From: Cyanobacteriota bacterium
GTDB taxonomy: Bacteria > Acidobacteriota > Vicinamibacteria > Vicinamibacterales > UBA2999
Length of the DNA: 64,000 bases
Direction of reading: 5' to 3'
NCBI GenBank assembly: GCA_019752015.1
Contig: JAIEMQ010000003.1
Span: 1 to 64,000, forward strand
The notes below the pieces were generated by a model. The model had not been told where the DNA came from. It worked only from the letters and a program-made list of their open reading frames with translations, and ran no database searches. Both the position numbers and the translations under genes were made by a program. Positions 1-64,000 of this stretch are shown in pieces (the first letter of the stretch is position 1; each line of letters opens with the position of its first letter).

Positions 1-33
1 TTCGACGCCACCCTCGCGAGCGGCTCCGCATGA
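1..33 (+). CDS. 3' end of an unidentified gene (partial)
   Basis: Only the last ten codons would be in the window, ending in TGA at 31-33. They read FDATLASGSA, which is too short to identify. The frame is chosen only because it stays open from base 1 and stops before the next ribosome-binding site. The call is tentative. Confidence 0.3.
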   Translation, partial: FDATLASGSA

Positions 34-125
34 CTCGGGGTCGGTGTGGGTCGCTAGCCCTTTACCGTATGACTCTTTCATTCACTACACCTCGCCGGTT
101 TAACCCGGCGCACAAAGAGGAGCTC

Positions 126-715
126 ATGTCGACCGCCACACATGTTCGCCAGCACAACAGCATCCTTGCCGGTGCGGAAAAACGCACGCTGATCTGGATT
201 GCCGAACGGCTGCCGCGCTGGATCAATTCGGATCATCTGTCGGCGCTCGGGCCTGGCGGCCATGGCCGGCGCCGGCGCGTCGTTCGTTATTGCCGGGACG
301 GATCCCGTTGCAGGCGCGTCACTTGTAGTGCTGTGCTTGATCCTCAACTGGTTGGGCGACAGCCTCGACGGCACGCTCGCCCGCGTCCGCGATCGGCAGC
401 GGCCGCGTTACGGCTATTACGTCGATTACGTTATTGATCTCGCCGGCACCGCCCTGCTGTTTGCCGGTCCGGCGATGTCGGGATACATGTCACCGATGAT
501 TGCCACGCTCGTGGGGGCCAACCGAGCTGCGCATCCTGATGGCGGCCGGCGCGATCGCGCTGATCAATACGCCGACGGTCGATCCGTTCGGAATCGGCGC
601 GATCCGCTTGTGGGATCTTGGCGGCGTGATCGGCGCGGTCGGCATGGTGATGACGTTCGTGATCACCTCGGCGCGGAACGTGCGCGCGTTGTATATCGAG
701 GAGACGCGCCGATGA
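126..715 (+). pseudogene. CDP-alcohol phosphatidyltransferase, two frameshifts
   Basis: This is a membrane enzyme family that transfers a phosphatidyl group from a CDP-alcohol to an alcohol acceptor. Reading starts at ATG 126 after an AGAGGAG ribosome-binding site, in frame 3. After the residues DHLSALG it must move to frame 1 near 248-251, in a GGG run. It moves again to frame 2 in the GGGGG run near 510-515, and ends at TGA 713-715. Across these shifts the family motif is intact: DSLDG, then AR, nine residues, G, three, D, three, D. Hydrophobic segments follow. Both shifts are one extra G in a G run, which fits sequencing or assembly error as well as real decay. The stop overlaps the GtrA start (ATGA), so the two genes are probably coupled. 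Confidence 0.75.
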
Positions 716-1902
716 AGCGTTTCGCGCGATTTGCCGTCGCGGGCACGGGTGGCTTCGTCGTCCAGGTCGGGATGCTGGCCGTCCTCAACTCGATCCCTGG
801 CGTCCATTACCTGGTGGCCACGGCGATCGCGGTCGAAGCCGCGATTCTGTCGAACTTCGCCTGGCATTACCGCTGGACGTGGCGAGACCGCGCCGGGTCG
901 TGGGTCGATCAACTGATCCGGTTCAACGCGCTCAATGCGATTACGTCGATTTGCGGGAGCATCTTTCTCACCGCGCTGTTCGTCGAAGTAGTAGGGTTGC
1001 ATGTTGTGACCGCGAACATTGCCAGCGTCGTCGCCCTGTCGGTGATCAATTTCATCGGCGCCAATACGCTCGTATTCCGTGCCGCGGCTTCGATTGCGGT
1101 CGTGATGCTGGCGGCGTCGGCGTCCTCCGCCCAGGCGTCGAACCTGGAAGCGACGCTGCAGGCGAAGACGGCTCGCGACTTCGCGAAATACGTCGCGGCC
1201 GTGGAGGCGCGCAGGGCGCGTGAGATCGAGAAGCAGGAACCGTTTCTGGACATCGAGCGGCTGTCGCCCGATCAGCGCGCGAAGGCATTTGCGGCGTTGA
1301 AGCGCGGCGAGGTGATCGTCACCCGCGGCGCCGCCTACGACTCGGGCACCAACGAAATCGCGATCGACGGCGGCCTCGTCAATCACTGGCGCGGCACCGT
1401 GTTCGTGCCGAAGGTGAAGCTGGAGAACCTGCTGAAGGTGCTGCAGGAGCCGCAAACCGACAAGCACAAGCAGGAAGACGTGCTGTCGTCGAAAGTCGTG
1501 TCGCGCGACGGCGATTCGCAGAAGGTCTACCTGCGGCTGCGCCGGACGAAGTTCGTCACCGTCGTCTACGACACCGAATACGACGTCGACTATTTCAGGC
1601 TGTCGCCGGAGCGCGCCTACAGCAACAGCATTTCGACGAAAGTCGTCGAGATCGAAAATGCCGGCACGCCGAAAGAGCGGGCGCTGCCCGAAGGTAACGA
1701 TCACGGCTACATGTGGCGGCTCAATTCGTACTGGCGCTACAAGCAGCACGAGGACGGCGTGCTGGTCGAGATTGAATCGCTGACGCTGAGCCGCGATCTG
1801 CCGGCGATCATCGGGCCGCTGATCCGGCCGATTGTGAACAGCACCGCGCGGGAATCGATGACCCGGACGCTCGCCTCGGTGCGGGCGCGGTTCATGAGTT
1901 AA
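712..1902 (+). CDS. GtrA-family membrane protein fused to a secreted SRPBCC-like domain
   Basis: Residues 1-123 are a complete GtrA/DPMS-like domain with four predicted membrane helices and the usual NFxGANTLVFR ending. This family takes part in moving polyprenyl-linked sugars for cell-surface glycans. Residues 124-142 then read like a signal peptide (a hydrophobic stretch ending AQA). Residues 143-396 match in style a secreted acidobacterial family of about 250 residues, START/SRPBCC-like, with a conserved GYMWRLNSYWR segment. An internal ATG at 1105 (with GTG at 1102) could start the second protein separately, but no stop separates them. As a fusion, the fifth helix would place the second domain outside the cell. 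The gene overlaps the upstream phosphatidyltransferase by 4 bp. Confidence 0.75.
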   Translation: MKRFARFAVAGTGGFVVQVGMLAVLNSIPGVHYLVATAIAVEAAILSNFAWHYRWTWRDRAGSWVDQLIRFNALNAITSICGSIFLTALFVEVVGLHVVTANIASVVALSVINFIGANTLVFRAAASIAVVMLAASASSAQASNLEATLQAKTARDFAKYVAAVEARRAREIEKQEPFLDIERLSPDQRAKAFAALKRGEVIVTRGAAYDSGTNEIAIDGGLVNHWRGTVFVPKVKLENLLKVLQEPQTDKHKQEDVLSSKVVSRDGDSQKVYLRLRRTKFVTVVYDTEYDVDYFRLSPERAYSNSISTKVVEIENAGTPKERALPEGNDHGYMWRLNSYWRYKQHEDGVLVEIESLTLSRDLPAIIGPLIRPIVNSTARESMTRTLASVRARFMS

Positions 1903-1934
1903 CCGACCGGAGGTCCGTCCAGCATAATAGCGGG

Positions 1935-4163
1935 ATGAAGACTGACCTGGCGGGCCTCGAGCTGACGGAGCTCGAAGCGTTCGTCCAGTCGCTCGGCCAC
2001 AAGAAGTTCCACGCCAAGCAGATCTACCACTGGATCTGGAAGCGCGGCGTGACGGACTTTGCCGGGATGACCAATCTCAGCCGCGAGCTGCGCGCCGCGC
2101 TGTCGGAAAAGGCGATCGTCTCGCTGCCGGAAGTCGTGCAGCACCAGGTCTCCGAGGACGGCACCCAGAAATTCGTGCTGCGGCTTGCCGACGGCAAGCA
2201 GATCGAATCCGTCTTCATTCCCGACACCCCGAAGCAGACCTTCTGCGTATCGACGCAGGTCGGCTGCGCCATGGGCTGCGCCTTCTGCCTCACCGGCAAG
2301 ATGGGATTGATTCGCCACCTCTCGGCGTCCGAGATCGCCGGGCAGGTCCGTCTGCTCGCGCGCTCGCTCGATCTCCTCGACAAGTCCTTCAACATCGTGC
2401 TGATGGGCATGGGCGAGCCGCTGCAGAACTACGACAACACGATGAAGGCAATGCGGATGCTGAACGAGAAGGAAGGGCTCGACATGCATCCGAAACGGGT
2501 CACGCTGTCGACGGTCGGCCTGGTGCCGCAGATGGACAGGCTCGCGCAGGAAGAGCTGATGCCGAACCTCGCGGTGTCGCTGCACGCATCGAGCGAAGAC
2601 GTCCGCGCCTCGATCGTGCCGCCGAGCAGGAAGTACACGATGCAGGACGTGATCGACGCCTGCAAGCGCTTCCCGCTCTCGAAGCGCCGCCGCATCATGT
2701 TCGAGTACGTGATGCTGGCGGGCGTCAACGATTCGGACGAGGATGCGCGCAGGCTGGTCAAGGTATTGGCCGGCGTCAAGGCCAAGGTCAACCTGCTGCC
2801 GCTCAACGCCGCGCCCGGCATACCGTTCGAGCGGCCGTCGGATGAGCGCATCAACACGTTCGCGAAGATCCTCGCCGGCAAGGGGCTGATGGTCTCGGTG
2901 CGCAAGAGCCGCGGCCGCGATATTCGCGCGGCATGCGGGCAGTTGATCGTCGAGGGCCAGTCGAACAGGAAATCAGCTGCGCAGAAACTCGCTTCAGCAC
3001 TGGTGTTGCTCTTGATGGTTGCCGGTTGCGCCAGCGAGCCGCAGTCCTGGACCGCGTTGCAACGCAGTGTCAGCGGTTCCGGCGACACGGCTCAGAAAGA
3101 CGCGGTCATCGAGAAGTTCATCGCCAGCAAGGGCGGCACGCCGATCGTTGAAAACCAGACGCGGCTGATCTTCCTGGTCAAGGACAAGAACGGCCAGACC
3201 CCGAGAATTGTCGGCGACTTCAACAACTGGGCGGCAACACCGCAGGGCGGCTACGACGCCACGATCGGGACGACGAAGCGCATTGAGGGCTCGTCGTGGT
3301 CGTATCTCGAGGGCAAGTCGTATACGAACGCGCGCCTCGAGTACGGGTTTCTGTACGACAAGGAATACGCGACCGATCCGATGAACAAGCGGACGGTGCA
3401 GGCATTTGCGGGGCCGCGTTCAGAAGTGCGGATGCCGTTCTGGGTCGCACAGCCCGAAGTCGATGAGTCAGGTTCCGCGCCAAAGGGCGAGCTGATCGCC
3501 GAATCATTTCAATCGCGTTCGCTCGGCGGCACGCGGCGGGTGTGGTTCTACCTGCCTCCGGGATACGCATCCAACAAGGACGCGTTGTATCCAACGATGT
3601 ACGTTCTCGACGGTGCGAACTACGTCGGGAAGATGGACGTGCCCAGGGTCCTCGATCACCTGATCTCGAACAAGTCGATCCCGCCGGTGATCGCGGTGTT
3701 CTCGGAGCCGGCCGATCGGCAGGAAGAGTATTCGCGCAACCCGACATGGCGCGCGTTCATCGCCAACGAGCTCGTGCCCGCGGTCGACAAGCGATTTCGA
3801 ACATTCCCGACACCGGATCACCGCGTAATTCTCGGCAGCTCGCTGGCCGCTTATGGCGCGATCGATCTTGCCGTCGCCGCGCCGTCGGTGTTCGGCCTCT
3901 GCGCCGCCATCGCGCCGCCGGTGCAGACGGCGACCATCGTCTTGAATCAGCCGGCCGCGCGCGCCTCAGTGGTCTCAATCAGGTTTTTCGTCATGGGCGG
4001 CGTCTACGACGCGATGATTGACGGCGCGCGCCTGCTGCGGACCACGCTCGACGGATATCAAGCGCCGGTGACGTACCTCGAAGTTCCGGAAGGTCACAAC
4101 ACGAACACGTTCAGGGCGCATCTCGATGATGCGTTAAAGGCGTTATTGCCGTCAGGGTCGTAG
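1935..4163 (+). CDS. rlmN: 23S rRNA/tRNA adenine-C2 methyltransferase RlmN fused in frame to a lipoprotein esterase
   Basis: Residues 1 to about 336 are a full RlmN: a radical-SAM CAMGCAFC cluster motif, GMGEPLxNYDN, and the C-terminal catalytic cysteine in AACGQL. RlmN methylates A2503 of 23S rRNA and A37 of tRNA. The frame then continues without a stop into a basic and hydrophobic stretch ending LMVAGC, a lipobox with Cys at about residue 365. Next come an E-set/CBM48-like segment ([11 protein letters not shown]) and an esterase-D/enterochelin-esterase fold with GSSLAA as nucleophile motif and a late EGHN histidine. TTG at 2943 is a plausible separate start for the lipoprotein. A cytoplasmic RNA enzyme joined to a lipoprotein makes little sense as one chain, so two products or a lost stop codon are likely. 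The 3' end overlaps purD (convergent) by 12 bp. Confidence 0.85.
2943..4163 (+). other. Secreted esterase segment of the RlmN fusion (possible separate gene)
   Basis: This is the lipoprotein-esterase part of the fused frame, read from TTG 2943. The signal has a basic NRK start, an LVLLL core and the AGC lipobox. The mature part would be about 375 residues with an N-terminal sugar-binding-like beta domain and a serine esterase domain (GSSLAAYG nucleophile elbow). The family hydrolyses esters in the periplasm or at the outer membrane; the substrate cannot be told. No strong ribosome-binding site precedes TTG 2943, so translation may depend on coupling to rlmN. Confidence 0.5.
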
Positions 4164-5414
4164 GGCCTTGCGGCCGATGTCGCGGCGATATTGCATGCCG
4201 TCGAACTTGATCTTGCTCGCCGCTTCGTAAGCGCGCCCGATCGCGATCTCGAAGGACGGCGCGGTCGCCATCACGGTCATCACGCGGCCGCCGGACGTGA
4301 CCAGATCATTGCCCTTTTTCCTGACGCCGGCGAAGAAGATCTGCACGTCGGGGCAATCGCGATCGACATCGGCGAGGCCGTGAATGACGTCGCCAGTGCG
4401 CACGTCACCAGGGTAACCGCTCGCTGCCAAGACGATACCGACGGCAACGTCATCAGTCGGGCGGACGCCGAGGATGCCGCGGTGCGAAACCAGTTCCGAC
4501 AGCGAATTCACCAGCGGGAGGACGACTTGGGCTTCCGGGTCTCCGAAACGGACATTGAATTCGATCACCTTTGGCCCATCCGGCGTCAGCATCAAGCCGC
4601 AATAGAGGAAGCCTCGAAACGGATGGCCCTCGGCAACCATGCCCTTCAACACTGGTTCGACGACCGTCCTCTCGATCTGCCTCTGCAGCGCACCATTCAT
4701 CAACGGGCTCGGCGCGAACGCGCCCATGCCGCCGGTGTTGGGACCCTGATCGTTGTCGAAGATTCGCTTGTGGTCCTGCGCCGACAGCATCGGCACGTAG
4801 TGATCGCCGTACGCCGCGACGAAGAACGAGACTTCCGGACCGGTGAGCAATTCCTCGAGGACGACGCGCGAGCCGGCATCGCCGAAGCTCCTGTCGATCA
4901 TCGCGGCGGCAACCGCCGCTTCGGCCGTCTCTCGATCGGGCGCCACGACGACGCCCTTGCCGGCGGCCAGACCATCAGCCTTGACAACCAGCGCGTCGCC
5001 AAATTCGCCGGAGCGAATCGCGCTGAGCGCCGCATCCGACGACGTGCAGACGCGGTAACGCGCGGTCGGCACGTGGTGGCGCTGCATGAAATCTTTCGCG
5101 AATGCCTTGCTGGTCTCGAGCTGCGCGGCGCCCCTGGTCGGGCCGAACACGCGACGGCCTTCCGCTTCGAACCGATCGGCGAGGCCGTTGCCGAGCGGCG
5201 CTTCAGGACCGACAACGGTGAGATCGATTCGCGCGCGATCGACGAGCCGAATCACGGCGTCGGTGTCCAATACGTCGATTGATTCGGTGGGGATGGTGCG
5301 CGCGATGCCGGCGTTGCCGGGCGCGCAGATCACGTGGCTGACGTCTGGTTCTCGAGAGAGCTTCCAGGCCAGGGCGTGCTCGCGCGCGCCGGAGCCCAAC
5401 ACAAGGATACGCAA
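4152..5414 (-). CDS. purD: Phosphoribosylamine-glycine ligase (GARS)
   Basis: Second step of de novo purine synthesis: ATP-dependent joining of glycine to 5-phosphoribosylamine in the cytosol. At 420 residues it has the usual length. Visible marks are the N-terminal [14 protein letters not shown] nucleotide loop, [11 protein letters not shown] in the ATP-grasp, the [13 protein letters not shown] segment, and [10 protein letters not shown] with the metal-binding residues. The start is TTG; no ATG fits the conserved MRILVLGSG beginning. It is convergent with the rlmN-esterase gene, and no other pur gene is adjacent. Confidence 0.95.
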
Positions 5415-5430
5415 GGCGCCTACTTAGCTT

Positions 5431-5449
5431 GTCGGCCCTCCGGGCCGAC
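5431..5449. repeat. Palindrome upstream of purD, REP-like
   Basis: GTCGGCCC and GGGCCGAC form an 8-bp perfect stem around TCC, followed by GGTCTAAA. The same palindrome-then-GTCTAA layout occurs at 27587-27625. It lies in the purD 5' region, so it is not a terminator for purD. Confidence 0.6.
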
Positions 5450-5542
5450 GGTCTAAACGCTTGATTCTAAACGGCTTATTTGCGCCATGAAGGCCGCTGG
5501 GGTTGTGATAGCCTAACATACTTGGCCCAATCATCTAGTGAC

Positions 5543-5574
5543 CTGGTGATCTGGTGATCTGGTGATCTGGTGAT
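5543..5574. repeat. Four-copy CTGGTGAT tandem array before rpsU
   Basis: Four exact, contiguous 8-bp copies of CTGGTGAT, with a weaker fifth copy to the left. It ends about 20 bp before the rpsU ribosome-binding site, so it probably lies in the rpsU promoter or leader region. It belongs to the set of short junction arrays described in the findings. Confidence 0.9.
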
Positions 5575-5614
5575 TTGAGTGCCAAAGACCAATTGGGAGG
5601 AGGTGAATTCTTAG

Positions 5615-5812
5615 ATGGCCGAGGTGAAATTGCAGGAAGGTGAGTCGATCGAAAGCGCGTTGCGGCGTTTCAAGCGCAAGGTGCAGCAGGAAGACATCAT
5701 CAAGGACATCAAGAAGCACTCCTTCTACCTGAAACCGGGCGACAAGCGTCGAGCAAAACAGGCGCTCGCCCGGAAGCGTAATCGCAAGAAGATGCGCCGG
5801 GAAACGGAGTAA
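5615..5812 (+). CDS. rpsU: 30S ribosomal protein S21
   Basis: This 65-residue basic protein has the S21 signature: SIESALRRFKRK near the start and a Lys/Arg-rich tail (KRRAKQALARKRNRKK). S21 joins the small subunit and helps initiation. A very strong ribosome-binding site, GGAGGAGGTGA, sits about 10 bp before ATG 5615. It appears to be a single-gene unit: a tandem repeat array lies upstream and an intrinsic terminator downstream. Confidence 0.96.
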   Translation: MAEVKLQEGESIESALRRFKRKVQQEDIIKDIKKHSFYLKPGDKRRAKQALARKRNRKKMRRETE

Positions 5813-5878
5813 CAGTCAGCGTCCGTGTGATAGATTACGGGCGCCTAGCGCGCGGAGCGCGCCAAGAAATACTGGTAA

Positions 5879-5911
5879 CCAGCCAAGGCGAAGACCTTGG
5901 CTGGTCTTTGT
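5879..5911 (+). terminator. Intrinsic terminator after rpsU
   Basis: A perfect 10-bp stem, CCAGCCAAGG with CCTTGGCTGG around CGAAGA, followed by TCTTTGT. It lies 67 bp after the rpsU stop and 31 bp before the STAS gene, so it should separate the two transcripts. Confidence 0.85.
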
Positions 5912-5941
5912 AAGAGATTATCGACGCAGGGGACCTAGCGA

Positions 5942-6280
5942 ATGGAAATCGTCGAACGCACCGTGAGTGATGTGACCGTCCTCGACCTCAAGGGCAAGAT
6001 GACCCTGGGCGAAGGCGACGAGTTGCTGAAGGACAAGATCAATAGCCTGCTGGCCAGCGGCAAGAAGAAGCTGTTGCTGAACCTCGAAGCTGTTCCCTAC
6101 ATCGACAGCGCGGGCCTCGGCGAAGTGGTTCGCACCTACACCACGGTGAGCCGCCAGGGCGGCAGCCTCAAGCTGCTCAACCTGACCAAGCGCATCGAGG
6201 ATCTGCTGTCGATCACCAAGCTGCTGACCGTGTTCGACACGTTCGACTCCGAGGCGGAAGCGATCAAGAGCTACAAGTAA
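5942..6280 (+). CDS. STAS-domain protein (anti-sigma factor antagonist type)
   Basis: This 112-residue single STAS domain is of the SpoIIAA/RsbV kind. The conserved loop YIDSAGLGE places the phosphorylatable serine at residue 56. Such proteins bind anti-sigma kinases or partner-switching modules when unphosphorylated. No anti-sigma kinase, phosphatase or sigma factor lies nearby, so the partner is unknown. The next gene starts 8 bp after the stop, which suggests co-transcription with the UbiA-family gene. Confidence 0.9.
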   Translation: MEIVERTVSDVTVLDLKGKMTLGEGDELLKDKINSLLASGKKKLLLNLEAVPYIDSAGLGEVVRTYTTVSRQGGSLKLLNLTKRIEDLLSITKLLTVFDTFDSEAEAIKSYK

Positions 6281-6287
6281 GGCTTTT

Positions 6288-7193
6288 TTGTCAGTGACGA
6301 CTCGGTCAACGGCGGCGAGCCTGTTCGTTTCGCTGCGACCGGATCAGTGGACCAAGAACCTGATTGTTTTTGCGGCACTGATTTTCGCCGTCAAATTGCT
6401 CGATCCGGCCGCCACGGCGAAAGCCTCGGCGGCCTTTTTGATTTTCTGCGCGCTGTCCGGCGCCGTCTACCTGATTAACGACGTCGCGGATCGCGAGCAG
6501 GATCGGCTGCATCCGATTAAGCAGAAGCGGCCGATTGCATCAGGGGACTTGGCGCCGGGCACCGCGATGACTGCCGCGGTGGTGCTGAGCGCGCTCGCGC
6601 TGGCCGCGGCATTTTATCTGCGGCCGGTGTTCGGGGTGGCGGCCGCCGCCTACCTCGCGTTGTTCGTCGTCTATACCCGCTCGCTGAAGCACCTCGTCGT
6701 CCTCGATGTGATGACGATCGCTATCGGCTTCGTGCTGCGGGCGGTGGCGGGAGGATTGGTAATCAGCGTGCACATCAGTAACTGGCTGTTGATCTGCACG
6801 ATGCTCGGGGCGTTGTTCCTCGGCTTCGCGAAGCGGCGTCACGAGATGACGCTGCTCGCGGCCGGGGCCAGAGGACACCGCCGCATTTTGGAGGAGTACG
6901 ACCCGTACTTGCTCGATCAGATGATTGGTGTAGTAGCCGCGGCCACGATGGTCGCCTACATCATTTACTGCGCGAGCCCTGAAACGCACGCTTACTTCGG
7001 CACCGAGTGGATGGTGCTGACGACGCCGTTTCCGATCTATGGCCTGTTCCGGTATCTCTACCTCGTGCACCGCAAGGCTGGCGGGGGAAGTCCATCGGAT
7101 CTGCTGATCGAGGATCGGCCGCTGCTCGCGTGCGTGTTGTTGTGGGGGCTCACGTCGATCGCCATCATCTACGGCGGCAGGCTCGGATCGTAA
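6288..7193 (+). CDS. UbiA-family prenyltransferase, decaprenyl-phosphate phosphoribosyltransferase type
   Basis: A polytopic membrane protein of about 300 residues. The Asp-rich motif NDVADREQDRLHP followed by KRPIASG is typical of the UbiA branch that moves phosphoribose from PRPP to polyprenyl phosphate, the first step to decaprenyl-phosphate-arabinose-like donors. The RPxQWTKN start also fits that branch. The start is TTG 6288 or GTG 6294. It opens the glycan cluster, and its position suggests it supplies a pentose donor or a related lipid-linked sugar to the later glycosyltransferases. The exact substrate is inferred. Confidence 0.8.
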   Translation: MSVTTRSTAASLFVSLRPDQWTKNLIVFAALIFAVKLLDPAATAKASAAFLIFCALSGAVYLINDVADREQDRLHPIKQKRPIASGDLAPGTAMTAAVVLSALALAAAFYLRPVFGVAAAAYLALFVVYTRSLKHLVVLDVMTIAIGFVLRAVAGGLVISVHISNWLLICTMLGALFLGFAKRRHEMTLLAAGARGHRRILEEYDPYLLDQMIGVVAAATMVAYIIYCASPETHAYFGTEWMVLTTPFPIYGLFRYLYLVHRKAGGGSPSDLLIEDRPLLACVLLWGLTSIAIIYGGRLGS

Positions 7194-7200
7194 GAGGTTA

Positions 7201-8478
7201 TTGGCACGATCTAAGGTCGCATTAGTCAAGACGACGCCGGCGACGGTCCGCAGGGACACGCACGCCGTGATGAACCTGGCCGGGTATCAGGACGTCCTCG
7301 CCAAGGACGCCGACACCGCGCTCAAGGTCAACATCTCCTGGCATTTCTTTTTTCCGGGTTCCTCCACGACGCCGTGGCAGCTCGACGGCGTGATCCAGGC
7401 GATGAAACAGGACGGCTACACGCCGGAGCTGATTCACGCCTGCCACAACCGCACCGTCGTCATCGACGCGCATCTTGGCGAAGCCGAGAACAAGCAGCTG
7501 CCGGTCGTGCAGGCGCACGGCCTGCGCAACATCCATCTCTATGAAGGCAACGAGCCGTGGATCAACGTCCGCGACGCCGTCGGCGATCTCGCGGACAGGT
7601 TCCTCTGCCTGAACGACGTCTACCCCGACGGCTTCATGATTCCGAAGCGCTTCATCGGCGAGAACATCCTGCACCTGCCGACGGTGAAGACGCACGTGTT
7701 CACGACGACGACGGGCGCAATGAAGAACGCGTTCGGCGGCCTGTTGAACGAGAAGCGGCACTGGACGCATCCGGTGATCCACGAGACGCTCGTCGATCTG
7801 CTGATGATCCAGAAGAAGATTCACCGCGGCGTCTTCGCCGTGATGGACGGCACGTTCGCGGGCGACGGTCCCGGCCCGCGCTGCATGGTGCCGCACGTCA
7901 AGAACGTGATGCTGGCGAGCGCCGATCAGGTGGCGATCGATGCGGTGGCGGCGAAGCTGATGGGCTTCGATCCGATGTCGATCAAGTACATCCGGATGGC
8001 GCACGACCTCGGGCTCGGCTGCGGCGATCCGCGCGACATCGAGATCGCCGGCGATCCGGACGCGGCGAAGGAGAACTGGAAGTTCGTCGGCCCGTTCCAG
8101 AAGATGACCTTCGCGGCGCGGATGCAGCACAAGATTTACTGGGGACCGATGAAGAAGCCGATCGAGTGGTCCCTGAAGACGGTGCTGGCGCCGTGGGCCT
8201 ACATTGCCAGCGTCATCTATCACGACAGTCTGTGGTACCCGCTCAACGCGGAGAAATACATTCACTCCGTCCTCGGCAGCGAATGGGGACGGCTGTTCGA
8301 GAACTGGGAACGGCTCACACCGGACGTCAACGGCTTCCCGGAAGTCGGGGAAGCGCCGGCCGCAATCACGCGCGCCGGCATGCACGCGTTCAAACAGTCA
8401 CTGGGGATTCTCGGCACCTGCATCAAGGAAGCGCCCGAGTTCGGCCACAGAAAGCGCAGAAAGCACAGACCCGCTTGA
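7201..8478 (+). CDS. DUF362-domain protein
   Basis: This 425-residue soluble protein matches DUF362: LKVNISWHFFFPGSSTTPWQ near the start, then HLPTVKTHVFTTTTGAMKN and the GPGPR segment. No ferredoxin-like cysteine cluster is visible, unlike DUF362 proteins that carry 4Fe-4S domains. The start is TTG 7201 with an AGAGG site just upstream, 7 bp after the previous stop. Function is unknown; context is cell-surface glycan synthesis. The last codons are written by a 9-bp repeat and give a basic tail (HRKRRKHRPA). Confidence 0.8.
   Translation: MARSKVALVKTTPATVRRDTHAVMNLAGYQDVLAKDADTALKVNISWHFFFPGSSTTPWQLDGVIQAMKQDGYTPELIHACHNRTVVIDAHLGEAENKQLPVVQAHGLRNIHLYEGNEPWINVRDAVGDLADRFLCLNDVYPDGFMIPKRFIGENILHLPTVKTHVFTTTTGAMKNAFGGLLNEKRHWTHPVIHETLVDLLMIQKKIHRGVFAVMDGTFAGDGPGPRCMVPHVKNVMLASADQVAIDAVAAKLMGFDPMSIKYIRMAHDLGLGCGDPRDIEIAGDPDAAKENWKFVGPFQKMTFAARMQHKIYWGPMKKPIEWSLKTVLAPWAYIASVIYHDSLWYPLNAEKYIHSVLGSEWGRLFENWERLTPDVNGFPEVGEAPAAITRAGMHAFKQSLGILGTCIKEAPEFGHRKRRKHRPA
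8446..8472. repeat. Three-copy 9-bp array at the end of the DUF362 gene
   Basis: Units CACAGAAAG, CGCAGAAAG and CACAGACCC run through the last codons of the DUF362 gene. The same order of units occurs at 11220-11246, and a related 8-bp version at 31493-31524. Confidence 0.8.
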
Positions 8479-8509
8479 GCGCTGGGAAGACACAACAGGG
8501 ATTATCGCG

Positions 8510-9637
8510 ATGAGCGACTTTCAAATCCGATCCGAATCGGTCGACGTCGAGCAGATCATGAAGCAGATCCGCCAGCGCATCCTCGAGAAGCGCGGCGCCG
8601 ATTACACCGAAGAGCAAATCCGCGAGCTGGCGTCGGTGCGGCTCGAGAAGTTCCTCGATCCGAACAACCTGCGGTCGGACCTGCTGGAACAGTTCCGCAA
8701 GAGCCGTCCGGCCACCAGCAGCGAGCCGGCGGCGATTACGCCGCCCTACACGGCGGAGCAGACCGACATTTTCGCGACCCACCGCGGCAGCGTGCGCTTC
8801 CTGCGCAAGCTGTTCGCGCCGATCCTGAAAATGATGTTCAACGCCAACACGCTGCACCAGGTGCTGCACACGCAGGCGCAGTTCAACGTCGACCTGCTGA
8901 AGCGCGAGTCGCGCCGCAAGATCGAATTTGATCGATCGCGCGCCGAGTGGAACTCGCTCTACTACGAAGTGCTGCACAACCTCGTGCTTGAAACCACGCG
9001 GATGGGCATCGAAGTGCAGAACCTGCGCATGAAGCTCGAATCGCTCTCGAGCCGGCTTGATTTCAGCGAGCGGCGCGTCCGCGCGCTCGAAGGAGTCGTG
9101 CAATATCGGCCGGAAGTCGTGCGCGGAGCGGACAGGCAGGATGAGGACGAGACGGGTGCAACGGGTGTATCTGGTGCGTCGGGTGGATCGGGTGCGTCAG
9201 GTGCGTCGGGTGCGTCGGGTGCATCGAGTGGATTCGAAGGGTTCGTTCCCGGCGGTGGCGGTCAGCAAGGACAAGGCGATGGGTCCGGCAAGCGGCGCCG
9301 CCGCCGTCGTCGCGGACGCAGAAGTGGTCAGGGAGGTCAGGGTGCCTCAGGTGCCTTGGGTGCCTCGGCTGCCTATGGTGCTCAGGGTGGCCAGGGTGGA
9401 CAGGGAGCGCAGGGTGCTGGGCCGCAGGACGCTGACGCATTTGAAGCCGGCGAAAACGGCGCCGACGAAGGCGACGAATTCGAGAACGGCGAGGAAATGA
9501 GCGCCGGCGGCTTCGACGTCCCGGAACCAGTTGAGGAAGCGGCAGCACCCCAGGCACCCCAGGCACCCTTACCTGAGGTGCCGTCGATTCCCGATACGCT
9601 CAAGACGCCCGAGCCGGGCGACGACGACGTGCAGTGA
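8510..9637 (+). CDS. Coiled-coil protein with long Gly/Ala/Ser low-complexity tail
   Basis: The protein has 375 residues. Residues 1 to about 205 are charged and helical with coiled-coil character (QIRQRILEKRG at the start, later an LRMKLESLSSRLDFSERRV heptad stretch). From about 210 the sequence becomes disordered: repeated GAS/GSG tripeptides, a run of arginines (KRRRRRRRGRR), GGQGAQ repeats and an acidic end. The underlying DNA has tandem 9-bp units, which keep frame. I do not recognise the family. It lies between the DUF362 gene and the first glycosyltransferase and overlaps the latter by 4 bp, so it probably works with the glycan machinery, perhaps as a scaffold. Confidence 0.7.
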   Translation: MSDFQIRSESVDVEQIMKQIRQRILEKRGADYTEEQIRELASVRLEKFLDPNNLRSDLLEQFRKSRPATSSEPAAITPPYTAEQTDIFATHRGSVRFLRKLFAPILKMMFNANTLHQVLHTQAQFNVDLLKRESRRKIEFDRSRAEWNSLYYEVLHNLVLETTRMGIEVQNLRMKLESLSSRLDFSERRVRALEGVVQYRPEVVRGADRQDEDETGATGVSGASGGSGASGASGASGASSGFEGFVPGGGGQQGQGDGSGKRRRRRRRGRRSGQGGQGASGALGASAAYGAQGGQGGQGAQGAGPQDADAFEAGENGADEGDEFENGEEMSAGGFDVPEPVEEAAAPQAPQAPLPEVPSIPDTLKTPEPGDDDVQ

Positions 9638-11217
9638 AGATCGCGATCGTCGTTCAGCGGTACGGCGCCGACATCAACGGCGGCGCCGAGCAGCATGCCC
9701 GCTATGTTGCCGAGCACCTCGCCCCGCACGTCAAGGTCGAGGTGCTGACGACGTGCGCGCATCGCGACTACATTTCCTGGAAGAACGGATATCCGCCGGG
9801 GCGAGACACCGTTCACGGAATCCCGGTGCATCGCTTCCCGGTGTCGGTCGAACGCGATCCGATCGAATTCGGAAAGTGGTCGAAGAAGGTTTTTGCCGAG
9901 CGCCATTCGCTCGGTGACGAGCTCGCGTGGCTCGAGTCGGAGGGGCCGGCCAGCCCGGCGCTGATCGAGCACATCAAGGCGCACGAAGCCGACTACGACT
10001 TCTTCATCTTCTTCAGCTTCCGCTATCACCACTCGTATCACGGCTGCCGCGCGGTCGCGTCGAAGGCGATCCTGGTGCCGACAGCGGAGCGGGACAGCGC
10101 GCTCGGTCTCGGCATCTACCCGCCGATCTTCCGCGGCGTCCGCGCCTTCATGTACAACTCGCTCGAAGAGCGCGCGCTGATCCACGGCGTTTCGAACAAC
10201 CAGTCGGTGCCCGGCGTCGTGGTCGGCGTCGGATCGGAAATTCCCGAGCGGTCGAACGGCAGCCGTTTCCGGCAGAAGTTCGACATGCGGGATCGCTTCG
10301 CGATCTATGTCGGGCGCATCGACGAGAACAAGGGCTGCGCCGAGCTCTTCAGCTTCTTCGAGCATTACAGCGCGTCGCTGGTCGACGGCATGCACCTGGT
10401 GCTGGTCGGCACGCCGCACATTCCGATCCCGAAGCACCCGCGCATTCATCACCTCGGCTTCCTCGAAGATCAGGACAAGTACGACGCGATGGCGGCGGCG
10501 GAGCTGCTGATCATGCCGTCGTATCTCGAGAGCCTGTCGATGGTCGCGCTCGAAGCCTGGGCAATGGGCAAGCCGGTGCTGGCCAATGCGAAGTGCGACG
10601 TGCTGCAGGGCCAGTGCATTCGCAGCAACGCCGGCTTGTTCTACGCGAACTATGCGGAGTTCGCGGAGACGATGCGCGCGATCGACACGACGCCGAGCCT
10701 GCAGGCGGCGCTCGGCGGCAACGGCCGCGCGTTCTTCGAGCGCAATTACGCCTGGCCGGTGATCGAGAAGAAATACGTCGACATGCTGAACCAGCTGTCG
10801 AAGGAATCGGCGCCGCGGAAGATGGAGCCGGCGCCGGGATGGTTCACGCGCAGACGGAAGTCACAGCCGCCGGCGGATGACGTGGTGAGGAAGTTGCCTT
10901 CAGGGGCATACAAAGAACCTGTCAAGGCAGAAGGCAAAAGGCAAAAGGCAGAAGAAGGGCCGAGGGTCGTCGAGACTCGCCGGGATTTCCGGCCGCCACA
11001 ACGTCCCGTTGAACAGCCGCGCAGGCCCGAACAACAGCGGCGGCCCGATCAGCCGCGTCCTCAGCAGCAGCGCCCACAGCAAGCGCAGCGGCCACAACAT
11101 CCTCAGCCACGAACCGAAGGTGTGAAGCCCCGGCCCGAAGGGGATCGTCAGCGAGATCACCGGCGTGGGCGTCCGCATCGGCGCGGGCGCAGGCCCGGCG
11201 GCGGAGGCCCCCGCTAA
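9634..11217 (+). CDS. GT4-type glycosyltransferase with basic disordered tail
   Basis: Residues 1 to about 395 are a GT-B glycosyltransferase. The N-terminal half begins VQRYGADINGGAEQHARYVAEHL. The C-terminal half has YVGRIDENKGCAELF and the nucleotide-sugar loop SYLESLSMVALEAWAMGKPV. It should move a sugar from a nucleotide donor to a lipid-linked glycan at the inner membrane face. Residues from about 400 to 527 are disordered, rich in Pro, Gln and Arg, which is unusual for the family. Codons near 10924-10951 are made by four 7-bp AAGGCAR units. The start is GTG, overlapping the previous stop (GTGA). Confidence 0.88.
   Translation: MKIAIVVQRYGADINGGAEQHARYVAEHLAPHVKVEVLTTCAHRDYISWKNGYPPGRDTVHGIPVHRFPVSVERDPIEFGKWSKKVFAERHSLGDELAWLESEGPASPALIEHIKAHEADYDFFIFFSFRYHHSYHGCRAVASKAILVPTAERDSALGLGIYPPIFRGVRAFMYNSLEERALIHGVSNNQSVPGVVVGVGSEIPERSNGSRFRQKFDMRDRFAIYVGRIDENKGCAELFSFFEHYSASLVDGMHLVLVGTPHIPIPKHPRIHHLGFLEDQDKYDAMAAAELLIMPSYLESLSMVALEAWAMGKPVLANAKCDVLQGQCIRSNAGLFYANYAEFAETMRAIDTTPSLQAALGGNGRAFFERNYAWPVIEKKYVDMLNQLSKESAPRKMEPAPGWFTRRRKSQPPADDVVRKLPSGAYKEPVKAEGKRQKAEEGPRVVETRRDFRPPQRPVEQPRRPEQQRRPDQPRPQQQRPQQAQRPQHPQPRTEGVKPRPEGDRQRDHRRGRPHRRGRRPGGGGPR
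10924..10951. repeat. Four-copy AAGGCAR array inside a glycosyltransferase tail
   Basis: AAGGCAG, AAGGCAA, AAGGCAA and AAGGCAG in tandem, 28 bp. It encodes part of the disordered tail. The same family recurs at 28720, 37051, 60449 and 63637, and next to the array at 38695. Confidence 0.9.
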
Positions 11218-11219
11218 GC

Positions 11220-11246
11220 CACAGATGGCGCAGAAAGCACAGACCT
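11220..11246. repeat. Three-copy 9-bp array between two glycosyltransferase genes
   Basis: CACAGATGG, CGCAGAAAG and CACAGACCT begin 2 bp after the TAA stop at 11215-11217 and fill the gap to the ATG at 11253. It copies the unit order of 8446-8472. Confidence 0.8.
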
Positions 11247-11252
11247 AGAGGC

Positions 11253-12476
11253 ATGTCCGTCGCAATTCACCAGGTGCTCGCGACGCTTGGCTATGGTGAT
11301 GCCATCGGCCACGAAGTGCTGGGCATTCAGCGCGTGCTGCGTGATGCTGGATACGAGTCGGAGATCTTCGTGCAGACCGCGGATCCGCGGCTCGAGCACC
11401 TGACGCTCGACTATCGCGATCTGAACGATGCGAGCCATCCCGACAACATCCTGATCCATCACTTCTCGATCGGCTCTCGAGCCTCGCGCATGGCGTATGC
11501 GCTGCCCGATCGAATGGTGCTGGTCTACCACAACATCACGCCGCCGGAATATTTCGTGGACGTCAACAAGGAGCTGGTGCGGCTCTGCTTCAGGGGCCGG
11601 CGCGAGCTGGCGCTCTACAAGTCACGCTGCGACCTGGCGCTCGGTGATTCCGAGTACAACCGACAGGAGCTCGAGGCGCTCGGCTTCTCACCCACCGGCG
11701 TGCTCGACGTCGTGCCGGGATTCGATCATCTTCGCGGCCCGGCCGATTACACGTTCGCCGCCGCGTACGACGACGACTGGGTCAACCTGCTGTTCGTCGG
11801 CCGCGTCATCCCGAACAAGCGGCTCGAGGACGTGATCCGCTTTTTTCACGCCTACAAGACGTGGTTCAATCCGCGTTCCCGGCTGCTGCTCGTCGGCGCG
11901 CATTCAGGCTTCGAGCGCTACCTGTCGCTGCTCCACAACTTCATCGCGAAGATCGGCGCGAAAGACGTCCATCTGGTCGGCCATGTCTCGAACGAAGAGC
12001 TCGTCGCCTACTACGAGCTCGCCGACGTGTTCGTGTGCGCCAGCGAGCATGAGGGTTTCTGCGTTCCGCTGATCGAATCGTTCCACGAAGGTGTGCCGGT
12101 GATCGCCTATGCGGCCACGGCGGTGCCGTCGACAATGGATGGCGGCGGCATTCTGTATACGGACAAGGACCCGATGCACGTGGCCGGGCTGATCAACGCA
12201 ATCGTCGACGATCACGCGCTTGCCGATGGCATTGTCGACGGGCAGTACGAGGCGCTCGATCGATTGATGGCCAGGGACTTTGCCGGCACCCTGCTCCGTC
12301 ACGTCGAGAACGTGCTGGCATCGCCGCGCCGTGCGCATCCGCCAGTCGCTTTTGATTTCTGGGATCAGGCCGACGCCGCCGAGGAGTACGACGAAATCAA
12401 GGCGTATCGTCCCGCGGCGTTTCACGCCTTGCCGCCGGAACCGGGAACCGGGAGCCGGGAGCCGGGAACCGAATGA
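11253..12476 (+). CDS. GT4-type glycosyltransferase
   Basis: This 407-residue GT-B enzyme has an N-terminal acceptor half with HHFSIGSRASRMAYALPDRMV and YHNITPPEYF. The donor half has LLFVGRVIPNKRLEDVI and the loop ASEHEGFCVPLIESFHEGVPVIAY. It closely resembles the next gene in layout, so the two are probably old duplicates acting on successive sugars. The C-terminal dozen residues (PEPGTGSREPGTE) are written by a CCGGGAR heptamer array. The stop overlaps the next start (ATGA). Confidence 0.88.
   Translation: MSVAIHQVLATLGYGDAIGHEVLGIQRVLRDAGYESEIFVQTADPRLEHLTLDYRDLNDASHPDNILIHHFSIGSRASRMAYALPDRMVLVYHNITPPEYFVDVNKELVRLCFRGRRELALYKSRCDLALGDSEYNRQELEALGFSPTGVLDVVPGFDHLRGPADYTFAAAYDDDWVNLLFVGRVIPNKRLEDVIRFFHAYKTWFNPRSRLLLVGAHSGFERYLSLLHNFIAKIGAKDVHLVGHVSNEELVAYYELADVFVCASEHEGFCVPLIESFHEGVPVIAYAATAVPSTMDGGGILYTDKDPMHVAGLINAIVDDHALADGIVDGQYEALDRLMARDFAGTLLRHVENVLASPRRAHPPVAFDFWDQADAAEEYDEIKAYRPAAFHALPPEPGTGSREPGTE
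12435..12471. repeat. CCGGGAR heptamer array at a glycosyltransferase 3' end
   Basis: A short CCGGAA unit, then CCGGGAA, CCGGGAG, CCGGGAG, CCGGGAA and a partial unit. It ends 2 bp before the next start codon and is read as coding. The reverse-complement family appears at 27645-27680 and inside eno at 30596-30630. Confidence 0.85.
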
Positions 12477-13534
12477 TCGTGAACCAGTGGGTCCCGGCGG
12501 CGCACAAGGGCGACGCGATTGGCGATTCGGCCAGGCGCGTGCGCGGGCTGCTGCGCGAAATGGGACACGAATCGAATCTCTACGCCATGACGATTGACGA
12601 CGACCTGCGTGGTGACGTGATTCCGTGGACCGACACGAGCGCGCGGAAAGGCGATCTGACGATCTTCCACTTCGCGCTGGTCTCGCCGATGACCGCGGAG
12701 TTCGCGAAGCTGCCGTCGGGACGCGTGCTGCAGTACCACAACGTGACGCCGGCGCATTTCTTTGCCGGCTACGACGCCGCCATCTATCGGCTCGCGATGC
12801 TCGGGCGCGAAGATCTGAAATCGCTCGTCGGCCACACCGACAGGGCGCTCGGCGATTCCGAATACAACCGCCAGGAGCTTGCCGATCTCGGCTTCACCAA
12901 CACCGGCGTCTTTCCGATCGCCATCGACACCGGGCGGATCACCAGCGCGCCGCGCCGGCCGGCGCTCGAGGACATTCTCAGCGAAAACGGCTGGCTGAAT
13001 TTTCTGTTCGTCGGCCGCATTGTCCCGAACAAGAAGATCGAAGATCACATCAAGCTCGCCGAGCATTACAAGCGCTACGTCGACGAGCAGTACCGCTTCA
13101 TCTTCGTCGGCAGGACGGATGCGACGCCGAAGTATTACGCGGCGATTCGCGCCATGCTCGAGCGCTATCGAATGCCGGAAGGCCGTTTCATCTTTACCGG
13201 CCCGGTGCCGGATGAGGACCTGGCGACGTACTACCGCACGGCGAGCGTCTACATTTCGCTGTCGGAGCACGAGGGCTTCTGCGTGCCGCTGCTCGAGGCG
13301 ATGGCGGCCGACGTGCCGGTGCTCGCCTACTCGTCGACCGCCGTGCCGGATACGCTCGGCGGCGCCGGCGTGCAGTTCGCCCCGAAAGATCTCGAATACG
13401 CGGCCGAGCTCCTTGGTGAGCTCGCCTATAACGACGACTTGCGGACGCAGGTCATTGCCCGGCAGCGGGCCAGGCTCGCCGACTTTGGCGACGATCGCAT
13501 CCGCAAGGAGCTTGAGAGGCTGACGTCATCATGA
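12473..13534 (+). CDS. GT4-type glycosyltransferase
   Basis: This 353-residue GT-B enzyme begins MIVNQWVPAAHKGDAIGDSAR. It has YHNVTPAHFFAGYDAA in the acceptor half, LFVGRIVPNKKIEDHI at the donor-half start, and SLSEHEGFCVPLLEAMAADVPVL around the nucleotide-sugar site. It is similar along its length to the preceding gene. ATG 12473 overlaps the previous TGA, which points to coupled translation. The substrate is unknown. Confidence 0.88.
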   Translation: MIVNQWVPAAHKGDAIGDSARRVRGLLREMGHESNLYAMTIDDDLRGDVIPWTDTSARKGDLTIFHFALVSPMTAEFAKLPSGRVLQYHNVTPAHFFAGYDAAIYRLAMLGREDLKSLVGHTDRALGDSEYNRQELADLGFTNTGVFPIAIDTGRITSAPRRPALEDILSENGWLNFLFVGRIVPNKKIEDHIKLAEHYKRYVDEQYRFIFVGRTDATPKYYAAIRAMLERYRMPEGRFIFTGPVPDEDLATYYRTASVYISLSEHEGFCVPLLEAMAADVPVLAYSSTAVPDTLGGAGVQFAPKDLEYAAELLGELAYNDDLRTQVIARQRARLADFGDDRIRKELERLTSS

Positions 13535-13544
13535 GGCTGACACT

Positions 13545-14783
13545 GTGAAGATTGCATTCATCGTCCAGCGCTACGGCGCCGAGATCCTCGGCGGCTCCGA
13601 GTACCACTGCCGGCTGATCGCCGAGCGGCTCGCCGCCAAGCACGACGTCGAAGTGCTGACGACGTGCGCGCAGGACTACATCACGTGGGAGAACCATTAC
13701 CCCGAGGGCAACGATCGCATCCGCGGCGTGACGGTGCGCCGCTTCAAGAACGCGCGCAGGCGCGATATTGCCGCCTTCAATCAATTCTCGGACTGGATCT
13801 TCCACAACCCGCATACGCGCGAAGACGAGCTGTCGTGGCTCGAGCAGCAGGGGCCGTGGTGCCCGGCGCTGCTCGAGTACCTGAGCAAACACCATCGCCA
13901 GTACGATGCGCTGATCTTCTTCACCTATCTCTATGCGCCGACGGTGCTCGGCGTGGACATCGATCCGGCGCGCAGCATCCTGGTGCCGACGGCGCACAAC
14001 GAGCCGGCGATTCATCTGTCGATCTACAAGGAGATGTTCAAGAAGGCGGCGGCGGTCGCGTTCAACACCGAAGTCGAAAAGAATTTCCTGAAGACGACGT
14101 TCGAGTTCAGAAGCATTGCCGAAGAGACGGTCGGCTGCGGCGTGGACCTGATGCAGGACCAGGCGCAGCCGGACGATCCGGAGCCGGAGGACGAGGACGA
14201 GATTCACAAGCGGCTGGCGCCGCACCTGCGCGCCCGCGGCGCCCAGTTCCGCCGGCGCCATCGCCTGCAGGGTCAGTTTCTGCTGTATGGCGGACGCATC
14301 GACGCCGGCAAGGGCTGCGAGGAGCTGATCGAGTACTTCACGAGTTACAAGGAGCAGGGCGGCGAGGCGCAGCTGGCGCTGATGGGCGTGAAGCTGATGC
14401 AGCTGCCGGAAGTGCCGTGGGTGCGGTTTGCCGGGCTGTTGTCCGAGCGAGAGCGGCTGCAGGCGCTCGAGGCCGCCACGATCGTGGTGGTGCCCTCGCC
14501 GTTCGAGAGCCTGTCGCTGCTGGCGCTCGAAGCGATGGCGGTCGGCACGCCGGTGCTGTGCAACGCGCGCGCGGAAGTGCTCGTCGAACACTGCGTCAAG
14601 AGCAACGCCGGCCTTTTCTACCGCGATCGTGATGAGTTCGTCGAGTGCGCGAAGCTGATGCTCGCCGACGATCGCCTGCGCGAGCGCATGGGCCGCAACG
14701 GCAAGGAATACGTGAAGAAGAATTACCGCTGGGACGTGATCATGCAGAAGTACGACAAGCTGATTGGCGCGCTTCGCCGGTAG
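13545..14783 (+). CDS. GT4-type glycosyltransferase
   Basis: This 412-residue GT-B enzyme starts with GTG (MKIAFIVQRYGAEILGGSEYH) and is similar to the gene at 9634. The donor half has LLYGGRIDAGKGCEELIEYF and PSPFESLSLLALEAMAVGTPVL. A charged insertion (about residues 205-230, PDDPEPEDEDE) lies between the halves. It is the last of four glycosyltransferases; the cluster ends here, and a GTTTCAR array begins in its stop codon. Confidence 0.88.
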   Translation: MKIAFIVQRYGAEILGGSEYHCRLIAERLAAKHDVEVLTTCAQDYITWENHYPEGNDRIRGVTVRRFKNARRRDIAAFNQFSDWIFHNPHTREDELSWLEQQGPWCPALLEYLSKHHRQYDALIFFTYLYAPTVLGVDIDPARSILVPTAHNEPAIHLSIYKEMFKKAAAVAFNTEVEKNFLKTTFEFRSIAEETVGCGVDLMQDQAQPDDPEPEDEDEIHKRLAPHLRARGAQFRRRHRLQGQFLLYGGRIDAGKGCEELIEYFTSYKEQGGEAQLALMGVKLMQLPEVPWVRFAGLLSERERLQALEAATIVVVPSPFESLSLLALEAMAVGTPVLCNARAEVLVEHCVKSNAGLFYRDRDEFVECAKLMLADDRLRERMGRNGKEYVKKNYRWDVIMQKYDKLIGALRR

Positions 14784-14820
14784 TTTCAGGTTTCAGGTTT
14801 CACGTTTCAAGTTTCAAGTT
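14783..14820. repeat. Five-copy GTTTCAR array after the last glycosyltransferase
   Basis: GTTTCAG twice, GTTTCAC, GTTTCAA twice and a partial GTT. The first G is the last base of the TAG stop, and the array ends 5 bp before ATG 14826, so it makes up nearly all of the spacer. Confidence 0.92.
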
Positions 14821-14825
14821 GAGTC

Positions 14826-16022
14826 ATGACGTTATCAGTTGCAGTGTTAGTTGCAGTTCTGCAATTCGGCCCGCGGGCGCCGGCCTTCGACGTTGCTCAG
14901 GCCAGCCCCGAGCGAAGTCGAGGGGCGCTCACGCCGGCGGAAACGCTGATTGAGCCGGAGATCCTGCGCAACATCGAGCGCAATACGGTCGAAGGACCGT
15001 CCGTTCGCGTGGTGGAGGGCAGCGATCCCGCCGCCGGCGAAATTGCCGTCGTCTGTGCCATCAACTGCGAGCCGGTCGAATGGGCCATGAAGCGGCTGGG
15101 CCCCGCGGTCGCGTCGAAGCAGATCCCCCGCCCGGCGCGAACGATCCGGGTCGTGACGGTTGAAGTGCTTCGAGCGAATACGAAGGCGGCGATCTTTGTG
15201 GCCGCGGATGCCGGCGGCACGCTGCAAGTGGTTCGCGGGCTGTGGTCGACGTCGTCGATCGCTGATGAAGTCGTGGAGATCTTCGCGCGCCAGGCCGCCG
15301 GCGTGGTGGACGCGCGCCCATACGAGCGAGTCGGTCAGCCTCGGTGGGAGCGGCAGGGCGTCCCGATCACCACGATCGTGCCGACCGCCGATCCGCGCGG
15401 CGTGGACCGTTCGTCGTTTGCCGTCGCGGCGTCCGCGTATTTTCTGGCGACGCTTCCGAATGCCGGCGCCGAGGCAATGCTGTCGCACCTGACGGTCGGC
15501 GCGCACGCGCGGCTCGCGGAGGATGCGCGAAAGGCCGTCGCGCAGATGGGCAACCAGCAGCGCGCCAGTGCCGACGTGCTGATCATGTTCGGCCAGGCAA
15601 TCGGGCGCGAGCAGCGGCGGATGCGATCGTTCGAACACTTCATGCCCTCGCCGGTCGATCCGATGCTGCACAGCCGCATCCTCGACATGGAAAAGGGCAT
15701 CACCAGCGTCTGGACGAGCATGGGCATCACGAGTTCGCCCTTCGTTCCCGCGGCTGAACGCATTCGCGGCCGCGGCGGCGAGGATCGCCGCATCGTCAGC
15801 CGGACGGGCGAGGGCTTGCCCGCCGTGGAACCACCGACCGCCATGCTCAAGTTCCCGAATGTCGACGACGTAATTTACGAGTTGGGGAACTTCATCGACG
15901 GCAAGCGATCGATCAGCGACATCCGCGATGCGATATCGGCGGAGTTTGGCCCGATCGCGCTGCCCGTCGTCGTCGATTACTTCGAGCGGCTGGCCAAGGC
16001 CGGCGCCGTTTCACTCAAGTAG
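14826..16022 (+). CDS. Secreted protein with C-terminal winged-helix-like segment
   Basis: This 398-residue protein has a hydrophobic N-terminal signal (MTLSVAVLVAVLQF). The middle part is not recognised. The last 55 residues (NVDDVIYELGNFIDGKRSISD onward, ending FERLAKAGAVSLK) look like the PqqD-like winged-helix tail often seen on acidobacterial M28-type peptidases. No zinc ligands of M28 can be picked out, so a peptidase call is not supported. Codons 27-34 come from an inserted GCCCC...GGGGC palindrome (SPERSRGA). ATG 14826 lies just after the heptamer array, with no clear ribosome-binding site. Confidence 0.65.
   Translation: MTLSVAVLVAVLQFGPRAPAFDVAQASPERSRGALTPAETLIEPEILRNIERNTVEGPSVRVVEGSDPAAGEIAVVCAINCEPVEWAMKRLGPAVASKQIPRPARTIRVVTVEVLRANTKAAIFVAADAGGTLQVVRGLWSTSSIADEVVEIFARQAAGVVDARPYERVGQPRWERQGVPITTIVPTADPRGVDRSSFAVAASAYFLATLPNAGAEAMLSHLTVGAHARLAEDARKAVAQMGNQQRASADVLIMFGQAIGREQRRMRSFEHFMPSPVDPMLHSRILDMEKGITSVWTSMGITSSPFVPAAERIRGRGGEDRRIVSRTGEGLPAVEPPTAMLKFPNVDDVIYELGNFIDGKRSISDIRDAISAEFGPIALPVVVDYFERLAKAGAVSLK
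14905..14926. repeat. REP-like palindrome inside a coding region
   Basis: GCCCC and GGGGC flank GAGCGAAGTCGA. This sequence, read as SPERSRG on this strand and as PSTSLGAG on the other, is a repeat I know from many unrelated bacterial genomes. Here it lies in frame just after the signal peptide of the host gene. Confidence 0.7.
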
Positions 16023-16028
16023 GTGCCA

Positions 16029-17093
16029 ATGCGAATTCTTGCAACGACGCTCCTGGCGATCCTGATTGCGCCGACCACCATCGCCCAACAGGCGAAGCCA
16101 ATCGTCTACGTGCTGTCGACTGGCGGCACGATCGCGGGGTCGGGCTCTTCGGCAACTGATCTCTCGAATTACAAGCCGGGCGCCATCCTCGGCGAGCAGC
16201 TGGTGAAAGCGGTGCCGCAGATCTCGCAGATTGCCGACGTTCGCGTCGAGCAGATCGTCAACGTCCGCAGCTCGGACCTCACGATCGGGAACTGGCTGAC
16301 GCTGGCGAAGCGCATCAACACGATCCTCAAGGAAACACCCGCGGTCGCGGGATTCGTCGTCACCTCGGGCACCAACACTCTCGAAGAGACCTCGTATTTC
16401 CTGCACCTCACGGTGCGATCGGACCGGCCCGTCGTGCTGGTCGGTGCGATGCGACCCGCCACCGCGATCTCCGCCGACGGGCCGTTGAATCTGCTCAACG
16501 CGGTGAAGACCGCGATCGCGCCCGAATCGCGAGGCAAAGGCGGACTGATCGTGTTGAACGACGAGATCAACGCCGCCCGCGACACGATGAAGACGAACAC
16601 GCTGCGCGTGGAGACGTTCCGCGCGCCGGAGCTCGGCATTCTCGGTTACGTCGATGAGGATCGCGTGAGCTACTACCGGTCGACGACCAGGCGTCACACG
16701 CTCAACTCGGAGTTCGACGTCACGAACCTGACGACGCTGCCGAAGGTGACGGTGTTGTATTCCTACATCGAACCTGATACCACGCTGATCGAGGCCGCGA
16801 TCAAGAGCGGCGCAAAAGGCATTGTGTTCGCGGGCACCGGCAACGGCACGCTGTCGATTTTCGAAGCCAACGTCGTGAAGGAAATCAACGCGATGCCCGC
16901 GGCATCCAGACCGGCGCTGGTGCGATCGAGCCGGGTCGGCAACGGGCGCGTGACGCCTACGGCTGAGTTCGACGCGATGAACATCGTGCCGTCGGATACA
17001 CTGACGCCCCAGAAGGCGCGCATCCTGTTGATGCTCGCCCTGACCAGGACCACCGACCTCAAAGAGCTCCGGAGAATTTTTTCCGAGTACTGA
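16029..17093 (+). CDS. Type II L-asparaginase (periplasmic)
   Basis: This enzyme hydrolyses L-asparagine to aspartate and ammonia. Residues 1-19 are a signal peptide (MRILATTLLAILIAPTTIAQ). The first catalytic threonine is in STGGTIAGSG. The second motif reads SGTNTLEETSYFL, where Escherichia coli AnsB has GTDT: Asn replaces Asp, a variant also seen in other family members. At 354 residues the length is typical. ATG 16029 is chosen because AGGTG sits just upstream; GTG 16023 directly follows the previous stop and has no room for a site. Confidence 0.92.
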   Translation: MRILATTLLAILIAPTTIAQQAKPIVYVLSTGGTIAGSGSSATDLSNYKPGAILGEQLVKAVPQISQIADVRVEQIVNVRSSDLTIGNWLTLAKRINTILKETPAVAGFVVTSGTNTLEETSYFLHLTVRSDRPVVLVGAMRPATAISADGPLNLLNAVKTAIAPESRGKGGLIVLNDEINAARDTMKTNTLRVETFRAPELGILGYVDEDRVSYYRSTTRRHTLNSEFDVTNLTTLPKVTVLYSYIEPDTTLIEAAIKSGAKGIVFAGTGNGTLSIFEANVVKEINAMPAASRPALVRSSRVGNGRVTPTAEFDAMNIVPSDTLTPQKARILLMLALTRTTDLKELRRIFSEY

Positions 17094-17130
17094 ACGTCAT
17101 GACGCGGCGGCCAGGGCACGAAGGCGAATC

Positions 17131-18027
17131 ATGAAGATTCTGATCGCAGAGGACGATCGTGTCACGAGGCAGGTACTGAAAGCGTCGCTCATCTCCCTCG
17201 GCCACGAAATCCTCGAAGTCGAGGACGGCGCTGCGGCCGTTGAAGCGCTCGCGCAGCCCGGCGCGCCGAGCCTGGCCATTCTTGACTGGCTGATGCCGCG
17301 CATGGATGGTCTCGAAGTGGTCCGCGCCCTCCGCCAGCGTCCCGGACGATACGTCTACGTCGTGCTGTTGACGGCGAGGGACGGCGACGACGACATGATC
17401 GAGGCGCTGGACGCCGGCGCCGACGACTTCCTGACCAAGCCGTTCAAGATCGGCGAGCTGCGCGCGCGCTTGAGGGCCGGCGACCGGGTCCTGGCGCTGC
17501 AGGACGATCTGCTCCGCTCGCAGGATGTGCTGCGGCACGAGGCCGCCCACGATCGGCTGACCGGCCTGTGGAACCGCGGCCGCGTCCTCGACGAGCTCGC
17601 CCGCGAGCTGCGCCGCAGCGTCCGCGAGCTGTCCACGCTCGCCGTGGTGATGGCCGACGTCGATCACTTCAAGCAGATCAACGACACGCACGGGCACGCC
17701 GTTGGCGACGCCGTGCTGAAAGGGATCGCCGAGCGCATTGCCGCCACGCTTCGCGCTTCGGATTCCGTGGGCCGCTACGGCGGCGAGGAATTCCTGTTCG
17801 TCCTGCCGCAGGCCGGCCTCGATGGCGCGCGCGACGTTGCGGATCGCGTCCGCGCCGCAATCGCGTCCCGCCCGATCATCACCTCGCCGGTGACGCTCAA
17901 CGTCACGCTCAGCCTGGGCGTATCGTGCAGCAGCCCGTCGAGCAGTGAGGAAACGCTCATTCAGGCGGCGGACCAGGCGTTGTATCGGGCAAAGGCGAAC
18001 GGCCGTAATCGCGTCGAGGTCGATTAG
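17131..18027 (+). CDS. Response regulator with GGDEF output (diguanylate cyclase)
   Basis: Residues 1-120 are a CheY-like receiver: EDD acidic pair, phospho-acceptor Asp in ILDWLMPRMDG and Lys in TKPFKIG. Residues 135-298 are a GGDEF domain with RYGGEEFLFVLP, so it should make cyclic di-GMP. The inhibitory RxxD is not obvious. It resembles PleD/WspR-type regulators with a single receiver. No histidine kinase is adjacent, so its signal source is unknown. Confidence 0.93.
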   Translation: MKILIAEDDRVTRQVLKASLISLGHEILEVEDGAAAVEALAQPGAPSLAILDWLMPRMDGLEVVRALRQRPGRYVYVVLLTARDGDDDMIEALDAGADDFLTKPFKIGELRARLRAGDRVLALQDDLLRSQDVLRHEAAHDRLTGLWNRGRVLDELARELRRSVRELSTLAVVMADVDHFKQINDTHGHAVGDAVLKGIAERIAATLRASDSVGRYGGEEFLFVLPQAGLDGARDVADRVRAAIASRPIITSPVTLNVTLSLGVSCSSPSSSEETLIQAADQALYRAKANGRNRVEVD

Positions 18028-18042
18028 GAGTAGCCTAACGCC

Positions 18043-18303
18043 ATGTTCCCGCCGTGGCTGGTGGCGATTCCGGGACTGTTGCTGATCGTTGCCGGCCACG
18101 CGAAGGACCGCTACGGCGTGATGTGCGTCGGCCTGCTGTGGTTCTTCTACGGGATGTACGAGCACAACGTGCAGGCGACCTGCACCGGTGAGTGCAATAT
18201 CAGGTTCGACCTGGTCTTGATCTATCCTGTTCTCGGCCTCGCGACCCTCGGCTCGATCGTCAGCCTGATGCTCAGCGATAAGTCGAAGAGGCGATCACGA
18301 TGA
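18043..18303 (+). CDS. Small two-helix membrane protein
   Basis: An 86-residue protein with one N-terminal and one C-terminal hydrophobic segment (VAIPGLLLIVAG; LVLIYPVLGLATLGSIVSLML). Between them is a loop with two cysteines (ATCTGECN). It ends in KSKRRSR, suggesting a cytoplasmic C-terminus. I do not recognise it. ATGA overlap with the next gene implies co-translation with the binding protein. Confidence 0.65.
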   Translation: MFPPWLVAIPGLLLIVAGHAKDRYGVMCVGLLWFFYGMYEHNVQATCTGECNIRFDLVLIYPVLGLATLGSIVSLMLSDKSKRRSR

Positions 18304-19061
18304 CTTCAAAGATTGCGGGTCTTGCCGGCATCGCGCTGCTCGCTGCAACCACGCAGATCGCTGAAGTGCGCGTCATGTCGAATGGCGCGACCGCACCCGC
18401 GTACCTGCAACTCGTGTCGCGATTCGAGTCCGGCAACACCTTCAAGGCGGTGACCCTGGCCACCAGCACCGGGGTAGGCGCTGCGAACATCCAGACGCGG
18501 ATCCGCAAGGGCGAGCCGGTGGACGTGGTGTTCATCGCCGCGAACGCGATGGACGATCTCGTGAAGGAAGGACATATCGTCAAATCGAGCCGCGTGGACA
18601 TCGCCCGCTCCGCGATCGGTGTCGGCGTTCGGGCCGGGCAGCAACGTCCCGACATTCGAACGGTCGACGGGCTGAAGAAGGCGTTCCTCGAGGCGAGGTC
18701 GATTGCGATCTCGGCGCAGATCAGCGGTCAGTACCTGACGAACGAGTTGCTGCCTCAACTGGGCATTGCGTCACAGGTGTTGCCGAAAGTGCAGCGCATA
18801 GGAAACGAACCGGTCGGCAACGTCGTGGCCCGCGGCGAAGCGGAGCTTGGCGTGCAGCAGATTTCCGAACTACGCGCGGTGAAAGGCGTGGACCTTGTCG
18901 GGCCGCTGCCGGCTGAAGTCCAGCGCGTCTCGATCTTCTCCGCCGGCATTGCAACGAAAGCGCCGAATCCGAAAGGCGCCAGGGCGCTCGTCGATCTCGT
19001 GCTGTCTCCCGCCGGCGCCGCGGTGATGAAACAGACCGGCCTGGAACCGATCACGCGTTAA
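18300..19061 (+). CDS. ModA-like extracellular solute-binding protein
   Basis: This 253-residue type II periplasmic-binding fold has a signal-like start and RVMSNGATAPAYLQLVSRFE, TSTGVGAANIQTRIRKGEPVDVVF and a GEAELGVQQISEL segment, as in the molybdate-binding superfamily. No ModB or ModC gene follows, so it may be an orphan binding protein or a sensor. The ligand cannot be told. The next gene follows after an AGGAG site. Confidence 0.8.
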   Translation: MTSKIAGLAGIALLAATTQIAEVRVMSNGATAPAYLQLVSRFESGNTFKAVTLATSTGVGAANIQTRIRKGEPVDVVFIAANAMDDLVKEGHIVKSSRVDIARSAIGVGVRAGQQRPDIRTVDGLKKAFLEARSIAISAQISGQYLTNELLPQLGIASQVLPKVQRIGNEPVGNVVARGEAELGVQQISELRAVKGVDLVGPLPAEVQRVSIFSAGIATKAPNPKGARALVDLVLSPAGAAVMKQTGLEPITR

Positions 19062-19072
19062 CAGGAGCGCAG

Positions 19073-19826
19073 ATGGCATTGCCCGGTCACGTTGCGGCGG
19101 ACACCAGGGAGTTGCTTCGGGAACAGGTCGTCTCGGCTCAGCGACGCAGCCATCAGTTCTATGTCGGCCTGACGGTGTTGCTGATGGCCACGGTCGTCAC
19201 CGGTTTCTGGCCGACCTACTTCGGAACGTTCCTGATCGGCGGCGTGGCCCGGCCGCTCGTCATGCACGCGCACGGCGCAATCTTCACCGGCTGGATGCTG
19301 CTGCTGTTCCTGCAGGTCGGGCTCGCGGCGAGCGGCAACGTTCGGCTGCATCGGCGGGTCGGCACGTTCGGCATCTGGTATGGCGCCGCTGTCTGGATCA
19401 TGGGCGTGATTGCGACGTTCGCCGCGCCCGTGATTCACGTCCAGCGCGGAGAGTGGCCGCTCGATCAGGCTGCGGGATTCCTGATTCTTCCGATCGGCGA
19501 CATGATCCTGTTCGGCGGATTCTTTGGCCGGCGCCGTGAAGTACCGGAACAAGCCGGATGTGCACAAGCGGCTGATTGTCGCCGCGACGGTCTCGCTGGC
19601 GTTCGCCGCGGTGGCGCGCATGAATCTCTCGCTGCCGGTTTTTTTCCTGATTTGGATGGCGCCAATGGCGGCGCTCGCCGCGTTTGACTTCCGTTCGATC
19701 GGCAAAGTGCACCGCGTCACCGCGATCGGCATCGCGGTCATGGTGCTCGGCTTCCCGCGCGTGTTCCTCGAGCAGTCCGAGAGCTGGCGCGCGATTGGCC
19801 GCGCCCTGCTCCGTCCGTTTGTGTAA
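19073..19826 (+). pseudogene. Multi-helix membrane protein with one frameshift
   Basis: The first part (from ATG 19073, frame 2) has four hydrophobic segments and ends naturally at MILFGGF. Conserved-looking sequence then continues in frame 3 from about 19520 (LAGAVKYRNKPDVHKRL, then more helices, ending at TAA 19824-19826). Removing one T from the TTT at 19522-19524 would join them into about 250 residues. As at 126-715, the shift is one extra base in a homopolymer. The family is common in environmental bacteria but of unknown function. Confidence 0.7.
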
Positions 19827-19847
19827 GCTGCACCACTCGCATCCAAC

Positions 19848-20297
19848 ATGCTGATCGATTTTCTGCGACGGGTTCGCGCCTCAAAGCTCGTCGCAAGGGA
19901 TCGAATCCTGGGCTCCGCACTAGACATCGTCTTGTGGTGGGAGGCGCGGAGGCTTCTGTTCAACCTTCTCGTCGGCGCCGCCGGCGTGATTACGTGCGTC
20001 GGCCTCGTCACGATCGCCGTGATCGGTGGCTACATCTCCGGCGAGCCTGATTTCGGGTTTCCGGATCCGCCGATCTTCGCGATTCTGGGTGTCATCGCGT
20101 TCGGAATCATGGCCAACGTCTGCTATACGGGCGGATGGATTGTTGAACTGATCGTCAGGCGTGCCTGGCCGCAAGAATCGCAGCAACTGGCGACGCTGTC
20201 CTTCACACTCGGAATCATTCTCGCAGTGTTAGTGACACTTCTGCCGATACCGCTGTTTGGCCTGCTGGTCGTGCTGGCCTTGTTACCTGTCTGGTAA
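19848..20297 (+). CDS. Hypothetical membrane protein
   Basis: This 149-residue protein has three or four hydrophobic stretches (LLVGAAGVITCVGLVTIAVI; AILGVIAFGIMANVCYTGGWIV; two closely spaced ones at the end). The N-terminal 35 residues are basic and probably cytoplasmic. I do not recognise a family. It stands alone between two unrelated genes. Confidence 0.6.
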   Translation: MLIDFLRRVRASKLVARDRILGSALDIVLWWEARRLLFNLLVGAAGVITCVGLVTIAVIGGYISGEPDFGFPDPPIFAILGVIAFGIMANVCYTGGWIVELIVRRAWPQESQQLATLSFTLGIILAVLVTLLPIPLFGLLVVLALLPVW

Positions 20298-20390
20298 CCA
20301 CGCCATTTCTCAATGCCAGCGATGCGACAGGCACCCCGGCTACGTCGCTGGAAAGCCGGGAGCGCGGCGGACACGCTCGGCTTGCAGTAG

Positions 20391-21080
20391 ATGGCGCTGT
20401 TCATGTTTCGAGAGAATCTCGAGCCCGGTTCCCACCGTGAATCGAATCACCGGCACGAACGGATTCCTGAACCGAACTCGATTCACGTCGCAGTGCTGCG
20501 CGAGCTGAACGAGATCGCGCGTGCTCCGGTTGCTCGGGCCACCGAGCGGTTCCGCGACGTCAACGTCGCATTAGCTGAGGGCTACATCCGCGATCCATTC
20601 GACCTGTGTGACACCGCGGAGATGATGGGCCGGCCCGCCAACCTTGGCGCAATGGGCGTGTACTACTTCAAGCCGGACGTGCTGGGCATTACCGGACCGC
20701 CGAATCCGAAAGTGAGCGGAACCGGCATCCACACCGACTTCCTGAAGCCATCGATCCTGATCTACGAACCGCAGGCGAACGGCTCGCTCGAATTGGTGGC
20801 GGTGGACAATCTGGCTTTCGAAGCAGCGTGGAAGGCAGCAGGAAATTCCAAGCCGCCGTCATTTCACGGCGTGGCTTACAACTACATGGCCGATGATCCG
20901 GCGACCGCCGCGGACGATGCGCACCCGTTCGCGCCGCATTACGATCGTCACGTGTGGATCTATCGCGAGAATCCGAACGGCGTGTTCGCGCCGTTCAACC
21001 CGAAGGTGAGCTGCGCTCATCACAAAGGTGCGACGATGAAGATGCCCGGAATGAAACACAGGCGGGACAGGCGGGACTAA
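20391..21080 (+). CDS. Conserved hypothetical protein with HYDRHVWIYRENPNG motif
   Basis: A 229-residue protein of a widespread family of unknown role. Conserved features are GTGIHTDFLKPSILIYEP, PPSFHGVAYNYMADDP and PHYDRHVWIYRENPNGVF, with several histidines that could bind metal. Family members that I know of usually carry a signal peptide, but none is visible here, so the start (ATG 20391 or 20403) may be wrong or the front degraded. The last residues (HRRDRRD) and the stop codon come from a repeated palindrome at 21069-21090. Confidence 0.6.
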   Translation: MALFMFRENLEPGSHRESNHRHERIPEPNSIHVAVLRELNEIARAPVARATERFRDVNVALAEGYIRDPFDLCDTAEMMGRPANLGAMGVYYFKPDVLGITGPPNPKVSGTGIHTDFLKPSILIYEPQANGSLELVAVDNLAFEAAWKAAGNSKPPSFHGVAYNYMADDPATAADDAHPFAPHYDRHVWIYRENPNGVFAPFNPKVSCAHHKGATMKMPGMKHRRDRRD

Positions 21081-21090
21081 AGTCCCGCCT
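21069..21090. repeat. AGGCGGGACT palindrome, bidirectional terminator-like
   Basis: AGGCGGGACT, AA, AGTCCCGCCT: a perfect 10-bp stem followed by CTCTACGA. It holds the stop of the 20391 gene and lies 14 bp from the convergent regulator's stop. The same sequence with CTCTACAA occurs at 32823-32844. Confidence 0.85.
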
Positions 21091-21104
21091 CTACGAAGTG
21101 GCGG

Positions 21105-22577
21105 CTATTCGACTTCGACGGGCTCCAACTCGTCGCCGTTCTCCGTGCTGCCGCCGTTATCAGGCTCCTGCGTACCAGCCGATGCCTTCTTCCGGCGCGG
21201 GCGAATGTCGTAGCGCTTGATCATTTCGTTCAGCGTCGTCGGCTTGATGCGAAGCAGTTCGGCAGCGCGCTTTTGGACGCCCCCGGCCGCTTCGAGCGCC
21301 GATTCGATCCACTGCCGCTCGTACGCCACCGTCACGTCCTTCAGCGAAATGCCGTCGGCCGGCATCACCACGTGCGGGATCTGGAAAGCCGGATTCTTCC
21401 GCACGTGCTCTGGAATCAGCTCGATGCCGATCCGCGACCCGGTGCAAAGCACCACGGCACGCTCGATCACGTTCTCGAGCTCGCGCACGTTGCCCGGCCA
21501 GTCGTATTCCATCATCAGGTCGAGCGCCTCGGGCGCGATCTCGATGTGCTTGCGATCGTTTTCCTCGCCGTACTTCTCGAGGAAGTGCTGGACCAGCAGC
21601 GGAATGTCGTCGCGGCGCTCGCGCAGCGCCGGCAGGTGAATGCTGATGACGTGGAGGCGATAGAACAGATCCTCGCGGAACCGGCCCTCCTCCATCTCGT
21701 GCTTCAGATCGACGTTGGTCGCGGCAATGATGCGGACGTCGACCTTGATCGTCTCCATGCCGCCGAGGCGCATGAACTCGCGCTCCTGCATCACGCGCAG
21801 CAGCTTGGCCTGCGTCTCGATCGGGATGTTGCCGATCTCGTCGAAGAAAATGCTGCCCTTGTCGGCAAGATCGAACATGCCTTTCTTCGGATACACGGCG
21901 CCGGTGAAGGCGCCCTTGACGTGGCCGAAGAGCGTTGATTCGAGCAGATCCGGCGGCAGGTTGCCGGAATTGACGGCGACGAACGACTTCTCGCTGCGCG
22001 CCGAGTTGCTGTGGATCGCGCGCGCGACCAGCTCCTTACCAGTGCCGCTCTCGCCGGTAATGAGTATGGTGCTGCGGCTCGGCGCGGCCTGGATGATCAG
22101 GTCGAACACCTGCTTCATCCGGCTGCTCTTGCCGATGATGCCGGAGAACTTGTGATACCGCGCCTGGAGATTCTGGCGCAGCGACACGTTCTCGGCAACG
22201 AGCTGGCGGCGCTCGATCGCGTTCTGCAGGACGACGAGCACTTCGTCGTTCTTGAACGGCTTGGTGATGTAATCGAACGCGCCCTTCTTCATGGCCGCGA
22301 TGGCGCTTTCCATCGAGGCGTAGGCGGTGATCATCAGCACCGGCAGGTCATCGTCGTGCTTCTTCAGCTCGTCGAGGACCTGCAAACCGTCGAGGCCGGG
22401 CATCATCACGTCGACGATCACGGCGTCGAACGGCAGCGATCGCGCGAGGTCGAGGCCCTCCTGGCCCGACGCGGCCAGGCGCACGCTATACCCTTCGCGC
22501 TCCAGCAACGTGCCCAGAATGTCCCGCATCACTTCTTCGTCGTCGATGACGAGTACTGCTGCGTTGTGTTTTCTCAT
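21105..22577 (-). CDS. Sigma-54-dependent response regulator (NtrC family)
   Basis: The chosen start ([15 protein letters not shown]) gives 490 residues. Residues 5-120 are a receiver ([19 protein letters not shown]). Residues about 145-380 are an AAA+ sigma-54 activator: Walker [15 protein letters not shown] loop [12 protein letters not shown], Walker B IFFDEIG. A Fis-type HTH follows ([23 protein letters not shown]), then an acidic tail. It should activate RpoN promoters when phosphorylated by the kinase encoded just upstream. The kinase stop and this start are 1 bp apart, so translation is coupled; a longer start at 22679 would lie within the kinase gene. Confidence 0.95.
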
Positions 22578-22578
22578 G

Positions 22579-25482
22579 CTACACACCTGCGCTCTGTCGC
22601 TGTGGGGAGGCGGCAGACGAATCCGGCGCGGCCATGAATCGGAGTTCAAATCGCGTGCCCTTGCCGGGCGCGCTGTCACATTGAATGGTGGCCTCGTGCT
22701 CGCGCACGATGCCGTAGGTAATCGACAGGCCGAGGCCGGTGCCCTGGCCCATCGGTTTGGTCGTGAAGAACGGATCGTAGATACGTGCGAGGTGCTCAGC
22801 CGGAATGCCGTTGCCGGTGTCGGCCACTTCCGCTATCGCCTCACCGCCCTCGATCCGCGTTGAAATGGTCAGCCAGCCGCCGCTCGTCATGGCATCGCGC
22901 GCGTTGAGGAACAGGTTGAGGAACACCTGCTGCAGCTTGAATTCATAGCCGACAATGTTCACCGGCGCCGGGTGGAAATCCCGCCTGACCTTGACGCTGC
23001 CTTTCGCGAATTGATGTTCGAGCAATGACAACACGTCGCCGATCACTTCATTCAAGTCGACGACGGTGCGCTCGGATTGTTCCGCGGCGTTCGGCCGCGA
23101 CAGGTTGAGCAGGCCGTTGACAATGCGGGCGGCGCGGAACGTTTGCTTTTCGATCTTCTCGAGCAGCGGCGTGCGCGGATCCGCGGGATCGGCGTTCTCG
23201 AGCAGCATCTGCGTGTAGCTGGAGATACCGGTGAGCGGCGTGTTGACTTCGTGCGCCACGCCGGCGGCGAGCAGACCAAGCGAGGCCATCTTCTCCGAGA
23301 TGCGCAGCTGCTCTTCCATCTGCGTGCGCTCGGTGATGTCCTCGAGGATCACGATCGTTCCGGCCGTCGGTCCGCCGGCGATGCTCTGCAGCGGCACCGT
23401 CGTCAGGTTGACGAGCAGCGTCTGCCCTTCCTTCGTACCGCGTGCGTTCACGGGCACGCGGAACGCGGTGTGTCCGTCGGGGTAATGCTTTCGGATCGAC
23501 GAGAGCAAGCCGAGCACATGCGCGTCGAACAGGCGATCGACCGTCTTGCCAAGCACGGCAGTCCGGGGCACGCCGTAGAGACGCTCGAGCGACGCGTTCC
23601 AGCGAATCACCTGATCGCCCGGCCCAATCACGAGCAGGCCGTCGTCCAGCGATTCAAGAATGTTTTCGTTGAAGGCGTGGAGACGATCGAGCTCCGACGC
23701 CTTGAGATGCAGCTGACGATAGAGTCGCCCGTTCTCGATCGCGGTGGCGGCCTGTGCGGCGACCGCGGTCACGAGCGCGGTGTCTTCAGTGCTGAGCGGC
23801 TCGCCGCTGGCGCGGCGGCCAAGCGCCAGCACCGCGATCGCGGCGTCCTTGGCGATGCAGGGAACGAAGTAGTAGATGCCGTGGTCGCGCCAGTATTCGA
23901 TCTCTTCAGCGGTGAAGCGGGTCGCCGCGAGCGGATCGTCCAGGCGAACGGTGTGCGCGCTATGCAGACGCGAGCCGATGCCCGACGCGCCGTTCAACTT
24001 CGGCGGATTGCTTTCGAATCCCTCGGCGCTAATCGACTCGAAGTCGCCGCTATCCGCCGCCAGCAGGAACGCGAGGCGATCGAGCTCAATCGTCTCGCGC
24101 ACGCGCGTGGTCAGGCGATCGGCGAGGCGCGTCAAATCGAGGTCGCTGTTCAGCTCGCGCGCGAAGCTGACGAGCGCGCGGCGGTAATCGTAACGATCGC
24201 GGTAGAACGCGCGATCGATCGCTTTCTGCAGGCCATCCTTGACGGGCTTGGCGAGCAGCACGACGACGACGGTGGCGAGAAACGCGATGATCCATCGCTG
24301 ATCGGTCTCGCTGCCGCCGATGTTGCCGCCCGACGCGCGCAGGATCAGCACGTAGATCGCGACGATCGCCGAGACCGCCGCCGTGTAGATCAGCAGGCGC
24401 TTGAGGATGATCTCGACGTCCATCAGGCGATAGCGAATGATCGCCGACGCGAACGCGAGCGGGATGAAGCCCAGCGGAATCGCCGACAGTCCCATCGGGA
24501 TCGACGGATCGACACCGAGCGCAAACGGGATGGCGTAGCCGAGGGCGAACGGCAGCGCGCCGAGCGCCGTGCCCCACACGATCCAGCGCAGCTGGCGCTT
24601 CACCGTCACCGATCGCGCGCGCGACAACGCGCGCAGCAGGATCGCGAGGCCGGCGGCGAAGAACGACGCGAGGTAGACGTACTCGAGGCGATCGAGCAGC
24701 GCGATCACGCGCACGAAATACTCGGGGTCGATCCCCGACCGCAGCACCGCAAGCGCGCGCGTCGATCCGACCACCGCGCCCGGCAGATAGACCGCCGGCA
24801 GCCACCGCGCAAGCATTGCGGAGTAGCCGGGAATATGCGGGCGCTCAGGGAACACCAGCGCGAAGTGCAGGAACAGCGGCGGCAGCACCATCACCGCGAT
24901 CGCATCGCCCCAGTAGAAGACCCAGTCCACGCGATCAAGACGCCCGCTGAACGAGAACGTGAAGAGGCCGAAGAACGCGACCGACAGCCAGAAGAAATGC
25001 AGCGTCGCCTGATCGGTCGGCCGCCGCGCGCGCACCGCCGCGCCGACGAGCAGCGTGAAGATGCCGACCGCGGCAAGCACGTAATAGAACAGGCCCGCGC
25101 CGCTCGGCATCGGCGCCAGCGACACGTTCGCCATCTCGCGCGAGCCGAGCCGCAGCAACGTGTAGGTGTGACGATCGCCCGGCCGCGAGGCGTGCTGCAT
25201 CGCGAGCACATCGGCGCGGCCTTCGATTGGCCGCTGATCGATCGCGATCAACACATCGCCGGGTCGCACGTCAGCGCGGCTTCCCGCCGACGGCTTGGCG
25301 ACTTCGGCGGCGACGACGCCAACTTCGCGCTCGACCCAGAGGACGCCGTCTTCAACTTCCGCGGACGTCGCGCGCGACACGACATTGGCGAGGCCAAGCG
25401 CCAGCAACCCAAGCGTCACCGCAACGGGCAACGCAGTCCGCCTCCACTCTTTCCACCACGAGTCCCGGTCGTAAACGGACAT
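22579..25482 (-). CDS. Membrane sensor histidine kinase with PDZ, GAF and PAS domains
   Basis: About 967 residues from MSVYDRDSWWKEW. In order: one membrane helix, a periplasmic PDZ-like domain (SRADVRPGDVLIAIDQRPIEG), about eight membrane helices, a GAF domain, a PAS domain (NENILESLDDGLLVIGPGDQVIRW kind of sequence), and a kinase core. The phospho-acceptor is in AAGVAHEVNTPLTG. The ATP site has DTGNGIP and GTGLGLSI. It should phosphorylate the NtrC regulator that follows at once. An upstream ATG at 25542 is possible but adds only low-quality sequence. PDZ on a kinase suggests sensing of peptide ends or misfolded envelope proteins. Confidence 0.92.
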   Translation of the reverse strand: MSVYDRDSWWKEWRRTALPVAVTLGLLALGLANVVSRATSAEVEDGVLWVEREVGVVAAEVAKPSAGSRADVRPGDVLIAIDQRPIEGRADVLAMQHASRPGDRHTYTLLRLGSREMANVSLAPMPSGAGLFYYVLAAVGIFTLLVGAAVRARRPTDQATLHFFWLSVAFFGLFTFSFSGRLDRVDWVFYWGDAIAVMVLPPLFLHFALVFPERPHIPGYSAMLARWLPAVYLPGAVVGSTRALAVLRSGIDPEYFVRVIALLDRLEYVYLASFFAAGLAILLRALSRARSVTVKRQLRWIVWGTALGALPFALGYAIPFALGVDPSIPMGLSAIPLGFIPLAFASAIIRYRLMDVEIILKRLLIYTAAVSAIVAIYVLILRASGGNIGGSETDQRWIIAFLATVVVVLLAKPVKDGLQKAIDRAFYRDRYDYRRALVSFARELNSDLDLTRLADRLTTRVRETIELDRLAFLLAADSGDFESISAEGFESNPPKLNGASGIGSRLHSAHTVRLDDPLAATRFTAEEIEYWRDHGIYYFVPCIAKDAAIAVLALGRRASGEPLSTEDTALVTAVAAQAATAIENGRLYRQLHLKASELDRLHAFNENILESLDDGLLVIGPGDQVIRWNASLERLYGVPRTAVLGKTVDRLFDAHVLGLLSSIRKHYPDGHTAFRVPVNARGTKEGQTLLVNLTTVPLQSIAGGPTAGTIVILEDITERTQMEEQLRISEKMASLGLLAAGVAHEVNTPLTGISSYTQMLLENADPADPRTPLLEKIEKQTFRAARIVNGLLNLSRPNAAEQSERTVVDLNEVIGDVLSLLEHQFAKGSVKVRRDFHPAPVNIVGYEFKLQQVFLNLFLNARDAMTSGGWLTISTRIEGGEAIAEVADTGNGIPAEHLARIYDPFFTTKPMGQGTGLGLSITYGIVREHEATIQCDSAPGKGTRFELRFMAAPDSSAASPQRQSAGV

Positions 25483-25684
25483 CGCCTTCGGTTGTTCCAA
25501 ATCGCCTGACAAGACAGATCGATCCGCGTAAAACAGGAGCAAACGCTATACCGTTAGCACGGCCGCAGCACTCGACCTAAATGCCTTAAAAATCAGATAT
25601 TTGCGTCTTAACGGTCGGTCAAAAACCAAGCCCGATCCAAAACATCGACCGGCCGATCCAATTATTAGTATGACAGCTTTCTGA

Positions 25685-27577
25685 TCAGAATTTGACGGTG
25701 AGGCCGCCGACAAGACGCTTCGGCGGACGAACGACGAGGATCTCGTCGTAGGCGGAGGTGTTGGCGAGCGATTCGTGGAACAGGTTGCGGACGCCGACGA
25801 GCATTTCCCACTGCGAGGCGCGGAAGTTCATGAACGGCAGCGCCTGGTTCACTTGCAGATCGAACCGCGCGCCGAACGCCGGCGCGATCGCGTTGCGATC
25901 CGGCGCCGCGAATGCGGTGTTCAACTTGTAGAGCACGACGACGCGCGTGGCGGAGTACGGAATCTCCGTTTCGAGCGACGTGGTCACGTCGTGGATGCGC
26001 TCGGTTGCCGGACGCACCGCCGACGGAATGAAGCGCGCCAGCACCGCGAACTCGAGCGGCTCCGCGCGATCGGTCCAGTTCGCCGTGGCCACCGAGTAAT
26101 CGACCGAGCCGCGGATGTTGTCAGCAAGCGCATGCGTGAAGGTGACGCCGGCGCCGCGCACGCTGGCGTCGCCGGCGGCGCCGACATAGTAATGACCGAG
26201 CGACGCGGCGTCGTTGCGGCGCAGGCCGAACACCGTCACCGTCTGATCGTCGATGCGCTGCTCGAAGCCGCGCACCGCGATGGTGGCGCCGTTCATCACG
26301 CGCTCGATCGCGAACTCGTAGTTCTGCAGCGTCTGCGGACGCATCCCCGTCTTCGAGATCGGCGAGAACGTGCGCTGCGGCGGCAGGTATGCGGCGCTCG
26401 ACGGCGGAATGAACTCTTCGGCGCCCGGCGCGCTGACATGCCGCGACGCCGACGCGCGCATGCGCCATGATTTCGCCGGCGAGAACGTCGCGCTGACGCT
26501 CGGGCTGAAGTTCGCGTTGCGGTCCATGTAGTCGTAGCGCGCGTAGCTGCCGCCGTAGCTCACCGCAATGTAGCGCGAGATTTGCCACTCGTCGTACGCG
26601 AACACCGACCCGACGTTGCGCGCCGTGTCGGAGAGCGCGCCGAGCGCGACGGTGTTGCCGCCTTCGTACCGCTGCAGGCTGTAGGACATCCCGAATCGAT
26701 AACGATGCGGCACCTGCGCCTTGACGACGTAGCTGCCGGCGAGCATCCACGAGCTGAGATCGCTCTGGTTCATCGCGGCGCGGACGTTCCAGTCGCCGTG
26801 CGATCCCACCGGGGCGCCGACCGAGAAGAACGCGACGCTGCTGGTGCGATCGAGCTGCAGGAGCTGCAGCGGATTGTCGAACGCGCCGGTCGTCAGCAGG
26901 TTGACCTGGCCGCCGAGCGACATGTCGCTGAAGAGCGACTTCGTGGCACGCATCGAGGTGCCGACCGCGCGGCCCAGGAACTCGAAGGAGTCGGTGATGA
27001 ACCAATCATCATCGTCCGGGATCCGCGCAAGGGTTTGCGCATCGCGCAGCACGCCGCGCTTCACGTGGCGAAGACGCCAGCCGAGCTCGCTCTCATCACG
27101 ATCGCCCATCTTCGACGCCGGCGTGGCGGGCGCGGCGCCGATCGTGGCGACGCCTGCTTCGGCAATACGCGGCGCGATGGCCGCACCTTCCCGCCGCAGC
27201 GTGAACGAAGAAGCGCTCTTCGTGGACGGCCGCACGTTCACCATCGAGCTGCGAGCGGCCAGGAATCCGGTGAGGTGCACGCGGACCAGGTACGGGCCCG
27301 GCGGCAGCTGCCTCAGCGTGTACGAACCGGTCCTGTCGGACACGGCGAAGGCGGTGGTTCCACCGAGCGCGGAGATGACGGCGCCGTCGAGCGGCAGGCC
27401 ACCCTCGTCAGTGACTTTGCCCTCGATGAATCCGGTATCGGCCGCGGCGATGATGGTGACGGGCTTGAACGTTCCGACTGAGGGCGGACGCTTCACGGTC
27501 TGGGCGGCGGCATACGTCGAGTGCAATGCCGCGAGGCATAGCACGATCGGTCCGATCAGGCGACTGGGGGTCCGCAT
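25685..27577 (-). CDS. TonB-receptor-like outer-membrane beta-barrel with carboxypeptidase-regulatory domain
   Basis: 630 residues with a signal peptide (ending TYAAAQ). Residues 48-125 are a CarboxypepD_reg-like domain (IEGKVTDEGGLPLDGAVISALGG, PPGPYLVRVHLTGF). After about residue 165 the sequence is beta-barrel-like, with alternating aromatic strands and a terminal GGLTVKF ending in Phe as outer-membrane proteins do. A clear plug domain and TonB box are not visible, and the barrel is shorter than in standard TonB receptors. It may be a plug-less relative. The substrate is unknown. Confidence 0.75.
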   Translation of the reverse strand: MRTPSRLIGPIVLCLAALHSTYAAAQTVKRPPSVGTFKPVTIIAAADTGFIEGKVTDEGGLPLDGAVISALGGTTAFAVSDRTGSYTLRQLPPGPYLVRVHLTGFLAARSSMVNVRPSTKSASSFTLRREGAAIAPRIAEAGVATIGAAPATPASKMGDRDESELGWRLRHVKRGVLRDAQTLARIPDDDDWFITDSFEFLGRAVGTSMRATKSLFSDMSLGGQVNLLTTGAFDNPLQLLQLDRTSSVAFFSVGAPVGSHGDWNVRAAMNQSDLSSWMLAGSYVVKAQVPHRYRFGMSYSLQRYEGGNTVALGALSDTARNVGSVFAYDEWQISRYIAVSYGGSYARYDYMDRNANFSPSVSATFSPAKSWRMRASASRHVSAPGAEEFIPPSSAAYLPPQRTFSPISKTGMRPQTLQNYEFAIERVMNGATIAVRGFEQRIDDQTVTVFGLRRNDAASLGHYYVGAAGDASVRGAGVTFTHALADNIRGSVDYSVATANWTDRAEPLEFAVLARFIPSAVRPATERIHDVTTSLETEIPYSATRVVVLYKLNTAFAAPDRNAIAPAFGARFDLQVNQALPFMNFRASQWEMLVGVRNLFHESLANTSAYDEILVVRPPKRLVGGLTVKF

Positions 27578-27586
27578 CCAGTTCTT

Positions 27587-27625
27587 TAGACGCCGCCTGC
27601 CCCCAAAAGGGGCAGGCAGGTCTAA
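27587..27625. repeat. Two-level palindrome before the barrel gene
   Basis: Outer arms TTAGAC and GTCTAA enclose inner arms GCCTGCCCC and GGGGCAGGC around AAAA. It lies 10 bp upstream of the barrel gene start (minus strand). No T tract follows on that strand, so it is REP-like or a leader hairpin, not an obvious terminator. Confidence 0.65.
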
Positions 27626-27644
27626 TTGAGTTTACGCCTTTTTA

Positions 27645-27680
27645 CCGGTTCCCGGATCCCGGCTCCCGGCTCCCGGTTTT
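27645..27680. repeat. CCGGNTC heptamer array after the 337-residue secreted protein gene
   Basis: CCGGTTC, CCGGATC, CCGGCTC twice and CCGGTTT. On the minus strand it starts directly after the TAG stop at 27681-27683. It is the same family as 12435-12471 (opposite strand) and 30596-30630. Confidence 0.88.
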
Positions 27681-28694
27681 CTAGCCCTTGACGGTGAACT
27701 TGATGTCCTGGGACAGCACCTTGTTGTTGTTCGCCTTGTCCGTGATCTTCACGTTCAGGCGATAGCTGCCCTCTGCGAACGACGCCAGCGGGACGGTAAT
27801 GCCGCCCGGGACCGGGAACTTCGCCGGGTCGAACTGCGGCGGCAGGTTGGCGGCGTTGGCCGTCTGCGGGTTGGTCTTGTTGAAGAACTTCTCGCCGGTG
27901 CCCTCGACCTTGTGGAACTCGTATTCGAGGAGCAGGTTCGGCTTGCCGGACGCGTCGAGGCCGGAGTTGTAGACCTGGAAGAAGATCGAAAGCTCGTCGG
28001 CCTTCTTGAATTCCATGTCCGGCGCGGGCAGCAGCTCCTGCATGCCGAACACGAACGGGCGTTCGCGCGCCTCGTCCTGACTCGGCGGCGCGCTCAGCAT
28101 ATTCACCTTGTCGGCGACGAGGATCGTGCTCGTGGCGAGCTCACCGTTGTAGAAGTCCGGCACGGTGACCTGCGTCTTCAGCACGCCCATCTTCGGCACG
28201 GCGTTCTTCGGGGCCTTCTCGGGGAGGCGCTCCTTGAATGCAATGTAAACGTCGTAGGTGCCGGCGGTGGCCATGAACACGCGGTTGAGCTTGACGCGGC
28301 TCTCGCTGCCCAGCGCCGCGGCGGGGATGAAATGAATGTCGTCCCACGGATATTCGACCTTCTTGGCTTTCGGGTCGGGCGTGGCGGCCGGGTTGACAAC
28401 GCGGACGTACATGGCGGCATCGGTCTTCGGCGCGTTGTTGACGGTAAGCACGAACGGCACGAAGGTGCGCTGCTCCTGCGACTTCATGAAGAAGGGTTCG
28501 AGCGTCATGGTGATATCGGTCGGCGCCGGCTGGCCGGCCATCACGCCATCGACGAGCTTGACGACCTGCTCGATTTCCTGCTGCTCCTGCTTGCTGCGCT
28601 TCTGAGGCTTCTGCCCCGGCGCCTGAGCTGCCGCAAACGTTACGGAAACCACCAGCGCGACCACCACTGCCATCGCACGCCGAATTGCCATCAT
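27681..28694 (-). CDS. Secreted protein of unknown function
   Basis: 337 residues with a signal peptide (ending VTFAAAQA). The N-terminal mature part is Lys/Gln-rich, and the rest is beta-rich with two Ig-like halves. The C-terminal half (LPAPDMEFKKADELSIFFQVYN, SFAEGSYRLNVKITDK) resembles the C-terminal beta domain of acidobacterial GWxTD-type proteins, but no GWxTD motif is present. It lies 100 bp upstream of the barrel gene on the same strand, so they may be co-transcribed. Confidence 0.65.
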   Translation of the reverse strand: MMAIRRAMAVVVALVVSVTFAAAQAPGQKPQKRSKQEQQEIEQVVKLVDGVMAGQPAPTDITMTLEPFFMKSQEQRTFVPFVLTVNNAPKTDAAMYVRVVNPAATPDPKAKKVEYPWDDIHFIPAAALGSESRVKLNRVFMATAGTYDVYIAFKERLPEKAPKNAVPKMGVLKTQVTVPDFYNGELATSTILVADKVNMLSAPPSQDEARERPFVFGMQELLPAPDMEFKKADELSIFFQVYNSGLDASGKPNLLLEYEFHKVEGTGEKFFNKTNPQTANAANLPPQFDPAKFPVPGGITVPLASFAEGSYRLNVKITDKANNNKVLSQDIKFTVKG

Positions 28695-28719
28695 GGAACT
28701 CCCCTTATGCCGCGTTTTT

Positions 28720-28747
28720 TTGCCTTCTGCCTTGTGCCTTCTGCCTT
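28720..28747. repeat. Four-copy YTGCCTT (AAGGCAR) array in a divergent promoter region
   Basis: TTGCCTT, CTGCCTT, GTGCCTT and CTGCCTT. It lies between the start of the minus-strand secreted protein (28694) and glgC (plus), so it falls in the leader of the former. On the minus strand it reads as purine-rich AAGGCAR. Confidence 0.88.
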
Positions 28748-28854
28748 TCGCAGGCGCCGCAGATCAACCGATCATAGGGGTCTGCACGACCCAAGTCAAA
28801 CACTCTAAATCGTTGCAACCGTAGAGGCTTAGAGCGAATAAACGGTTACATCTG

Positions 28855-30146
28855 GTGATATGTTTTTCAGGCGTGATTGGCGATGACGTCCTCGTGATCG
28901 TGCTCGCCGGCGGCGCGGGCGAACGGCTCGCGCCGTTGACGCGCGAACGCGCGAAGCCCGCGGTCTATTTCGGCGGGCCGTATCGCATCATCGATTTCGT
29001 CCTGAGCAACTGCATCAACTCCGGGCTGCGGCACATCTTCATCGCCACGCAGTACAAATCGCTCTCGCTCAACCGGCACATTCGTCAAGGGTGGACGGTC
29101 GTGTCCGAGGAGCTCGGCGAGTTCATCGAGATCCTGCCGCCGCAGAAGCGTGTCGGCGAGCACTGGTATCAGGGCACGGCCGACGCCGTGTATCAGAACC
29201 TCTACTCGATCATCCGCGAGGGTCCGCGCTACGTGGTGGTGCTCGCGGGCGATCACGTTTACAAGATGGACTACCAGAAGATGCTCCGTTTCCACCAGGA
29301 CATGGCGGCGGAGGTCACGCTGGCGGCGATCGAAGTGCCGATCGAAGACGGCCATCGCTTCGGCATTGTCGCGCTGGACGAGCGCGAGAAGGTCACCGGC
29401 TTCCTGGAGAAGCCCGCCAATCCGCCGGCGATGCCGGGACAGCCCGGACTCGCCATGGCGTCGATGGGCATTTACGTCTTCGACAGCGACGTGCTGATCA
29501 AGGCGCTCGAAGAAGACGCCGCCGATCCGGCGAGCCATCACGACTTCGGCAAGAACATCATTCCCTCGCTGATTGGCCACGGCCGCACCTACGCCTACGC
29601 GTTCTACGACGAGAACAAGAAGTCGGCGAAGTACTGGCGCGACGTCGGCACCATCGACGCGTATTACGAAGCGCAGATGGATCTGTGCGGCGTCAATCCG
29701 GAGTTCAACATGTACGACCCGGAGTGGCCGCTGCGCACCTACATGCCGCAGGCGCCGCCGGCGAAGTTCGTGTTCGCGGAAGACGCGCGGCGCGGCGAGG
29801 CGCGCGACTCGCTGGTGTCGCAGGGCTGCATCGTGTCGGGCAGCCGGATTTACGGCAGCATCCTCTGCCCGAACGTGCGCGTGCACAGCTTCTGCACGGT
29901 GGAGGATTCGATCCTGATGCCCGGAGTGCGCGTCGGGCGCCACGCGCGGATCCGCAAGGCGATTATCGATCGCGACCTCGACATCCCGCGCGGCGCGCTG
30001 ATTGGATTCAATCCCGAGGAAGACGCGCGCCGGCATACCGTTTCCGAAAACGGCGTCGTCGTCGTCGCCGCGGGCGATGAGCCGTACGTCACGGCCATCA
30101 ATGAAGCGGCTCTCAGACTCGAAGCAGAGGCGGATCGTAGAGGCTA

Positions 30147-30147
<1 letters not shown>
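28855..30147 (+). CDS. glgC: Glucose-1-phosphate adenylyltransferase
   Basis: Makes ADP-glucose from ATP and glucose-1-phosphate, the committed step to glycogen. Family marks: VLAGGAGERLAPLTRERAKPAV, YRIIDFVLSNCINSGL, WYQGTADAVYQNL, and GIYVFDSDVL; the C-terminal half has the left-handed beta-helix. 430 residues is normal. GTG 28855 and GTG 28873 are both possible; the shorter one fits family N-termini better. No other glg gene is adjacent; eno follows after a 42-bp tandem array. Confidence 0.93.
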
Positions 30148-31524
<1,377 letters not shown>

Positions 31525-31528
31525 CTCG

Positions 31529-32278
31529 ATGTACAAACTCGTTTTGCTTCGCCACGGTGAGTCAACCTGGAACAAAGAGAATCGTTTCACGGGTTGGACC
31601 GATGTCGATCTCACCGGGAAGGGACGCGCCGAAGCGCGCGAAGCGGGCCGCCTGCTGAAAGCCGGCGGCTTTGCATTCGACTTCGTTTACACATCGCTGT
31701 TGAAGCGGGCGATCTGGACGAGCGTGCTGGCTCTCGACGAGCTCGATCAGCTGTGGCTGCCGGTCGAGCGCGACTGGCGGTTGAACGAGCGCCACTACGG
31801 CGCCCTGCAGGGACTCAACAAGGCGGAGACGGCGGCCAAACACGGCGAGGATCAAGTGAAGATCTGGCGCCGCGCTTACGCGATTGCACCGCCGCCGCTG
31901 ACGAGCGACGACCCGCGGCATCCATCACGCGATCCACGTTACAAGAATCTTCCACAGTCGGATCTGCCGCTGACCGAATCGCTGAAAGATACGGTCGCGC
32001 GCTTTCTTCCGTACTGGCACGAGTCGATCGCGCCGCGGATCAAATCCGGCGAGCGCGTGATGATCGCCGCGCACGGCAACTCGCTTCGCGCGCTCGTGAA
32101 GTTTCTCGATAACATCTCCGACGAAGCCATTGTCGAGCTGAACATCCCGACGGGAGTTCCGCTCGTGTACGAGCTCGATGCGTCGCTCAAACCCCTGAAG
32201 AACTACTACTTGGGCGACCCGGAAGCGGCCCGGAAGGCCGCCGCGGCGGTTGCCAATCAGGGAAAGCCCGGCCGTTGA
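31529..32278 (+). CDS. gpmA: 2,3-bisphosphoglycerate-dependent phosphoglycerate mutase
   Basis: Interconverts 3- and 2-phosphoglycerate, the step before enolase. The catalytic histidine is in [32 protein letters not shown] and [12 protein letters not shown] are further family motifs. 249 residues fits. It follows eno by 22 bp, so the two glycolytic steps are probably co-transcribed. Confidence 0.95.
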
Positions 32279-32335
32279 TTGTCCTTTGTCATCCGCCCAA
32301 GTTACAGAAAAAGCACAACTTATAGCGTTCTTCCC

Positions 32336-32364
32336 TTGACAGGACCCTAGGCGAACCGTAGAAT
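32336..32364 (+). promoter_or_regulatory. Sigma-70-type promoter, TTGACA-N17-TAGAAT
   Basis: A perfect -35 (32336-32341), a 17-bp spacer and a -10 with five of six matches (32359-32364). Transcription would start near 32371. It drives the short reading frame at 32442 and the 107-residue gene at 32501. Confidence 0.8.
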
Positions 32365-32441
32365 GCTCGCGGTTTTCCCAAAAGAATCGCCCGCCTGATG
32401 ACGATTTGCGCTGATGTGCCGCCGACCGCCAGGGAGGTCTC

Positions 32442-32516
32442 ATGTCAGCCGCTGCCGACGGTCCCAGCCGCTTGGCGCATAAAACGGAGGGAGCCGTCCT
32501 ATGGATGACGTCGTAA
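32442..32516 (+). CDS. Possible 24-residue leader peptide
   Basis: ATG 32442 follows a strong AGGGAGGT site by 3 bp and reads to TAA at 32514-32516. It overlaps the start of the next gene by 16 bp in another frame. The peptide (MSAAADGPSRLAHKTEG start) has no recognisable feature. It may couple or tune translation of the next gene. Confidence 0.45.
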   Translation: MSAAADGPSRLAHKTEGAVLWMTS

Positions 32517-32824
32517 ACCGGTTCGCGCGTGAGCTGGCCGACTCAATTGCCGCCGCCGTTTCGGAGAGCGCGGAAGTCGAGGCCTGCCGCGAGCGCGCCC
32601 GGGCTGCCGGGTACGAGATGAAAGTGAATCTCGAAGCCGTCGTCGGTTTCGTCAACCGCGGACAGCCCCAGACCGAAGGCGCGGACGCCGCGGCCAGGGG
32701 GGGCGTGCCGGCGTCGAAGGCGCTCGTGCCCCGCAAGCCGTTCGACATGACGGTGAACGATCGCCGCTTTCTGCGCTCCCTGAGGATCGCCGCGGAAGAG
32801 GTGAAGGTCGAAGAAGCGAATTAG
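32501..32824 (+). CDS. Hypothetical protein, 107 residues
   Basis: A small soluble protein, helical and charged at the start (VVNRFARELADSIAAAVSES), with a conserved-looking end (PRKPFDMTVNDRRFLRSLRIAAEE). A GGAGGGAG site precedes ATG 32501 by about 10 bp, and it has its own strong promoter. I do not recognise a known domain. Its stop lies at the start of a palindrome that could end transcription. Confidence 0.7.
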   Translation: MDDVVNRFARELADSIAAAVSESAEVEACRERARAAGYEMKVNLEAVVGFVNRGQPQTEGADAAARGGVPASKALVPRKPFDMTVNDRRFLRSLRIAAEEVKVEEAN

Positions 32825-32844
32825 GCGGGACTGAAGTCCCGCCT
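32823..32844. repeat. AGGCGGGACT palindrome, second copy
   Basis: AGGCGGGACT, GA, AGTCCCGCCT followed by CTCTACAA. It begins inside the TAG stop of the 107-residue gene and ends 13 bp before the mutase start. Near-identical to 21069-21090. Confidence 0.85.
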
Positions 32845-32857
32845 CTACAATCAACCC

Positions 32858-34407
<1,550 letters not shown>

Positions 34408-34408
<1 letters not shown>

Positions 34409-35214
34409 TGGAGCCGCTCCTCAAAGTCGAAAACCTGAAAACGGTGTTCGGGCCGGTCGTGGCCGTGAACGACGTGTCGTTCGAGCTGCGCAAGGGTGAG
34501 ACGCTCGGACTGGTCGGCGAATCCGGCAGCGGCAAGTCGGTGACCGCGTTTTCGATCATTCGTCTCGTCCAGGAGCCCGGCGAGATTGTCAGCGGCAGGA
34601 TTCACTTCCAGGGCAGGGACCTGCTCGCTCTGTCGGAAGAGGAAATGCGACGGGTTCGCGGCGCCGGGATCGGATTCGTGTTCCAGGAGCCGATGGCTGC
34701 GCTCAATCCGGTGATGAAAGTGGGCGCGCACATTGCGGAGGCGCTGCTGGTGCACGGGCTCGCGTCGCGAGCCGACGCGCGCGGACGCGCCATTGAGCTG
34801 CTGCGGGCGGTGAAGATCGTCGATCCCGAACGGCGCGTCGACGACTACCCGCATCAACTGTCCGGCGGCATGCGGCAGCGCGTGATGATGGCGATCGCGC
34901 TGGCGTGCCGGCCGCCGCTCGTCATTGCCGACGAGCCCACGACCGCGCTGGACGTGACGGTGCAGGCGCAGATCCTCGATCTGCTGCGCGAGATGAAGCG
35001 GGCGTTCGATCTGTCGCTGTTGCTCATTACGCATGACTTCGGCGTGATCGCGGAGACCGCCGATCGCGTGGCGGTGATGTATCGCGGCCAGATCGTCGAA
35101 CAGGGACCGGTGCGCGACATCCTGCGCAACCCGCAACATCCCTATACACGCGGCCTGCTCGACTCGATTCCCGGCGGGGAGCCCGGCACCCGCCTCCGCG
35201 GAGTATCGATCTGA
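34408..35214 (+). CDS. Oligopeptide/dipeptide ABC transporter ATP-binding protein (OppD/DppD type)
   Basis: This 268-residue ATPase has Walker [11 protein letters not shown], signature [15 protein letters not shown], Walker [13 protein letters not shown] and the C-terminal [16 protein letters not shown] segment of the Opp/Dpp group. It should energise peptide uptake together with the next gene. No permease or binding protein is adjacent. The TGATG overlap at both ends shows tight translational coupling. Confidence 0.93.
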
Positions 35215-36092
35215 TGCCGCTCGTCGAAGTCTGCAACCTCGTCAAGCACTTCGAGCGCGGCGGCGGTCTGTTCCGCGAGAAGACGATCGTGCGCGCGGTG
35301 GACGACGTGAGCTTTTCGGTTGATGAGGGCGAGACCTTCGCGCTGGTCGGCGAATCGGGCAGCGGCAAGAGCACGACCGGCCGCTGCATGCTGCGGCTGA
35401 TCGAGCCGACGTCGGGCGAGGTGACGTTCCGCGGCGAGAACGTGCTGGGCTTCTCGAGCGCGCGGATGCGCGCCGCCCGGCGCGACATGCAGATGGTCTT
35501 CCAGGATCCGTATTCGTCGCTCAATCCGAGAATGCGCGCCCGCACCATTGTCGAAGAGCCGCTGGTGATTCACGACATCGGCTCGAAAGCGGAGCGCCGC
35601 GATCGGGTCGCGGATTTGTTCAGGCTGGTCGGCCTCGATCCCGCGCATCTCGAGCGCTATCCGCACGAATTCAGCGGCGGCCAGCGGCAGCGCATCGGGC
35701 TGGCGCGCGCGCTGGCGCTCAATCCGTCGTTCATCATCGCGGACGAACCGGTCTCGGCGCTCGACGTCTCGATCCAGGCGCAGGTGATCAACCTGCTGAT
35801 GGATCTCCAGCAGCAGCTGAAACTCACCTATCTGTTCATTGCGCACGACCTCCGCCTGGTGCGTCACATCTCGAGCCGCACCGCCGTCATGTATCTGGGC
35901 AAGATCGTGGAGATGGGACCTACGGCGGACATTTTCGCCAACCCGCAGCACGCCTATACTCGCGCGTTGTTGTCGGCGGTTCCGGCGCTGGATCCCGATG
36001 CGCCACGGACGCGCATCGAGCTAGACCCCGCGCTGGTCAATCGCGAGGCGCCGCTGCGGCAGATCAGCGAAGGACATTTCGCAGCCATCTAG
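35214..36092 (+). CDS. Oligopeptide/dipeptide ABC transporter ATP-binding protein (OppF/DppF type)
   Basis: A 292-residue partner ATPase: Walker [27 protein letters not shown], signature [15 protein letters not shown], Walker [13 protein letters not shown] and [15 protein letters not shown]. It forms a heterodimer with the preceding gene in the usual OppDF arrangement. The transporter core must be encoded elsewhere. A short CGTCGC/GCGACG hairpin at 36102-36120 may end the transcript. Confidence 0.93.
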
Positions 36093-36151
36093 GTCTAGGA
36101 TCGTCGCGTCACCAGCGACGTCTCCAGCTGTGAGCGGGCGTCGCGGTGCGG

Positions 36152-36157
36152 TACAAT
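36152..36157 (+). promoter_or_regulatory. -10 box of a leaderless promoter (module 1)
   Basis: TACAAT lies exactly 6 bp before ATG 36164, so transcription would begin at or near the start codon. The run TACAATCAAGTCATG nearly matches TACAATCGAGTCGTG at 55445-55459. No good -35 is seen. Confidence 0.6.
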
Positions 36158-36163
36158 CAAGTC

Positions 36164-36391
36164 ATGTCCGAAGCGGCCGCCTCTCGCGCCCTGCACGGTC
36201 TCACGCGCGACCAGCGCGAATGGGCCATCGCATCGGAGCGTTTATGGCAGCGCGCGCATGCGATTGCGCGCCGCGCGCCCCAGGACGACGTCTCGGATCT
36301 CTATCACGCGCTGCGCTGCCTGGCGTTGACTCCATCGCAGCGCCTGGCCGCCGGTCTGCAACGTGGACGTCTTCGCGCTCACCGAGGCTGA
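36164..36391 (+). CDS. Small helical partner of a nucleotidyltransferase (module 1)
   Basis: 75 residues from ATG 36164, all-helical and Arg-rich (LTRDQREWAIASERLWQRAH), ending LTPSQRLAAGLQRGRLRAHRG. There is no ribosome-binding site; a -10 box 6 bp upstream suggests leaderless translation. It overlaps the nucleotidyltransferase gene by 29 bp. In this arrangement the small protein is a candidate antitoxin or activator. Two other small-protein/nucleotidyltransferase pairs lie at 54605 and 55457. Confidence 0.65.
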   Translation: MSEAAASRALHGLTRDQREWAIASERLWQRAHAIARRAPQDDVSDLYHALRCLALTPSQRLAAGLQRGRLRAHRG

Positions 36392-36830
36392 GCGATCCCT
36401 TTTCTCCGCGCTCCGCGAGCGCGGCGTGTCGTATCTGATCGTCGGCCTCGGCGCCGCGGTGCTCGAGGGCGCCCCGGTCGCCACCCAGGATCTCGATCTG
36501 TGGTTCGAACGCATCGACGATGAGCGGATCCGGCTGGCGGCGGCGGATGCCGGCGGCTTCTGGATTCCGGCGTTCGGGATGCGGCCACCGGGATTCGGCG
36601 GCGACGGCCTGGCGCGGATCGACGTGGTCCTGACGGCGCACGGGCTGGAGCCGTTCGCGGTGGAATACCGGCGTGCCGTCGGGCATGTCATCGACGGCGT
36701 GCCGGTGACGGTACTGCCGCTCGATCGGGTGGTGGTCAGCAAGCGCGCGACGAATCGCGCCAAGGATGCCGCCGCAATACCCGCACTCGAGGCGACGCTG
36801 CGGGCGCGCGATCAATCGTCGGATCGGTAA
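36363..36830 (+). CDS. Minimal nucleotidyltransferase (DUF6036/AbiEii-like, module 1)
   Basis: 155 residues. The fold signature reads YLIVGLGAAVLEGAPVATQDLDLWFE: a helix-N-cap Gly loop and a DxD metal pair (DLDL). A later VTVLPLDRVVVSKRATNR gives the lysine-rich strand of such enzymes. Relatives transfer nucleotides to tRNA or proteins and act as toxins (MenT, AbiEii) or as modifying enzymes. Its helical partner overlaps upstream. Its 3' end overlaps a lipocalin remnant on the other strand. Confidence 0.75.
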   Translation: MDVFALTEAERSLFSALRERGVSYLIVGLGAAVLEGAPVATQDLDLWFERIDDERIRLAAADAGGFWIPAFGMRPPGFGGDGLARIDVVLTAHGLEPFAVEYRRAVGHVIDGVPVTVLPLDRVVVSKRATNRAKDAAAIPALEATLRARDQSSDR

Positions 36831-37093
36831 TGCGCCGTCGTCCGGTTGTCGCGCAGCGACAACGTGAGCTGCGAATTGTCAGACGACAACTCGTAATAGC
36901 GCAGCTGCTTCGTTCCCACCCACGACGGATTCGACGAGCCCTCGACGATGTGCGTCAACCGTTCCGCCGGCGGCGTCGGCGGCGATGATTTCGCAGGTGA
37001 CGAGCTCCCATGAGCCGATCAGGCGGTCTTTCACCGACGCCTGAGCAATCAAGGCAGCAGGCAAAAGGCAGAAGGCAAAAATTAGTGCCTTCA

Positions 37094-37094
<1 letters not shown>
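36812..37094 (-). pseudogene. Lipocalin-like secreted protein remnant with internal deletion
   Basis: The N-terminal part reads MKALIFAFCLLPAALIAQ then SVKDRLIGSWELVTCEI, as in lipocalin-like (PF13924-type) proteins. The frame then breaks near the GCCGGCGGAACGG stretch. The expected C-terminus (LTHIVEGSSNPSWVGTKQLRYYELS) continues in another frame to TGA at 36812-36814. About 60-70 central residues are missing. The start overlaps the ABC ATPase stop (TGATG). The signal-peptide core is encoded by an AAGGCAR array. Confidence 0.7.
37051..37078. repeat. Four-copy AAGGCAR array forming a signal-peptide core
   Basis: AAGGCAG, CAGGCAA, AAGGCAG and AAGGCAA. Read on the minus strand it encodes AFCLLPAAL of the lipocalin remnant's signal peptide. 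Confidence 0.88.
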
Positions 37095-37801
<707 letters not shown>

Positions 37802-37824
37802 ATAAGAAGTCTACGCCGATGTTA

Positions 37825-37856
37825 GATCAACAGTTCAACAGATCAACAGTTCAACA
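37825..37856. repeat. Four-copy GWTCAACA array between the J-domain and ABC genes
   Basis: GATCAACA, GTTCAACA, GATCAACA and GTTCAACA. On the minus strand it begins 6 bp after the TAG stop of the J-domain gene and lies in the leader of the ABC gene. Confidence 0.92.
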
Positions 37857-37862
37857 GATTCA

Positions 37863-38684
37863 CTACTCGCAGAGCGCGTCGGCGAGTTTCTGGACTTCTT
37901 TCGAGCAATCCGGCGGCAGGCGGCACGACCAGTCGGCGGTGTCGACGACCACGACGGCGATTTCACCGGGGGCGTCGCTGCCTTGGCGCTGCCGCGAGTT
38001 GGCTTCGTTGGCCTTCGAGATCTCCGACTGCGGTGCGATGTTGCGCGCGAAGAGCGTCACGACCACCGGCGACTTGCCGGCATGCACGCCGGCGCGCGAC
38101 GCCAGCGTGTAGGCATCGGCAATCGCGGCGGCATCCGCCGACTCGACGACCTTGACCAGCACGCGCGGCGGCGCCGAGCCCAGGAAACGCGCCTTCGCAA
38201 CCGGCACCATCGCGAGATCGAATCCGCGCACCGCCGGCGTCTCGAGCTTGCCGTAAAGACCCTCCACGATCGCGCGCACGCGCCCGGCGATCGCGCGCTT
38301 GAGAATCACGTCGCGATCGGCGCGCACGCCGGCGAAACGGCCCTTCCCGCCGCCAGGCGGCGGTGTCTTGTACTCGGGTATTGGAGCGTCCGGCGGCGTC
38401 GCCCGCGGTGGCGGCGGTTCGGGCCGCGGCGGCTGAGGCTGGTGCGGCGGCGGCAGTCCTGCCGCGAGGCTCACGTCGTACTCCTCGCGAAGCGAGGGAT
38501 CGGTCAGCGTCTTGTAAGCAACGGTGAGCTCCGCGGCGCGCGTCGACGCCATTTCCTGGAACTCGGCGCCTAGGTGAATCACCTTGTCAGGGTGATACCG
38601 CGCAATCTCCCGGCGAAAAGCTTTCTTGATCGACTCAGCGTCGGCAGAAGGTTCCAGACCCAACAATTCGTAATGAGTTTTCAC
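37863..38684 (-). CDS. J-domain (DnaJ-like) protein with unknown C-terminal domain
   Basis: 273 residues. Residues 1-72 are a J domain with the HPD motif (ARYHPDKV), which should stimulate an Hsp70 ATPase. A Pro-rich linker (about 78-115) follows. The C-terminal 155 residues are an unrecognised alpha/beta domain (GFDLAMVPVAKARFLG, VVVTLFARN, CRLPPDCSKEVQ). No Gly/Phe region or zinc fingers are present, so it is a type III J protein. The start is GTG, 10 bp beyond a 76-bp heptamer array. Confidence 0.85.
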   Translation of the reverse strand: MKTHYELLGLEPSADAESIKKAFRREIARYHPDKVIHLGAEFQEMASTRAAELTVAYKTLTDPSLREEYDVSLAAGLPPPHQPQPPRPEPPPPRATPPDAPIPEYKTPPPGGGKGRFAGVRADRDVILKRAIAGRVRAIVEGLYGKLETPAVRGFDLAMVPVAKARFLGSAPPRVLVKVVESADAAAIADAYTLASRAGVHAGKSPVVVTLFARNIAPQSEISKANEANSRQRQGSDAPGEIAVVVVDTADWSCRLPPDCSKEVQKLADALCE

Positions 38685-38694
38685 GGTGAGGCGG

Positions 38695-38784
38695 TTTTAC
38701 TTTTTACTTTTTACTTTTTACTTTTTACTTTTTACTTTTTACTTTTTACTTTTTACTTTTTACTTTTTACTTTTGCCTTTTGCC
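38695..38784. repeat. TTTTTAC array, ten copies plus two TTTTGCC
   Basis: A partial TTTTAC, then ten perfect TTTTTAC units (38701-38770), then TTTTGCC twice. The last two belong to the AAGGCAR family on the other strand, so the array joins two families. It fills the gap between the PilB-like stop (38790-38792) and the J-domain start, both on the minus strand. Confidence 0.96.
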
Positions 38785-38789
38785 TTTTC

Positions 38790-40784
38790 TTAAGGCATGC
38801 CCTTCTTGAATTCCGTGACGTTCGTGACGTTCGGGTTGCCCTGCGGTAATTCCCTCAGCTCGCGCCGTTCCCGCAAGCGACGCTCGCTGCGCGGCTCGGT
38901 CCCCCGCGCGCAGTACGGGCAGAACGTCCAGCCTGGCTGCAGCGTGCGGCCGCACCCCGGACATGCGCCGCTCAGGCGCCGGCCGCAGCTCGGACATGCC
39001 ACGAAGTCGAGCGCGACCGGACCGTTGCAGCCCGGGCACACGCTGCGCATCTCGCGCACTTCGGTCACGACGCGCAGCAGCTCCTCCGCCGTCGTCACGC
39101 CCGCTTTCACCTTGGCGAGGGCGTCGTCTCCGAGCGTCAACATGCCCGATGACTGCGCCACTTCACGAATCGCGTCCTCCGACGCGCGCTGCGCGATCAT
39201 GCGGCGCAGCTTGTCGGTGACCTTCATCACTTCGTAGATGCCGATGCGGCCGCGATACCCGGTCTGGTGGCACGCGTCGCAGCCGACCGGGCGATAGAAC
39301 GGAATGTTCGCGGCGTCGGCCTCGGTGATGTTCAGGGCGCGCAGCGTCTCGGACGTCGGCGTGTACTGGCGGCGGCACGACGAACACAACCGTCGCACCA
39401 GCCGCTGCGCGACGACGCCGATGGTGGCGGAGGCGATCACGTAGGGCTCGACGCCGATGTCGCTGAGACGCGTCACCACCGACGGCGCGTCGTCGGTGTG
39501 GAGCGTTGACAGCACGAGGTGGCCGGTCTGCGCGGCCTGCATCGCGATGCGGGCGGTTTCCTGGTCGCGGATTTCGCCGACGAGAATCACGTCCGGGTCC
39601 TGGCGCAGGATCGAGCGCAGCGCGCTCGCGAACGTCAGGCGGATCTTGTCGTTGGTCTGCGTCTGGTTGATGCCCGGGAGCTGGTATTCGATCGGATCTT
39701 CGATGGTGATGATGTTGGTGCGCTCGGACTGCATCGACATCAACGCCGAACACAGCGTCGTCGTCTTGCCGCTGCCGGTCGGCCCGACGACGAGAATCAT
39801 GCCGTGCTGGAATTTCAGGAAGCTCTTGAGATCGTTGAACGCCGACGCCGAGAAGCCAAGCTCCTCGATCGGCGGCACGCCGCGGTTCTGATCGAGCACG
39901 CGCAGCACCATCTTCTCGCCGTGCAGCGTGCGCAGTGTCGACGCGCGGAAGTCGACGTCCTTGCCGTCGTCGTTCGCCACGCGGACGCGGCCGTCCTGCG
40001 GCAGGCGCTTCTCGGCGATGTCCATCCCCGCCATGATCTTGAGGCGCGCGATCAAACCCTCGTGGACCCACTTCGGCAGGTCCATCACTTCTTTCAGGAG
40101 TCCGTCGAGGCGGTGGCGAATGAGGACGCCTTTTTCCATCGGCTCGACGTGGACGTCGGACGCGCCGGCCTTGATGGCGCTCTTCACGACGAGATCGACG
40201 AGGTCGATGATCGGCGCGGCTTCGCTGCGCTCCTTCAAGCCGGCGATCGGCTCGGCTTCTTCCTCGCGGCGAATGAGCGCTTCGTTGCCGCGCTCCTCGC
40301 GCTGCGGCATCCGCACCGCGGGCATGCTGCCGGACTGCGGCGTCGCCTTGATCAGCGCCTTGTCGGGATAGCCGGCGGCGATCGCTTCGAGAATGTCGGC
40401 GCGCGTCGCGACGACCTGCTTGATGCGATAGCCGGTCTGGAACTCGAGATCCTGCACGAGGCTGAAGAGCAGCGGATCGGCCATCGCCACCGTCAGCAGG
40501 TTCTTATCGAGCTTGATCGCGACGCACGATCGCTTGAGCGCGACCTCCTTCTGGATGAGCGTGACGATCGCCGGGTCGGGCGGATTTTCAGAGAGGTTGA
40601 GGTACGGGAAGCCGAGCTGGTATGCGAGAGCTTTTGCGATCTGCCGCTCGGTGGCAAGGTTCAGCCGCACGAGCACCGCGCCCAGGCGTTCGCCCGTGCG
40701 TTTGTGCTCCGTCAGCGCCGATTGCAGATCGTCTTCGGTGATGAGGCCTGCTTGAATCAGGCACTCACCGAGCTTCTTTCGCAT
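38790..40784 (-). CDS. PilB/GspE-type secretion ATPase with C-terminal zinc ribbons
   Basis: 664 residues. Residues 1-150 are a MshEN/GspE N-domain (KLGECLIQAGLITEDDLQSAL). The ATPase core has Walker A GPTGSGKTTT, the Asp box, DPIEYQLPG, Walker B RQDPDVILVGEIRD and a tetracysteine site (CSSC and CDACHQTGYRGR). It powers assembly of type IV pili or a type II secretion pseudopilus. After about residue 585 there is an extra region with CPGC, CPSC, CPGC and CPYC pairs, forming two zinc ribbons, then a charged end. Such a tail is unusual for this family. Confidence 0.92.
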   Translation of the reverse strand: MRKKLGECLIQAGLITEDDLQSALTEHKRTGERLGAVLVRLNLATERQIAKALAYQLGFPYLNLSENPPDPAIVTLIQKEVALKRSCVAIKLDKNLLTVAMADPLLFSLVQDLEFQTGYRIKQVVATRADILEAIAAGYPDKALIKATPQSGSMPAVRMPQREERGNEALIRREEEAEPIAGLKERSEAAPIIDLVDLVVKSAIKAGASDVHVEPMEKGVLIRHRLDGLLKEVMDLPKWVHEGLIARLKIMAGMDIAEKRLPQDGRVRVANDDGKDVDFRASTLRTLHGEKMVLRVLDQNRGVPPIEELGFSASAFNDLKSFLKFQHGMILVVGPTGSGKTTTLCSALMSMQSERTNIITIEDPIEYQLPGINQTQTNDKIRLTFASALRSILRQDPDVILVGEIRDQETARIAMQAAQTGHLVLSTLHTDDAPSVVTRLSDIGVEPYVIASATIGVVAQRLVRRLCSSCRRQYTPTSETLRALNITEADAANIPFYRPVGCDACHQTGYRGRIGIYEVMKVTDKLRRMIAQRASEDAIREVAQSSGMLTLGDDALAKVKAGVTTAEELLRVVTEVREMRSVCPGCNGPVALDFVACPSCGRRLSGACPGCGRTLQPGWTFCPYCARGTEPRSERRLRERRELRELPQGNPNVTNVTEFKKGMP

Positions 40785-40994
40785 CGATCCTCAGAAACGG
40801 CCAGGTCACACAAAAATGTCGGCGAATGACGATCATAGGGATCGCCCATGGGCCAAGCAAACTCGTCCGTATGGTCAAACGCTGAAGCGGGATGCAAATC
40901 TGTAACGCCAACGACGCATTTCGACCGTTAAGTGTTTCGGCTGTCGGGGTTTGTGGAGATAGAGGTATTGTCTGACCGAACCGATATTTCCCAC

Positions 40995-42119
40995 ATGGCT
41001 TCCCACGAGCTCGGCCTCGACGTTGAATTGCGGCGCCACGTCGCCAATCACGTGTCCGAGCGCCGCGACGTGATCGTGGCCGACACGGTCGCGACGTTTC
41101 CGCTGACCGCCGACTCGCGCCGGCTCGACGCCAACTACTGCGTCCGGCTGGGCAATGTCACGACGCGGCTGCTGACCGATGCGATCGTCGACGGCCGCAT
41201 CGACGCGCGCGGCTCCGGGATCAGCGAGCTGGCGTCGCTCGTCAGCGATCGCGAAGTCTCACCCGATCAGCTGTTCACCTTCGTTCACATCGTGATGAGC
41301 ACGGCGATCGACGAGCTGTCGCTCGACGACCGTGTCGGCGTCAATACGGAGCCGTGGCCGCAGGCATCGCAGATCGTCCGCCGCGCCGCGTTCGATCTGC
41401 TTGGCGCGTGGTCGACGCGCCTGATGTACATGCCGCAGCACGGCGCGATCGAAGATTCGCTCACGACGCTGCACACCCGGCCGGTCCTCGACGCAGTGCT
41501 GCCGAAGGAATGCTGCCGCGCCGAGCGCTTCGAGCACTGGCTGACGATGATGCTGATCGACATCGACAACCTGTCGGCGATCAACAAGGCGCACGGCTAC
41601 GGCGTCGGCGATCGCATCCTCGAACGCATGGGCATCCTGCTGCGCACCTACTTCCGCGAGCACGACTGGGTCGCGCGCTACGCCGAGGACTGCATCGCGG
41701 TGCTGCTGCCGGAAACGAATCCGGAGGACGCGCTGACGCTGGCCGAGCGCACGCGGACGATGATCGAGGAGCGGTTGACGTTCCGCGACTATCGCACCGA
41801 AGAGCGGATCGTGGTGACGGTCAGCGTGGCGGTCACGAGCGCGCGGGCGCTCGAAGGCGATCCGATCGATCACCAGAAGCTGTCGACGGAAGTCGAAGCC
41901 GCGCTCGATCGCGCCAAGGTCGGCGGGCGCAACCGCGTGGTGCCGGTCGAGTTGAAGCCGCGGTTGATCTCAATCGAGGAAGCGACGCTGATGCTCGACA
42001 CCGACATCAACGGCATCGAGAAGCTCGTCGCCAGCGGCAAACTGGAGCCGGTCAACGCCGGCCGTCACGTGCGCCTCGAGCGGGAAGCCGTCGAGGCGCT
42101 CGCCAAGTCGTCGCGTTAG
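40995..42119 (+). CDS. Degenerate GGDEF protein with C-terminal excisionase-type HTH
   Basis: About 374 residues from ATG 40995; an earlier GTG at 40932 would add codons with clearly lower GC at third positions. The N-terminal 180 residues are helical and unknown. A GGDEF domain follows (MLIDIDNLSAINKAHGYGVGDRIL), but the signature reads YAEDCIAVL instead of GGDEF, so it is probably inactive in cyclic di-GMP synthesis. The last 50 residues (ISIEEATLMLDTDINGIEKLVASGKL onward) look like an HTH_17/MerR-type DNA-binding domain. Parts of this gene are duplicated at 54335-55411. Confidence 0.8.
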   Translation: MASHELGLDVELRRHVANHVSERRDVIVADTVATFPLTADSRRLDANYCVRLGNVTTRLLTDAIVDGRIDARGSGISELASLVSDREVSPDQLFTFVHIVMSTAIDELSLDDRVGVNTEPWPQASQIVRRAAFDLLGAWSTRLMYMPQHGAIEDSLTTLHTRPVLDAVLPKECCRAERFEHWLTMMLIDIDNLSAINKAHGYGVGDRILERMGILLRTYFREHDWVARYAEDCIAVLLPETNPEDALTLAERTRTMIEERLTFRDYRTEERIVVTVSVAVTSARALEGDPIDHQKLSTEVEAALDRAKVGGRNRVVPVELKPRLISIEEATLMLDTDINGIEKLVASGKLEPVNAGRHVRLEREAVEALAKSSR

Positions 42120-42647
42120 GTCCAGCGCGCGCCGGCTGATATGACCGCCGAATTGATTCGTTGCGGTTACGGAGCTCCGCCTCAGCCGTGCGCGATCTGT
42201 CACCACGACGACGAGGGCGTGAGCGACCCCAGGGCCGCGGCCGGGCCGCGATCCGCGGACGATCAGGGGGTCGCTCACGCCCTGCTTCGGGTCCTGGCGC
42301 CATCACCAATCGCACCCGCGCGCGGCACACCACGCCGCCCGCTCAGTTCGCTGCTGTCGCTGTATCGATCGCGCGCGGAATCATTTAACGCGCGGGCATC
42401 GGGCAATCGGCGCGCGGGATGGGCCGTCGTCGTGGCCGCCGTCGATCACCACGGCTGAGGACGACCGCGCGTAGGCACGTCGTCCCCCTCTTCGTCCTCA
42501 TCCATTCGAACGAGACACGCCGATCATCCACGACAGATGCCGGTCTCGGCGCGACAGGCGCCCGACCGCCGCGCCTTGTGCGCCATCATTTACACTGCGT
42601 GAGGCTTTGCGTTCAAAGCAGCCGAGTCTCTCAGCAGCAGCAGTTCA
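42120..42647. other. 528-bp gap with no convincing gene
   Basis: It holds a perfect 17-bp inverted repeat (42214-42283). One short frame from 42141 (starting MTAELIRCGYGAPPQPCAICHHDD) has a CxxC-like cysteine pair but loses any protein-like character after about 25 residues. It separates the GGDEF-HTH gene from the convergent lipoprotein gene. Confidence 0.6.
42214..42283. repeat. Perfect 17-bp inverted repeat with 36-bp loop
   Basis: AGGGCGTGAGCGACCCC at 42214-42230 and its complement at 42267-42283. The loop itself has GGCCGCGGCC-like palindromes. It may be a terminator or a cruciform; no T tract follows. Confidence 0.8.
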
Positions 42648-43169
42648 CTATTGGGCGTCTTGAGGCGTCGATTGGTCCAGCTTCTGCAACCTTGCTCCTT
42701 CGGCTATTGCGTCAGAGTAGGTTCCCTTCCACGACGCATGCGTCGCCTCCTGCGCGACTGTTCCAATGCGCCGCTCGACAAACATTAAACTCATTCCCTG
42801 CATCTTCTGAAAGAGCTCGCCTGTCGACGCACTCGCAGCAACTCGCGTCGTCACCACTGCTCCTGGGGGAACAAGGAAATAATTCTCCATGTCCTCGCAT
42901 CTGCCTATGCCGCCGGGTCGAATTGATTCCTCACTCCCAAGATGGAATGACCAGCCACGTGCACACACCATTCGCGATGCGGTGCTGGAGCGATTGTGCA
43001 GGAGCAACCACAAGTCCGCATCGGGGCCGGGCGTCGGTGCGAGTGCGGCCACCTGAAGTGCCCACATTGGCGAGTTGGCTGCGTTCGGGGTCTCTGCCCG
43101 ATGCGTGCAGTTGGTCAGCACGCAGGAGCCGAAGACAACCGCAAACAGAATCCTAGCGTTTCCGGTCAT
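42648..43169 (-). CDS. Lipoprotein overlapping the Rhs gene, candidate immunity protein
   Basis: 173 residues with a lipobox-type signal (FAVVFGSCVLTNC, lipid on Cys 21). The mature part is beta-rich with few helices and is not recognised. It starts 17 bp inside the end of the Rhs gene in another frame, so its translation is coupled. A gene directly behind a polymorphic Rhs toxin usually encodes its immunity protein, and a periplasmic lipoprotein would suit a tip acting on the envelope. Base composition is lower in GC than the core genome around it. Confidence 0.65.
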   Translation of the reverse strand: MTGNARILFAVVFGSCVLTNCTHRAETPNAANSPMWALQVAALAPTPGPDADLWLLLHNRSSTASRMVCARGWSFHLGSEESIRPGGIGRCEDMENYFLVPPGAVVTTRVAASASTGELFQKMQGMSLMFVERRIGTVAQEATHASWKGTYSDAIAEGARLQKLDQSTPQDAQ

Positions 43170-46100
43170 TTCTGCGCCTCGTTTCCTGCCCGGCTTTATC
43201 GACCTCGTTCGACATTGAATCTCGGAACCTCTGTCGCGCGGCTTCGCAGAGGCCTTTGGTCATAAAGCCTTCGCTCTTGATCCTCGTATCCAAGTCGCGG
43301 CAGAAGCCGACGAAATCCGCTACGTGGAGGTTCTCGTGCTGCCTCATCGTCGCTCCCGGCGTTTCTCTGTTCGGAGCATTCGGTGAAATCCGAAACTCAA
43401 CGAGGATGCTTATCGCAACACTCGCGTCGAAGCTAAATCGATCCGAGCAGTTTCGATCCGGACGGCAAGGCATGACAGATGCGTCGACCTGTTCGATCGA
43501 AGTGCAGCCACCCGGATTGTCCGGGCAGCCTCTGATCTTCGTCACCCGCTCTTCCTCTCGAAGACTTGCCACGATGCAACTGATCTTGAGGCCGAGCGGG
43601 TCGGCAAAACTAATCGGATTACCCCTCACATAGGCGTATCGATTGGGGCCGTCAACGTCACCGAGCGGGTCACGGCTCAGCCAACGGCCTAGCGATGGGT
43701 CGTACGCTCTGTACGGCGCGATTCCGAGGGCACCTGAGTCCGTTCGATATCCTCCAAAGCCAAGTTCAATCGTAGCGGCGCCGGATGATGAGACGACGCG
43801 GCCGAATGGATCGTAACTCGCCCGACGGAGCACGTTCCCGCTGTCGTCTAGCGCGTCCGTGAGACTTCCTAAGTGATCGGAAGAAAAGAACTGCTCGGAG
43901 CCACTGACCGAAGCTCCCTTCGCAAACCAACGCCGTTCGACAGCTCCAGTGGACGACCTCTCTTCGGCAATGCGCGTACCCGCAAGCACTTGCAAACGAT
44001 CAGTCACGACAGTGGAATCGACAGTGTGAATGCGGCGGGCTAGCATTCCGTTGCCCGCGTGTACGAACGTCGTGCGCTCGTTGCCGACAGCGATCTCTAC
44101 GAGCTTGTCAGCGACATCCCATGAGAACGTTCTCGTCCCATCGCTGGTCAGATTGCCATTCGCGTCGTAGGTGAACGTCTTCGACGATCCCGACAACGCC
44201 ACCTCGTATTGCTGCGTCGTCGTATTACCGGTCGCATCCTTCGCGACGATCGTGAACGTATTCGTGCCTGAGGTTGTCGGCACTGTGCCTCGGAAGTTAT
44301 TGCTCGCATCGACGGTCACCGGCACACCGGAGATGGTGACGGTACCGGGCTCGTTGAGTGCGCCGGCGATCACCATCCGCCCGCCAGGCGCTTGAGTGGT
44401 CAGGCGATTCAACTGGTCGTAAGCCGACAACGTCATCGCATCATCGATTTGCTCGACCGTACGATTTCCGGCGGGATCATATGCATACGCAAACCGCTGC
44501 AGGACCGTCTGCGGCGTATCGGTCGCATGCTTGACGGCCGAGGTAAGCTGATCGGCCGCGTCGTAGCCGTATTTCCACAATACCGCCGTCGTGTCCGCCT
44601 GCTGCCGCCAGGTCAGGATGTTGCCGGCCGCATCGTAGGTGTAATCGAATTTGCTCAACGTGGTGGTGTTTGGGTACTGGTGGTGAATCGTCTGCAGACG
44701 ATGATCGTTCTCTTCGTCGAAATAGCTGTAGGTGCTCGTCTGATCGTTGGGATAGGTCACCGTCGCCAGCCGGTTCGTGACGCCGTCATAGGTGTAGGTG
44801 AATTCGCCGAGCAGGTTCTCTTCGGATGTGACGCGTCCGAGCGCGTCGAAGGTCCAGTCGACTTGATTGCCAGTGCCGTTGATGGTGCGTTGAATCGCCC
44901 GACCCAATTCATCGTAGGTATAGGCGATCGTATCGTTGCTGAGCGGTCCGTCGACGCTGGCGACCTGACCGGCGCCGTTCGTGCCCGCGGCCTTGTAGGT
45001 GTAACTGGTGGTGCCGATGCCGTCGACCATCGTCGCGACACGAGCATAGTAGGAATCGTAGGTATACGAGACGTTCGGCGTCTCGACCTCTTCGTCCGTG
45101 TATGCGGTGCCGCTCAGGCTGTCGTCGAGATTGTAGCTGTGCGTCGTCACCTGATCCTTCGGATCGGTGATCGTCTTCAGGCGCCCGGCGAGATCGTACG
45201 TATAGAGGGTGTCGGTGGTATTGTCGGCGCGGATCTCGCGGGTCACGCGGCCTTGCACATCGCGTTCCCAACGCGTGCGGTTGCCGTTCGCATCGACGAG
45301 CGCGTCCATCGCGCCACAGTCGCACCACACCTGCGCGATCGTCCGCCCGGCCGGATCGCGCGTCGCGATGCGCCGACCAAAGCCGTCGTAGAAATGGCGC
45401 GTGATGCGGCCCATTCGATCCTTCTGTTCGGTCAGATCGAGTCGAACGTAGGTGAAGGTTTCCGTCGTTTCGTCGGGATAGCTGCGCTGCGTGATGCGAT
45501 TCAGATTGTCATACGCGCTGACCACGATGTAGCCGTCGGCGTCTTCGACGCTCTCGACGCGGTTATACGCATCGTAGGTGTAAGTCGTCGTCGCGCCGGA
45601 CACCGGCCCAGTGACCGTGAGCAGATTGTTCGTGCCGGTCTCATACGCGTAGGTCGTCGTCTCGTTCTTCGCGTTGGTCACCGTCAGCGGCTGCCCGGCG
45701 CTGTTGTACGTCATCACGGTGTTCTGCCCGGCGGCATCCGTGATCGTGCCGGGCCGATGGTTCGAGTAGTCCGCGTATCCCTGGACCACATCGCTGCCGC
45801 CGCTGCGCACCTGTTCGACCGTCAGCAGATCCAGGCCATTGGCCGCATAGGTGTAATTCGTCTGGCGGCCGACCGGATCGATCCGCGACGTCATCATCCG
45901 CTTCGTGTTGTAGGTCATCGTCGTGACCTGGCTGCTGCCGTCGTCGAGGATGCGGCCGATCTTCGCGGGCTGAATCGTGATCGCGCCCCCGAGTGAATGA
46001 TCGATGGTGGCGGACTGGCCCGGATATCGGTACCAGACCCGGTTCTCCAGCGGCTTCTTCACACTGTGCGGCACCGGCACCGACATGCCGTGGCCGTACA

Positions 46101-48399
46101 CCGAATCCGACGCCAGCATCCAGTTGGTCAGCACCGCCTTGGTGAGATCACCAGGATGCTGCGCCATCGCGAGCTTGTCCCAGTAGAACGTGTTCCACAT
46201 GTGCAGATTCGCGTTCGACGCGCTGAACCCCGTGGGTACGTCCGACGACGATACGGTTGCCGACAGGGAGGTCTCTTCGAAATGGAACTCGAGGCGCTCA
46301 CGCCCGCCGACCGGATCCGTGGCTTCGATCAGGCGGTTCAGGGACGAGGGATCGGAGTCCTGACGGAATGTGGTGGTCCCGTACGGCGTTGTCATTGCCA
46401 CGATGAAGTCGTTCGCCCCGTAGGCAAACGTCGACGTCATGCCGGCGGCATCGGTGATGCTCGTGAGCCGGCCTTGCGCGTCATAGCCCAGCGTCGCGAA
46501 GCGACCGAACGGATCGGTGACCTTCGTGAGCAGGTTGGCATCAGCCGTATTCGTGTACGCGAATTCCGTGACCTGACCGAGGGCGTCGGTGACTGCGACC
46601 AGGCGAAAGCTCGAGTCGTAGGTGTACTCGATCGTGAGTCCTTGCGGATCCGTCGCTGCTGTCAGAAAGATGCGACGCCCCGCCAGAGTGGGCGCGCGAT
46701 CGGGCACGGTGAATACCTGCACGCTTCCATCGCGCAGCCGGCGCTCATAGTGCGGTGGATCGTCATCGATCTGCACGAGCGCCGCGCCCGAGATCACATT
46801 GACGGTATCGAAGGAGCTGTAGAGTTCGCGGCCGTGTCCCTGCAGATAGACCCACTGCGAATCGTACGGCGGCGTCGGCGAGAAATTGTTGTCGACGACA
46901 TAGGACAAGGTGTTGAACGTCCAGAGCGGACCGACATTCCCGTAGCCGAACGTGTTGGGGGTCTTGTAATTGAGATGGTTATAGACGAGACGGAAGGACA
47001 CGTCCGGACCCATCGCCGGAGAATAGCCGACCGGATTGTCCTCGATGATCAGCGCCGCCATGCTCGGGTGGAACGTGTAGTAGGGCATGCCGCTCCCGCC
47101 GCTCCCCGGTCCACCGCCACCACAGTTTGGACAGGGCGGCGCATCACCCGTCGGCTTTCCCGGAGTGCAGTGGCCGACGGCCGATCGTCCTTCGCCATCC
47201 GTCACCGGACGCCACTCGTCGCCCTGAGGTTTCGTGCCGGTCATGACGAAGCCCGTCGCTTCGTCGCGGAGCGCCGCGTCCGTCAGCCACACACTGCCGC
47301 CCAAGCCTGGATCGCGCAACAGGTAGCGGCCATCTTTGTATTCCACGATCGTCGAGAAGTGCTGGCTGCGCAGGTGGATGATCGACGGCACCGGAAATGC
47401 TTCGATCGACGAGCCGCGCCACATCGTCAGCTGCAAGCCGACACTGGCACCAAGGTCGCGCAGCTCGGTCATCGTCGTCCCTTCCATCGAGGGGTGGTAC
47501 TTCGCGATGGTCCGCACCGCGGTGTCCAGGTGATCGATCGGCCGCACCGTCAGGTACATCTTCAACGCTTCTGGGCCGGAGAAGATCGCCAGGTGATGTT
47601 TCACGCGCAACATGGCGAGACCTTCCCAGCCATAGGCGACCTTGGTCCCGGCGGCGCCACGCATGTCGCGGCCCTTCGTTTCGTTGAGGCGAGCTTCGAG
47701 CTTCGCCACCTGGCCGAACTTCACCATCTGCTCGATCAACTCACCAACGGCGTAGTCCGCAAGCACGCGCACTGTACGGTCGTCGATGTCGCGCGTCAGT
47801 TCCCAGGCCTGTGTCCAGTATGCCTGCGCGCGTGAAAAATAGCCTTCCCGCGCATACAGTGTGCCCGCCGCCGCGAGCAGTGACGCGCGCCACGGCGACG
47901 CCGGCCGATCGTGAATGTGTTCGTCGATGATCGGTCCTCGCCGATCGGACGTCGCGATCGCCACCCGCTCCAATGTCCGCGCCAGCGCCGCATTGTCGTC
48001 GGGCGTCGGGTCCGAGGTCGGGATCAGCTGCTCGGGAAAGACGCGCGCCTGCATCAGGGCCGCAGTCGTGACGTTCATCCCGAACATCGGGTCGATATTC
48101 GGCGGCGTCACGTTTGGCACGGTTCGATTGACGCGGACCTTCGCCTTGGCGAGCCTGCGATTCGCGTCCGCGACCAGGCGACGCGCTTTTTTCGCCGTCT
48201 TGGCCGCGACGTTCTCCGCGAGGGCGGTTGCGTCGTTCGCGGCGTGCGCGGCCGCGCGCGTGGTACCTTGCGCCAGGTCCTGCGCGAGGGTCGGTGTGGC
48301 GATAACGAGCTGACCGGCCACCGCCAGGCGAGTCGCCAGGCCGAAGACGTGTGACCGGCGAAGAGTGGACAACAGACGGCGTTTCATCGGCGTTCTCAT
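43153..48399 (-). CDS. Rhs/YD-repeat protein with HExxH-containing C-terminal tip
   Basis: 1748 residues with an N-terminal signal-like segment (ending TPTLAQ). Residues about 60-400 hold helical repeats and a C39-peptidase-like domain (SIIHLRSQHFSTIVEYKDGRYLLRD) without an evident catalytic Cys. Then come many YD repeats (for example YTYDSSFRLVAVTDALGQVTEF), one Ig-like insert, and the Rhs core ending GRWLSRDPLG and SFADPLGL. The 144-residue tip after DPLGL has HENLH (43324-43338), a zinc-protease HExxH motif, and seven cysteines. It is a likely polymorphic toxin. It is preceded by the RCC1 gene (12-bp gap). Confidence 0.88.
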   Translation of the reverse strand: MRTPMKRRLLSTLRRSHVFGLATRLAVAGQLVIATPTLAQDLAQGTTRAAAHAANDATALAENVAAKTAKKARRLVADANRRLAKAKVRVNRTVPNVTPPNIDPMFGMNVTTAALMQARVFPEQLIPTSDPTPDDNAALARTLERVAIATSDRRGPIIDEHIHDRPASPWRASLLAAAGTLYAREGYFSRAQAYWTQAWELTRDIDDRTVRVLADYAVGELIEQMVKFGQVAKLEARLNETKGRDMRGAAGTKVAYGWEGLAMLRVKHHLAIFSGPEALKMYLTVRPIDHLDTAVRTIAKYHPSMEGTTMTELRDLGASVGLQLTMWRGSSIEAFPVPSIIHLRSQHFSTIVEYKDGRYLLRDPGLGGSVWLTDAALRDEATGFVMTGTKPQGDEWRPVTDGEGRSAVGHCTPGKPTGDAPPCPNCGGGGPGSGGSGMPYYTFHPSMAALIIEDNPVGYSPAMGPDVSFRLVYNHLNYKTPNTFGYGNVGPLWTFNTLSYVVDNNFSPTPPYDSQWVYLQGHGRELYSSFDTVNVISGAALVQIDDDPPHYERRLRDGSVQVFTVPDRAPTLAGRRIFLTAATDPQGLTIEYTYDSSFRLVAVTDALGQVTEFAYTNTADANLLTKVTDPFGRFATLGYDAQGRLTSITDAAGMTSTFAYGANDFIVAMTTPYGTTTFRQDSDPSSLNRLIEATDPVGGRERLEFHFEETSLSATVSSSDVPTGFSASNANLHMWNTFYWDKLAMAQHPGDLTKAVLTNWMLASDSVYGHGMSVPVPHSVKKPLENRVWYRYPGQSATIDHSLGGAITIQPAKIGRILDDGSSQVTTMTYNTKRMMTSRIDPVGRQTNYTYAANGLDLLTVEQVRSGGSDVVQGYADYSNHRPGTITDAAGQNTVMTYNSAGQPLTVTNAKNETTTYAYETGTNNLLTVTGPVSGATTTYTYDAYNRVESVEDADGYIVVSAYDNLNRITQRSYPDETTETFTYVRLDLTEQKDRMGRITRHFYDGFGRRIATRDPAGRTIAQVWCDCGAMDALVDANGNRTRWERDVQGRVTREIRADNTTDTLYTYDLAGRLKTITDPKDQVTTHSYNLDDSLSGTAYTDEEVETPNVSYTYDSYYARVATMVDGIGTTSYTYKAAGTNGAGQVASVDGPLSNDTIAYTYDELGRAIQRTINGTGNQVDWTFDALGRVTSEENLLGEFTYTYDGVTNRLATVTYPNDQTSTYSYFDEENDHRLQTIHHQYPNTTTLSKFDYTYDAAGNILTWRQQADTTAVLWKYGYDAADQLTSAVKHATDTPQTVLQRFAYAYDPAGNRTVEQIDDAMTLSAYDQLNRLTTQAPGGRMVIAGALNEPGTVTISGVPVTVDASNNFRGTVPTTSGTNTFTIVAKDATGNTTTQQYEVALSGSSKTFTYDANGNLTSDGTRTFSWDVADKLVEIAVGNERTTFVHAGNGMLARRIHTVDSTVVTDRLQVLAGTRIAEERSSTGAVERRWFAKGASVSGSEQFFSSDHLGSLTDALDDSGNVLRRASYDPFGRVVSSSGAATIELGFGGYRTDSGALGIAPYRAYDPSLGRWLSRDPLGDVDGPNRYAYVRGNPISFADPLGLKISCIVASLREEERVTKIRGCPDNPGGCTSIEQVDASVMPCRPDRNCSDRFSFDASVAISILVEFRISPNAPNRETPGATMRQHENLHVADFVGFCRDLDTRIKSEGFMTKGLCEAARQRFRDSMSNEVDKAGQETRRRNDRKR

Positions 48400-48411
48400 G
48401 ACAAATTGATC

Positions 48412-51400
48412 TCAGGGAATCGGAACCGCGCTGACCGGTTCCTTCAACGTGATCACTGGCGGTGTGGTATCCGACGGATTCGAGGACGGCGCCATCGACC
48501 GCGTCGGATCGAGTGGATAGACATCGGAGCCGTCCGGGACGGTGTCGCCATCCGTATCGGCGCGGAAGGGATCGGTACCATTCAACTGCTCGATCCAGTT
48601 CGGCACGCCGTCACCATCAACGTCGGGATCGAGCGCATCGATGCCGCTGCGTTCGTCGAGGCCGTCGAGAATACCGTTGCCGTTGGAATCCGGATTCAGC
48701 GGGTCGGTGCCGGCGAGGTACTCGCGCCACGTCACCAGGCTGTCGCTGTCCGCATCGGTCATCAGCCAGTCGTTGTCGGCGAGCTCGAGGCTGGAGACCG
48801 TGACGATCTCGTTGGTGCCCGCAGTGCTGCCGTTGCCGAGACGCCCGCCATTCGCGCCGAACGCGGCCACCGACCCATCCGGGCGGACGGCCAGCGTATG
48901 GGTGTCACCGCCGGCGATCGCCAGCGCGGCGCCGAGATCGGACGCTTGCGGGACGCTGCCGGTGGCCGCCGCCGCCATTCCCGTCCACCGGGTATCGCCC
49001 CAGCCCCACGCGCGCGCGGCGGCATCAATCGCCATCGCGTGCTCGGAGCCCGCGCCAATCACGCGCGCTCGAGCGATGACGCTGACCGCCGTGGCGGAGC
49101 TGCCGTCGGTGGTCGTGCCGAGGCCGAGTTGTCCCTCGTTGTTGCGGCCCCACGCGACGATCTCACCGTTCGCCTGTAAGGCAATCCCGAAGTCGCCGAG
49201 ACTCGACGCCGCGATGTGCGTCGGATTCGTGACGCCCAGCACACGAACGGGCGTCAGTCGTGACTGGGTGGAGCCTTCGCCCAACTGTCCGTACTGGTTG
49301 CGGCCCCACGCCCACAAAATTCCCGTCGTGCCACCATCGGTCTGCAAGGCATACGACGCTTCGCGGTTCGCGGCGATGGCGACGACGCCACTGAGGCCGA
49401 CCACCTGCACGGGCGTCGATCGATACGTCGTCGTCCCGTCGCCCAGCTCGCCGTAGGTATTGACGCCGTAGGCCCAGACACTGCCGTCCGCTTTCAGGAA
49501 CAGCGAGTGACCATAGCCGGAGGCGACGGCGATCACGTTCGTGACGCCGGACACTTGCGCGGGCGATGTCCCGCTGCCATCGCCCCAGCGCCACAGCGAT
49601 CCGTCCGCCTTCGCGGCCAACGCATTGCGCGCGCCGGCGGCGATCGCCACGACGCTGCTCAGCACCTGTGCCGGCGTCGTGACTGTCGACGCGCCGGCGC
49701 CGTTGCCCAATTGTCCGAAGCCATCGCCGCCCCACGTCCACGCGCCGCCGCTCGAATCGAGAGCCATGCTGTGCGTCTCTCCCGCGGCGACGGCGCCGGT
49801 GATCATGAAGTCCGCGCGGCGCACGGCACTCGCGGTCAGTCCACTGGCCCACGCGCGCACCTTCAGCACCTGCGACTTCGAGACGGTAACCGTGTTGCCG
49901 GACGTGATGCTCGTCGACGACGTCGTCGGATCGGTCCCGTCGGTGGTGTAGCGCAGCGTCGCGCCCGAGGCACCCGTGATGGTCACGGTCTGCGCGGTCG
50001 CAAACAGGCCACCGGTGGGAGCCATCAGCGGCGTCGCGGTCGCCCCGGCCGCATCGACGTCATACGTCGTCGACGCCACGCCGCTCGCCGTCAAACCGGC
50101 CTTGAACGCCTTGGCCTTCACCGTGGTCGTCGCGTTGACGAGGAAGGGATAGACGAAGACCGGCGACGATCCGGTCGGCGTCGATCCGTCCAACGTGAAG
50201 CGGATCGTCGCGCCGGAAGTCGAGGTGGTGATCGCGACGAGCGGCGGCGAGGTCTGCGTGCCGCCGCTCGGTGACATGGTCGGCGTCGCGACGGTCCCCT
50301 CGCTCAGCCAGTAACTGGCGTGATTGCTCTCGCTCGATGTCCATCCGGTCTTGTAGGCGCGCGCCTTGACGGTCTGCGTCAATGCGACCGACAACGCCGT
50401 GGAATACACGGACGATGAAAAGGTCGGCTCGGTACCGTCGGTCGTGTAGCGAATCGTCGCGCCGCTGGTCGACGTTGAAATCGAGACACTCTGCGTGCTG
50501 CCGTATGCGCCGGAGCCAGGGGTGAGCGATGGCGTCACTGCCTTCAGCTCGTATTGCCGCGCCACCACGACACTGGTGGGCGCGCCGCTCTTCCAGCCAC
50601 TCACCTTCAGCGTCTGACTCTGCGTGACGCTGATCGCGTTGCCGGAGGTGACGGTCGCATCGCTGCTCGTCGGATCGACACCGGTTGTCGTATACCGGAT
50701 CGTGGCCTCCGGCTCCGCGATCGTCACCGTCACGGATTGATCGGTCGAGTAGAGGCCGCTGGCGAGACTGAGCGTCGGCGTGGCGACACGCCAGTTCATG
50801 CCGGTGCCGCTGATCGCCACCGGCGTCAACCGCGCGGTCGTCGTGCCGTCGCCTAATTGCCCGCGATCGTTGTTGCCCCACGCATAGACGATGCCCGTCG
50901 AGTCCATCGCCAGCACGTGGTTCGCGCCGACGGCGATCTGCACGATGTCCGACAGCCCCGAGATCTGGGCGGGCGACCACCGATCCGTCGTCGTGCCGTC
51001 GCCGAGCGCGCCGTAGCCGTTGTAGCCCCAACTCCACACGTGTCCGTCGTCGGTGAGGGCGACCGAGAACCGGTTGCCCGCGCCAATCGCGATCACACCC
51101 TCGAGGCCCGCGACGGCACCAGGCGTCGTGGCGCCCGTCGTCGTCCCATCGCCGAGTGCGCCGTAGGCGTTGTCGCCCCACGCGGCGACGCTGCCATCAG
51201 CGAGCAGCGCCAACGCGTGCTGATGGCCGGCCGCGATCGCGACGGCGGTGGTGATGTCGTCGACCTCGACGGGCGCCGTGCGATCGGTGGTCGTTCCGTC
51301 ACCGAGCGCGCCCTCATCGTTCCGGCCCCAACTGTGGATCGTGCCGTCCTGTTCGAGCGCCAGACTGAACTCTTCGCCCGCGGCCACCGCGACGATCGAG

Positions 51401-53952
51401 GTGAGACTCGTGATCGCCGTGGGACTGAGGCGCTGTGTCGTGGTGCCATCACCGATCTGGCCTTGCCCGTTCAGGCCCCACGTGAAGACGCTGCCATCGC
51501 CTGTGAGCGCGATCGCGTGCGCCTTGCCGTCATCCATCGAGACCACGGCGGTCAGACTGACCGAGACCGGCAACAACTGCACACTCGTGCCGCCGTCGCC
51601 GAGCCGGCCGTTGGTGCCCGAGCCAACGCCGCGCAGCGTGCCATCGTTGAGCAGCACATGCGAATGCATCTCGCCGCCGCGCGCGGCCGCGGCGCCGGTG
51701 AGGCCGGTCATGATGCGCGGCAGCGTGCGCTGCGTCTGCGTGCCATCACCCGCCTGCCCGAAGTTGTTATAGCCCCAGCCCCACCCGACGCCGTCGCTGC
51801 GAATCGCCAGTGAATGGTCGTACCCCGCCGCGATCGCCGGGGGGGTGACCTCCCCGGTGACGGTGTAGACCGCGGAGGCGGTCGCGCTCGCATTCGCGCC
51901 CGCCTTCCAGGCCTTGGCCTTCAACGTGTAGTTGCCCACGACGAGCGTCGCGCCGCTCGCGATCGTGGGATCGCTCTCGGTCGGCTCGGCACCGTTGATC
52001 GTGTAGTGCACGGTCGACCCGACGCTCGGCGATGTCACCGTCACGAGCTGGCCGGCGACATAGGTTCCGGCGGTGGGATTGAAGGTCGGCGTGGCGGCCG
52101 CCAGCGTGTAGGTAAAGGTCGCCTCGCTGCTCGCGGTGTAATCCGGGTGGTACGCCTTGACGCGCAGCGTCGTCGTGGTGTCGAAGGCCAGCGGCGCGGA
52201 ATAGATCGCGGACGTCGGTTGCACCGCCGTGTTGTTCGTGGTGTAGCGAATGGTCGCGCCCGACAGCGCGGACAACGCGACCGTCACGCTGTTGGTGTAG
52301 CTGCCGGTGCCGGTGTCCGCCGTCGGCGTCGACAGCGTCCCGAAATTCATAGTGAAAGTGCTCGTGCGCAGATCACTCGTCGTCCAGCCGCTCTTGAATC
52401 CGAGTACCTTGAGCGCGGTGCTGGTCCCGACCGTGATCGCGGACGCATACGCCGCTGACGATTCCGTCGGCGTGCTGCCATCGGTGGTGTAGCGCAGGGT
52501 CGCGCCGCTCGACGTCGTCGACATGGTCACGCTTTGCGCGCTCGTGAAGGTGCCGCCGGTCGGCGAGGTGGTTGGCGTTGCGACTTTCAATTCATACGCG
52601 GCCGCGTTCGTATTGCTCGCGGGCATGCCGGACTTGAACGCCTTCGCTTTCAAGGTCTGCGACGTCGACACGGTGACGGAACTGCCGGAGGCGATCGAAC
52701 TGTCGGATTCGGTGGGCTCATTGCCGTTCTGCGTATAGCGAATCGTCGCGCCGCTCGTGGTAATCGAGATCGTGACCGTCTTGTTGACGGTGTATTGCCC
52801 GGCCGCGACGTTGAACGTCGGCGTCGAGACTTTCCAATCGAAGCCACTGTCGCTAATGGGCGTCGGGACGTGACGGTCCACGTTGGTGCCGTCGCCGAGT
52901 TGATAATTCCCGTTGGCGCCCCACGTATAGACGATGCCCGAGGAGGTGATCGCGATCGCGTGGCTCTCCCCGGCGCCGATCGTGGCGATCGACGACAGCG
53001 ACGTCAGCTCGACCGGACTGGCGGCATTGGTGGGCGCGTTGTCGTTGCCAATCTGGCCGACGTTATTGATGCCCCAACTCCAGAGACTGCCATCCGACTC
53101 ACGCGCCAGCGCGTGGTTCATGCCGCTGGCAATCGCGGTGATGTTCGAGAGCGACCCGACGGTCACCACGGAGCTGCGCGTCGTCGTCGATCCGTCGCCT
53201 AAATTTCCGTAGCCGTTGAAGCCGACGCCTTTCACGGTGCCGCCGCTCAGCAGAATCAGCGAATGGCGTTCGCCCGCCGCCGCCGCGATGGCGGTCGTGA
53301 CGCCGCTCATCTGCACCAGCGAGGACCGGTCGGTCGTCGTGCCGTCGCCAAGTTGATAATCAGAATTTTCGCCGGTGGCGTAGACCGTGCCGTCCGTTTT
53401 GACGACGAGCGTGAAATCGGCGCCCGCGGCGATCGCGGCGGCACCGGTGGTCAAGAGCGCCGGCGTCAGCGTGTTGGTCGCACCGGCGGTACCGTCGCCC
53501 AGCTGGCCTTTGTTATCGCGCCCCCACACATAGACATCGCCATTCGACTTCAGCGCCACCGAATGATCCATGCCGGCGGCGACGGCGACGACGTTGGTCA
53601 GGTTCGATTGCACCGGCAACTTGCGATCGGTCGTGCTCGCATCGCCGACCTGCCCACTGCCGTTTTCGCCCCAGACATACAGCGCGCCCGTGCTCGTGAC
53701 CGCCAGCGAGTGGCTCCGGCCGGCGGCGACGGCGACCACGTCACTGAGATTGCTCGTGGGAATCGGGGACTTGCGCGTCGTGGTGGTGTTGTCGCCGAGC
53801 TGGCCAGAGACGTTGGCGCCGACGGCCCACACCGTCCCGTCCGATTTCAGGAACAGCGAATGATTCAGGCCGCCGCCCGCCTGCGCCCGCAGCACGTCGC
53901 CGGGCAGCGAGGCGGTGACGGCCAGCGTCACGGCGATCAGCAGGAACCGCAT
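48412..53952 (-). CDS. Giant secreted RCC1-propeller protein with CHB_HEX-like domains
   Basis: About 1846 residues from MRFLLIAVTLAVTASLPGDVLRAQ, a signal peptide; longer starts exist upstream at 53985 and 54033. Three RCC1 beta-propellers (repeats like HSLALKSDGTVWAWGxNxxGQLGDGTTT) alternate with two blocks of four chitobiase-C-terminal-like Ig domains (PTFNPTAGTYVAGQLVTVTS; GATIRYTTDGTxPT). The end has TSP3-type calcium repeats (DPDVDGDGVPNWIEQLNGTDP). No membrane anchor or sorting tail is visible. It begins the operon with the Rhs gene and lipoprotein, and is likely a surface or released adhesion/delivery partner. Confidence 0.88.
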   Translation of the reverse strand: MRFLLIAVTLAVTASLPGDVLRAQAGGGLNHSLFLKSDGTVWAVGANVSGQLGDNTTTTRKSPIPTSNLSDVVAVAAGRSHSLAVTSTGALYVWGENGSGQVGDASTTDRKLPVQSNLTNVVAVAAGMDHSVALKSNGDVYVWGRDNKGQLGDGTAGATNTLTPALLTTGAAAIAAGADFTLVVKTDGTVYATGENSDYQLGDGTTTDRSSLVQMSGVTTAIAAAAGERHSLILLSGGTVKGVGFNGYGNLGDGSTTTRSSVVTVGSLSNITAIASGMNHALARESDGSLWSWGINNVGQIGNDNAPTNAASPVELTSLSSIATIGAGESHAIAITSSGIVYTWGANGNYQLGDGTNVDRHVPTPISDSGFDWKVSTPTFNVAAGQYTVNKTVTISITTSGATIRYTQNGNEPTESDSSIASGSSVTVSTSQTLKAKAFKSGMPASNTNAAAYELKVATPTTSPTGGTFTSAQSVTMSTTSSGATLRYTTDGSTPTESSAAYASAITVGTSTALKVLGFKSGWTTSDLRTSTFTMNFGTLSTPTADTGTGSYTNSVTVALSALSGATIRYTTNNTAVQPTSAIYSAPLAFDTTTTLRVKAYHPDYTASSEATFTYTLAAATPTFNPTAGTYVAGQLVTVTSPSVGSTVHYTINGAEPTESDPTIASGATLVVGNYTLKAKAWKAGANASATASAVYTVTGEVTPPAIAAGYDHSLAIRSDGVGWGWGYNNFGQAGDGTQTQRTLPRIMTGLTGAAAARGGEMHSHVLLNDGTLRGVGSGTNGRLGDGGTSVQLLPVSVSLTAVVSMDDGKAHAIALTGDGSVFTWGLNGQGQIGDGTTTQRLSPTAITSLTSIVAVAAGEEFSLALEQDGTIHSWGRNDEGALGDGTTTDRTAPVEVDDITTAVAIAAGHQHALALLADGSVAAWGDNAYGALGDGTTTGATTPGAVAGLEGVIAIGAGNRFSVALTDDGHVWSWGYNGYGALGDGTTTDRWSPAQISGLSDIVQIAVGANHVLAMDSTGIVYAWGNNDRGQLGDGTTTARLTPVAISGTGMNWRVATPTLSLASGLYSTDQSVTVTIAEPEATIRYTTTGVDPTSSDATVTSGNAISVTQSQTLKVSGWKSGAPTSVVVARQYELKAVTPSLTPGSGAYGSTQSVSISTSTSGATIRYTTDGTEPTFSSSVYSTALSVALTQTVKARAYKTGWTSSESNHASYWLSEGTVATPTMSPSGGTQTSPPLVAITTSTSGATIRFTLDGSTPTGSSPVFVYPFLVNATTTVKAKAFKAGLTASGVASTTYDVDAAGATATPLMAPTGGLFATAQTVTITGASGATLRYTTDGTDPTTSSTSITSGNTVTVSKSQVLKVRAWASGLTASAVRRADFMITGAVAAGETHSMALDSSGGAWTWGGDGFGQLGNGAGASTVTTPAQVLSSVVAIAAGARNALAAKADGSLWRWGDGSGTSPAQVSGVTNVIAVASGYGHSLFLKADGSVWAYGVNTYGELGDGTTTYRSTPVQVVGLSGVVAIAANREASYALQTDGGTTGILWAWGRNQYGQLGEGSTQSRLTPVRVLGVTNPTHIAASSLGDFGIALQANGEIVAWGRNNEGQLGLGTTTDGSSATAVSVIARARVIGAGSEHAMAIDAAARAWGWGDTRWTGMAAAATGSVPQASDLGAALAIAGGDTHTLAVRPDGSVAAFGANGGRLGNGSTAGTNEIVTVSSLELADNDWLMTDADSDSLVTWREYLAGTDPLNPDSNGNGILDGLDERSGIDALDPDVDGDGVPNWIEQLNGTDPFRADTDGDTVPDGSDVYPLDPTRSMAPSSNPSDTTPPVITLKEPVSAVPIP

Positions 53953-54334
53953 CACGACACACGAGCAGCGACCAGGCTGCGTCATATCAGCGCACACACT
54001 TCTTCCGCAAGCGCCGCACGCCCGCGAAATCACAATGGATTGGCGATCAGGTCGTCCGGATCGTCAACCCCGGCGCGGCCTCAAGCGGATGAAGCGCGCG
54101 AACCGGCACGGCAACGATGGGACGTGGCGAATATAACCGACGAATCGTGACGAGCAAATGACAGCAGCGACAACACCAAAATAAATTCGCGCCAACTGTC
54201 AATCAGAATCGTGATCGCGATTTCGGTTTTGTTGACCGACGCGACTCGAAGCGACGGTTGACTCGTTGAGTTTTTCGCGCGCTATGGTCGACAACTATTG
54301 ATGAGGGACGACGACGAACGATCCGCGTCGCCAG
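53953..54334. other. Upstream region of the RCC1 operon
   Basis: No convincing gene. The stretch 54160-54260 is richer in A and T than its surroundings and probably holds the operon promoter. On the minus strand a TTGACA lies near 54200, but a -10 at normal spacing is not clear. Confidence 0.5.
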
Positions 54335-54542
54335 GGAATGCTGCCGCGCAAGCGCTTCGAGCACCGGCTGACGATGATGCTGGTCGACATCGCCAACCTG
54401 TCGGCGATCAACAAGGCGCACGGCTACGGCGTCGGCGAGCGATCATCAGAAGCTGTCGATGGAAGTCGAAGCGATCACTCGATCGGGCAGGATCGGCTGG
54501 CGGAACGCGTCGTGCGGGGCCGCGCTGAAGGCGCGGTTGATC
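54335..54542 (+). pseudogene. Left fragment of a second GGDEF-HTH gene copy
   Basis: 54335-54442 matches 41507-41614 of the intact gene with few changes and a 1-bp loss (translation HRLTMMLVDIANLSAINKAHGYGVGE). It then jumps over about 250 bp, so the GGDEF motif is gone. 54443-54542 matches about 41865-41969 less well. The fragment stops at GCGGTTGATC, where the nucleotidyltransferase module begins. Confidence 0.85.
54533..54542 (+). repeat. Left direct repeat GCGGTTGATC flanking module 2
   Basis: Identical to 55333-55342, exactly 800 bp apart. In the intact gene the same 10 bp occurs once, at 41960-41969. This is what a target-site duplication, or recombination at a short match, would leave. 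Confidence 0.75.
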
Positions 54543-54604
54543 GCCAGGCAATCGAAGTCCCATCAGAGGCGCGTCCACGTTCCGCGCCATGCGATACTGT
54601 CGGC

Positions 54605-54823
54605 ATGCGATCCGTCGCCGACGATTTGCGCCGCGACACCGTTGAACGCATCCTCGCGATGAGCGTGGCGAACCGGATCCGGCTGGCCCTGGATCTCGGG
54701 GACGCCGACGCCGATCGGTACGCGCAGGCGGCCGGCCGCAGCCTGCAGCAGGCGCGGCAGCACCTCGCCGCGCGCCGGCACGTCGGGCGCACGCCCAGCC
54801 GGTGCGCGTCTTCCGCGCCATGA
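54605..54823 (+). CDS. Small helical partner of a nucleotidyltransferase (module 2)
   Basis: 72 residues: MRSVADDLRRDTVERILAMS, then RIRLALDLGDADADRYAQAAG and a basic end (HLAARRHVGRT). The layout (charged helices, xRLxxALxLG) resembles many small genes found before nucleotidyltransferases in acidobacteria. TACTGT lies 4 bp before ATG 54605, hinting at leaderless expression. The stop overlaps the next start (ATGA). Confidence 0.65.
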   Translation: MRSVADDLRRDTVERILAMSVANRIRLALDLGDADADRYAQAAGRSLQQARQHLAARRHVGRTPSRCASSAP

Positions 54824-55329
54824 CCGCGCTCGACCGGGTCTGTGCCCTCCTCGACGAACATCAGATTGCCTATGCTCTGATCGGCGCGGCGGCACTGGCC
54901 GCTCGCGGCGTGGCCCGATCGACCTTCGACATCGATTTGCTGACCACGGACCAACGCGCGCTCGACGCCGGCGTCTGGCGTTCGCTGGCCGGCGACGCCG
55001 ATGTTCGCCGCGGCGACCTGGAGGATCCCCTCGCCGGCGTGGTGCGTGCGACGATCGCCGCCGATCGGCCGGTGGACGTCGTCGTTGGCCGTCACGCCTG
55101 GCAGACGCGCGCGGTGGCGCGAGCCGAACGGCTCGGCGGCCCGGCGCCTGTCGCCCTCGCCAGAGACCTCGTGCTGCTCAAACTGTACGCCGGCGGCTCG
55201 CAGGATCTCTGGGACATCGGCGAACTGCTGCGGAACAATCCGGATTCGCTGCCCGCCGAAGTCGATCACGATTTGCCGGCCATGCCGCAGCCGATGCGAG
55301 ATCGCTGGCGCGCATTGCGCGACTCGTGA
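54820..55329 (+). CDS. Minimal nucleotidyltransferase (DUF6036-like, module 2)
   Basis: 169 residues: MTALDRVCALLDEHQIAYALIGAAALAARGVARSTFDIDLL-type start with the Gly-Ala loop and DxD pair, then PVDVVVGRHAWQ and PVALARDLVLLKLYAGGSQDL, which holds the conserved lysine and the final helix. It has the same order of elements as the enzymes at 36363 and 55720. It is likely a toxin or tRNA/protein modifying enzyme, unproven. Its stop is only 1-2 bp before the right fragment of the broken GGDEF-HTH copy. Confidence 0.78.
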   Translation: MTALDRVCALLDEHQIAYALIGAAALAARGVARSTFDIDLLTTDQRALDAGVWRSLAGDADVRRGDLEDPLAGVVRATIAADRPVDVVVGRHAWQTRAVARAERLGGPAPVALARDLVLLKLYAGGSQDLWDIGELLRNNPDSLPAEVDHDLPAMPQPMRDRWRALRDS

Positions 55330-55330
55330 G

Positions 55331-55411
55331 CCGCGGTTGATCTCAATCGAGGAAGCGACGCCGATGCACGACACCGACATCAAGGGCATCGAGACGCTCG
55401 TCGCCAGCGGC
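55331..55411 (+). pseudogene. Right fragment of the second GGDEF-HTH gene copy
   Basis: 81 bp matching 41958-42038 with about four differences. It encodes the start of the HTH domain (LISIEEATPMHDTDIKGIE). It continues the left fragment once the 800-bp module is removed. It breaks off at the GCCAGCGGC codons, where module 3 begins. Confidence 0.88.
55333..55342 (+). repeat. Right direct repeat GCGGTTGATC flanking module 2
   Basis: Second copy of the 10-bp sequence at 54533-54542. It starts 4 bp after the nucleotidyltransferase stop codon. Confidence 0.75.
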
Positions 55412-55444
55412 TCGCCACGGCGGCGCGCTCGCGCTGGAATCGCC

Positions 55445-55450
55445 TACAAT
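55445..55450 (+). promoter_or_regulatory. -10 box of a leaderless promoter (module 3)
   Basis: TACAAT, 6 bp before GTG 55457. The 15 bases from here match 36152-36166 except for two purine changes. No -35 is evident. Confidence 0.6.
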
Positions 55451-55456
55451 CGAGTC

Positions 55457-55732
55457 GTGGAACACTCGCGCCTTCCGGGTGGCGACATCGTCGAACGCGG
55501 TCTTCGCGATCTTGCGGCGTCGCGGCCGTCGGCGGCCGCCGACCTGGTGTTGATCGGTGCGCCGCGGCTCCGCCGGCTCGGACTCGTCATCCCGCTCGAA
55601 CGGGCGGCCGGCGCCGAGCATCGGCTGTACCTGCGGTTGGCGGCGGAGGATCCGCTGACGGCTCATTCGCGGTACAACGCGTTGATCCGGTGCCTGGTGA
55701 GCTTCGAGCGTGCCGCGGCATGCGGGGTCTAA
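55457..55732 (+). CDS. Small partner of a nucleotidyltransferase (module 3)
   Basis: 91 residues from GTG 55457: MEHSRLPGGDIVERGLRDLA, then PRLRRLGLVIP, AEHRLYLRLAAEDPLTAHSR and YNALIRCLVSFERA. I recall similar proteins paired with DUF6036 enzymes. There is no ribosome-binding site, and the -10 box is 6 bp upstream. It overlaps the enzyme gene by 13 bp. It is a candidate antitoxin. Confidence 0.7.
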   Translation: MEHSRLPGGDIVERGLRDLAASRPSAAADLVLIGAPRLRRLGLVIPLERAAGAEHRLYLRLAAEDPLTAHSRYNALIRCLVSFERAAACGV

Positions 55733-56241
55733 CCGGCCGCGATCAGGCGGAGCGCTTCATGCGGGCGCTGGGCAGCGCCGTCCAGCACCAGACGCGCGTC
55801 TACCTGACAGGCGGCGCCAGTGCGGTCCTGCTGGGATGGCGTGAATCCACCATCGACATCGACCTCACGTTCGTGCCCGAGGGTGACGACGTGTTCCGGG
55901 CGATTGCGCGCTTGAAAGACGAGCTCAGGATCAATGTCGAACTCGCCTCGCCCGCGCACTTTATTCCCGCGCTGCCCGGCTGGGACGGTCGCAGCCGCTT
56001 CATCGGGCAGGAAGGCCAGGTCGCGTTCTATCATTACGATTTCTACTCGCAAGCGCTCGCGAAAATCGAGCGCGGGCACGCGCAGGATCGCGTGGACGTG
56101 GCGGCGATGCTGGCCAGCGGCCTGGTCGAGCGGGCCCGTCTGCTGGACCTCTTCGAGCAGATTTTTCCCGAGCTGTACCGCTATCCGGCGATCGATCCGG
56201 AATCGTTTCGCGGTTTGGTGCGCGAAGCCGTGGCGCCATGA
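55720..56241 (+). CDS. DUF6036-type nucleotidyltransferase (module 3)
   Basis: 173 residues from ATG 55720. The active-site stretch is VYLTGGASAVLLGWRESTIDIDLTF (Gly-Gly loop, T-x-DxD). It is followed by LRINVELASPAHFIPALPGW and the FYSQALAKIERGHAQDRVDVAAML segment with the catalytic lysine region and RDRxD motif. This is the best family match of the three enzymes. A VapBC pair follows 95 bp later. Confidence 0.82.
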   Translation: MRGLTGRDQAERFMRALGSAVQHQTRVYLTGGASAVLLGWRESTIDIDLTFVPEGDDVFRAIARLKDELRINVELASPAHFIPALPGWDGRSRFIGQEGQVAFYHYDFYSQALAKIERGHAQDRVDVAAMLASGLVERARLLDLFEQIFPELYRYPAIDPESFRGLVREAVAP

Positions 56242-56336
56242 ATCCAAGGGCGATCCGCCGGGCGCATGGTCACAACAGCTCAGGTCGCGTTGGTGCATCC
56301 CGCCCCACCGGCGACACGTATGGTAAATTGTATGGC

Positions 56337-56570
56337 ATGGTCAGGACCACGGTGTACCTGCCGAGAAAACTCAAGGCGGCCGTCAAGCGGACCGCGGCGG
56401 CCGCCGGCATCAGCGAGGCGGCCTTGATTCGCACCGCGCTGCAGCGCGCGACCGAGCGGAGCATCGCGCGGCCGGCGCTGCCGCTCTTCACGAGCGGCGT
56501 ACCCGGCCTCGCACAGCGAGTCGAAGAAGCCCTCGCGGGTGACGGCGGCGCCGCCTTCGGCGAGCGCTGA
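56337..56570 (+). CDS. Ribbon-helix-helix antitoxin (VapB type)
   Basis: 77 residues. MVRTTVYLPRKLKAAVKRTA with AGISEAALIRTAL is a standard CopG/Arc-like ribbon-helix-helix DNA-binding domain. The remaining 35 residues (ending GDGGAAFGER) would wrap the toxin. It should repress its own operon and neutralise the PIN toxin encoded 2 bp later. Confidence 0.85.
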   Translation: MVRTTVYLPRKLKAAVKRTAAAAGISEAALIRTALQRATERSIARPALPLFTSGVPGLAQRVEEALAGDGGAAFGER

Positions 56571-56572
56571 TC

Positions 56573-56983
56573 GTGCTGGTCGTCGACACCAGCGGCCTGC
56601 TTGCGGCGATCGATGGCAGCCAGCGCGATCACGCCGCCTGCGCAGCGGTGATCGCCCAACACACCGGACCCTTCTTGTTGTCGCCCTTTGTCCTGGCCGA
56701 GCTCGACTACCTGCTGGCCGCGCGTGTCGGCAGACACGCCCAGGCCGCGTTCCTCGAAGAAGTCGCTCGTGGCGCGTATCAGCTCGAACCGTTTGACAGC
56801 GAAGATGTGTCTGCCGCCGGACAGCTGCTCGCCAAATATGACGCCATTGAGCCGGGGCTGGCGGATGCGTCGATCGTCGTCATAGCCGGGCGCCACCGCG
56901 TGCGCGATGTGCTGACGCTCGATCGACGGCATTTCGACGTCATGCGCCAGCTCAACGGCCGTCCGTTCCGCGTCTGGCCATAA
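56573..56983 (+). CDS. PIN-domain ribonuclease toxin (VapC type)
   Basis: 136 residues. The acidic active-site positions are visible: VVDTSGLLAAID at the start, LAELDYLL, and LADASIVVIAGR near the end. PIN toxins cut tRNA or rRNA when the antitoxin is lost. GTG 56573 follows the antitoxin stop by 2 bp. It is convergent with acs (12-bp gap). Confidence 0.87.
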   Translation: MLVVDTSGLLAAIDGSQRDHAACAAVIAQHTGPFLLSPFVLAELDYLLAARVGRHAQAAFLEEVARGAYQLEPFDSEDVSAAGQLLAKYDAIEPGLADASIVVIAGRHRVRDVLTLDRRHFDVMRQLNGRPFRVWP

Positions 56984-56995
56984 CGGCAGCGGACG

Positions 56996-58957
<1,962 letters not shown>

Positions 58958-58976
58958 CAGCGGAGTATATCTCCGC

Positions 58977-59053
58977 GGTCCGGCTAAAGCCGGACCCTCA
59001 CAGTAATGAGTGTGGGGACAGTGCTCCTGTGAGGGTCCGCCTTTAGGCGGACC
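58977..59053. repeat. Double palindrome with long fold-back between acs and the ExeA-like gene
   Basis: Stem 1: GGTCCGGCT/AGCCGGACC (58977-58996). Stem 2: GGTCCGCCT/AGGCGGACC (59034-59053). Each has a 2-bp loop. GGACCCTCACAG (58992-59003) also pairs with CTGTGAGGGTCC (59027-59038), so the whole can fold in two ways. The layout resembles BIME-type REP pairs. Confidence 0.8.
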
Positions 59054-59935
59054 TCAGCGAGTTCCGTACCAGCGGAAGCGTTTCGGCCTGAGGCGAATGA
59101 GGTCGAGCGCCGACGCCGCCGATTCGATCATCGGCGGCTCGACACGGTTGGCCGCGCGCGACGCGGCCTCCTGAAGCGCGCGCTCGCACAACAGGTTGAC
59201 GAGGCGCGGCACGCCGCCGGAGAGGTTGTAGATCACTTCAATGGCCGCGCCGCTGAACGTGACGGCGTTGCCGCCGCCAATGGCGAGGCGATGGACGATG
59301 TACTTCTCGCACTCGTCGCGCTCGAGCGGCTGCAGGCGCGCGCGCACCGAGAGGCGATCGTCGGCGAAGGTCGGCAGCATCGGCGCGCCGCCGAGGCCCG
59401 GCTGGCCCGCCAGCAGGAACTGCAGGATGCGATCCCGGTTCGACGCGAGCGTCGCGATCTCGAGCACCTGCTCCTTCGTGGCCGGCGGCAGGCTGTGCGC
59501 TTCGTCGACGATCAGCACGGCGCCCTGGCTCGTCGCCTTGAGGCGGCCGAGAAAGTCGTCGAACATCTCGAGCAACTCGGGCCGCCGCGCGCCTTGCAGC
59601 CGGCCCTGCTTCACTTCGTCCTTCGACAGCGCGCCGAGATCCTGCAGCATCAGGCGGAGGAGATCGTCCGGCGACAGCAGGGCATTGCCGAGCAGCGCCG
59701 CGCGCGACTTGCGCTCCTGCAGATCGAGCAGCGTCTTGCACAGCGTGGTCTTGCCGACGCCGAGATCGCCGAGCACCAGCATCACGAGGTCACGGCGCGC
59801 GACCGCCGCCGACAGCGCGTCGAAGGCGCGCGCGTGCGAGCGGCTGCGGTAATAAAACCGGGGATCGGGGGTCAGGCTGAACGGACGCTGCGAAAAACGG
59901 AAGACCGCAGCGTAGTCCGGCGTCGGGGGCTCCAT
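59054..59935 (-). CDS. ExeA/GspA-like AAA ATPase
   Basis: 293 residues. FRFSQRPFSLTPDPRFYYRS is the family's N-terminal motif. Walker A is GDLGVGKTTLC and Walker B is VLIVDEAHSLP. The end has GGVPRLVNLLCERAL. ExeA-type ATPases help insert the type II secretion outer-membrane pore; relatives serve transposition (TnsC/TniB). No peptidoglycan-binding domain or gspB partner is present here. The stop codon directly follows the double palindrome. Confidence 0.87.
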   Translation of the reverse strand: MEPPTPDYAAVFRFSQRPFSLTPDPRFYYRSRSHARAFDALSAAVARRDLVMLVLGDLGVGKTTLCKTLLDLQERKSRAALLGNALLSPDDLLRLMLQDLGALSKDEVKQGRLQGARRPELLEMFDDFLGRLKATSQGAVLIVDEAHSLPPATKEQVLEIATLASNRDRILQFLLAGQPGLGGAPMLPTFADDRLSVRARLQPLERDECEKYIVHRLAIGGGNAVTFSGAAIEVIYNLSGGVPRLVNLLCERALQEAASRAANRVEPPMIESAASALDLIRLRPKRFRWYGTR

Positions 59936-59971
59936 GCCAAGGCGGCTTATCGGCTCGAAGCGGTCAAATCG

Positions 59972-60445
59972 TTAGACCAATTGCACAGGTTTCTTTCTGA
60001 AGATCAGCGCTCCGAACAGGCCGCCGAGCGCGCCAAACATCGAGTTGACGACGATCGAGATGAAGAAGAACAGGAAAAAGCCGGCGCCAATGACTGGACC
60101 GGCGCCGAATTGCTCGAACAACCGGCGCATCTCAGGGGGCAAATCCGGGTTGTTCAGCACGCCCCTGACCATTTCCCCCCGCAGCGGTCCCATCGCCAGC
60201 GTGAGCGGGATGGAAATGACCGCCGCGACGAATGCGCCGATCAGGCCTGCGAACAGCCCGACAATGACGCCGTCGAGGATCGTGATTGGCTCGGGATGAT
60301 TCTGCTGCATCAGGTATGCGGCCAGCGCCCCGCCAAAGAGCACCCACGCGCAACAGCAGTTGGCGAGGTTGATCACCGGCAGTGCCGACAGCACGCCGAG
60401 GGCCACACCACCGATCAGCGCCGGTTGCGTCTTCGCTGGACTCAC
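59972..60445 (-). CDS. Hypothetical four-helix membrane protein
   Basis: 157 residues with conserved-looking NLANCCCAWVLFGGALAAYLM, a triple cysteine in the second helix region, and DGVIVGLFAGLIGAFVAAVIS. A long loop (PDLPPEMRRLFEQFG) lies before the last helices. I have seen similar small proteins in acidobacteria, without known role. GTG start; its Shine-Dalgarno-like AAGGCAG comes from the array next to it. Confidence 0.65.
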   Translation of the reverse strand: MSPAKTQPALIGGVALGVLSALPVINLANCCCAWVLFGGALAAYLMQQNHPEPITILDGVIVGLFAGLIGAFVAAVISIPLTLAMGPLRGEMVRGVLNNPDLPPEMRRLFEQFGAGPVIGAGFFLFFFISIVVNSMFGALGGLFGALIFRKKPVQLV

Positions 60446-60448
60446 GTT

Positions 60449-60475
60449 CTGCCTTCTGCCTTCTGCCTTCTGCCT

Positions 60476-60476
<1 letters not shown>
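60449..60476. repeat. Four-copy CTGCCTT (AAGGCAG) array in an intercistronic gap
   Basis: Four identical units. On the minus strand it starts within the inositol-phosphate synthase TAA and ends 3 bp before the next gene's GTG, forming the entire spacer and its ribosome-binding site. Confidence 0.94.
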
Positions 60477-61789
<1,313 letters not shown>

Positions 61790-61813
61790 CTTGGAAATAT
61801 ATCATCGACGGAG

Positions 61814-62362
61814 ATGATGTTCCTGCTGCGGATGCTGATGCGCCGGGGCCGCGGCCCGGCGATGGATCCGCTGCAAGTGTCGATGACCGGCGTGCGCATG
61901 GGCGAGCGTTTCCTGCAGATCGGTTGTCACGATCGCGCGTTGTTGTCGGGCCTTGCCGCGAAGGTGGGGCTGAGCGGGACCGCCGCGGTCGCGGCGTTCG
62001 ACGATGAGCAGGCGAAGCGCGCCGCCGCAGTCGGCGCGAAAGTCGGCGCGTTGATCGACACGCACAAGATCGAAGGGCTGACGCTGCCGTTCGACAGCGA
62101 TCACTTCGACATGGTCGTCGTCGACGACACCAACGGCACGTTCGGATCGATCGACGACGGGAGCCGCGTCGCCTACCTGCGCGACGCGAAGCGCGCAGTC
62201 CGGCACGGCGGACGCATCGAAGTGATCGAAGGCATGACGGCAAAGCGCAGCGCCGGCTACGACGCGTTGCGAGATCTGACCAGCGCGGGGTTCAAGCCGG
62301 TGCGAGTGCTTGCCGAGAAAGACGGTTTCAGGTTTCTCGAAGGACTTCGACCAAATTCTTGA
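61814..62362 (+). CDS. Small class I SAM-dependent methyltransferase
   Basis: About 182 residues from ATG 61814 (or 61817). A Rossmann core begins GERFLQIGCHDRALLSGLA with the usual SAM loop in a reduced form, then a DDEQAK acidic strand end and FDMVVVDDT. The last part (RHGGRIEVIEG) is the post-core strand. The substrate is unknown. It is divergent from ino1; the short shared gap must contain both start regions. Confidence 0.75.
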   Translation: MMFLLRMLMRRGRGPAMDPLQVSMTGVRMGERFLQIGCHDRALLSGLAAKVGLSGTAAVAAFDDEQAKRAAAVGAKVGALIDTHKIEGLTLPFDSDHFDMVVVDDTNGTFGSIDDGSRVAYLRDAKRAVRHGGRIEVIEGMTAKRSAGYDALRDLTSAGFKPVRVLAEKDGFRFLEGLRPNS

Positions 62363-62371
62363 TGCGGCGGA

Positions 62372-63022
62372 TTAGAGCGTCAGCGTGGACGGATCCTCGC
62401 CGCGCTGCAATTCGATTGACATCTGCACCGAGCCGAACGTGATCTGATCGCCGGATTCGATCGCCGTCGGCTTCGCGATGCGGGTGCCGTTGACCTGCGT
62501 GCCGTTCTTGCTGCCGAGATCCTCGACCGTCACCGACCGGCTGGTCACGACAATGCGAGCGTGCTCGCGTGACACGCTGACGTCATTCAGAAACACCTCG
62601 CATTCCCGATCGCGGCCGACCAGATGCGTGCCGACGCCGAGCGGGATTCGCTTCGCTCCGGCCGTCAGCACGGTCCTGGCGCGAGCGCGCCTGCCGAGCG
62701 GCGAACGCGAGCGCTGCTCCCGGACGTTGGCGGCGAAGCTGTAGCCGATGCCGTGGTGAGTTTTGATCGATCGGGCGGGTGACGACTTCTCGCCAAGCGC
62801 CGCGCGCAGCTCCCCGATCAGCACGTGAAGGTTGGCCTCGACGACGAACGTGTCCTGCCACAGCTCGTTCATCAACTCCTGCTTCGGCACGGCGCGCGGC
62901 CGCTGCTCGATCAGAAAGCGCAGTAAATCGTAGGCTTTCGGCGACAGGTGCACCTCGGCGCCATGGCGCGACAATTCACGGCTCTCCGTATCCAGCGTGC
63001 AGTCGGCGAAGGAATATTTCAT
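62372..63022 (-). CDS. Winged-helix (OmpR/ToxR-type) regulator with FHA domain
   Basis: 216 residues. Residues 1-98 are a transcriptional-regulator winged helix (HLSPKAYDLLRFLIEQRPRAV, ELMNELWQDTFV, IKTHHGIGYSF). Residues 120-205 are an FHA domain (HLVGRDRECEVFLNDVSVSREHARI, DLGSKNGTQVNG), which binds phosphothreonine. This suggests control by a Ser/Thr kinase rather than by a receiver domain. No kinase is adjacent. Confidence 0.9.
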   Translation of the reverse strand: MKYSFADCTLDTESRELSRHGAEVHLSPKAYDLLRFLIEQRPRAVPKQELMNELWQDTFVVEANLHVLIGELRAALGEKSSPARSIKTHHGIGYSFAANVREQRSRSPLGRRARARTVLTAGAKRIPLGVGTHLVGRDRECEVFLNDVSVSREHARIVVTSRSVTVEDLGSKNGTQVNGTRIAKPTAIESGDQITFGSVQMSIELQRGEDPSTLTL

Positions 63023-63086
63023 CCCGTTTAGAAAAACTCTAGACGGCGCTTAGGACACGCAACCCCTGGTTGGGTAACCTGCAGAC

Positions 63087-63308
63087 ATGACGGAAACCCT
63101 GACACGACGTGAACGGCAAGTCGCCGAGGCGGTGGCACGCGGTCTGTCGAACAAGGAGATCGCCGCGGAGTTCGGCATCGGCGCCGAGACGGTCAAGAAG
63201 CACCTCTCGACAATTTACAGCAAGCTGGCGATGACCGGGCGGGTGATGCTCGCCGTGCACATCGCGCGATCGATCGATGCAGAACAGCGGCCGGCAGCCG
63301 CGTCATGA
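63087..63308 (+). CDS. Stand-alone LuxR-type HTH protein
   Basis: 73 residues consisting almost only of a GerE/LuxR helix-turn-helix: LTRRERQVAEAVARGLSNKEIAAEFGI then TVKKHLSTIYSKL. There is no receiver or sensor domain. It overlaps the end of the convergent FHA gene by 6 bp. It may act as a small regulator or with a partner such as the FHA proteins beside it. Confidence 0.85.
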   Translation: MTETLTRRERQVAEAVARGLSNKEIAAEFGIGAETVKKHLSTIYSKLAMTGRVMLAVHIARSIDAEQRPAAAS

Positions 63309-63617
63309 CAGCCCGGTCGTCGTCGGCGGATCTTCCGACGCCTCGACGATGAACCAGCCCTTGACGTGACCGAACTCGATCTCGTCGCCGTCCCTCAGCG
63401 CGGACGGGACCTTGATCGTCGATCCCATGATCTGCGTGCCGTTCTTGCTCTTGAGATCCTCGAGCGTGGCGTCGGCGCCGCTGATCGTGATGCGCGCGTG
63501 ATTGCGCGAAACGCTCGCGTCGTTGATGCACACCGTGGATGCCGGATCGCGCCCGATGGTGTTCACGCCGGGCGTAAGGACGAAGCGCCGATGACCGATG
63601 CGAAGAGACCGCACCAT
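63303..63617 (-). CDS. Single-domain FHA protein
   Basis: 104 residues, nearly all one FHA domain: TIGRDPASTVCINDASVSRNHARI and LKSKNGTQIMGS, which hold the phosphothreonine-binding Arg, Ser, His and Asn positions. It closely resembles the FHA half of the regulator at 62372, so it probably arose by duplication. It reads away from the AAGGCAR array and the beta-propeller gene. Confidence 0.88.
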   Translation of the reverse strand: MVRSLRIGHRRFVLTPGVNTIGRDPASTVCINDASVSRNHARITISGADATLEDLKSKNGTQIMGSTIKVPSALRDGDEIEFGHVKGWFIVEASEDPPTTTGLS

Positions 63618-63636
63618 TTCGGGCGCATCGTATCAA

Positions 63637-63689
63637 AAGGCAGAAGGCAAAAGGCAGAAGGCAAAAGGGAAGGAGAAAGGCAAAAGGAG
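63637..63689. repeat. AAGGCAR array before the beta-propeller gene
   Basis: AAGGCAG, AAGGCAA, AAGGCAG, AAGGCAA, AAGGGAA, then decaying copies to 63689. The last part, AAAAGGAG, may serve as ribosome-binding site for the gene at 63702. Confidence 0.88.
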
Positions 63690-63701
63690 TAGTATCCGGA
63701 C

Positions 63702-64000
63702 ATGAAACGGCGCACTCTTTGCGTCATCGGACTTCTGCTGCTGGGCGCTTCATCGGTCAGCCTTGAACAATCGTCCAATGCACCTTACCGGCTCGTCCCT
63801 GGGTGGGGCACCTTACCCGGCGGCGCCACTTGGGGAGAGGTGCCAGGCATGGCAATCGACGCCCGCGGAAGGATTTACGCGTTTCACCGCGCCGACGTCC
63901 CGGTCGTCGAAATGGATCGCGACGGCAAGATCCTGAAGATGTGGGGCGAGAAGTTGTTCGCGTGGCCTCACGGCATCCGGATCGATCGATTCGGCAATCT
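63702..64000 (+). CDS. Secreted NHL/six-bladed beta-propeller protein (partial)
   Basis: The 3' end is beyond the window. Residues 1-21 are a signal peptide (MKRRTLCVIGLLLLGASSVS). The visible mature part has GEVPGMAIDARGRIYAFHR and VVEMDRDGKILKMWG then WPHGIRIDRFGNL, as in NHL-repeat propellers related to peptidyl-alpha-hydroxyglycine amidating lyase. Frame and start are clear; specific function is not. Confidence 0.8.
   Translation, partial: MKRRTLCVIGLLLLGASSVSLEQSSNAPYRLVPGWGTLPGGATWGEVPGMAIDARGRIYAFHRADVPVVEMDRDGKILKMWGEKLFAWPHGIRIDRFGN

Follow-up and report, generated by a model that had tools for sequence, protein, structure and literature searches.

The window analyzed here is a stretch of 64,000 nucleotides from a genome deposited as Cyanobacteriota bacterium and placed by GTDB in the Acidobacteriota, order Vicinamibacterales (assembly GCA_019752015.1, contig JAIEMQ010000003.1, positions 1 to 64,000). 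Near its beginning lie two neighboring frames, 712-1902 and 1935-4163, each open throughout and each running from a complete first domain through an export-type hydrophobic stretch into a second domain. The features of this locus, all on the plus strand, are the following:

126..715, +, broken CDP-alcohol phosphotransferase gene (three tblastn pieces in three frames; DNA alignment with the relatives G001, G002, and G005)
712..1080, +, GtrA domain with four helices, complete to a conserved VFR (PF04138, E 2.2e-20; AF2 helices)
1081..1137, +, GtrA-START joint, signal-peptide-like, AAASIAVVMLAASASSAQA (sequence; same place in G001 and G002; AF2)
1141..1899, +, START/SRPBCC-type domain, predicted to lie outside the cytoplasm (AF2; Foldseek/VIA)
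1900-1902, +, stop codon TAA of the GtrA-START frame
1935..3002, +, rlmN, complete native protein (TIGR00048; own-genome search; C-terminal alignment with relatives)
3003..3026, +, RlmN-esterase joint, lipoprotein h-region and lipobox VLLLMVAG (comparison with relatives)
3027..4160, +, esterase, enterochelin-esterase-like (PF00756), from the lipobox cysteine (profile match)
4161-4163, +, stop codon TAG of the RlmN-esterase frame

A preliminary description of this DNA had proposed that the first frame joins GtrA to a signal-peptide-like segment and an SRPBCC-like domain, and the second joins RlmN to a lipobox and an esterase; profile matches, an AF2 model, and a fold search bear out both compositions. 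The GtrA part matches its Pfam model over the whole domain (residues 6-122, profile positions 1-117 of 117), with modeled helices at residues 2-26, 33-57, 64-94, and 98-121. The RlmN part scores 401.5 bits against a TIGR00048 cut-off of 290 over residues 2-344 and, by comparison with relatives, reaches the native protein end at Leu-356 (codon 3000-3002); a search of the genome found no other rlmN. The esterase part carries a VAGC lipobox, would take its n-region from the RlmN end, and matches PF00756 with an E of 8e-26 (profile positions 1-153 of 251). The earlier placement of the GtrA join is upheld at about 1080-1084, whereas that of the RlmN join shifts from 2940-2950 to about 3002, where native RlmN ends.

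The AF2 model of the whole GtrA-START chain has a mean pLDDT of 89.4, with values mostly above 90 from residue 151 on. Foldseek and VIA-align matched the second domain to 3qsz (Z 14.5, residues 195-396, 159 residues aligned at 2.8 A) and to the START domains of CERT, MLN64, and STARD4 at Z of about 12 (residues 162-396), the MLN64/STARD3 structure 1em2 giving Z 12.3. START domains, which belong to the SRPBCC superfamily, are described as a helix-grip fold with an N-terminal helix and extra strands (PMC2577659), and the model contains each of these elements. Profile methods were less informative. Polyketide_cyc2 (PF10604) was matched by 10 of 53 members (best E 3.1e-5), PF01852 was absent from the 17 families that these members gave up to E 1 (a range where HMMER filtering removes most matches weaker than about 0.1), no well-fitting Pfam or NCBIfam model for the domain was found, and the START alignment, searched by sequence alone against solved structures, returned nothing credible. 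As modeled, the second domain is a START-like fold of lipid-binding type, for which we claim no membership in PF01852.

Whether the first frame is a real dual-domain protein, as the preliminary description had allowed, was addressed by looking for a stop codon in relatives, and for GtrA-START that reading holds. Across 60 genomes (the window's own and 59 relatives), near full-length, stop-free matches to the 396-residue protein occur in two members of the genus (G001 at 72%, G002 at 71%), with an identical join residue in all three, and further stop-free matches occur in members of the family or order (G047, G010, G044, G015, G038, and G050). Fused genes in one open frame were found in at least 30 of 193 genomes of the class, spanning seven families (23 as a single match and 7 as two pieces of one frame), and in at least three genomes outside the class (G256, G275, and G438) among 396 drawn from the phylum; these counts are lower bounds because only part of the candidates per genome was scored. 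Frames checked at the fetched class loci place both domains between the same two stops. Left out of the count were G186, where the domains share a frame yet form two separate open frames, and G163, where a contig end cuts the locus and no GtrA match is present. Loci from named genomes, mostly Acidobacteria, include nine fusions among the best 80 of 249. In G424 and G466, GtrA and START share a frame interrupted by a single TGA, with START having its own ATG. On these comparisons GtrA-START is a genuine, conserved fusion. A mobile origin was considered and rejected: plasmids gave no match to the fusion, and the 32 viral stretches matched by a START-part pattern encode no relative. Among the papers searched, none mentions GtrA together with a START domain, with SRPBCC, with lipid transfer and fusion, or with CDP-alcohol phosphatidyltransferase and Acidobacteria.

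To follow how the fusion arose, 151 distinct START copies were fetched, a non-random sample in which 34 are fused, 10 lie on the same strand within 400 nt of a separate GtrA gene (a limit that excludes slightly farther genes, for example at L128 and L124), and the other 107 fall in neither group. On a quick-method tree of 91 of these copies, comprising 65 that are fused, GtrA-adjacent, or near the CDP enzyme plus 26 drawn from the rest, the fused state changes at least 13 times, and at least six changes are forced by starred branches. We read the fusion as one that evolved repeatedly in Acidobacteria. Separate genes, genes in the same frame with one stop, and loose in-frame joins were found across the loci, and tight joins, in which the hydrophobic core immediately follows VF(R), are also present among the fused copies. 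At L109 (5392-7900), a fused gene is directly followed by a stand-alone START copy.

Within the genus, G005 lacks the GtrA part yet still carries, in frame, the leader and the joint's FRA, which leads us to infer that the fused arrangement came first in this genus. START remnants persist in G003, G004, and G006, and nothing of the module was found in G007 or G008; as read from these remains, the module is decaying in these members. In length, the window's own START branch (0.19) roughly equals the G002 branch (0.17; G001 0.08, G005 0.29) and therefore gives no clear sign of decay. Two arrangements were noted in passing. At L170 (G004, 7336-7701), remnants of the CDP-alcohol enzyme and START merge after deletions. 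At L234 (G186, 400-2040) and L124, a GtrA that breaks off past profile position 95 stands in a row with an isolated piece of a START C-terminus and one complete START, which is another decaying or rearranged copy of the module.

The gene just upstream of gtrA, whose TGA at 713-715 overlaps the gtrA ATG at 712, is one unbroken match in G001, G002, and G005; DNA alignment with these genomes shows that the window's copy has a 1-nt insertion near 252 and an 83-nt deletion near 515. The middle piece of the broken gene scores 19.4 bits against a PF01066 cut-off of 22, an intact relative scores above the cut-off, and among solved structures an intact copy comes closest to choline/ethanolamine phosphotransferases (E 1e-5 to 4e-4). 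Of the fetched START copies, 25 of the 34 fused, 9 of the 10 GtrA-adjacent, and 21 of the 107 others have a CDP-alcohol phosphotransferase within 2.5 kb, all lower bounds as many loci end short. A glycosyltransferase was rejected as the GtrA partner: a scan of 19 genes at five loci, one of them the CDP-alcohol gene, gave no match to a GT2 (GtrB-like) enzyme, and the usual partner is the CDP-alcohol phosphotransferase. With the gene for this enzyme broken, the module may be nonfunctional in this genome.

How the two domains of GtrA-START are disposed in the membrane can be judged from the distribution of charge. Across the 34 fused proteins, K+R values per segment from the N- to the C-terminus are 1.88, 0.47, 5.53, 0.18, and 1.74, so positive charges lie before helix 1, between helices 2 and 3, and after helix 4. 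Both ends of GtrA should thus be cytoplasmic and the START domain outside. The joint AAASIAVVMLAASASSAQA begins right after VFR and has no n-region of its own. Joint statistics were taken over 24 of the 34 fused copies (those whose START domain aligned from its first positions) and 113 stand-alone copies. A strict AxA rule is satisfied at 19 of the 24 joints, where shuffled linkers lead one to expect 14.5 and 3 of 200 shuffles reach 19; among stand-alone copies, AxA stands at the expected place in 77 of 113. In the window, G001, and G002 the AxA of the joint sits too far upstream to pass the strict position test. Joint hydrophobicity (KD19) is 1.72, compared with 1.88 for GtrA helix 1 and 1.68 for stand-alone signal peptides; neither this value nor joint length discriminates the joint from signal peptides or GtrA helices, and both AxA and joint hydrophobicity are weak discriminators.

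On these values the joint may or may not be cut. A plausible reading, to which we would give a little less than an even chance, is that GtrA-START is a stable, uncleaved five-helix protein in which what was once a signal peptide now anchors the chain permanently and START acts while still attached to the flippase. In its favor, the hydrophobicity of the joint is close to that of GtrA helix 1, and MLN64/STARD3, whose START domain the fold search recovered, offers a precedent in its layout of tethered helices plus START. Against it, the AF2 model gives the joint only 12 helical residues at low confidence, as compared with 24-31 for the GtrA helices, and small residues at -3/-1 are somewhat enriched.

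The second frame has a different history. The genes for RlmN and the esterase are neighbors in 12 relatives, with an ATGA overlap of stop and start in five of them, and a stop codon separates the two in all 12 relatives with a readable joint (G008 was excluded because its contig ends there). The lost stop codon that the preliminary description had offered as one explanation fits this pattern. Between the same codons the window is, by hand count, a net 41 nt shorter than G001 and G002, and the stop, start codon, and n-region of the relatives are gone while the lipobox is kept. G001 and G002 encode this n-region in 9-nt GGTGCC units, of which the window joint has none. Tandem 9-nt arrays of the same type as those at the relatives' joints do occur elsewhere in the window, at 9153-9230 (CGGGTGCAT) and 9339-9398 (AGGGTGCCT), which makes slippage or deletion plausible at the RlmN joint. 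The join is private to this genome and looks like a small deletion, with an assembly error at this join alone also possible. Other repeats were noted alongside: the RlmN C-termini at L010 and L011 (G006 and G007) extend into 9-nt repeats, so that lengths vary between relatives, and the window carries many 7-nt tandem arrays, at 38695-38788 and at 12437, 14782, 27645, 30148, 30596, 60447, and 63637, one of which has 11 perfect TTTTACT units.

The joined frame could nevertheless encode a working two-part protein, in which an internal signal anchor leads to lipidation at Cys-365 and a signal peptidase II cut frees RlmN with a short hydrophobic tail. The sequence offers a charged NRKSAAQK ahead of the h-region and an intact VAGC lipobox, both parts are intact, and no other rlmN was found in the genome. 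We nonetheless regard such a protein as unlikely, since the join has no second example among the 12 relatives read, and RlmN is not known to be essential in E. coli. In addition, in-frame ATG (2889), GTG (2898), and TTG (2943) codons lie inside conserved rlmN codons upstream of the joint, and the lipoprotein may thus have a start of its own.

The preliminary description had allowed for internal starts at both joins, and while they are conceivable for RlmN-esterase by virtue of these codons, the idea fails at the window's GtrA join, where no ATG, GTG, or TTG lies between the GtrA end and the hydrophobic core. A start scan of the fused proteins found no such codon with a charged n-region ahead of the hydrophobic core in the window and 24 others of the 34; for three of these 25 (L160, L186, and L188) the core was placed wrongly by the script, leaving 22 of 34 as safe start-free copies. 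In start-free copies, then, translation probably yields the exported domain solely within the fusion protein. The opposite reading, that START is made from its own internal start and the fusion is a read-through by-product of an open frame, draws on the remaining 9 of 34 frames, in which an internal ATG followed by a charged n-region would allow a reading as two genes, and on the single-TGA arrangement in G424 and G466. Set against the start-free majority, we consider it improbable.

That both window joins are assembly or sequencing errors is very improbable: the insertion and loss in the gene just upstream and the private nature of the RlmN-esterase join would suit such errors, but G001 and G002 share the GtrA-START join to the residue. 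The preliminary description had called two such joins in a row unlikely by chance. A common cause was considered and rejected, as the GtrA join is old and shared with relatives and the RlmN join is private; the pair is a coincidence that needs no common cause.

Taken together, we think it likely that GtrA-START is a true fusion, a membrane protein with an internal export signal, and that RlmN-esterase is the product of a separate, private deletion. In the former, a four-helix GtrA with both ends in the cytoplasm would present its C-terminal VFR as the charged n-region of a built-in signal-peptide-like stretch. Judging from sequence, this stretch would place the START-type domain outside, where it may be tethered or, by analogy with FbcH, released by signal peptidase I. 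In the latter, a small deletion would have joined rlmN to the neighboring esterase gene, and the remaining lipobox could let lipoprotein processing separate RlmN from the esterase. When two proteins become fused time and again, this speaks strongly for their acting together. For GtrA proteins, whose substrates are uncertain, the attached lipid-binding-type domain and the frequent CDP-alcohol phosphotransferase neighbor name a testable lipid route. We propose, as a proposal only, that the CDP-alcohol enzyme makes a lipid, GtrA moves it, and START receives it, a route that would lead to the outer face of the inner membrane.

Comparison with known systems places these proteins as follows. GtrA/GtcA proteins are described as putative flippases of undecaprenyl-phosphate sugars or lipid-linked sugars (PMC7389260). 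The window protein, flippase-type by family, shares their four-helix domain with a full Pfam match but differs in its attached, exported domain of lipid-binding type and in having a CDP-alcohol phosphotransferase as usual partner, with no GT2 enzyme found at the five loci. The second domain shares its fold with the START lipid-transfer domains of CERT, MLN64/STARD3, STARD4, and bacterial 3qsz; unlike them it lacks a PF01852 match, is predicted to be exported, and is joined to GtrA. Dolichol monophosphate mannose synthase (5mlz, E 4.7e-10) likewise contains a GtrA-like membrane domain within a fusion, although there it lies behind the enzyme domain, at residues 255-367, whereas here the exported domain follows GtrA. 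A parallel in layout is FbcH of Bradyrhizobium, a cytochrome b/c1 polyprotein in which a multi-helix protein leads into an internal signal sequence and then an exported domain. GtrA-START repeats this order, and an exported domain behind a signal stretch without its own start is present in the start-free copies, including the window, and absent from the other nine; the proteins are unrelated, and cleavage of GtrA-START is proposed only. The arrangements seen, from separate genes through a shared frame with one stop, then loose and tight fusion, to loss of one domain, form a natural series for the origin of bacterial polyproteins. More speculatively, and with low confidence, we hypothesize that Acidobacteria have repeatedly made polyproteins from neighboring gene pairs by losing the stop, start, and n-region, with maturation through signal peptidases; GtrA-START would then be the established case, a flippase that itself supplies the periplasmic lipid carrier and is made next to an enzyme dedicated to lipid synthesis, and the RlmN-lipoprotein a fresh case in one lineage.
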